Assembly: GCA_011191875.1 (NCBI GenBank)
Contig: DUFC01000032.1
Span: 60,012 to 96,840 of the forward strand
Direction of reading: 5' to 3'
From: Dehalococcoidia bacterium
GTDB lineage: Bacteria; Chloroflexota; Dehalococcoidia; Dehalococcoidales; W498
Length of the DNA: 36,829 bases
The translations under genes were made by a program, and so were the position numbers. Below the pieces are notes generated by a model. The model was not told the DNA's origin, made no database searches, and was given only the letters and a program-made list of their open reading frames with translations. Each line of letters starts with the position of its first letter. Position 1 is the stretch's first letter. Below, in pieces: positions 1 to 36,829 of the stretch.

Positions 1-60
1 AGTTCGTTGGGTTACCGGCCACCTGCTCCTGAAGCTAGAATTCCGGTAACTCTAACTTAA
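1..60 (+). pseudogene. C-terminal tail of an rve/DDE-type IS transposase (truncated by window edge)
   Basis: Frame 1 reads SSLGYRPPAPEARIPVTLT*; resembles the '(H)SSLGYRPPAPEA' C-terminus of IS3/IS481-type integrase-core transposases. Only 19 codons visible. Confidence 0.5.
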
Positions 61-63
61 AGA

Positions 64-423
64 GTGGTATCCTTTATGGGGGCAGGTCAGGTTATTCCCA
101 AGGCTAATGCGGCAGAAGAAGCAGGCAAACTTATCATGGACCTGCCACAGCTATGGTCAAAGGCTAACGATGAAGAAAAAAGGAAACTTCTTCTGACCAT
201 GCTGGATACCGTCTATGTGGATGCCAAAAAGTCCAAATCAATCGTCGCTATAAAACCGAAGCCGCCTTTCAAACCTGTCTTCCAGGTGGCGGCTTCCAGG
301 GAAGGATCGGATATTCGTATCTTAAATGAGCCTCTTAACGGCTCATCTTTGTTTCTGGTGGAGACGGGGGAGGGTCGAACTCCCCGTCCAAAAGAAGCTA
401 CCCAGAATATTCTACAAGCTTAG
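64..423 (+). pseudogene. C-terminal fragment of a large serine recombinase (probable ssrA-targeting integrase remnant)
   Basis: 119 aa with 'LPQLWSKANDEEKRKLLLTMLDTVYVDAKKSKSIVAIKPKPPFKPVFQVA', typical of serine recombinase C-termini; catalytic N-terminus absent; in-frame stop at 58-60; last ~22 codons lie antisense on the ssrA 3' end. Confidence 0.7.
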
Positions 424-710
424 TCAGCTATTTAATCTTACCTGGCTAGCCTCTGCTGACCGAGTTTAGCCAGGCCAGTCGATACTTCTTTCACCACCCT
501 TATCGACATCGGGGTGGTGGCACCTCAACTTTTCGGCACCCAATCCCAACCCGCTGAGGTGAGGTCAGGTTGAGCGTGCAACCTATTTAGTTAGGCTGCA
601 TAAACTAATTCGGATTCGTTGGTTATTTTTCGCCACTTGTTTTGTGAGGTTAGTGGCACCTCAGCCTGCAATCCTGAAGAACACTTCCTCTGTCGAACCC
701 ACGCGTCCCC
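356..710 (-). ncRNA. ssrA: tmRNA (ssrA), about 355 nt, one-piece, CCA encoded
   Basis: Minus strand starts ggggacgcgtgggttcgacagagg and ends gactaagcttgtagaatattctgggtagc...ggacggggagttcgaccctcccccgtctccacca; acceptor ggggacg pairs with cgtctcc (one G-U). Tag ORF AAC GAA TCC GAA TTA GTT TAT GCA GCC TAA (NESELVYAA) follows gcgaaaaataacc. Adjacent to smpB on the same strand. Confidence 0.93.
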
Positions 711-737
711 GCTTGCTACAGAGAGCTTAAGTCTGAA

Positions 738-1211
738 TCACCTCCTCTGAAGTTTCTGTTTCTTTACAGTTCTCTCAATCTCTCTTTCTGTCTCACGGCG
801 GGTTATAGATTCTCGCTTATCATATAGCCTCTTCCCTTTAGCTAAGGCTACTTCAACCTTGGCAATACTATCTTTAATATATAGTTTAAGGGGGACTAAA
901 GTAAAGCCCTTTTCCGCCACTTTACTGGTGAGACTATCAATCTGCTTACGATGCAGCAACAGCTTCCGTGGCCGTGTTGGCTCATGGCTTAAATAGCTAC
1001 TTGCTTCATAGCGAGCAATATGAGCATTCAATAACCATAACTCACCACCCTCGAGCCTAGCATAAGCATCACCTAAACTCACTCTCCCGGCTCGGATTGA
1101 CTTTATCTCTGTCCCGGTAAGCGCAATACCGGCTTCTAGACTATCCTCTATACGATAATTATGATAGGCTTTTCGGTTGGTAGCTACCGTCTTTATAACC
1201 ACGGCTTTCAT
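738..1211 (-). CDS. smpB: SsrA-binding protein SmpB
   Basis: 157 aa; 'NRKAYHNYRIEDSLEAGIALTGTEIKSIRAGRVSLGDAYARLEGGELWLLNAHI', basic C-terminal tail. Confidence 0.96.
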   Translation of the reverse strand: MKAVVIKTVATNRKAYHNYRIEDSLEAGIALTGTEIKSIRAGRVSLGDAYARLEGGELWLLNAHIARYEASSYLSHEPTRPRKLLLHRKQIDSLTSKVAEKGFTLVPLKLYIKDSIAKVEVALAKGKRLYDKRESITRRETEREIERTVKKQKLQRR

Positions 1212-1441
1212 TTAAATTATACCACAATCGAAGCTCGGTTCAAAAATCCCGGAGATTGGGAGGTCGAGGCTTCTGAGAACCTGATTCAGGTGGAAAGAGG
1301 GCGATGTCACTACAGAACTACACTAGTGACATTATAAACCCTGAAGATGTGTCTCAAGAAATAGAAAATGGCGGCAATTGAGGTGAATAAGATTCTGTAT
1401 CAAATAGAATTTAGTGAATTAGCTTATTAAAAAAGCCCCGT

Positions 1442-1930
1442 TTAGAGCTGAGCTTCCTCTGGCTCAATCTTGTGCAGCTTATCCATACTCTCCAGATAAT
1501 CAATATAAAGCACCCCGTTTAAATGTTCTATTTCGTGCTCCAGGGCTTGAGCCAGAAGGTCGTTTGCCGTAATCCGTATCTCCTTTCCGTTTCGGTTACG
1601 CCCCTTAACCTTAACTGATACGGCACGCTTAATCTCCCCAATATAGCCAGGGATGCTGAGACAGCCTTCATCTACCAGGCGTTCCCCTGTTCTCTGCACT
1701 ATCTCAGGATTAACCAAGATTATATCTTCTTCCTCCGGAACACCAATAACAATCACTCGCAAGGAAACGCCTACTTGTGGGGCGGCTAATCCTACACGCC
1801 CTGGAACAGCGTGCATTGTCTCAATCATATCATCTATCAGCTTCTGGATTGAGCCATCAATAGTCCTGACACGCTTTGCTTTCTGCCTTAATACTGGCTC
1901 AGGAAAAACACGAATAGGAATAACTGCCAT
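1442..1930 (-). CDS. def: Peptide deformylase
   Basis: Motifs [21 protein letters not shown]. Start placed at internal ATG ([15 protein letters not shown]) rather than the ORF-track 1960. Confidence 0.93.
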
Positions 1931-1976
1931 CTTATCACCCGCCGAATTATAGCTAACCAAGGCTAATATGTAAACC

Positions 1977-4424
1977 TTATGTCAGCCCCACCGGGTCAAT
2001 ATCCACTGTCCAGCCCTGGGGGAAAGGTATTGGCGATAGGAAAGTAGACAGTCCGGAGCCACGAAGTATTATTTGCCAGTGAAACCTGCCCCGTAGCTTA
2101 CGAATAAATGCCGGGGCGGGACCGATTAGACTGAGGTCAGCTATTCCCCTTGAGTCTCTTTCTTCAATAAGCAAGCGCTTCATTCTTCCTGCTTCCCGCT
2201 GACAAAGAGCTTCATTAGTATGACTATAAACCAGGCTAGCCAGTTGACTAAAAGGAGGATTATGAAGCTGGCGGCGATAGGCAATCTCATTGTCGTAGAA
2301 AAGGGTGTAGTCGTGTTTAGCTGCCGCCTGAATAGCATAGTGCTCAGGAGAATAGGTCTGAATGATAACCCGCCCCCCTAAACTGCCACGCCCTGCTCTC
2401 CCCGCCACCTGAGACAGGAGCTGAAAAGTCCTTTCCCCAGCCCGGAAGTCGGGTAGGTTTAAACCGGTATCAGCACTAATTACCCCAACCAGGGTAACCA
2501 GAGGCAAATCCAATCCTTTAGCAATCATTTGCGTACCAATAAGAATATCAGCCTCATGAGCACGGAACTTGCCTAATATTTCCTCATGCGAATACTTCCT
2601 CTTGGTAACATCCCTATCCCAACGCAGTAGCCTGGCTTGGGGAAAAGTAAAACTCGTTTCTTGCTCCAACTTCTGGGTGCCAACACCTAAAAACTTTATT
2701 CGACGACTCAAGCACTGAGGGCAAATCTGAGGCACTGATGTTCTGTAGTTACACTGGTGACAGACTAAAACATCCTGAGCAAGGTGATAGGTAAGGGCAA
2801 CCTCACAGCGCTTACAGCGGAGGACAAAGCCGCAACTCCGACATTGAATAAAGGTAGCCGCTCCTCGCCGATTAAGAAATAATATAACCTGCTCTTCATT
2901 TGTCACCGCTTTAGCTATAGCCTGTGACAAAGAGCGACTAAACAGGCTTCTATTCCCCGCCTTGAGTTCCTGTCTTAAATCTACTACTTCAACTTGGGGG
3001 AGGGCTGAACCTTCGCTGGGGGTAACCCGCTCAGGAAGCTCAAGAAGGTAATAGTCTCCTATTTGAGCATGGTAAAAAGTCTCCACATCAGGGGTAGCAC
3101 TGCCCAGAATAACCACCGCCCCGGTTAACTCGGCCAGCTTTATAGCCACATCACGGGCGTGGTAGCGGGGCGATTTATCGTGCTGCTTATAGGTCCATTC
3201 ATGCTCTTCATCAATAACGATGAGACCCAAGTCAGGTTGAGGAGCAAAAATGGCACTCCTAGAACCGATAACTACATCAAATTCCCCATCTCTTATTCGC
3301 CGCCACTCATCAAATTGTTCACCCAGGGAGAGTTTACTGTGAAGGACCGCCACTTTGCGGGGAAAGCGCGAGGCAAATCGCTCTATGGTTTGGGGAGTAA
3401 GGGCAATCTCTGGAACTAAAACAATACCTCGCTTACCTAGCCTCACTGCCTCAGCCAGAGCCTGGAGGTAAATTTCTGTCTTGCCACTTCCAGTAACCCC
3501 ACCAAGCAGAAAAACGGTTGGTGAAGGATGACCCTTCGCTGCTGACATTAGGCTTGATTGGATAGAGTTGAAGGCTGATTTTTGGGCGGTGGTAAGGGTC
3601 AGCGGATAAGATGGAGTAATATCCTCGTAGGAAATTGGTTCGCGTCTTACTTCAATTTGTTCAATGCTGGCTAAACTCTTGCGGACTAAGACATCAGCTA
3701 CCGCTTTATCACAGTTAACCCTCTGCCTGGCTTCTGCCAAGGGCACCGGTCGGGACTGCTGAGCTAAGAAGTCGAGAAGAGCCGCCTGCTTAGTAGCCCT
3801 TTTCTCACGCAACCTAGCTGCCTCCTGCCGAGCTTCACTAGCCTCCACTATCAGACGCAGGTAAGGCACACTCTTTGGTTTTACCTTAACTCTCTCAAGT
3901 TCATAGCTCTTATCTACCAAACCCCGAGCAATAAGTTGAGAGGTGATAAGCCTAGCCTGCCTCATCCCTAAGTTCCTCTCCAGCTCCCTGAGACTAACCT
4001 TGCCCCGTCTCCAAACTAGTTCAAGAATATTCTTCTGTCCCGGGGTGAGAGAAGTTGCATCATATTCAGAAAGGGTCGAAGGACTGGAGATAAAAGTTAC
4101 TACCTTACGCTCAAATCCTGGCGGTAGCATTAAAGCCACAGCATCAAAAATGGGTGATATATAATACTCGCTGAGCCAGCGAGCCAGCGATACCTGGGAG
4201 GGAGATAATAGATGGTGGGGCTCAATGACACCAGCTATTTCTCTGGTTTCCTCCACAGCGGGGTAACGGCTTAGTTCTAAAACAATGCCCTGGAGGAGCT
4301 TATCACCGAAGGGAACCCATACTGCCTGCCCGACATCAATGGTTAGACCAGAGGGTATAGCATAGCTAAATGTCCTACGCTGAGCTATGGGTGAATTAAC
4401 ACTAACCTCAGCATACTCCAACAA
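1977..4424 (-). CDS. priA: Primosomal protein N' (PriA) helicase
   Basis: Walker [17 protein letters not shown] box [12 protein letters not shown], zinc-binding Cys pairs ([13 protein letters not shown]...CHQC...CPQC). ORF-track start 4601 runs through rplS in another frame; TTG at 4424/4421 preceded by agaggaaag is a more plausible start. Confidence 0.9.
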
Positions 4425-4437
4425 GACAGCTTTCCTC

Positions 4438-4800
4438 TTACTCTTGTTTCTTTTCCTTGTATACCCGCTTTTCCTTGATGCGAGCTTTCTTAGTACTGAG
4501 CCCACGCAGGTAATAGAGCTTAGCCCGGCGCACTTTGCCATGGCGCACCACTTCCACTCTCTCCACGAGCGGCGAGTACAGAGGAAAGGTGCGCTCGACA
4601 CCTACACCATGGGTAATACGCCTCACTGTAAAGCTAGCACCGACTCCACCGCGCCGAACCTTGATTACTACCCCCTGAAATAACTGGGTGCGCTCTTTTT
4701 CTCCTTCTACAATCTTACTCCTGACCTTTACTGTGTCACCGGGAGCAAGATCCGGAATATCAGGATTTGCTTTGATTTCAATTAGTGATGCAACGCTCAT
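4438..4800 (-). CDS. rplS: 50S ribosomal protein L19
   Basis: 120 aa; '[86 protein letters not shown]'. Confidence 0.97.
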
Positions 4801-4821
4801 TTTATTAACTCCCCATATAAT

Positions 4822-5562
4822 TTAAGATTGTTTTAACCTATCTACTAACCGTCTTTCCTCCAAACTTAGATTAGCCTTGTCTAATAAGTCTGGGCGGCGC
4901 TCTAGTGTGCGCAGAATAGCCTGCTCACGGCGCCAGTTAGCGATTTGGGCATGGTTTCCCGAAAGTAAAACCTGAGGCACTGACCATCCTTTATATTCAT
5001 CGGGACGAGTGTACTGGGGGTATTCCAATAGTCCCGTGGCATAAGAATCATCCAGTAGTGAAGCCTCTGAGCCAAGAACCCCTGGCAGCAATCTCACCAC
5101 AGCATCTACTACCACCATAGCCGCTAGCTCACCACCACTAAGCACATAATCGCCAATACTAACCTCATCGGTAACTAGGTGCCCACGAACCCGCTCATCA
5201 ACCCCTTCATAGCGACCACAGATAAGAATCATATGCATATATCTTGATAGCTCGTAAGCAATCTCTTGAGAAAAGGGTCGACCCTGTGGGGTGAGCAGAA
5301 TGATTGGTAACATATTAACCCCTTCTTCTATATCTGGTTTTATTGACTCTACCGCCTCAAAAATAGGTTCGGGCTTGAGTACCATGCCGGCTCCACCACC
5401 ATAAGCATAATCATCAACGGTATGATGTTTATCGTGAGTGCAGTCTCGAATATCACAAATATTAATCCTAACCAGCTTGTGGTCAATAGCCCGTTTCAGG
5501 ATACCAGTGCTAAACGGACTTTCGAACATCTGAGGAAACAGGGTTAAAATATCAATTTGCAC
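4822..5562 (-). CDS. trmD: tRNA (guanine-N1)-methyltransferase
   Basis: '[24 protein letters not shown]', '[23 protein letters not shown]', '[14 protein letters not shown]', '[30 protein letters not shown]'. Start set at GTG 5562; longest ORF begins 5622. Confidence 0.95.
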
Positions 5563-5689
5563 CGACCTAATCCTTCCTGCTATTTGGGCTGTATTCCTGA
5601 TTACCTCTCCCTCAAAGAGCAATCTCTATTCTACCACATACAAGGTATATAGCAAAATCATTGATTTTTAAAAATTAAATCAAAAAGAC

Positions 5690-5718
5690 TTGACAAAGCC
5701 ACAAAGCTGTGTTATAAA
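5690..5718 (+). promoter_or_regulatory. sigma-70-type promoter of the mraZ operon
   Basis: TTGACA (5690-5695), 17-bp spacer, TATAAA (5713-5718). Confidence 0.8.
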
Positions 5719-5762
5719 ATGGTAGAAAGTGGGAGAAAGTGGTAAAATAAGGGGAGAAGTGC
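5716..5762 (+). promoter_or_regulatory. Phased MraZ-box array
   Basis: Heptamers at exact 10-bp spacing: AAAATGG 5716, AAAGTGG 5726, AAAGTGG 5736, AATAAGG 5746 (weak), GAAGTGC 5756; upstream of mraZ. Confidence 0.72.
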
Positions 5763-5786
5763 AAAGCTAATAGTGAAGGTCTAACA

Positions 5787-6212
5787 ATGTTTTTTGGTGA
5801 ATTTGAATATAAGATTGATGACAAGGGTAGAGTGCCTATCCCACCCCGGTTCAGAAGAGAACTAAAAGAGGGAGTGGTATTAACGCCGGGAGTAGAGAAG
5901 TGCATCAATATCTATGCACTATCTGAGTGGAGAAAGTTAGCAACCACACTTACCACCGGTTCAGTCACACGCAGCAAGCTGAGGAAGCTAAACCGGGCTA
6001 TTTTTGCTACCGCTTTTTACACCAGCATAGATGGGCAGGGAAGAATAGCCCTGCCTATTTCGCTAAGGCAGCATGCTGGAATTGAGGATGAGGTAGTTAT
6101 AGCTGGTGCCAATAATTATCTTGAACTGTGGCATAAAGAGCAGTGGGAATCAGAAAAGTCTATTAGCCAAGAGCAGGCTTGGCAGATTATAGAAAGTTTA
6201 GAAAGACACTAA
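5787..6212 (+). CDS. mraZ: Transcriptional regulator MraZ
   Basis: 141 aa; '[26 protein letters not shown]' and second repeat '[21 protein letters not shown]'. Confidence 0.96.
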
Positions 6213-7267
6213 TGAGCCTAAAAATGTTAACCCCCACTCATATCCCGGTTCTAGTGAAGGAAACACTGGAGGTACTGGCTGTTCAGCCTGGAGGTCGCTA
6301 CATAGATTGCACCCTTGGTGCTGGCGGACATGCTGCTGCTATCCTAGAGGGGAGTTCGCCGGGTGGACAACTACTAGGCATTGATGCTGACCCTGAAGCT
6401 ATAGAAATAGCCAGGGCAAGGCTTGAAGCTTATAGTGGCTCAACACTTCTTATTAACGAGAACTTCGCTAATTTACAGGCTATCTGTCTCAAATATGACT
6501 TCTTTCCGGTGCATGGTATCTTGTTTGACATGGGGCTATCTTCTCTCCAGCTCAATAGTAATGGTCGTGGTTTCAGCTTCCAACACGATGCACCGTTAGA
6601 TATGCGCTTGGATCCCAGCCAAGAGGTAACAGCCGCCGATATCATTAATACATCCTCTGAGGTTGAACTAGCTCACCTTATAAGAGAATATGGAGAGGAA
6701 GGCTATAGCCGTCAAATAGCACGCCACATAGTGCAGGAACGCCCTATAAACACTACCCTTCAACTAGCTCGGACGATAGAGCGAGCTATTGGTGGCAGAA
6801 GGGGTAAAATCCACCCTGCCACCAAAACTTTTCAGGCACTACGAATAGTAGTTAACCAGGAACTTGAGCATCTAGAAGTAGCCCTCAAGCAGGCAATCAA
6901 CCTCCTTGGCTTTAAAGGTAGATTGGTGGTCATTAGCTATCACTCTCTTGAAGACCGGATAGTGAAACAGTTTATGCAACAAGAATCAAGAGATTGTATT
7001 TGCCCGCCGGGTATCCCAACCTGTGTTTGCGGACACACCGCCGGTTTAAGGTTAGTCAATAAGAAGGTTATTGCTCCTTCCCTAGTGGAGGTTCAAGTTA
7101 ATCCGCGTAGCCGCAGCGCTAAATTAAGAGCGGCTGAGCGCATTATTGCTCCGGATGACCAACTTATGACCGTTGATGAATTGGGATTTTCAACGGAGGT
7201 TAGAGCCAATGGATGGAGGAGACCAGCTTTACTGAATAAACTGCGAAGGGCTTTCCTAGCAGCTTAA
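6212..7267 (+). CDS. rsmH: 16S rRNA (cytosine1402-N4)-methyltransferase RsmH/MraW
   Basis: '[13 protein letters not shown]', '[16 protein letters not shown]', '[13 protein letters not shown]', '[14 protein letters not shown]'. ATG overlaps the mraZ stop codon. Confidence 0.96.
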
Positions 7268-7364
7268 ATTAGATAAATCATTGAGACTGGCAAACGAGGA
7301 GGTTCTGAAAATGTAAGAAAATAAATTCAGAGGGTCAGAAATCTAGCTAAAAAGGAGGGAGGAT

Positions 7365-8582
7365 ATGAAAAAACGAACCCCGATAGCTGCTATTGATGTT
7401 GGTACTACGAAGATATGCACCACCATAGCTGATGTAGCTGAAGGAGGTAGCGTCCGAATTACAGGAGTAGGCGTTACCCCATCAAAAGGATTACACAAAG
7501 GTCTGGTAGTCAACATCAACGAGGCCAGAGCGGCAATCCGCGAGTCAGTGAGAAAAGCAGAACAAGCCAGCAACTACAAAATAGAATCTGCCTACGTAGG
7601 TGTCACTGGGAGGCATGTCAGCTCACTCAATAACCGAGGGGTAGTAGCCATTACTCGTAATGACAGGTTGGTACGTCCGGATGACTTAAGACGGGTACTT
7701 CAATGTGCCCAAAACATCAAAGTTCCTAGCGACAGAAAGTTACTTCATATTATTCCTCGAGGTTATGCTGTTGACGGTCAGGTAGGAGTCAAGAACCCGG
7801 TGGGAATGCACGGCTTCAGGCTAGATGTGGAGACGCACATCATCACTGCGGCAGTAACTTCTGTCCAGAATCTAGTAAAGTGCATTCGTAGTATAGGCAT
7901 AGATATTGACGACCTCATCCTTGAACCTTTAGCCAGTAGCGAAGCAATATTGACCGAAGATGAGAAGCAAATGGGTGTCATATTAGCCGACATAGGGGGT
8001 GGTACTACAGACACTGCTGTCTTCAGAGAAGGAAGCATCTGGCATACCTCTATTCTGCCTGTAGCCGGTTATCAAATCACCAGGGATATTGCTATTGGTT
8101 TAGGATTACCATTTGATGTAGCCGAGGAGATGAAAAAAAGGTACGGCAGCGTTATGCCAGTTTACGAAGGTAAGGCAGATACTGCCACAACAATATCACA
8201 AGATGGACATGGTGTCTCCTACCAAGACCTATGCGACATCGTCAGGGCTCGAGTTGAGGAAATCGTAAGGCTTATTATGCTGGAGTTACCACGCTCTGAA
8301 TATGAGACATTAGTTCCGGCTGGGGTGGTACTCACTGGCGGCAGCTCTAACCTTTCCGGTATAGAAGCGCTGGGGCGTGATATACTCAGGCTCCCGGTAA
8401 GGGTGGGCGTTCCTACTAACATGCTTGGTATTGCCGATGCTCTTCGCGACCCGGCATATGCCACAAGCGTTGGACTCCTGCAGTGGGGGGCAAAGTATCA
8501 AAGCAGACAGACCTGGCGACCCCGCGGATTTAACATGCTTGTAAGCCGCTTAATGTCCCGAATTAGGAATCTGTTCCGCTAG
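7365..8582 (+). CDS. ftsA: Cell division protein FtsA
   Basis: 405 aa; 'AAIDVGTTKICTTIADV', 'ADIGGGTTDTAVF', 'VVLTGGSSNLSGIEALGRDIL'; RBS aaggaggg. Confidence 0.95.
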   Translation: MKKRTPIAAIDVGTTKICTTIADVAEGGSVRITGVGVTPSKGLHKGLVVNINEARAAIRESVRKAEQASNYKIESAYVGVTGRHVSSLNNRGVVAITRNDRLVRPDDLRRVLQCAQNIKVPSDRKLLHIIPRGYAVDGQVGVKNPVGMHGFRLDVETHIITAAVTSVQNLVKCIRSIGIDIDDLILEPLASSEAILTEDEKQMGVILADIGGGTTDTAVFREGSIWHTSILPVAGYQITRDIAIGLGLPFDVAEEMKKRYGSVMPVYEGKADTATTISQDGHGVSYQDLCDIVRARVEEIVRLIMLELPRSEYETLVPAGVVLTGGSSNLSGIEALGRDILRLPVRVGVPTNMLGIADALRDPAYATSVGLLQWGAKYQSRQTWRPRGFNMLVSRLMSRIRNLFR

Positions 8583-8629
8583 CGTCCAAAGAAATAAGAG
8601 TTTTTACTATAAGTAAGAAAGGAGGAGAG

Positions 8630-9760
8630 ATGGCAAAAACAAGCTTCGTTGCTAACCCGGCTAACATCAAGGTTATCGGTTTAGGTGGTGGCGGCTGCAA
8701 TGCTATAACCCGCATGGTCAGGGAGGAGGTTCAAGGCGTAGAATTCATCGCCATGAACACCGACGCTCAACACCTAGCCATTACTGAAGCCCCAACCCGC
8801 ATCCAGCTTGGAGAGAAGCTTACCAAAGGATTAGGCGTAGGTGGTGATCATCTTATGGGCCAGAAAGCAGCCGAAGAAAGTAGCGATGAACTTAAGCAAA
8901 TCGTCGCTGGGGCTGATATGGTATTTGTTACCGGCGGTATGGGTGGTGGCACCGGTACTGGAGCAGCTCCGACTATTGCTGAAATAGCTAAGCAAAGCGG
9001 CGCCCTCACTATTGCCGTAGTCACCAAACCGTTCGCCTTTGAAGGTACCAACCGCCGTCAAGTAGCCGAGGACGGCATTGTCCGCCTGTTAGGTAAGGTT
9101 GATACCCTCATTATTATCCCTAATGACCGCTTGCTCGACCTCTGTGACCATAAGACACCTGTAGATAATGCCTTTAAGCTAGCCGATGATGTTCTGTATC
9201 ACGGTGTTCAGGCTATCGCTGAAGTTATCACTGTCCCCGGGATGATTAACCTTGACTTTGCTGATGTCAAAGCAGTGATGAAGGATGCTGGTCCGGCTTG
9301 GATGTCTATAGGCATGGGCACGGGTAAAGACCGGGCAGTAAATGCAGCCAAAGAAGCCCTAGCTAGCCCCCTGCTGGATGTCTCCATAGAAGGGTCAAAG
9401 GGCGTGTTGTTCAATGTTATAGGCGGCAGCAGCCTCACCCTGTTTGAAGTTAATGAAGCGGCTGAGGTAATCAAGCAAGCGGTGGACCCTGATGCCAACA
9501 TTATTTTTGGGGTAGGTCACGATCCTACCATGGATAACGATATAAGGATTACCCTGGTTGCCACTGGATTTACTTCTAAGATAGGGGTCCCCGGGGTTAA
9601 CCAAGAAGAGGAGCTTACCCAACTTCTTAAGAGCATGAAGAGTGAAGAGGAACTAGATGTTCCCTCTTTCCTACGCCGTCCGTTATTCAGCCATCGGCGT
9701 CAAGTAACAACTCAGACTACCAAACCGATTACAACGCCTTTACGCACTCCGACTGATTAA
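8630..9760 (+). CDS. ftsZ: Cell division protein FtsZ
   Basis: '[18 protein letters not shown]', tubulin signature '[13 protein letters not shown]', near-C-terminal '[10 protein letters not shown]'. Confidence 0.98.
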
Positions 9761-9764
9761 AGCT

Positions 9765-9828
9765 CTCGGGGATATTACCCCGAGACCAGCGTAAAGGCTG
9801 TAGGTGCTGACGCCCTACAGCCTTCCTG
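9765..9828 (+). terminator. Post-ftsZ terminator region with two hairpins
   Basis: ctcggggatattaccccgag (9765-9784) and ggctgtagg...cctacagcc (9796-9822), followed by a modest T-rich stretch. Confidence 0.6.
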
Positions 9829-9879
9829 TTTATTTATGCCATCTTAGGATAGATAAACCATAACAGTCCCAAAAAAAGC

Positions 9880-9908
9880 TTGACAAACACTACATATTGT
9901 GGTAGACT
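9880..9908 (+). promoter_or_regulatory. nrdR promoter
   Basis: TTGACA (9880-9885), 17-bp spacer, TAGACT (9903-9908). Confidence 0.6.
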
Positions 9909-9933
9909 AATTTTGCTACCCTATATAATGTAG
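9887..9933 (+). promoter_or_regulatory. Tandem NrdR boxes
   Basis: acactacatattgtgg (9887-9902) and accctatataatgtag (9918-9933), both resembling consensus acaCwATATAtwGtgt, 31 bp start to start. Confidence 0.75.
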
Positions 9934-9942
9934 ATGTTTGTT

Positions 9943-10491
9943 ATGAACTGCCCTTATTGTGGTTACCACGACTCTAAAGTTGTAGATTCTCGAGATGTAA
10001 ATGATGGCATACGCCGCCGACGTCAATGTTTAAGGTGCGACTCCCGTTTCACTACCTATGAGCGACTGCAACCGGCTAGTCTCTTTGTGATTAAGAAAGA
10101 CGAGAGGCGTGAGGAATTCAACCGCAATAAGCTGCTAACTGGTATCCGCAAGGCATGTGAAAAACGACCACTGCCTATGGGCACTGTTGATAAGCTCGCC
10201 GATGACATAGAAGCTGAGCTTTACCGTATAGGTAAGGCAGAGTTACCTAGTACTACTATTGGTGATATGGTAATGGAAAGACTAAAGAGCCTGGACTATA
10301 TCGCTTACATCCGTTTTGCTAGTGTCTACCGGGAGTTTACTGACATCACGGCACTAAAGCAAGAAATAGATACCCTGGTCAGCAGTGAAGCTGAAACACC
10401 TACCCCCACTAGTCAGCTCCCCTTACTCCCCGGTGAGCATTTAGGCGGAACTGTTAGTAGGCAAAGGCGAGACAGAAGAAGAAAAGCTTGA
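9943..10491 (+). CDS. nrdR: Transcriptional repressor NrdR
   Basis: Zinc ribbon MNCPYCGYHDSKVVDSR...RRRRQCLRCDSRFTTYER, ATP-cone; ORF track starts at 9934 (MFV-M), internal ATG at 9943 fits family start. Confidence 0.96.
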   Translation: MNCPYCGYHDSKVVDSRDVNDGIRRRRQCLRCDSRFTTYERLQPASLFVIKKDERREEFNRNKLLTGIRKACEKRPLPMGTVDKLADDIEAELYRIGKAELPSTTIGDMVMERLKSLDYIAYIRFASVYREFTDITALKQEIDTLVSSEAETPTPTSQLPLLPGEHLGGTVSRQRRDRRRKA

Positions 10492-10576
10492 AGGAAGTGA
10501 TATTACTAAAGCTGGGAGTCAGAAATGAGCACAGCTAATCATTATAAAGGAGCGAAAACATTAAGGAGGAGAAAAA

Positions 10577-10891
10577 ATGGGAATAATGCCTAACCAATAC
10601 CCTGTCATCTGGCAAGCAATTAGCTGGTGGATGGAGATGAGATTGTTGAAGCCGGCGAAACTTTATTTACTAACAGGATACTCAAAAGATCGTATTGAGA
10701 GGGGGATAAGAGAGATGACTGAACCGCTGACATCAGATTTCTTGCACGCTTGTGTTGACGTCTTTGGTTTAAGAAATTCTAGACAGAGAGGTATTGAAGA
10801 TACGGCTGATGTTCTAACGGACGAAGAGTGCATCAGACTACTTATAGCACCATTGACAAGACCACCTCGTCAGGGTAACTTGTGGGATTAG
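10577..10891 (+). CDS. Small putative HTH (XRE-like) protein paired with downstream metallopeptidase
   Basis: Strong RBS (ttaaggaggagaaaaaatg); 'PAKLYLLTGYSKDRIERGIREMTEPLTSDFLHACVDVFGL' resembles a Cro/cI-like helical domain; weak identification. Confidence 0.55.
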   Translation: MGIMPNQYPVIWQAISWWMEMRLLKPAKLYLLTGYSKDRIERGIREMTEPLTSDFLHACVDVFGLRNSRQRGIEDTADVLTDEECIRLLIAPLTRPPRQGNLWD

Positions 10892-10910
10892 CTTCGATTG
10901 GGAGAGCGTA

Positions 10911-11792
10911 ATGGGTACAAAGCAATTGAATAGTTGTAGCCTAACTAGCGAAGTAGTGCCAGTATTTATCAATCCGGAACAAGCTAAGGAACTCATTATT
11001 GAACGGGCTAGACAGCTTGTGAACCGACTCGTTGAGGATAGAGGACACGATAAACCGCCTTTTTTACCTGAAGAATTTGCTCGCTTGCAAGGCATAAAAA
11101 AGATTGTGAAAGCGGATCTTGGAAGAACCAGCGCTGTCCTACTCAGATTTGATGACGGTTATGTGATTAAGGTAAATCAAAACCATAACCTAGCTAGACA
11201 AAACTTTTCTTGCACTCACGAGATTGGTCACACTTTGTTTAGCGAGGCTAAACTGGAACGCTACATACAGAATATTGAGTATCGAACATTCGATCCGCAA
11301 GGTCATGAAGAAGCTCGTTCAACAGCTAGAGAACGCCTATGTGATATCGCCGCCACTGAACTCCTCATGCCAGAGTCCGTTTTCAGAAAATATTTATCAG
11401 GTTTTGGCGTCTCCGTGCACTCGATTGAAAGGTTGGCTAATATCTTCAAAGTCTCCATTCGCGCCGCTACCTGGCGGATTGCTGAAGTTAGCACGGAACC
11501 TTGTATTGCCCTTCTATGGCAGCTTTGGCCAACAAATAAGCCCAAAGGGCTTCGGTTAGCTTGGTGTGTAGGTCCGGGAAGAAACTCACGAGGTAAAGCT
11601 AACTATATGCCAATGCATACACTTGTGAGACACCCCTCCAAATTGCATAAAGCTTATGAATACGACAGATCTGTTAAATCTTCGAAACTTTTTAAGGTTG
11701 ATAATGCTGTTAAGCGTTTACCTATGGAATCCAAAGGTTTTGGTCACGACGGAACGAGATACGTTGTTTCCCTAGCCCTCCTCAATAGATGA
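10911..11792 (+). CDS. ImmA/IrrE-family zinc metallopeptidase
   Basis: HEIGH motif in 'FSCTHEIGHTLFSEAKLERY', then 'ERLCDIAATELLMPESVFRKYL...VSVHSIERLANIFKVSIRAATWRI'. Confidence 0.85.
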   Translation: MGTKQLNSCSLTSEVVPVFINPEQAKELIIERARQLVNRLVEDRGHDKPPFLPEEFARLQGIKKIVKADLGRTSAVLLRFDDGYVIKVNQNHNLARQNFSCTHEIGHTLFSEAKLERYIQNIEYRTFDPQGHEEARSTARERLCDIAATELLMPESVFRKYLSGFGVSVHSIERLANIFKVSIRAATWRIAEVSTEPCIALLWQLWPTNKPKGLRLAWCVGPGRNSRGKANYMPMHTLVRHPSKLHKAYEYDRSVKSSKLFKVDNAVKRLPMESKGFGHDGTRYVVSLALLNR

Positions 11793-11829
11793 GGTAAAGC
11801 AAAAAGAAGTATTAAATCTGGAGGACATT

Positions 11830-14415
11830 GTGTCAAGCAATCGCTATAAAGAAGATAACAGCAGAAGGGCTCTTGACCGCACCCAGATTGCCCAGGCTAT
11901 CTTTGCTGCTGCTGAATCTATGGGTATGGCTGATCGACAACTAGTTGAGCAACTCACTGCTCAGGTGATTGAACGCCTAGAACAACCACAACCCCTGCCT
12001 GGAATGGAACACCTAGTGCCCAAGACTCGCCGTCAACAGAAACGCCTACCCACAGATTTTGAAATCCAAACTATGGTAAAAGAATTCTTAGCTGCTGAAG
12101 AGCCAGCTGAGCTAGAGGAGGTTAAGCCTGAAATGGAAACCCAGATTAAAGAGACGCCTGTTATTCCAGCCAAGCCAGAGGTTCAACTGGCTTCTGGCAT
12201 CAATCTTACTGAAAACGCCAGTCATGTTCTGGAAAGAAGGTATTTGAAGAAAGATAAACAGGGACAAGTTATCGAGACAGTAGAAGAGATGTTCCACCGT
12301 GTGGCACAGACCATTGCCTCTGCCGAGCTCATCTACGACCCCAAGGCAGATGTCAAGGCTAGGGAAGAGGAATTCTACCAGTTGATGGCTAATCTAGAGT
12401 TCCTGCCTAATTCGCCTACTCTGATGAATGCGGGAAGGGAATTAGGACAGTTGTCAGCCTGCTTTGTCCTTCCCGTTGAGGACTCGATGGAGTCCATCTT
12501 TGATGCGGTTAAGAATACGGCGCTCATCCATAAAAGCGGCGGCGGGACTGGATTTTCCTTCTCCAGGCTAAGACCGGAAACGGATAGGGTTGGCTCTACG
12601 GGAGGGGTAGCCAGTGGTCCCGTTTCTTTTATACGAGCCTTTGATACTGCCACCGATGTCATTAAACAAGGGGGGATGCGCCGTGGGGCGAATATGGCTA
12701 TTCTTAATATTGACCACCCCGATATTATGAACTTCATAGTGGCTAAAGATGACTCTACTGCCCTTACTAACTTCAATCTGTCAGTAGCGATAACTGGCAA
12801 ATTTATGGAAGCAGTCAAGACTGGCACTGACTATAATCTAGTAAATCCACACACTAAAGAGGTAACAGATAAGCTTAATGCTAAAGAGGTGTTTGGCAAA
12901 ATAGTTGATATGGCGTGGAAAACAGGCGACCCAGGTGTTGTCTTTATTGACCGAATAAATCAGGATAACCCCACCCCGCAGTTAGGCAGTATTGAAAGCA
13001 CCAACCCCTGCGGTGAGCAGCCCCTGCTCCCATACGAATCGTGTAATCTAGGCTCTATCAATCTAGTCAGGATGCTGCAAACTACAAATGGAACTACCGA
13101 GATTGATTATTCCAAGCTAGCTGAGACGGTGAGAATTGCAGTGAGGTTTTTAGATAATGTTATTGATGTCAATAAATTCCCCTTACCCCAAATAGCTGAA
13201 ATGACGAAGCAAACTAGGAAGATAGGGTTAGGGATAATGGGTTTTGCCGATATGCTAATTGAGCTAGGCATCCCTTATGACTCCGAAGAAGCGTTACAGA
13301 TTGCCTCAAATATTATGCATTTTATTAATGAAGAGGCATGCAAAGCCTCAGTAGAATTAGCCAATGAGCGCGGTGTTTTCCCTGCGTTCAAGGGTAGCAT
13401 ATATGATGTGCCTGGTCCCAGGGTAAGAAACGCATCGTGCACTACCATTGCTCCCACCGGCACCCTAAGCATAATTGCCAGCTGCTCCAGCGGTATTGAG
13501 CCCCTTTTTGCCCTGAGCTACACCAGAAATATTTTAGATGGCGCCCAGCTACTAGAGATAAACCCCTATTTTGAGGAAGCAGCCAGGGAGGAAGGCTTCT
13601 ACTCCGAGGAGCTTATGCAACAGCTAGCCGCCGGGGCTAAACTCCACGATATAGACGGAGTGCCGGACAGAATAAAACGGTTATTTGTCACCGCTCACGA
13701 GATAAGCCCTGAATGGCATGCTAAGATGCAGGCTGCCTTCCAGAAGTCCACACATAACGCTGTGTCTAAGACAGTCAACTTCCCCAAGCAGGCAACCAGA
13801 GAAGACATAGCTAAGGTGTATATGATGGCTTATGAAGAGGGATTAAAGGGAATAACTATTTACCGGGATGGCAGCCGTGCGGGACAGGTATTAACTACTG
13901 GCAAGATAGATGTGGCTGGGACGATTAGTGTAGAGAAAGCTGAAGGTGCCAGACTTACCCCCAGGAAGAGGTCAAAGGTAACCTCAGGTATTACTGAGAG
14001 AGTAACCACCGGTTGTGGCTATATCTATGTAACGGTAAACTCTGATGAGGAGGGGATATGTGAGGTCTTCTCCACCCTGGGCAAAGCTGGAGGTTGTGCC
14101 TCAGCCCAACTGGAAGCCACCTGCCGGCTAATCTCCCTGTCATTAAGGTCCGGGGTAGATGTCGCTTCAGTGGTAAGGCAGCTTCGCGGCATCCGTTGTC
14201 CATCCATTGCCTGGGAACAGGGTAAGTCTATCCTCTCCTGCGCCGATGCCATCGCCAGTGTGCTGGAAAAACACATAGGTGGTGATAATAAGCCTAAGCT
14301 GGAGGACTATGGCTTAGCTAAAAACATGGCGGGACAGTGCCCTGACTGCGGCAACCTGCTGGTATATCAGGAAGGCTGCTTCATCTGCCCCACCTGCGGG
14401 TATACTAAGTGCTAA
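11830..14415 (+). CDS. nrdJ: Adenosylcobalamin-dependent ribonucleoside-diphosphate reductase
   Basis: 861 aa; '[33 protein letters not shown]', '[23 protein letters not shown]', '[25 protein letters not shown]', C-terminal '[25 protein letters not shown]'. Confidence 0.96.
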
Positions 14416-14464
14416 TGAAAAGAGTAAAATCTAAACTAATTTATAGATATTAGGGAGTTGTGGC

Positions 14465-14722
14465 TTACTTTTTCGTATCTGTTTCAAACAGGAACAACAT
14501 AGAGCTTTGTATTCGGAAATCAAATCCTTCCTTTAAGTAGGCAGGACGTGTCAGGTAAATTCTCCTGCCATCGCTCAATACTTCTACATTATAGTGGTAA
14601 TGTGATGCGTCATTGCCCCCACCTAAACCAGGTTCTTCTTTAAGGAACTGAGATACTACTATTTTACGCAATTCTGCCATTGAGGTATAATCACGAGCTA
14701 TAAAATCTATTTCGTGATACAC
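14465..14722 (-). CDS. Hypothetical protein (85 aa)
   Basis: Free-standing ORF opposing nrdJ and the hydrogenase operon; no recognised motif. Confidence 0.45.
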   Translation of the reverse strand: MYHEIDFIARDYTSMAELRKIVVSQFLKEEPGLGGGNDASHYHYNVEVLSDGRRIYLTRPAYLKEGFDFRIQSSMLFLFETDTKK

Positions 14723-14889
14723 GGTCTACTCTCTATGTTCTTTGGGTAACACTATTTTTAAGACAACAATACCACCAACCTCCTCTGCTCTTTCCTGTTC
14801 AATAACACCATCTCCTTCATGGTGACATTTTCCCTGAACAGTTAACTGGTGACAAAATCGTAGAACATTAACAGAGTCAATTCGCGATA

Positions 14890-15040
14890 TTGACAATACC
14901 AAGATAAAATGCTAGAGTTATCAAGGGCTAGCGATGCCGATAGAATGTAGAGTGGCGTCTACCATTCGAAAGCTTGTTTTTATTAAAGTGGAAGCTAGGT
15001 TGCCTCACCAATGTAGCTCATAGTAGAGCTTTTTTTTTAC
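14890..15040 (+). ncRNA. Candidate structured leader RNA or small RNA (promoter to terminator)
   Basis: TTGACA (14890-14895), 17-bp spacer, TAGAGT (14913-14918); ctagc/gctag closing arms (14928-14932, 14994-14998); internal hairpin gtaga...tctac; terminator agctc-atagta-gagct followed by T9 (15015-15039). Confidence 0.4.
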
Positions 15041-15144
15041 CTTGTCACCGAGTCAGAAACAATAAGATTGGCACGACTCGGCGGTTAATAACCGAGAAGA
15101 TAAGAGAGTTGGTTCTGGTTAGCTAAGAAAGAAAGGAGGTAGAG

Positions 15145-16122
15145 ATGGCTAAACCAAAGGTTGCTTTTTACTGGTGTGCTTCGTGTGGTGGATGCGAGGA
15201 GACAGTCGTTGACCTTAACGAAGACCTGCTGAAGGTAGCTGATGCTGTAGACATTGTACTATGGCCGGTGGCACTGGACTTTAAGAGGAAGGATATTGAA
15301 TCTCTAAGCGACGGAGAGATAGCGGTGAGCTTTATAAATGGGTCAGTAAGGCTAGAAGAACAGGAGGAGATGGTAAAGCTCTTGAGGCAAAAATCTGGTC
15401 TTGTAGTTGCCTTTGGTGCCTGTGCTCATTTAGGAGGCATACCAGGGCTTGGGAACTTCTGGACTAAGGACACGATTTTCCAGAGAGTTTATAAGGAAGT
15501 CCCAACCGTTGAAAATCCAGAGGGAATTACTCCACAAGAGAAGACTGTTTTTAATTTTGGCGAAATTACCCTGCCGGAATTCTATGATACGGTAAAGACT
15601 TTAAACCAAACCATCCCTGTGGATTATTACCTCCCTGGATGCCCGCCACCGCCTGATTTAATAATGAATGCAGTAAATGCCATTTTAAAAGGGGAGCTTC
15701 CAGAGAAAGGGGCAGTGCTTGCTCCTGAAAAATCATTATGTGATACCTGCCCCAGGAAAGAGGGGAAACCGGATAAAATCTCAATAGCAGAGATAAAAAG
15801 GCCATGGGAGATTAAAATGGACCCTGAGAAATGCTTCCTTGAACTAGGAATAATTTGTCTTGGTCCCGTCACCCGTTCGGGATGTGGAGAAACATGCATT
15901 AAAGCTAATCAGCCATGCCGGGGGTGCTTTGGTCCTGTAGATGGTGTTGTAGACCAGGGAGCAAAAGGGCTTTCAGCGATTGCCTCTATATTGGGTATTG
16001 AAGAGGAGAAGATATCGGATGAAGAGGTCAAAAAATTATTCGATGGGCTTGTGGACCCGGCAGGAACATTCTACAGATTTAGCTTACCTTCTTCTCTTCT
16101 TAGAAGAAGGAGAATGGAATAG
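15145..16122 (+). CDS. [NiFe] hydrogenase small subunit, group 3 (MvhG/VhuG-like)
   Basis: 'FYWCASCGGCEETVVDL', 'VVAFGACAHLGGIPGLGN', 'YYLPGCPPPPDLI', C-terminal Cys-rich [4Fe-4S] region; RBS aaaggaggtagag. Confidence 0.92.
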   Translation: MAKPKVAFYWCASCGGCEETVVDLNEDLLKVADAVDIVLWPVALDFKRKDIESLSDGEIAVSFINGSVRLEEQEEMVKLLRQKSGLVVAFGACAHLGGIPGLGNFWTKDTIFQRVYKEVPTVENPEGITPQEKTVFNFGEITLPEFYDTVKTLNQTIPVDYYLPGCPPPPDLIMNAVNAILKGELPEKGAVLAPEKSLCDTCPRKEGKPDKISIAEIKRPWEIKMDPEKCFLELGIICLGPVTRSGCGETCIKANQPCRGCFGPVDGVVDQGAKGLSAIASILGIEEEKISDEEVKKLFDGLVDPAGTFYRFSLPSSLLRRRRME

Positions 16123-16131
16123 GAGGACATA

Positions 16132-17595
16132 ATGAGAAAGATAACGATAGACCCTATAACCAGGCTTGAGGGGCATGGGAAAATAGAAATATTTCTCAAT
16201 GATGACGGGGATGTTGACAAGGCTTACCTCCAGATACCCGAGCTTCGAGGATTTGAGAAGTTCGCTGAAGGAAGACCGGCAGAGGAGATGCCAAGAATAA
16301 CCACCATGATTTGTGGGGTGTGTCCAACGGCTCACCACATGGCATCAGCTAAAACCCTTGATGACCTTTGGAAGGTTGAGCCAACCTCAGCGGCAAAAAA
16401 GATAAGAGAGCTCATGTATTGTGCTTTCCAGGCAGAAGACCATATATTGCATTTCTTCTTCCTTGGCGGTCCCGACTTTGTTGTTGGTCCACAAGCTCCT
16501 GCCGGAGAAAGGAATGTCCTGGGAGTTATCGCCAAGGCGGGGATGGAAGCCGGCGGCAAAGTTATAGAAGTTAGAAAAAGGCTCAGGGGAGTTCTGAGAA
16601 TAATCGGAGGCAAGCCGGTTATGCCTACTTGTGCCTTGCCTGGAGGAGTATCAAAAGCGATTTCCGAGGAGGAAAGAACAGAAATTATAGATACGGGGGA
16701 ATATGCAGTAGAATTCTGTAAATTTGCCCTCGCCCTTTTTGACGATGTAGTGCTTAAAAATAAAGACTATGTTGACCTTGTTGCCGGGGATATTTATAAG
16801 CACAGGACCTATTACATGGGTCTGGTGGATGAAAATAACAAGGTAAACTTCTACGATGGTATGCTCAGAGTGGTTGACCCTAATGGTAAAGAGTTTGCCA
16901 AGTTTAAAGCTCAGGAATACCTTGACCACATTAGGGAGCATGTTGAACCCTGGAGCTATGTTAAGTTCTGCTATCTTAAGAATGTGGGGTGGAAGGGGTT
17001 TGTTGATGGAGAAGACAGCGGTGTTTTCAGGGTAGCCCCGCTGGCTCGGCTGAATGTGTCCGATGGGATGGCAACACCACTGGCTCAGGAAGCCTATGAG
17101 AGAATGTATGAAGTACTGGGTGGAAAACCAGTTCATAATACCTTAGCCTTCCACTGGGCTCGGCTTGTTGAGGCGCTTTATGCATCAGAAAGGGTGTTAG
17201 AGCTTGCCCGCGACCCTGAAATTACTTCCTCCGACATAGTAAACCTACCTACGGAAACTCCAAAGGAGGGCATAGGGGTAGTAGAAGCACCAAGAGGTAC
17301 TCTCCTCCATCATTATCAGACCGATGACAGAGGAATTCTCACCAAAGTCAATCTGATTGTAGCTACTCAGAATAATGCAGCTCCTATTTTTATGTCCATT
17401 GAGAAAGCGGCTAAATCGCTTATACACAAAGGCGAAGTCCCTGATGGGATTCTCAATATGATTGAGATGGCATTTAGAGCCTATGACCCCTGCCACGCCT
17501 GCGCCACCCATTCACTTCCGGGAAGGATGCCGCTTGAGATATATGTATATGACTCTAAAGGGGACTTGGTACAGAAATTGAGAAGAGGTGAATAA
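16132..17595 (+). CDS. [NiFe] hydrogenase large subunit, group 3 (MvhA/VhuA-like)
   Basis: 'ITIDPITRLEGHGKIEIFL', L1 ICGVCPTAHH, L2 DPCHACATH followed by a C-terminal peptide expected to be processed. Confidence 0.95.
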   Translation: MRKITIDPITRLEGHGKIEIFLNDDGDVDKAYLQIPELRGFEKFAEGRPAEEMPRITTMICGVCPTAHHMASAKTLDDLWKVEPTSAAKKIRELMYCAFQAEDHILHFFFLGGPDFVVGPQAPAGERNVLGVIAKAGMEAGGKVIEVRKRLRGVLRIIGGKPVMPTCALPGGVSKAISEEERTEIIDTGEYAVEFCKFALALFDDVVLKNKDYVDLVAGDIYKHRTYYMGLVDENNKVNFYDGMLRVVDPNGKEFAKFKAQEYLDHIREHVEPWSYVKFCYLKNVGWKGFVDGEDSGVFRVAPLARLNVSDGMATPLAQEAYERMYEVLGGKPVHNTLAFHWARLVEALYASERVLELARDPEITSSDIVNLPTETPKEGIGVVEAPRGTLLHHYQTDDRGILTKVNLIVATQNNAAPIFMSIEKAAKSLIHKGEVPDGILNMIEMAFRAYDPCHACATHSLPGRMPLEIYVYDSKGDLVQKLRRGE

Positions 17596-17604
17596 GAAGT
17601 AAAC

Positions 17605-18015
17605 ATGAAGCAGGAAACAGGGCAAGTAGATTTATTAAGAAAGTCTGGATATTCAGATAAAGCGATAGACTATGTCATAAACAGAGTGAATGTTGGGGAG
17701 ATAGAGGAGCCGGATGCTTGTGTTGCCTATACTGGCCCTTGTGGCGACACAATGCAAATCTATTTAAAAATTGACAACGATAGAGTAATTGAGGCAAAAT
17801 TCCAGGCAATAGGATGTGCCGGTTCCTATGCGGCTGGCTCGGCTCTCATGGAAATGATAAAAGGGGAAACACTGGAGCAGGCGGAGAAAATAAGCGTGGA
17901 TGAAGTAATAAATCATTTGGGCGCTATTCCGCCGCCTAAAATTCACTGCGCTTGTTTAGCTAAAAGAACTTTAGAACAAACCATTGAACAATACAGAAGC
18001 AGGACTGAAAAGTGA
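17605..18015 (+). CDS. NifU/IscU-like Fe-S scaffold-domain protein
   Basis: 'CGDTMQIYLKIDNDRVIEAKFQAIGCAGSYAAGSALMEMIKGETLEQA...HCACLAKRTLEQTI' matches the NifU_N fold with its three conserved Cys. Confidence 0.85.
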   Translation: MKQETGQVDLLRKSGYSDKAIDYVINRVNVGEIEEPDACVAYTGPCGDTMQIYLKIDNDRVIEAKFQAIGCAGSYAAGSALMEMIKGETLEQAEKISVDEVINHLGAIPPPKIHCACLAKRTLEQTIEQYRSRTEK

Positions 18016-18488
18016 AAACACTCATTTTAGGGTTTGGAAATCCAATTCTCACCGATGATGGAGTAGGAATCAGAATTGCTCAAAAGATTAAAGAGGAAAA
18101 TCCCGATTTGGAAGTAATAGAGACAAGTGAAGCCGGAATTGCACTCATTGATTATGTAGCTGGCCATGATAAGCTTGTTATCATCGATTCTATAAAGACC
18201 GGACAGGGGAAGCCGGGAGAACTCTATAAGCTTGGGCTAGAAGATTTGAAGCCGTTTGTTTATTTTCCCTCATCTCATGGCATAGATATAGCTACTGCAT
18301 TTAAGCTTGGAGAAAGTCTGGGATATAAGATGCCTAAATACACTAGCATATACGCTGTAGAGATAATGGATAATACAACCTTTAAAGAAAAGTGCACCGA
18401 AGAAGTAGAGGGAAGGATACCATTTATTGTAAAACAAATAGTAGAGGAGGAAAATCTGCGAAAAATTTTAAGCCTAAAGGCGGCATAA
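18012..18488 (+). CDS. Hydrogenase maturation protease (HycI/HyaD/FrcD-type)
   Basis: 'LILGFGNPILTDDGVGIRIAQKI', 'ETSEAGIALIDYVAGHDKLVIIDSI', 'SSHGIDIATAFKLG'. GTG start overlapping the upstream stop. Confidence 0.92.
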   Translation: MKTLILGFGNPILTDDGVGIRIAQKIKEENPDLEVIETSEAGIALIDYVAGHDKLVIIDSIKTGQGKPGELYKLGLEDLKPFVYFPSSHGIDIATAFKLGESLGYKMPKYTSIYAVEIMDNTTFKEKCTEEVEGRIPFIVKQIVEEENLRKILSLKAA

Positions 18489-18551
18489 ACAGTTACATTG
18501 ATGAAGTCGCACAGTTCGTCCCATTATACTAAATAAGGAGGTGAGGTTAAA

Positions 18552-19739
18552 TTGAATGAGCAAGCTATTGAAGAGAAAGTCATTGAAGAGAAAGTGGCGC
18601 TTGAACTAAATGAGGATTATTGCGCTAGTTGTTCTATTTGTTCTTCCCTTTGCCCCTTTGAGGCGCTAAAAAAGGATGAGGAAACTGGTAAGACCGTTCT
18701 AGAAATAGAAAAGTGCCAGGTGTGTGGACTCTGCTACTCTACATGTCCGGCTAAAGCCTTTGATATCATCTATTATGATATTGATTCCTTAACAAGGTAT
18801 CTGGAGAAAGCAAAACAGGAATATGACAGTAATACATTGGTTATTATGTGCAAGGGAAGCGCCCCTGACTTTTCTAAGGTAGAGGAGCTGTTTGGGGTGA
18901 CAAAATACATCCCTCTATCTGTACCCTGTGTTGGTCGCATTCCTGAGGAAGTATTCTTGAAAGCCCTAACTATGGGGATAAGAGCAATTAATATCCTAGC
19001 TTGCGACGATGATTTCTGCCGATTTGACAAAGGAAGCCCGGTCACCGCGCGCAAAATCCTTGCCCTCAATCTTCTGTTAGGACAGCTTGGCTATGGAACA
19101 GGAGCTATAAACCTAAAGCGGAATAACCTCAAGGTAAAAATAGATAAAGACCGATGTATTGCTTGTGGTAACTGTGTCTTTTACTGTCCTTATGATGCCG
19201 CTAAGCTGGAGAGCCCAGGAATAGTCAGTTTTGATTTAGCTGAGTGCAAAGGCTGTGGCCTGTGTGTCGCTATGTGCCCGGCTTTAGCTCTGGAGCTAGA
19301 GAATTGGGAAAGAGAGCGCATTTCAACTTTGATCTCCAAGCTATCATCAGAAATGGAACGACCAAAGATACTAGTATTTCGCTGTCAATGGGCTACTTTT
19401 TCACCACTGGATAACGGGCAATCAGCTCCAAACATTCGCATCATAGATTTACCTTGTGCGGCAAGAGTTGACCCCTTCCATATCTTAGAGGCTTTCCAGA
19501 AAGGCGTAGATGGCGTTTTAATAGCGGCTTGCTCTGAGGATGATTGCAAGCAGGAGAAGGTAAGCGGTAAATCGGAGCACTTGGTAGCGGTACTAGGAGA
19601 AAGACTAAGCCAGATAGGACTTCAGGAGAGGCTTCATTTTTGCACTGTAGCTCCAAGATACCCTGAGAGGTTCAATGGAGAATTAGAGCAGTTCAGCCAA
19701 GAAATAGTAACTATTTGTTCAAAGGAGGGGAGAGAATGA
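18552..19739 (+). CDS. Ferredoxin-MvhD-ferredoxin-MvhD fusion (hydrogenase electron-transfer subunit)
   Basis: Two pairs of CxxCxxCxxxC clusters, each followed by an MvhD-like domain (VIMCKGSAPDF...ILACDDDFCRF; VFRCQWATFSPLD...LIAACSEDDCKQ). TTG start with good RBS (aaggaggtgagg). Confidence 0.85.
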   Translation: MNEQAIEEKVIEEKVALELNEDYCASCSICSSLCPFEALKKDEETGKTVLEIEKCQVCGLCYSTCPAKAFDIIYYDIDSLTRYLEKAKQEYDSNTLVIMCKGSAPDFSKVEELFGVTKYIPLSVPCVGRIPEEVFLKALTMGIRAINILACDDDFCRFDKGSPVTARKILALNLLLGQLGYGTGAINLKRNNLKVKIDKDRCIACGNCVFYCPYDAAKLESPGIVSFDLAECKGCGLCVAMCPALALELENWERERISTLISKLSSEMERPKILVFRCQWATFSPLDNGQSAPNIRIIDLPCAARVDPFHILEAFQKGVDGVLIAACSEDDCKQEKVSGKSEHLVAVLGERLSQIGLQERLHFCTVAPRYPERFNGELEQFSQEIVTICSKEGRE

Positions 19740-20377
19740 TAGTAACGACGCCAAAACCATTGGATGAGGTTTTAGATTTAATTGCCCCCTATAGCAATAT
19801 CTTGATTGTCGGTTGTGATGGCTGCACCACGCCGCCGAGAGGCTTAAGAGAGGCTAAAACTTTAAGTCAATTGCTTGAGCTCGGGGGAAAGCTGAGAAAC
19901 AAAGAGTTTGCATTTGAAGTAACTACCACAACCAAGCAGTGTGATGTTTATTTGACAGCCTCCACACTTAAACCTCAAATGAGTAGGGCGACGGCAGTCC
20001 TCTCTCTAGCTTGTGGCGCCGGAGTGCAAACCATAGCTGGAATTTTCCCTGAGATCCCCGTCTTTCCGGCACAAAACACCCACTTTATAGGAACCGAGGA
20101 GAGGGAAGGAGGCACCTTAGAACAAAGGTGTGCCGCCTGTGGAGATTGCCTCCTGGGTGAGACTGGTGGTATTTGCCCTGTAACCAGATGTACCAAGGGA
20201 TTACTTAATGGTCCTTGCGGCGGGAGTAAAGAAGGCAAATGCGAAGTCGACGACGAAAAGGATTGTGCCTGGAATCTGATATATGAGCGGCTAGAGGAAC
20301 AGGGTAAGCTGGTACTTCTCAAGGTATATCGCCCTGCCAGGGATTACCAGAAAAGTGGCTGGAGGATTACAACATAA
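19736..20377 (+). CDS. MetV-like protein (methylene-THF reductase C-terminal Cys-rich domain family)
   Basis: 'CAACGDCLLGETGGICPVTRCTKGLLNGPCGGSKEGKCEVDDEKDCAWNLIYERLEEQGKL' characteristic Cys-rich C-terminus; ATG overlaps the upstream stop (atga). Confidence 0.85.
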   Translation: MIVTTPKPLDEVLDLIAPYSNILIVGCDGCTTPPRGLREAKTLSQLLELGGKLRNKEFAFEVTTTTKQCDVYLTASTLKPQMSRATAVLSLACGAGVQTIAGIFPEIPVFPAQNTHFIGTEEREGGTLEQRCAACGDCLLGETGGICPVTRCTKGLLNGPCGGSKEGKCEVDDEKDCAWNLIYERLEEQGKLVLLKVYRPARDYQKSGWRITT

Positions 20378-20404
20378 CAAATTCGCCCTAGTGGGGGGAG
20401 GCAA

Positions 20405-22702
20405 ATGGTGCTGGTGAGGGCAAAGAAATTAGCGAAGATAAACGTATGTGGGGTAGTGCAGGGGGTTGGCTTTAGACCCTTTGTTTATCGGTTAGCTTAT
20501 AAACATAATTTGAAGGGTTTGGTACGCAATACCTCAGGAAATGTGGAGATTGAGGTAGAGGGAGAGGAAGAAAGCTGTAAGAATTTCCTGACAGACCTTG
20601 AAGTAGAAGCCCCCCCTATGACACACATTGAAAGGGTTGAAGCCACCTTCTACCCCGTTAAGGGTTATACAGAGTTCAAAATCTGCCAAAGTCTGAGCCA
20701 GGAAGGAAAATACCAGTTAGTATCACCGGATATTGCTACTTGTGAGGACTGCAAGCGGGAGATTTTCAATCCTACCGACCGCCGCTTTTACTATCCCTTT
20801 ACTAACTGCACCAACTGTGGACCTCGATTTACTATCATAGAGGACATCCCCTATGACCGCCCTAAGACTACCATGCGTAAGTTCCAAATGTGCCCTGAGT
20901 GCCAGCAGGAATACGATGACCCCTTGGACCGGCGCTTTCATGCCCAGCCCAATGCTTGCCCTATATGTGGCCCAAGCTTGGAGTTAGTTAATAGTAACGG
21001 TAGCCCTATTGAGCATAGTGATGCCATTAAGGCGACGAGCGAACTCCTAAAAGCAGGGGAAATTTTGGCTATTCGGGGGCTGGGTGGATTTCACCTTGCC
21101 TGCAATGCCACCGGCGAGAAAGCGATAAATCTCCTAAGGACAAGAAAAAGACGGCTGTTTAAACCCTTAGCTGTTATGATGAGCACTTTGGAGGATATTG
21201 AAAGGCACTGCTTGGTATCTGTTAAAGAGAGAAAGCTCCTTCAATCCCCGCAATGCCCGATTGTGCTGTTGAGGTGGAAACATAACTCATCTAACATCTC
21301 TCCAGCAGTAGCCCCAAACCTAAACTACCTCGGGGTTATGCTTCCCTATACCCCTTTGCATCACCTTTTACTAAGGGAGACCGGTATTCCTCTGGTCATG
21401 ACCAGCGGCAACCTTAGTGAGGAACCTATTGCCAAAGATAATGATGAGGCTCTAATAAGACTTAGCGGAATTGCTGATTACTTCCTGTTTCACAATCGGG
21501 ATATTTTTGCCCGATATGATGATAGCGTATATATGGTAGAGGGTGCGCCTCAAGCGATAAGACGGGCGCGGGGTTATGCTCCGTACCCTACTTTTCTTCC
21601 TTTCAAGTCAAAGGAAATCCTTGCCTGCGGGGCAGAGCTAAAGAACACATTTTGTCTCACCAAGGATGAGCATGCCTTCTTGAGTCAGCATATTGGCGAT
21701 ATGGAGAATGAGGAAACTTTAGAGCACTTTGAAAATACTATTGAACTCTACAAAAAGCTATTTCGTATTGAACCTGAAATTATAGCTTATGATATGCACC
21801 CGGAATACCTTTCCACAAAATTTGCCCTTAATTTTGGCTCGGAGCAAGGTCTAAATCTTATCCCAATACAACACCATCATGCCCATATTGTAAGTTGTCT
21901 TGTTGAAAATGAGGTTGAAGGACCTGTTATCGGCGTAGTATTTGATGGTACAGGATACGGCACCGATGGCACCATCTGGGGAGGGGAATTTCTAACCGCT
22001 GATTGGCGCAGCTTTCAAAGGGTAGGGCATCTGGAATATGTACCTCTGCCCGGAGGTGAGGCGGCAATAAGGAAGCCCTATCGTATGGCATTGGGCTATC
22101 TCTATACTCTGTTGGGAGAAGACTTCTCTTTAGAAGGTCTTCCCCTTAGCCAAGTCGAGCCGGTTGAGCTTGAGCTAATAAAACAACAGCTAAAGCGAGG
22201 AATAAACTCTCCTTTAACCTCAAGTGCCGGGCGGCTTTTTGATGCCGTTTCTGCCTTAGCCGGAGTGAGAGAGGAAATAGACTATGAAGCCCAGGCAGCC
22301 ATTGAGCTGGAGATGCTGGCTCCGAACGAAGTGGATGAGCCTGCATTAAAAGCCTATCCCTTCTCCATTATTGAGTATCAAGGAATGAGGCTGGTAAAGC
22401 TGGGAGAACTATTCAACACAGTAGTTCAAGATGTTAAAAATCAAGTCCCTATCCCCATAATATCCCTCAAATTTCATAACACCGTGGCTCAGATAATAAC
22501 CAAGATGTGTAAATTGATTGCCACAGAGACCGGGATAGCTCAAGTAGCGCTAAGCGGTGGCGTTTTTCAAAATAGGCTACTGCTGAAGTTAGCCACCGCT
22601 GCTTTAGACAGAGAAGGCTTTAGTGTACTAACTCACCATCTGGTGCCCTGTAATGACGGCGGCATTTCCCTGGGGCAGGCGGTGATTGCAAATTTTACCT
22701 GA
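20405..22702 (+). CDS. hypF: Carbamoyltransferase HypF
   Basis: Acylphosphatase domain (GVVQGVGFRPFVYRLA), two zinc fingers (CEDCKREIFNPTDRRFYYPFTNCTNCGPRFTI; CPECQQEYDDPLDRRFHAQPNACPICGP), YrdC and Kae1-like domains. Confidence 0.97.
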   Translation: MVLVRAKKLAKINVCGVVQGVGFRPFVYRLAYKHNLKGLVRNTSGNVEIEVEGEEESCKNFLTDLEVEAPPMTHIERVEATFYPVKGYTEFKICQSLSQEGKYQLVSPDIATCEDCKREIFNPTDRRFYYPFTNCTNCGPRFTIIEDIPYDRPKTTMRKFQMCPECQQEYDDPLDRRFHAQPNACPICGPSLELVNSNGSPIEHSDAIKATSELLKAGEILAIRGLGGFHLACNATGEKAINLLRTRKRRLFKPLAVMMSTLEDIERHCLVSVKERKLLQSPQCPIVLLRWKHNSSNISPAVAPNLNYLGVMLPYTPLHHLLLRETGIPLVMTSGNLSEEPIAKDNDEALIRLSGIADYFLFHNRDIFARYDDSVYMVEGAPQAIRRARGYAPYPTFLPFKSKEILACGAELKNTFCLTKDEHAFLSQHIGDMENEETLEHFENTIELYKKLFRIEPEIIAYDMHPEYLSTKFALNFGSEQGLNLIPIQHHHAHIVSCLVENEVEGPVIGVVFDGTGYGTDGTIWGGEFLTADWRSFQRVGHLEYVPLPGGEAAIRKPYRMALGYLYTLLGEDFSLEGLPLSQVEPVELELIKQQLKRGINSPLTSSAGRLFDAVSALAGVREEIDYEAQAAIELEMLAPNEVDEPALKAYPFSIIEYQGMRLVKLGELFNTVVQDVKNQVPIPIISLKFHNTVAQIITKMCKLIATETGIAQVALSGGVFQNRLLLKLATAALDREGFSVLTHHLVPCNDGGISLGQAVIANFT

Positions 22703-22725
22703 ATTGAAATCTGGAGTATAGAATT

Positions 22726-22956
22726 ATGTGTCTTGCCATCCCAGCACTGATTAAGCTCATAGAAGATAAAGAAGCCGAGGCTGAGATAGGGGGTATAACT
22801 CGGCGGATTAGCCTATGGCTCACCCCGGAAGCAAAAGTAGGCGATTATGTGCTGGTGCACACTGGCTATGCCATTAATATTCTGGATGAAGAGGAGGCTA
22901 AGGAAACTTTGAGGCTCTTACTGGAAATAGCCGAGCTGGCTGAGGAGCAAAGTTGA
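22726..22956 (+). CDS. hypC: Hydrogenase assembly chaperone HypC
   Basis: MCLAIPALI N-terminus; 'VGDYVLVHTGYAINILDEEEAKETLRLL'. Confidence 0.96.
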   Translation: MCLAIPALIKLIEDKEAEAEIGGITRRISLWLTPEAKVGDYVLVHTGYAINILDEEEAKETLRLLLEIAELAEEQS

Positions 22957-24047
22957 GGTTCATCCAGGAATTTCGGAGTTCTGAATTAGCTAAGGGGTTA
23001 ATTTCCCGGATTCATCAGAAATCCAAGACCCAGGCTCGTTTCATGGAGTTCTGTGGTGGTCACACGGTAACCATTTTTAGATACGGAATCCGCCAGGTCT
23101 TACCCAAAACTCTGGAGATGCTCTCCGGACCAGGTTGCCCTGTCTGTGTTACCGCCAACGTTGACCTGGACAAGGCGATTGCTTTAGCTCAAATCCCGGA
23201 TGTAATTATCACCACCTTCGGCGATATGCTCAAGGTTCCCGGCAGCCACTCTAGTTTACAGGAGGTCAACGCCAGCGGTGCTGACATCCGTATGGTATAT
23301 TCCACTATGGACGCTCTTAACCTAGCCGAGGAGAATCCGACTAAGTCCGTGGTCTTCATTGGAATCGGATTTGAGACCACTGCCCCGATTATCGCTGCTT
23401 CTATCCTCCAGGCAGAGGAAAGGAGGATAAGGAATTATTATATCCTTTCCATGCATAAGCTTTGCCCTCCGGTAATCCGAGCCATCCTTGAATCGGGTGA
23501 GGTTAAACTCCACGGGCTGATATGCCCCGGGCATGTAAGTGCTATCATCGGCTCCCACCCCTGGGAATTCATCGCCCGGGATTATGGTATCTCTTGTGTA
23601 ATTTCCGGTTTTGAACCCATAGATGTCCTACAATGCGTTGATATGCTGGTGGCTCAGATTGAAAGTGGTCAGTCTAAGGTTGAAATTGCCTACCGACGAG
23701 GAGTGCATCCTGAAGGCAACCAGCAGGCTCTGAAACTTATGAAACAGGTATTTGAACCTTGCCCCGCTCAATGGCGGGGGATAGGAGAAGTCCCCGATAG
23801 CAGCTTGAAGCTGAAAAAGGAATACCAGCACTTTGATGCTGAGCTTGCCTTTGATATCGACCCCGGACCTACTTACGAACCTGTGGGCTGCATCTGCGGC
23901 GACATCTTGCGGGGGGTTAAAACGCCTCTTGATTGTTCACTCTTCGGTAAAGACTGCACGCCGCAATATCCTATTGGACCGTGCATGGTCTCTTCCGAAG
24001 GTAGTTGTTCTGCTTATTACCTCTATGGAGAAGGTTTTGAAGGATAA
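22953..24047 (+). CDS. hypD: Hydrogenase formation protein HypD
   Basis: 'FMEFCGGHTVTIFRYGIRQVLP', 'LLSGPGCPVCVT'-type motif (MLSGPGCPVCVTA), 'GFETTAPIIAASI', C-terminal Cys cluster. Confidence 0.96.
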   Translation: MRFIQEFRSSELAKGLISRIHQKSKTQARFMEFCGGHTVTIFRYGIRQVLPKTLEMLSGPGCPVCVTANVDLDKAIALAQIPDVIITTFGDMLKVPGSHSSLQEVNASGADIRMVYSTMDALNLAEENPTKSVVFIGIGFETTAPIIAASILQAEERRIRNYYILSMHKLCPPVIRAILESGEVKLHGLICPGHVSAIIGSHPWEFIARDYGISCVISGFEPIDVLQCVDMLVAQIESGQSKVEIAYRRGVHPEGNQQALKLMKQVFEPCPAQWRGIGEVPDSSLKLKKEYQHFDAELAFDIDPGPTYEPVGCICGDILRGVKTPLDCSLFGKDCTPQYPIGPCMVSSEGSCSAYYLYGEGFEG

Positions 24048-25041
24048 AATCATGCTAGCCCACGGCAGTGGAGGGAAACTAGCCCATGAGCTGGTAGAAA
24101 GCAGCTTCCTTAAAGCTCTGGCTAATCCCCTTTTAGCCAAGTTGGATGATTCAGCCGTTTTTAACTTCAGCGGAAGGCTGGCTTTTACTACTGATAGCTA
24201 TGTGGTGAGTCCTATCTTCTTCCCCGGTGGAGATATAGGGAAGCTGGCTGTTTGTGGGACAGTGAATGACCTGGCTATGTCCGGGGCTAAACCACTTTAT
24301 TTAAGCCTTTCTTTTATCATTGAGGAAGGGCTTCCCCAAGGGGAGCTGAGCCAGGTCGTAGATTCTATCCAGAAGGCAGCTCAAGAAGCCGGAGTGGAAA
24401 TTGTCACCGGGGACACCAAGGTGGTACACCGAGGCAGTGCCGATAAGCTGTTTATCAATACTGCCGGTGTCGGCATAATACCGGAAGGAGTCGATATTTC
24501 TGGCAATAATGCCAGATCGGGAGATAAGGTGATTCTAAGTGGCGCTATAGGTGACCATGGAATAGCTGTGCTTAGCCGACGGGAGGGGTTGAGCTTTTCC
24601 ACACAACTTGAGAGTGATTGCGCTCCACTGGGGGGGCTAGTCGCTGACATGTTAGCCGCCAGCTCAAATATCCATTCCCTGCGAGACCCTACCAGAGGGG
24701 GACTGGCTACTACCTTAAATGAACTGGCAAAGCAATCCAGGGTAAGCATAAGAATTGAGGAGGAAAAGGTCTTGGTACGAGACGAGGTCCTTGCCGCTTG
24801 CGAAATGTTGGGTTTTGACCCTCTCTATGTAGCCAATGAGGGTAAGCTGGTGGCTATAGTTCCACCCGAGGATACCGATAAGGTGCTCAAAGTAATGCGG
24901 GAAAATCATTACGGGAAGGAGGCTGCCATCATCGGTGAGGTGAGAGCAGAACATCCCGGTCGGGTGGTAATGAAAACCTGTCTGGGGTCTTCTCGAATAA
25001 TCGACATGTTAGTTGGAGACATACTGCCCAGGATTTGTTAA
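24025..25041 (+). CDS. hypE: Carbamoyl dehydratase HypE
   Basis: 'MLAHGSGGKLAHELVESSF', C-terminal LPRIC with terminal Cys. Start placed at 24025 (or 24052), not the ORF-track 23833. Confidence 0.95.
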   Translation: MEKVLKDKIMLAHGSGGKLAHELVESSFLKALANPLLAKLDDSAVFNFSGRLAFTTDSYVVSPIFFPGGDIGKLAVCGTVNDLAMSGAKPLYLSLSFIIEEGLPQGELSQVVDSIQKAAQEAGVEIVTGDTKVVHRGSADKLFINTAGVGIIPEGVDISGNNARSGDKVILSGAIGDHGIAVLSRREGLSFSTQLESDCAPLGGLVADMLAASSNIHSLRDPTRGGLATTLNELAKQSRVSIRIEEEKVLVRDEVLAACEMLGFDPLYVANEGKLVAIVPPEDTDKVLKVMRENHYGKEAAIIGEVRAEHPGRVVMKTCLGSSRIIDMLVGDILPRIC

Positions 25042-25042
25042 A

Positions 25043-25384
25043 ATGCACGAACTTGCCATTACCAAAAGCATGCTTGACCTCGTCCTGGGACAAGCCGAAA
25101 AGGCTGAAGCCAAGGAAGTGGGACAAATCAACCTGGTTATCGGGGAGATGTGCGGGGTTGTTGATGAGTGCGTTCAGTTCTACTTTAATTTCCTCAGTCA
25201 GGGAACCATCGCTGAGGGGGCTGCCCTTTCCTTCACAATGGTCCCTACAATGGCCCGGTGCCGGGTCTGCGATAAGCCCTTTGAACTTAAAGAATTTGAC
25301 TGGACTTGCCCTTATTGTCAAGGTGACAAGATAGAGATTATAGCTGGTAAAGAGCTATTTGTAGAAAGTATTGAGGTGAAATAA
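25043..25384 (+). CDS. hypA: Hydrogenase nickel insertion protein HypA
   Basis: MHELAITKSMLDLVL start; zinc motif CRVC...CPYC. Start 25043 rather than 25013. Confidence 0.95.
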   Translation: MHELAITKSMLDLVLGQAEKAEAKEVGQINLVIGEMCGVVDECVQFYFNFLSQGTIAEGAALSFTMVPTMARCRVCDKPFELKEFDWTCPYCQGDKIEIIAGKELFVESIEVK

Positions 25385-25411
25385 GATAAGGTAATAATCC
25401 AGATACCTCTT

Positions 25412-25484
25412 TATCACCCTGAGCAAAGCTAAGAGTCTAAATGCTGCAGAGATTCTTCGCTACGCTCAGAATGACAGAAAACAA
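25412..25484. repeat. REP-like palindromic interspersed repeat remnant
   Basis: caccctgagcaaagctaagagtct ... agattcttcgctacgctcagaatgaca; arms are imperfect inverted repeats (15/20 by eye) and match the widespread 'TTCTGAGCGAAGCGAAGAATCT' type, whose translation gives the 'VILSVAKNL' signature seen in the antisense ORF. Confidence 0.65.
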
Positions 25485-25509
25485 AGAATTAGAGGGGGAA
25501 CTGTTACAA

Positions 25510-26169
25510 ATGGAAATAAAAGTTCTTAAAGACATTCTCGATGCTAATGAACAGATAGCGGAGAGGAACCGGCAGTTACTTGATAGTAACAGTGTATTTG
25601 CTGTGAATCTGATGTCCACACCGGGCGCCGGCAAAACCAGCCTAATTTTGCAAACGCTAAAGGAATTGAAGGGGGAAACTAAAATTGGTGTTATCGAAGG
25701 TGATGTGAGTTCAAGCCTGGATGCTGAGGTAATAGGCAAAGAGGGTGTGCCGGTAATCCAGATAAATACCGGCGGAGAGTGCCACCTTGATGCTAATATG
25801 CTTTCCAGTGCCCTTAATGCCTTGCCTTTACAGGATATCGGACTACTCTTAATTGAAAATGTGGGCAATTTGGTCTGCCCTGCGGAGTTTGCTCTCGGTG
25901 AGAACAAGAAAGTTTTAATTTCAAGCATTCCCGAAGGGGATGATAAGCCATTTAAGTATCCTTTAATGTTCCATACAGTAGATGCTGTGTTAATAAACAA
26001 AATCGACCTCCTACCGTATCTCAAGTTTGATACCGCGGTCTTTTCCCAGGTAATCAAGGGGATAAACGAAAAGGTAGAAATTTTCCAAATCTCTTGTGCT
26101 ACAGGTCAAGGAATTGAACAATGGGTCTCCTGGCTTCAAAGCCAGATGAACCAGAGATATGGTGGGTAG
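25510..26169 (+). CDS. hypB: Hydrogenase nickel incorporation GTPase HypB
   Basis: 'VNLMSTPGAGKTSLILQTL', 'IEGDVSSSLDAEVI', 'ENVGNLVCPAEFALGENKKVLI'. Start placed at MEIKVLKDIL; the upstream 23 codons partly derive from the REP-like repeat. Confidence 0.95.
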   Translation: MEIKVLKDILDANEQIAERNRQLLDSNSVFAVNLMSTPGAGKTSLILQTLKELKGETKIGVIEGDVSSSLDAEVIGKEGVPVIQINTGGECHLDANMLSSALNALPLQDIGLLLIENVGNLVCPAEFALGENKKVLISSIPEGDDKPFKYPLMFHTVDAVLINKIDLLPYLKFDTAVFSQVIKGINEKVEIFQISCATGQGIEQWVSWLQSQMNQRYGG

Positions 26170-26236
26170 TAGAGGACTTGAACCTCTGACCTCCTGTGTG
26201 TAAAACAGGCGCTCTAACCAACTGAGCTAACCACCC
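26160..26236 (-). tRNA. tRNA-Val(TAC), CCA encoded
   Basis: Minus strand gggtggttagctcagttggttagagcgcctgttttacacacaggaggtcagaggttcaagtcctctactaccca-cca; anticodon TAC. Confidence 0.95.
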
Positions 26237-26238
26237 AC

Positions 26239-26315
26239 TGGCGCGCTTGGCGGGTCTCGAACCCACGACCTCAGCCTCCGCAGGGCTGCGCTCTATCCTA
26301 CTGAGCTACAAGCGC
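26239..26315 (-). tRNA. tRNA-Arg(GCG), CCA encoded
   Basis: Minus strand gcgcttgtagctcagtaggatagagcgcagccctgcggaggctgaggtcgtgggttcgagacccgccaagcgcg-cca; anticodon stem cagcc/ggctg, loop ctGCGga. Confidence 0.93.
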
Positions 26316-26328
26316 TAAAATAGTATCG

Positions 26329-26411
26329 TGCCGAAGGGGAGATTTGAACTCCCACGCCCTTTCGGACACTACGCCCTGAACGTAGCGCGTCTGCCTTTCC
26401 GCCACTTCGGC
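26329..26411 (-). tRNA. tRNA-Leu(CAG), CCA not encoded
   Basis: Minus strand gccgaagtggcggaaaggcagacgcgctacgttcagggcgtagtgtccgaaagggcgtgggagttcaaatctccccttcggca; class II variable arm; anticodon CAG. Confidence 0.94.
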
Positions 26412-26566
26412 GTAAGCCACAAAATAATTCTACTGTATCTAGCAGTATCCGTCAATCTATCTTGCTCGTCCGCCAGTGAAGAGAGCAATGTGTCAGCCTA
26501 CTTTGAAATCAGGTAGCCAAGTGTGTTACATTAGATAAGATATAAATAAAAAAATGAGGTAGCTAG

Positions 26567-27394
26567 ATGTCAGAGGGAATGATAATTCCAGAGAAAAAAC
26601 CCTTCTTTGTCAGCAAGACTACCAAGGATTGTCTGGAATCAGCCGCCAAGATGAGCCAGATAAGACCCCAGAATATCTTGGTGAAAGGGATGCAGGGATG
26701 TGGTAAGTCAGAGTTAGCTGAACAGTTCGCAGCCAGACTCCAGAGACCCTTTGCTGGCTTTCAGGTTGGACTGCTAGCCGAGAGTGGGCAGCTATTCGGT
26801 CAACAAGTACTACGAAATAATAATGTACATTATGAGAAGTTTCTGTTCACCGATGCCATCCAGGTCAAGGATGCAGTTATTCTCCTGGATGAAATTAACA
26901 GAGCCGAGAATCCTAAAGCCCTCAATGCCCTGTTCTCCGTGCTGGACGACAGAAGAACCATCTGGATTGATGAAGTTCATAAGCTAATCCCGGTAGCCCC
27001 TGGCGCTATATTCTTTGCTACCATCAATGAGGGGGCAGACTTCACTGGCACTGATACTCTGGATGCAGCTATTTCAGACAGGTTCTTTGTAGTAGAAATG
27101 GGGGTATTACCGGAGGAGCAAGAGAGGGAGTTGCTTGTGCAGAGGACAGGTATAGGAATGGACGAGGCTACCAACCTTGTCTCTGTCTTCAACGGTATCA
27201 GAAGAGGCGATGTGCAGGTTTCAACCAGAAAGGCACTAACTGTAGCCGAACTCATTCAAACTGGCCTGGATTTAAGAGAGGCTTTCATCTTTACTCTAGG
27301 TATTAACAGAGATGAACTGGAGAAGATATTGATTTCTATACATCTAACAACAGAAGAAGAGATGGGGACAACTGAGGAATGGACACTGCTGTAA
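26567..27394 (+). CDS. MoxR-family AAA+ ATPase
   Basis: Walker A GMQGCGKSELAEQ, Walker B VILLDEINRA, 'ALFSVLDDRRTIWIDE', 'FFATINEGADFTGTDTLDAAISDRF'. Confidence 0.88.
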   Translation: MSEGMIIPEKKPFFVSKTTKDCLESAAKMSQIRPQNILVKGMQGCGKSELAEQFAARLQRPFAGFQVGLLAESGQLFGQQVLRNNNVHYEKFLFTDAIQVKDAVILLDEINRAENPKALNALFSVLDDRRTIWIDEVHKLIPVAPGAIFFATINEGADFTGTDTLDAAISDRFFVVEMGVLPEEQERELLVQRTGIGMDEATNLVSVFNGIRRGDVQVSTRKALTVAELIQTGLDLREAFIFTLGINRDELEKILISIHLTTEEEMGTTEEWTLL

Positions 27395-28992
27395 GCTTAT
27401 CCGAACAGTGGAGAATCAACAAGTCAGAAATAAAGGAGCTGGAGTATGTAGAAATACTCCGCAGTTTAAGGCGTTTAGTCGCTTATCACACAAAGCCATA
27501 TGATATTAAATATGTGACCAAAGCTGGAGCACGACCATTTTATGCTGAACATAATGTACACAAAAATATAAAGCCTATTATATACATCAATCCAAAGGTA
27601 GTTAAAGATAGTCACGAGTTCCCCCTACCTGGTGATAAATTTGATGTTCTCTGTGGTTTAACGCTGCATGGATTGGCACACATATTGATAGGTTCGTTTG
27701 ATGTATCCTACAAGTGTTGGGATGATATGTCACGACTGGTGATGGAAGTGGGTGAAGAAATCTGTGCCGATAACTACTTTGCCAAGAACTCTAAGCAATG
27801 GGAATACATCAGAACGGCAAGAGACTTCTATGGCGAAGTTGAAATGCGTTGTAACACAGGTAATCCCCTGCTGGATGCTCTCACCGCTTATACCTCTATG
27901 ATTATCTACAATAAACCGGTTACAGATATAAGTGAGAAAGGTAAAGAGCTTTTGCCCATTATCGAAAGGGAATTCCATGATTTAACCAAGCGGTCTCCCG
28001 ATAACCGTGCGAGAGTTTACAAAGAAGTAGCCAGACAGATACAAGAGAGACTGGGACTTGAAACACAGCAATCCATAGATAACTACATGGGAAAAGGAAG
28101 CCGTGAGCAAGCAGAGAAAGCAAGTGATAACATGCTAAAAGAGTGGGCTGGAGACGAGACAAGTCTAACTCAAAAGGAAGCAGTAGAAATTGAGAAGTTA
28201 CTGGCAGAAGAGGCAACTGATGTTAGCCAGTTAGTATCCTATCTGACTAGTGATTTAACTGATAGAAGTGAAAGGTATTCAAGGCCAAACGCAGTTATTA
28301 CCAAGAATGCTATGACAGTTTCTCAGCAATACTGGGAACCAGATGAGAAGCTGGTTAAAGCTCTATTGTGGCTTCGCAACATCAAGACTTCTAGGGATAC
28401 AGTAATCCTGAGAGCTCAGGAGACTGGTAAGATAGATAAGAGGAGATTATACAGAGCACCGATAGACGGTCTGGTGTTCCGTGATACCAGAACTAAGAAG
28501 AAGATGAAGAAGAACATCTGGCTGTTAATGGACAATTCCAGCAGTATGCGTAGTAATGCCGAAATGTTCAAACTATGTGCTGCCGTCAAGGGTGTTCTTC
28601 CCGAGGCCAGAATTTATTCATATCATGCGACCTACGGGAGAACAGAGATAATACGGCTGGATAGTAGGCGAAGGATGTTAAGTATAAAAGCTGTGGGTGA
28701 CACACCGTCTGGTGATGCAATTCTGTTTGTTGGTCATTTGCTCCAGCAGGCACGCGGTGGTCTCCTTATACATTTTTCTGATGGAGCAGTAAACAGTGGA
28801 ATATCAATAAAGGGTGCTTACCGAGTTATCGAAAAGAAACTGCCAAATGTGGTCTTGATTAACAGTGCCAACGATTTGTGGTACCTCGACTCCCCTCATT
28901 TACGGAGGATACACAATATCCACATAAAAGATGAGGCAGATTTCGCTAAACTCCTGCAAGAAAGCGTGGCTATAGTGTGGGGTTTGTTGTAA
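27379..28992 (+). CDS. VWA-domain protein, MoxR partner (VWA/metallopeptidase-like architecture)
   Basis: MIDAS-like DNSSSM in 'NIWLLMDNSSSMRSNAEMF', 'LIHFSDGAVNSG'; overlaps the AAA+ gene by 16 nt. Confidence 0.8.
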   Translation: MDTAVSLSEQWRINKSEIKELEYVEILRSLRRLVAYHTKPYDIKYVTKAGARPFYAEHNVHKNIKPIIYINPKVVKDSHEFPLPGDKFDVLCGLTLHGLAHILIGSFDVSYKCWDDMSRLVMEVGEEICADNYFAKNSKQWEYIRTARDFYGEVEMRCNTGNPLLDALTAYTSMIIYNKPVTDISEKGKELLPIIEREFHDLTKRSPDNRARVYKEVARQIQERLGLETQQSIDNYMGKGSREQAEKASDNMLKEWAGDETSLTQKEAVEIEKLLAEEATDVSQLVSYLTSDLTDRSERYSRPNAVITKNAMTVSQQYWEPDEKLVKALLWLRNIKTSRDTVILRAQETGKIDKRRLYRAPIDGLVFRDTRTKKKMKKNIWLLMDNSSSMRSNAEMFKLCAAVKGVLPEARIYSYHATYGRTEIIRLDSRRRMLSIKAVGDTPSGDAILFVGHLLQQARGGLLIHFSDGAVNSGISIKGAYRVIEKKLPNVVLINSANDLWYLDSPHLRRIHNIHIKDEADFAKLLQESVAIVWGLL

Positions 28993-29032
28993 CCCAAAAA
29001 CTGTATAGTATGTCCTGGACACCGCACAACTA

Positions 29033-29061
29033 TTGACAAATAAGCAATACTATGCTATATC
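29033..29061 (+). promoter_or_regulatory. Promoter for trp T-box leader
   Basis: TTGACA (29033-29038), 17-bp spacer, TATATC (29056-29061). Confidence 0.6.
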
Positions 29062-29074
29062 TACTTCTAATAGA

Positions 29075-29417
29075 ATAGAGTAAAGGCTTTGAGCAAGACT
29101 AGTAGGCTTCAAGCGAGGCACAGAGAGTCGGGTAAGGTGTGAGCCGATGCTGGCGCAGAAGTTGAATGGACTTGGGAGCTGCAAACCGAAAATCGGTAGA
29201 TGAGTAGGCTTTGTCGCCAGGGAAGCGTTAACGAATCCCAGGGTATCGAGTAAGCATTGTTATAATGCTCAACTCCGTACCTAATAGAGATAGTTACTCT
29301 GATATATCAGGGTGACTAAGAAGGGTGGTACCGCGGAATAGGTTCCCTGAAAAATCGAAGGTTTTTTAGGGTGTTGAAAGCAAGCCTCCTGCCCCTTCAA
29401 GGGGTGGGAGGTTTTTT
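29075..29417 (+). promoter_or_regulatory. T-box leader, tryptophan-specific
   Basis: T-box AAGGGTGGTACCGCGG at 29321-29336; Stem I specifier region gaaTGGac with TGG at 29167-29169; followed by terminator upstream of trpE. Confidence 0.92.
29385..29417 (+). terminator. T-box-controlled intrinsic terminator
   Basis: cctcctgccccttcaaggggtgggagg followed by TTTTTT. Confidence 0.88.
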
Positions 29418-29438
29418 ATTTATTACCGAGGAGATGAT

Positions 29439-30911
29439 ATGTATTATCCAACCCTAGACGAGGTTCGCCGGTTAAGTAAATACGGCAATCTGGTACCGGT
29501 TTACCGTGAGATTATAGCTGACCTAGAAACACCGGTATCGGCTTATCTCAAGATAGCTCGCGGTAATTACTCCTTTCTCCTGGAGAGTGTTGAGGGAGGG
29601 GAGCGGCTGGCACGATATAGTTTCATCGGTACCGAGCCTTCCCTCGTCCTCAAGACAAAGGACGAGAATCCTGTTGACCCCGAAATGGCTTGTTTCGGGG
29701 CTGACCCCTTACTGCTGATAGAGCAGAAGTTTAGTCAGTTCCGACTGGTGCCAATTGCCGGCTTACCCAGATTTCACGGTGGAATGGTCGGCTATCTGAG
29801 CTACGAGGTTGCCCGTAACTTTGAGAAATTACCCTCTCCTGACTACGACCCCCTGAGTCTTCCCGAATCGGTAGTGATGCTGGCTGATACTCTCCTTGTT
29901 TTCGACCACCTCACTCATAAAATCAAGGTTGTTTCTCATGCTTACCTTGATGGTGATATTGAGGCGGCATATCTTGAAGCAACCAGCAAGATTGATAGTC
30001 TAGTGGACAGGCTGAAGCAACCTGTCCCGGCTGAGGTGCCGCAGACAGGCTCTTCCCCTCGCTCTCCAGTATCATCAAACCTTTCTCAGGCGGAGTTCGA
30101 GTCCAGGGTATCTCAAGCCAAGGATTATATCTATGCCGGCGACATAATCCAGGTTGTGTTATCGCAGCGGATGGCCAAGCCGACAAATGCCAACCCCTTT
30201 GCCATATATAGGGCATTGCGCTCTATTAACCCATCTCCCTATATGTTCTACCTCCATCTAGACGACTTCCATATTGTGGGAGCTTCCCCTGAGCTTCTGG
30301 TAAGGGTAGAGGACGGGGTGGTATCCAACCACCCCATCGCCGGCACCCGTCCCCGGGGTAAGGATGTTGCTCACGACCTGGCTCTAGAGGAGGAGCTTAG
30401 GAGTGATGAAAAGGAGTGTGCTGAACACATCATGCTCGTTGACCTGGGACGTAATGACATCGGGAGAATCAGTGAGCCAGGCACCGTTGAGGTAACCCAG
30501 CTTATGGATGTGGAGCGCTACTCCCATGTTATGCACTTGGTATCACATGTTCAGGGCAGGCTGAGACCTGGGCTTTCCCAGTTTGACGCCCTGCGTGCCT
30601 GTTTCCCTGCCGGGACAGTTTCCGGCGCTCCTAAAATCCGGGCTATGGAGATTATAGCTGAGCTGGAGCCAGATAAAAGAGGACCCTATGCCGGAGCAGT
30701 GGGTTACTTTGGTTTCTCAGGGAACCTGGATACGGCTATCACTATCCGCACCATTGTTATTGCTGATGGTACTGCCTATATCCAGGCGGGGGGTGGGATT
30801 GTTGCCGATAGTATTCCTGAGCATGAATACCAGGAGAGTTTGAACAAGGCAAAGGCATTGCTTACTGCTATTGAGCAAGTGGAGGCTAACTATGCTCCTG
30901 TTAATAGATAA
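29439..30911 (+). CDS. trpE: Anthranilate synthase component I
   Basis: 490 aa; 'SFLLESVEGGERLARYSFIG', 'SPELLVRVEDGVVSNHPIAGTRPRG', 'FPAGTVSGAPKIRAMEII'. Confidence 0.97.
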   Translation: MYYPTLDEVRRLSKYGNLVPVYREIIADLETPVSAYLKIARGNYSFLLESVEGGERLARYSFIGTEPSLVLKTKDENPVDPEMACFGADPLLLIEQKFSQFRLVPIAGLPRFHGGMVGYLSYEVARNFEKLPSPDYDPLSLPESVVMLADTLLVFDHLTHKIKVVSHAYLDGDIEAAYLEATSKIDSLVDRLKQPVPAEVPQTGSSPRSPVSSNLSQAEFESRVSQAKDYIYAGDIIQVVLSQRMAKPTNANPFAIYRALRSINPSPYMFYLHLDDFHIVGASPELLVRVEDGVVSNHPIAGTRPRGKDVAHDLALEEELRSDEKECAEHIMLVDLGRNDIGRISEPGTVEVTQLMDVERYSHVMHLVSHVQGRLRPGLSQFDALRACFPAGTVSGAPKIRAMEIIAELEPDKRGPYAGAVGYFGFSGNLDTAITIRTIVIADGTAYIQAGGGIVADSIPEHEYQESLNKAKALLTAIEQVEANYAPVNR

Positions 30912-31473
30912 CTACGATAGCTTTACCTACAATCTCTTCCAGTATCTCAGCGAGCTGGGGGAGGAGATATTGGTAGCTCGCAACGACCAGGTGAGTCTGG
31001 ATGAAATCGAGGCGAGGTCACCCCAGCATATTGTCATCTCGCCTGGTCCAGGCACCCCGAAGCAAGCCGGCATCTCCAATGATATTATCCGCCATTTCGG
31101 GAGTGGGCTGTCTATTCTCGGTGTCTGCCTCGGTCACCAGTGCATTGGCTACAGCTACGGAGCCAGGGTTGACCGCGCCAGTGAAATTAAACACGGCAAG
31201 TCATCACTTATTTACCATGATGGCAAGGGGCTGTTCATCGGACTCCCCAATCCCTTTCCTGCCATCCGCTATCATTCCTTAGCCGTAGTCGGTGATGATT
31301 TACCTGATTGCCTCGAGGTTAGCGCCTGGACGGAAAACGGCATAATTATGGGGCTGCGCCACCGCCGGTTTCCGGTGGAGGGGGTTCAGTTCCACCCCGA
31401 ATCAATAATGACCGAGGTGGGGAAGGATTTGCTCAAGAATTTTTTAAATCGGGGGAACAGCAATGATTCGTGA
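30892..31473 (+). CDS. trpG: Anthranilate synthase component II (glutamine amidotransferase)
   Basis: 'MLLLIDNYDSFTYNLFQYL', 'ILGVCLGHQCIGY', 'GVQFHPES'. Start 30892; overlaps trpE by 20 nt. Confidence 0.95.
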   Translation: MLLLIDNYDSFTYNLFQYLSELGEEILVARNDQVSLDEIEARSPQHIVISPGPGTPKQAGISNDIIRHFGSGLSILGVCLGHQCIGYSYGARVDRASEIKHGKSSLIYHDGKGLFIGLPNPFPAIRYHSLAVVGDDLPDCLEVSAWTENGIIMGLRHRRFPVEGVQFHPESIMTEVGKDLLKNFLNRGNSNDS

Positions 31474-32503
31474 GGCTATTGAAACTATCGTTAGCGGCGG
31501 CTCCCTTACCTTTGAGCAGGCAGCAGGGGTTATGGAAGAGATAATGAGCGGCGAGGTGACCCCGGCTCAGTTTGCTGCCCTGGTTACGGCGCTGCGAATT
31601 AAAGGGGAGACAGTGGATGAGATTGCTGGTCTGGCCAGCGTCATGCGGGCTAAAGCAATCCCGGTAATGGCAACTCCACCGGTGGTTGATACCTGCGGCA
31701 CCGGGGGTGATAACTCAGCCACCTTTAATATCTCCACCACCGTCGCTTTTGTTACTGCTGGCGCTGGTCTCAAGGTAGCCAAGCATGGCAACCGGGCAAT
31801 GAGCAGTCATTGCGGTAGTGCCGATGTCCTTGAGGCACTGGGGGTTAAGATTGACCTCGGCGCTGAGGCGGTAGCCGAGTGTCTGGAAAGGATAGGTATT
31901 GGCTTTATGTTTGCCCCCATCTTCCACCCGGCGATGAAGTATGCTGCTGCCCCCCGCCGCGAGATTGGAATCCGCACCGTATTTAATATCCTCGGACCCC
32001 TGACCAACCCCGCCCGAGCCGAGTCTCAGGTTATCGGCGTTCCTAGCCGGGAGCTAGGCAGTAAGATTGCCTCCGTCCTTCACCGCCTGGGTACCAAGCA
32101 TTCCCTGGTAGTGCACGGCATAGACGGTATGGATGAAATCTCAATCAGTGGAAAGTCGCTGATATGGGAGGTTAATGAACATGGGACATCGTCGCCCTAC
32201 CAGGTTGCTCCCCAGGATTTTGGATTCAAAGAGGCGAGTTCGGCAGAAATTAAAGGCGGGACACCCGAGGAGAATGCCGAAATGCTACGCTGTATCCTAG
32301 GTGGAGAGAGGAGTCCCGGGCGGGATGTGGTAGTGATGAACGCCGCCGCCGCATTTGTTGCCGGTAACCGAGCCTCAGACCTCAGAGAGGGCGCTCGTCT
32401 TGCCGAAGAGGTTATTGACAGTGGACAAGCTCTAGAAAAATTTGACGGGCTAGCCAGACTCAGTCAGAGCCTGAAAGAAGAAACACTAAATACTAATATC
32501 TAA
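31463..32503 (+). CDS. trpD: Anthranilate phosphoribosyltransferase
   Basis: 'VVDTCGTGGDNSATFNISTTVAFV', 'VAKHGNRAMSSHCGSADVLEALG', 'FNILGPLTNPA'. Confidence 0.97.
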   Translation: MIREAIETIVSGGSLTFEQAAGVMEEIMSGEVTPAQFAALVTALRIKGETVDEIAGLASVMRAKAIPVMATPPVVDTCGTGGDNSATFNISTTVAFVTAGAGLKVAKHGNRAMSSHCGSADVLEALGVKIDLGAEAVAECLERIGIGFMFAPIFHPAMKYAAAPRREIGIRTVFNILGPLTNPARAESQVIGVPSRELGSKIASVLHRLGTKHSLVVHGIDGMDEISISGKSLIWEVNEHGTSSPYQVAPQDFGFKEASSAEIKGGTPEENAEMLRCILGGERSPGRDVVVMNAAAAFVAGNRASDLREGARLAEEVIDSGQALEKFDGLARLSQSLKEETLNTNI

Positions 32504-32530
32504 ATCCTAAAAAATTAGAAATTAGGATTT
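32502..32530. repeat. Perfect 9-bp inverted repeat between trpD and trpC
   Basis: aaatcctaa-aaaattagaaa-ttaggattt. Confidence 0.6.
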
Positions 32531-32544
32531 GAGTTAGAGAAGAG

Positions 32545-33312
32545 ATGCTGAATAGAATTATCGCTCAAAAAAGGAAAGAGGTTGAGCAAAGGAAGAAGAG
32601 CATGCCCTTATCCTGGCTAGAGGAACGCATTGCTCATCGGCAGGCGCCGCTTGATTTTGCTCTTGCTCTTGATGGTGACTACACCCGGTTGATTGCCGAG
32701 GTAAAGCGGTCATCCCCGTCACGAGGGGTTATTTGCCCCAACTTCAACCCTGTTGAGCTAGCGAAAAGCTATGCTCAAGGAGGGGCGGCGGCTATCTCAG
32801 TGCTAACCGAGGCAGACTACTTTGAAGGTAGTATTGATTATCTGGCAGCAATCAGAGAGGAGGTTCGTCTTCCCCTCCTGAGAAAGGACTTCATATTTGA
32901 CCCGTATCAGGTGTATGAATCCAGTGCTTATGGAGCTGACGCCCTGCTTCTGATAGTGGCTATTCTGAGCCAGGAACAGCTTGAAGGACTCCTTTCACTG
33001 AGCCACAGCCTTGGTTTAAGGTGTCTGGTTGAGGTCCACAGCGAGGACGAGGTAGAAAGGGCACTCCTTAGCCAGGCAAAAATCATTGGTATCAATAACC
33101 GAGACCTCCATACCTTTACTATTGACATTAACACAACTTACCGCTTGCGACCTCTCATTCCACAACAGCGAATTGTAGTTAGTGAGAGCGGCATCAGTAG
33201 CCAGGGTGATGTGGAAAAGCTTAGGGGGTGGGGGGTTAATGCTGTGCTTGTAGGTGAAGCCCTAGTCACGGCTAGTGATGTCCAGAACAAGGTGAGGGAG
33301 CTGATATTATGA
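32545..33312 (+). CDS. trpC: Indole-3-glycerol phosphate synthase
   Basis: 'LIAEVKRSSPSRGVICPNFNPVELAKSYAQGGAAAISVLTEADYFEGS', 'LLRKDFIFDPYQVYES', 'IIGINNRDLHTF'. Confidence 0.97.
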   Translation: MLNRIIAQKRKEVEQRKKSMPLSWLEERIAHRQAPLDFALALDGDYTRLIAEVKRSSPSRGVICPNFNPVELAKSYAQGGAAAISVLTEADYFEGSIDYLAAIREEVRLPLLRKDFIFDPYQVYESSAYGADALLLIVAILSQEQLEGLLSLSHSLGLRCLVEVHSEDEVERALLSQAKIIGINNRDLHTFTIDINTTYRLRPLIPQQRIVVSESGISSQGDVEKLRGWGVNAVLVGEALVTASDVQNKVRELIL

Positions 33313-33980
33313 CCCAGGTCAAGATTTGTGGAATTAGAGATAAGGCTCACGCCTTAGCCGCCATTGAAGCCGGAAGCAACTTTATCGGGCTGGTCTTTGC
33401 CCCTAGCCCCCGGCAGGTTACTCCTGCCCAGGCAGATGAGATAGTTAGTGCTGTCAAGAAATGCCGTCAAGCTACAGCGGTGGTTGGCGTTTTTGTCAAT
33501 ATGCCCGCCGCCGAGGTAAATAGGACTGCCAATTCCTGCAATCTAGACTGGGTTCAGCTTAGCGGCGATGAATCCTGGGAGTATTGCCGCCAGATTACTA
33601 CACCACTAATTAAGGCAATTCGGATAAAGCCGGGGCAACACCCCAAGGAAATCTGTGAGGATTTATCTGCCGGGGTAAGAGCACTCTCCAACCAAAGATG
33701 CGCCTATCTTCTTGATTCCCAGGTCAAAGGTAAATATGGTGGAACCGGAATGACCTTTGACTGGAGCCTGGCTCGGCAGGTAGCAGAGCAGTTCTCAGTG
33801 ATTATAGCCGGCGGTCTTACGCCGGAGAATGTAGCTCAGGCAATTGAGATGGTGACACCATGGGGAGTGGATGTGTCCTCGGGTGTGGAAACAGGAGGAA
33901 TCAAGGATATGGCTAAAATCAGGGCTTTCATTGAAGCAGTAAGGAGGGCTAATGGCAATAAAGGACAGGCAGCTACCTAA
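33309..33980 (+). CDS. trpF: Phosphoribosylanthranilate isomerase
   Basis: '[36 protein letters not shown]', '[16 protein letters not shown]'. Confidence 0.96.
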
Positions 33981-35157
33981 CCCTGGTGGTTACTTTGGGC
34001 AGTTTGGCGGGAAGTTTGTGCCTGAAACACTAATACCAGCCCTTAACGAGCTTGAGCAGGCTTATGCCAAAGCCTCCACTGATTCAGGCTTCCAGCAACA
34101 ATTCCAGCAGTTGTGTCGTGAGTATATTGGTCGCCCTACACCCCTTTACCCGGCTCAACAGCTTTCAGCAAAAATAGGTGGAGCTACTATATTACTCAAG
34201 CGTGAAGACCTGGCTCACACCGGGGCTCACAAGATTAATAATGCCTTAGGGCAAGGGCTACTGGCTAAGTATATGGGTAAAACACGAATTATTGCTGAAA
34301 CCGGTGCTGGACAGCACGGAGTAGCTGTGGCTACCGTGTGTGCCATGCTGAGTCTCGACTGCATCATATACATGGGAGAAGAAGATATTAAACGCCAATC
34401 ATCTAATGTCCTCAGAATTAAACTACTGGGTGCTGAAGTGCGTCCTGTAGCCTCAGGCAGCCGCACTCTAAAGGATGCTATCACTGAGACCATTCGTGAC
34501 TGGGTAACCAATGTCCACAATACCTACTATCTCCTTGGTTCAGTGGTAGGTCCGCACCCCTATCCGATGATTGTGCGCAACTTTCAATCGGTAATTGGAC
34601 AAGAAACCAAAGAGCAGGTTATGGCTATGTATCACCGCCTGCCTGACTACCTAATCGCCTGCGTCGGCGGTGGCAGTAATGCCATAGGTCTGTTCCATCC
34701 CTTCTTCAACGATAAAAGTGTCAAATTAATTGGCGTCGAGGCAGCCGGGCAAGGTCTGGAGAGCAACCAACATTCAGCATCGATAACTGCCGGCAAGGTC
34801 GGAGTATTACATGGGACTAAGTCACATCTGCTGCAAGATAAGCACGGTCAGATAATGCCAACCCACAGCATTGCCCCGGGGCTGGACTATCCAGGGGTAG
34901 GACCTGAACATAGCTATTACGCAGATATAGGTCGCGCTACATATGTGGCAGTTATTGATAGTCAAGCATTGGAAGGTTTCAGACTCCTGTGTAGCACCGA
35001 GGGTATAATTCCAGCCCTGGAACCAGCCCATGCTATCTACTATGCTGCTAAACTAGCCGCTGATTTACCACAAGAGCAGCTTATAGTCATCAATCTTTCC
35101 GGTCGAGGCGATAAAGACCTAGACATTGTGGCTGAAGCAATAGGAATGGAATCATGA
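33952..35157 (+). CDS. trpB: Tryptophan synthase beta subunit (TrpB1)
   Basis: '[44 protein letters not shown]', '[12 protein letters not shown]'. Confidence 0.97.
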
Positions 35158-35924
35158 GCCGTATTGCGTCTGTTTTTAGGCCAGATTATAAGGCACTGAT
35201 TGCCTATATCACCGTAGGCTACCCCAATATGAGAACTACACTTGAGGTAGCATCCGTCCTATCAGACAATGGGTGTGATATTATTGAGCTGGGCATCCCC
35301 TTCTCAGACCCATTAGCCGACGGTGTCACCATTCAGAAGGCAAGCCATCAAGCACTTCAACAAGGTGTTACCCCTCAAGCCTGCCTGGAAGTAGCTTACC
35401 AGCTACGCCAGAAACTGGCTACGCCCCTCGTATTTATGACTTATTATAATCCTATATTTAACTTTGGGGTGGAAGCCTTCTGCCAGGCTTCTACCGCAGC
35501 AGGAATTGACGGACTAATAGTCCCCGACTTACCACTGGAAGAGAGCGCAGAGCTGGAAGCCATCACCCAGAAGTATAACCTCGACCTCGTATATCTGCTA
35601 GCTCCCACCAGCACTGAGAAACGAGTCTCTATAGTAGCCAACAGGTCTCGAGGGTTTATTTACCTGGTTTCCCTCACCGGCGTTACCGGAGCCAGGGTAA
35701 CTCTGCCTCCAGAGTTAGAGGGTTTCATCAAAAGAGTCAGGCAAAAGGCACGACAACCTCTCTGCGTTGGCTTCGGCATCTCTACGCCAGAGCAAGCCAG
35801 GCGGGTAGCTAAAGTAGCTGACGGTGTCATCGTAGGTAGTCGCCTCATTCAGTTGATGGAAGAGGATGCCACCCTTTCCTCGCTTAAAGCCTTTGTTTTA
35901 AGCTTGCGAGAGGCTTTGGGTTAA
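35154..35924 (+). CDS. trpA: Tryptophan synthase alpha subunit
   Basis: '[25 protein letters not shown]', '[15 protein letters not shown]', '[14 protein letters not shown]'. Confidence 0.97.
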
Positions 35925-36017
35925 AATAAAGTGGTTAAAAAATAAAGGGGGAAACGATGCTTTAGATGCTTCAAATTAGAACTAGCTTAGTAACTAAAAA
36001 TAAAAAAGGAGGATAAA

Positions 36018-36829
36018 ATGGAAAGATCAATGTGGTTTCTTGACCAAAAGGACATGCCAACTCACTGGTATAACATCCAGGCTGATTTGCCCGAGCCGTT
36101 GCCGCCCACTTTGAACCCAATGACAAAAGAACCGGTAACCCCGGAGTTCATGCATGTTCTATTTCCTATGGAGTGTATTAAGCAAGAGGTCAGCACCGAG
36201 CGCTGGATTGAAATCCCTGAGGAAGTGCGGGAGGTCTATAAAACCTGGAGACCAACTGTTCTGCATCGAGCACGTCGGCTAGAAAAGGCTTTAGATACAC
36301 CAGCCAAGATTTTCTATAAATACGAGGGGACAAGCCAGGCGGGTAGCCACAAGCCTAATACTGCTGTAGCTCAGGCTTACTATAATAAGCAAGAGGGCAT
36401 CAAACGAATAACGACCGAAACCGGCGCTGGGCAGTGGGGGAGCGCCCTGGCTATGGGCTGCTCATTTTTCAATATTGAGTTGAAGGTTTATATGGTCAGG
36501 ATTAGTTATGACCAGAAGCCCTATCGCCGCATCTTGATGGAGACCTGGGGAGCTAATTGCGTCCCCAGCCCCAGTCCAGATACGCAAGTAGGACAAGATA
36601 TGCTGGCAAAGTGGCCTGATTGCCCCGGCAGCCTGGGACTTGCCATCAGTGAGGCCGTAGAGGACGCCGTATCTCGTGATGATACCCATTACTCTCTGGG
36701 CAGTGTGGTCAACCATGTCCTGCTTCACCAAACCATCATCGGGGAGGAGACCCGGAAGCAAATGGAGATGGCTGATGCCTACCCCGATATTATTGTCGGC
36801 TGCATCGGCGGTGGCTCTAACTTTGCCGG
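36018..36829 (+). CDS. TrpB-like (TrpB2) pyridoxal-phosphate-dependent enzyme, truncated by window end
   Basis: Manual translation [34 protein letters not shown]...[47 protein letters not shown]...[12 protein letters not shown] aaaggagg. Absent from the ORF track because it runs off the edge. Confidence 0.93.

Follow-up and report, generated by a model that had tools for sequence, protein, structure and literature searches.

The window, that is, the whole 36,829-nucleotide stretch of DNA analysed here, carries a tight operon in which six genes, including those for a [NiFe]-hydrogenase, a tandem ferredoxin-MvhD fusion ([Fd-MvhD]x2) and a MetV-family protein (MetVh), are followed by hypFCDEAB. 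We propose that electrons from H2 would pass through VhuGA, [Fd-MvhD]x2 and MetVh to MetF2, forming an H2-linked methylene-THF reductase (MTHFR) without Hdr in the operon, a reading built on gene neighbourhoods and trees to which we give about an even chance. Gene content, operon, conserved linkage, conserved cluster ligands and clades are supported directly. Acetogen bioenergetics has yet to settle how methylene-THF reductase receives its electrons, and the proposed system, if true, would add a direct hydrogen-fed MTHFR arrangement, found in uncultured Dehalococcoidia relatives.

The window corresponds to C26:60012-96840 (contig C26) of a draft genome of 1.147 Mb, 93.8% complete by the tool's estimate, whose closest relatives are MAGs titled Dehalococcoidia or Dehalococcoidales. 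All six genes named in the initial annotation (hydrogenase subunits, NifU-like protein, protease, ferredoxin-MvhD fusion and MetV) are present where it had placed them, in the order VhuG-VhuA-NifU-HycI-fusion-MetV at 15145-20377 of the window, and the hyp genes follow on the same strand:

15145-16122, + strand: VhuG/MvhG-like [NiFe]-hydrogenase small subunit, 325 aa, 13 Cys (PF01058, E 6e-23)
16132-17595, + strand: VhuA/MvhA-like [NiFe]-hydrogenase large subunit, 487 aa (PF00374)
17605-18015, + strand: NifU/IscU-type Fe-S scaffold (NifU_N), 136 aa (PF01592, E 6e-32)
18012-18488, + strand: hydrogenase maturation protease, HycI/HyaD family (TIGR00072, over cut-off)
18552-19739, + strand: [2x4Fe-4S ferredoxin-MvhD]x2 fusion, 395 aa (PF02662 twice, Fer4)
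19736-20377, + strand: MetV-family protein (MetVh), 213 aa from the likely ATG (PF12225, E 7e-35)
20405-22702, + strand: HypF (TIGR00143, 838 bits)
22726-22956, + strand: HypC (PF01455, E 2e-25)
22953-24047, + strand: HypD (TIGR00075)
24052-25041, + strand: HypE (TIGR02124)
25013-25384, + strand: HypA (PF01155)
25441-26169, + strand: HypB (TIGR00073)

The gaps between the six genes are, in order, 9, 9, -4, 63 and -4 bp, with 27 bp before hypF, and the likely ATG of MetVh at 19736 overlaps the stop of the fusion gene as ATGA. The ORF listed for HypE begins at 23833; the TIGR02124 match runs from its residue 72, and the likely start lies near 24052. Promoter and terminator scans gave no excess over shuffled sequences. 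The best NCBIfam families for the small and large subunits are VhuG (212 bits, below the 450-bit cut-off) and VhuA (410 bits against a cut-off of 800), scores that mark the two proteins as homologues and not as the named archaeal enzyme itself. VhuA keeps both NiFe CxxC motifs (ICGVC and DPCHAC) and a C-terminal tail beyond the last motif, and it matches 7t2r_D (E 7e-115) and 5odc_F (E 7e-113) in the PDB. Elsewhere in the window, a 537-aa ORF (27379-28992) without a Pfam match above cut-off sits beside a gene for a MoxR-type AAA ATPase (26567-27394).

The ferredoxin-MvhD fusion of the initial annotation is present, as a tandem duplication and not as the single unit that had been described. Specifically, the repeated unit comprises a two-cluster ferredoxin and an MvhD domain, and 24 cysteines are invariant in an alignment of 14 fusion homologues, 16 in the ferredoxin parts and 8 in the MvhD parts (four per domain), which could accommodate four [4Fe-4S] and two [2Fe-2S] clusters. 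The structure model of the fusion is weak overall (pLDDT 61.6), and its MvhD part alone gave a meaningful Foldseek match, to solved MvhD chains (5odc_D, probability 1.00).

In an alignment of 26 MetVs, including MetF-paired ones, 12 cysteines are invariant and all are kept in MetVh, which thereby has the conserved cluster cysteines of the MetV in MetVF-type (type II) MTHFR (PF12225, 12 Cys). The structure model of MetVh is fair (pLDDT 81.7); a PDB search with MetV found no sequence relative, and Foldseek on the model found no informative match. The 18 MetVs that adjoin [Fd-MvhD]x2, or the version of it fused to GltD, make up a single clade (SH-aLRT 98%), hereafter the MetVh clade. Thirteen of them lie in hydrogenase or hyp operons, two are close to no hydrogenase and no metF (L096, L102), and the remaining three are neighbours of metF or part of an acs cluster. 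The pair of fusion and MetVh adjoins metF without a hydrogenase in L107 and L101 and belongs to an acs cluster in L241. The order in L107 is GltD-Fd-MvhD fusion, MetVh, MetF2, the last two some 50 bp apart, and the L107 genome is without the VhuA clade of the linked loci.

The linkage of MetV to the hydrogenase is conserved. We surveyed 148 genomes of the class, finding VhuA-like genes in 33 and MetV in 56, and scanned GTDB genomes for the fusion protein, which gave 16 loci. VhuG-VhuA-...-HycI-[Fd-MvhD]x2-MetV-HypF lies on a single contig in ten genomes, and the order is kept in every one. Among the hydrogenase regions read, the operon or its parts occur only with a VhuA at least 79% identical to that of the window, and the VhuAs of linked loci form one 12-member clade (99%). 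Furthermore, all 17 genomes with this VhuA clade also encode the MetVh clade, though most of the 17 were found via the fusion protein. Co-conservation of MetVh and hydrogenase is strong, contrary to the lack of it that the initial annotation had named as speaking against its reading. Two of the MAGs with the operon (L099, L100) are titled Deltaproteobacteria; their MetV and VhuA nest among Dehalococcoidales, pointing to mislabelled bins or transfer.

The slot between VhuA and HycI is occupied by NifU in the window and L103, SufC-SufB in L094, L104 and L109, a GltD-like flavoprotein in L099, L103 and L106, EtfBA with an HdrD-like protein in L098, and HdrCBA-MvhD-NuoEF-AsrAB in G127. A GltD-like NAD(P)/FAD protein also follows VhuA in G161 and begins the cut contig of L109, and a free-standing MvhD precedes the fusion in most relatives. 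The presence of NifU or SufCB would fit a high demand for Fe-S assembly.

The initial annotation was correct that the window holds no metF or hdrA, but this is not true of the genome. A genome-wide Pfam and NCBIfam search located two metF, a second metV, mvhD, hdrA pieces and hdrB that share the contig with the window and lie 10-27 kb upstream of its edge:

C26:33181-33549: free-standing MvhD, the sole one outside the fusion in the genome
C26:36475-37212: MetF2
C26:38461-39336: MetF1
C26:40574-40858: second MetV (MetVm)
C26:43710-48665: HdrA pieces
C26:48856-49551: HdrB

The puzzle of a MetV without MetF or HdrABC is therefore mostly a window-edge effect. The notion that the organism has no MetF is rejected by this search, and the suggestion that MetV acts as a scaffold or partner in an organism lacking MetF is not supported, since two metF and one further metV are encoded here. 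The initial annotation had also named a metF-hdr-metV set with its own MvhD as speaking against its reading, and such a set exists upstream. The ORF order there is hdrC-hdrB-hdrA(N)-nuoE-nuoF-[NuoG/HdrA-C]-fdx-nuoE-nuoF-metV, then histidine kinase-metF1-two response regulators-metF2; mvhD, an Fe-S protein gene and AsrA/AsrB-like genes (named by sequence resemblance, partly checked) are divergent from metF2. Both metF1 and metF2 lie about 40 kb from MetVh, and the acs/CODH cluster is on contig C7. The upstream hdrA appears split (C26:43701-48674, L020:4702-9675, - strand) into a 273-aa N-terminal part, nuoE, nuoF and a 592-aa protein that joins a NuoG-type [2Fe-2S] N-terminus to the remainder of HdrA; the split may be a genuine rearrangement or an assembly error. 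A 1662-aa HdrA open frame was rejected, the short HdrA-N and the NuoG/HdrA-C protein being separate ORFs with nuoE and nuoF between them.

These upstream genes could also serve the hydrogenase. In a two-place flavin-bifurcating complex, VhuGA, [Fd-MvhD]x2 and MetVh would join the upstream HdrCBA and/or NuoEF (C26:43-50 kb), and electrons from H2 would be split between methylene-THF and ferredoxin or NAD(P). The potential difference from H2 to methylene-THF, -414 to -200 mV, is sufficient (values from PMC9430772); the GltD-like protein that follows VhuA in four relatives is fused to Fd-MvhD in L107-L109; and the G127 operon contains HdrCBA-MvhD-NuoEF-AsrAB, so Hdr or a flavoprotein may be needed. 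However, the window operon has no flavoprotein gene and no free-standing MvhD (none between 18488 and 18552), a MetV, a MetF and an MvhD of their own accompany the upstream Hdr genes, and the window genome has no close relative of the GltD-like protein (best 35% identity). We consider such a complex unlikely.

Which MetF would pair with MetVh is suggested by the genes left over. Across 20 genomes, every MetF and MetV was scored for a partner within 2.5 kb, three E ~1e-95 matches taken as classical type I MetF being set aside from the orphan count. Eleven genomes, including that of the window, have exactly one metF without a nearby metV and exactly one metV without a nearby metF, and the orphan metV belongs to the MetVh clade in all 11, which are related genomes, several of them fragmented MAGs, and not independent events. 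MetF2 lies directly after acsE in G150, G153, G154 and G156, and the L107 copy falls into a group with these acs-linked ones (96%) and, less firmly, with that of the window genome (87%). There are exceptions: the single MetF found in G157 has its own adjacent, diverged metV, and in G127 and G152 the orphan MetF falls outside MetF2, in a different clade. Matching orphan MetV with orphan MetF one to one points to a specific, testable pairing. The H2-linked complex feeding a one-carbon reductase, as first suggested by the initial annotation, is thus favoured by the linkage, the clades and the orphan pairs, while the complex itself stays a proposal.

Counting against this reading, neither the window operon nor its counterparts in the nine other linked genomes include a metF, and the window operon lacks the free-standing MvhD that most relatives have ahead of the fusion. 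MetVh might instead have been drawn away from MetF to become an Fe-S adaptor from the hydrogenase to ferredoxin or another reductase, as metF never adjoins MetVh in hydrogenase operons and four relatives with the operon (G148, G149, G161, G162) have no metF by Pfam search. Yet in three of the four the acs contig or scaffold breaks at or before the position behind acsE that metF usually occupies. G161 is one record of 1.03 Mb (CP070810.1); although titled 'chromosome', it is a scaffold interrupted by 166 gaps, each exactly 100 N long, and one such gap cuts the MetF gene just downstream of acsE, leaving the metF 5′ end; the acs contig of G148 stops within acsE, and in G162 the break comes shortly behind acsB; and no acs contig was found in the G149 draft. 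The absence of MetF in the four genomes is not evidence, because the drafts are broken or incomplete at acs, and we rejected it as proof of a MetF-independent role. Moreover, MetVh retains every MetV ligand, and a MetVh of the same clade adjoins MetF2 in L107, so the adaptor role is quite unlikely. Gene absences in the G161 record should not be trusted; its separation of hydrogenase and MetVh, considered as counter-evidence, was dropped, as both loci end at scaffold gaps beside an MvhD gene.

That the MetVh gene rides along in a hydrogenase/hyp operon as a passenger, without exchanging electrons with the hydrogenase, is very unlikely: in G150, G155 and G156 the fusion-MetVh pair does lie on another contig than the hydrogenase, and no hydrogenase genes flank it, but the invariant order in the linked genomes, the ATGA-type overlap in the window and the joint presence of the two clades (partly a product of the search through the fusion) argue otherwise.

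We therefore return to the H2-linked methylene-THF reductase. The operon would encode a cytoplasmic Mvh/Vhu-type [NiFe]-hydrogenase, a six-cluster relay and a dedicated MetV. From what is known of the family, VhuGA would oxidise H2; the electrons would enter [Fd-MvhD]x2, possibly via MvhD, and pass to MetVh, as the adjacency of the two in all 18 loci suggests; and MetVh would feed MetF2, the acs-type MetF encoded elsewhere, as L107 and the orphan complement suggest. In sum, this route would carry out H2 + methylene-THF -> methyl-THF, which is the methyl-branch step in the Wood-Ljungdahl pathway. A second MTHFR, MetVm-MetF1, would be served by its own HdrCBA/NuoEF cluster. Physical complex, order of electron flow, MetF2 pairing and reaction direction are all suggested by neighbourhoods and trees. 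MvhD connects Mvh to Hdr in methanogens (PMC12350162); in Sporomusa ovata, MetV interacts with MetF and HdrA, MvhD interacts with MetF, and membranes reduce methylene-THF with H2 (PMC9430772). As a bolder and less likely reading, we tentatively suggest a further Dehalococcoidia MTHFR type, soluble and without HdrABC, in which a hydrogenase would be hard-wired via [Fd-MvhD]x2 to MetV and an acs-type MetF.

Other arrangements were seen in the surveyed genomes. An Fd-MvhD protein, in several cases fused to a GltD-like NAD(P)/FAD domain, directly precedes metV-metF in L107, L101, L136, L155, L163 and L123, which suggests an NAD(P)H-fed MTHFR arrangement without HdrBC. L067 (G101:C27) is a direct hydrogenase plus Hdr-type MTHFR arrangement, with the operon MetV-MetF-HdrC-HdrA-MvhD-VhuG-VhuA-MetF and a second VhuGA copy downstream. 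In addition, VhuA genes in G138:C77, G101:C27 (two copies), G131:C108 and G109:C35 contain a single in-frame TGA, possibly a selenocysteine codon, which separates about 63 aa from the rest.

Four MTHFR arrangements are recognised in acetogens (PMC8760232). A literature search, which mainly covered published open-access papers, found no Dehalococcoidia operon described in which MetV is linked to a hydrogenase. Type III MTHFR, MetVF-RnfC2 (PMC8760232), pairs MetVF with a dedicated electron-input subunit, as proposed here, although its input is the NADH-linked RnfC2 and not a hydrogenase. The MvhAGD-HdrABC complex of methanogens (PDB 5odc) shares MvhG, MvhA and MvhD homologues with the window operon, which differs in lacking HdrABC, in its duplicated and ferredoxin-fused MvhD, and in the added MetV; HdrABC does lie beside the Mvh/Vhu-type hydrogenase in G127 and many members of the class. 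VhuGA operons of same-order relatives (survey family f2), whose VhuA is 46-48% identical to that of the window, occur as HdrCBA-MvhD-VhuGA in G124 and G083 and as VhuGA alone in G098, in genomes without MetV. The hdrABC-mvhD-metVF cluster of the marine Chloroflexi DscP3, where metV/metF is flanked by two-component genes and two different metF occur (PMC5736913), resembles the upstream cluster of the window genome with its metV, histidine kinase, metF1 and response regulators, but no hydrogenase was found in DscP3 and a hydrogenase-linked MetV was not described (PMC5736913).

A close parallel is the HdrCBA-MvhD-MetVF system that Moorella thermoacetica and Sporomusa ovata have as type IV (Hdr-type) MTHFR (PMC8760232, PMC9430772). 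Like the window, which has two MvhD domains in the fusion adjacent to MetVh, it combines an MvhD-type protein with a MetV; the MetV delivers electrons to MetF in type IV and would do so in the window genome. In contrast to type IV, the window operon has a soluble-type VhuGA and a tandem [Fd-MvhD]x2 in place of MvhD; hdrA, hdrB and hdrC are not with MetVh but in the separate upstream cluster with another metV; and metF is outside the MetVh cluster, whereas the same-clade MetV of L107 has metF beside it. The window system would thus be a variant beside type IV MTHFR.
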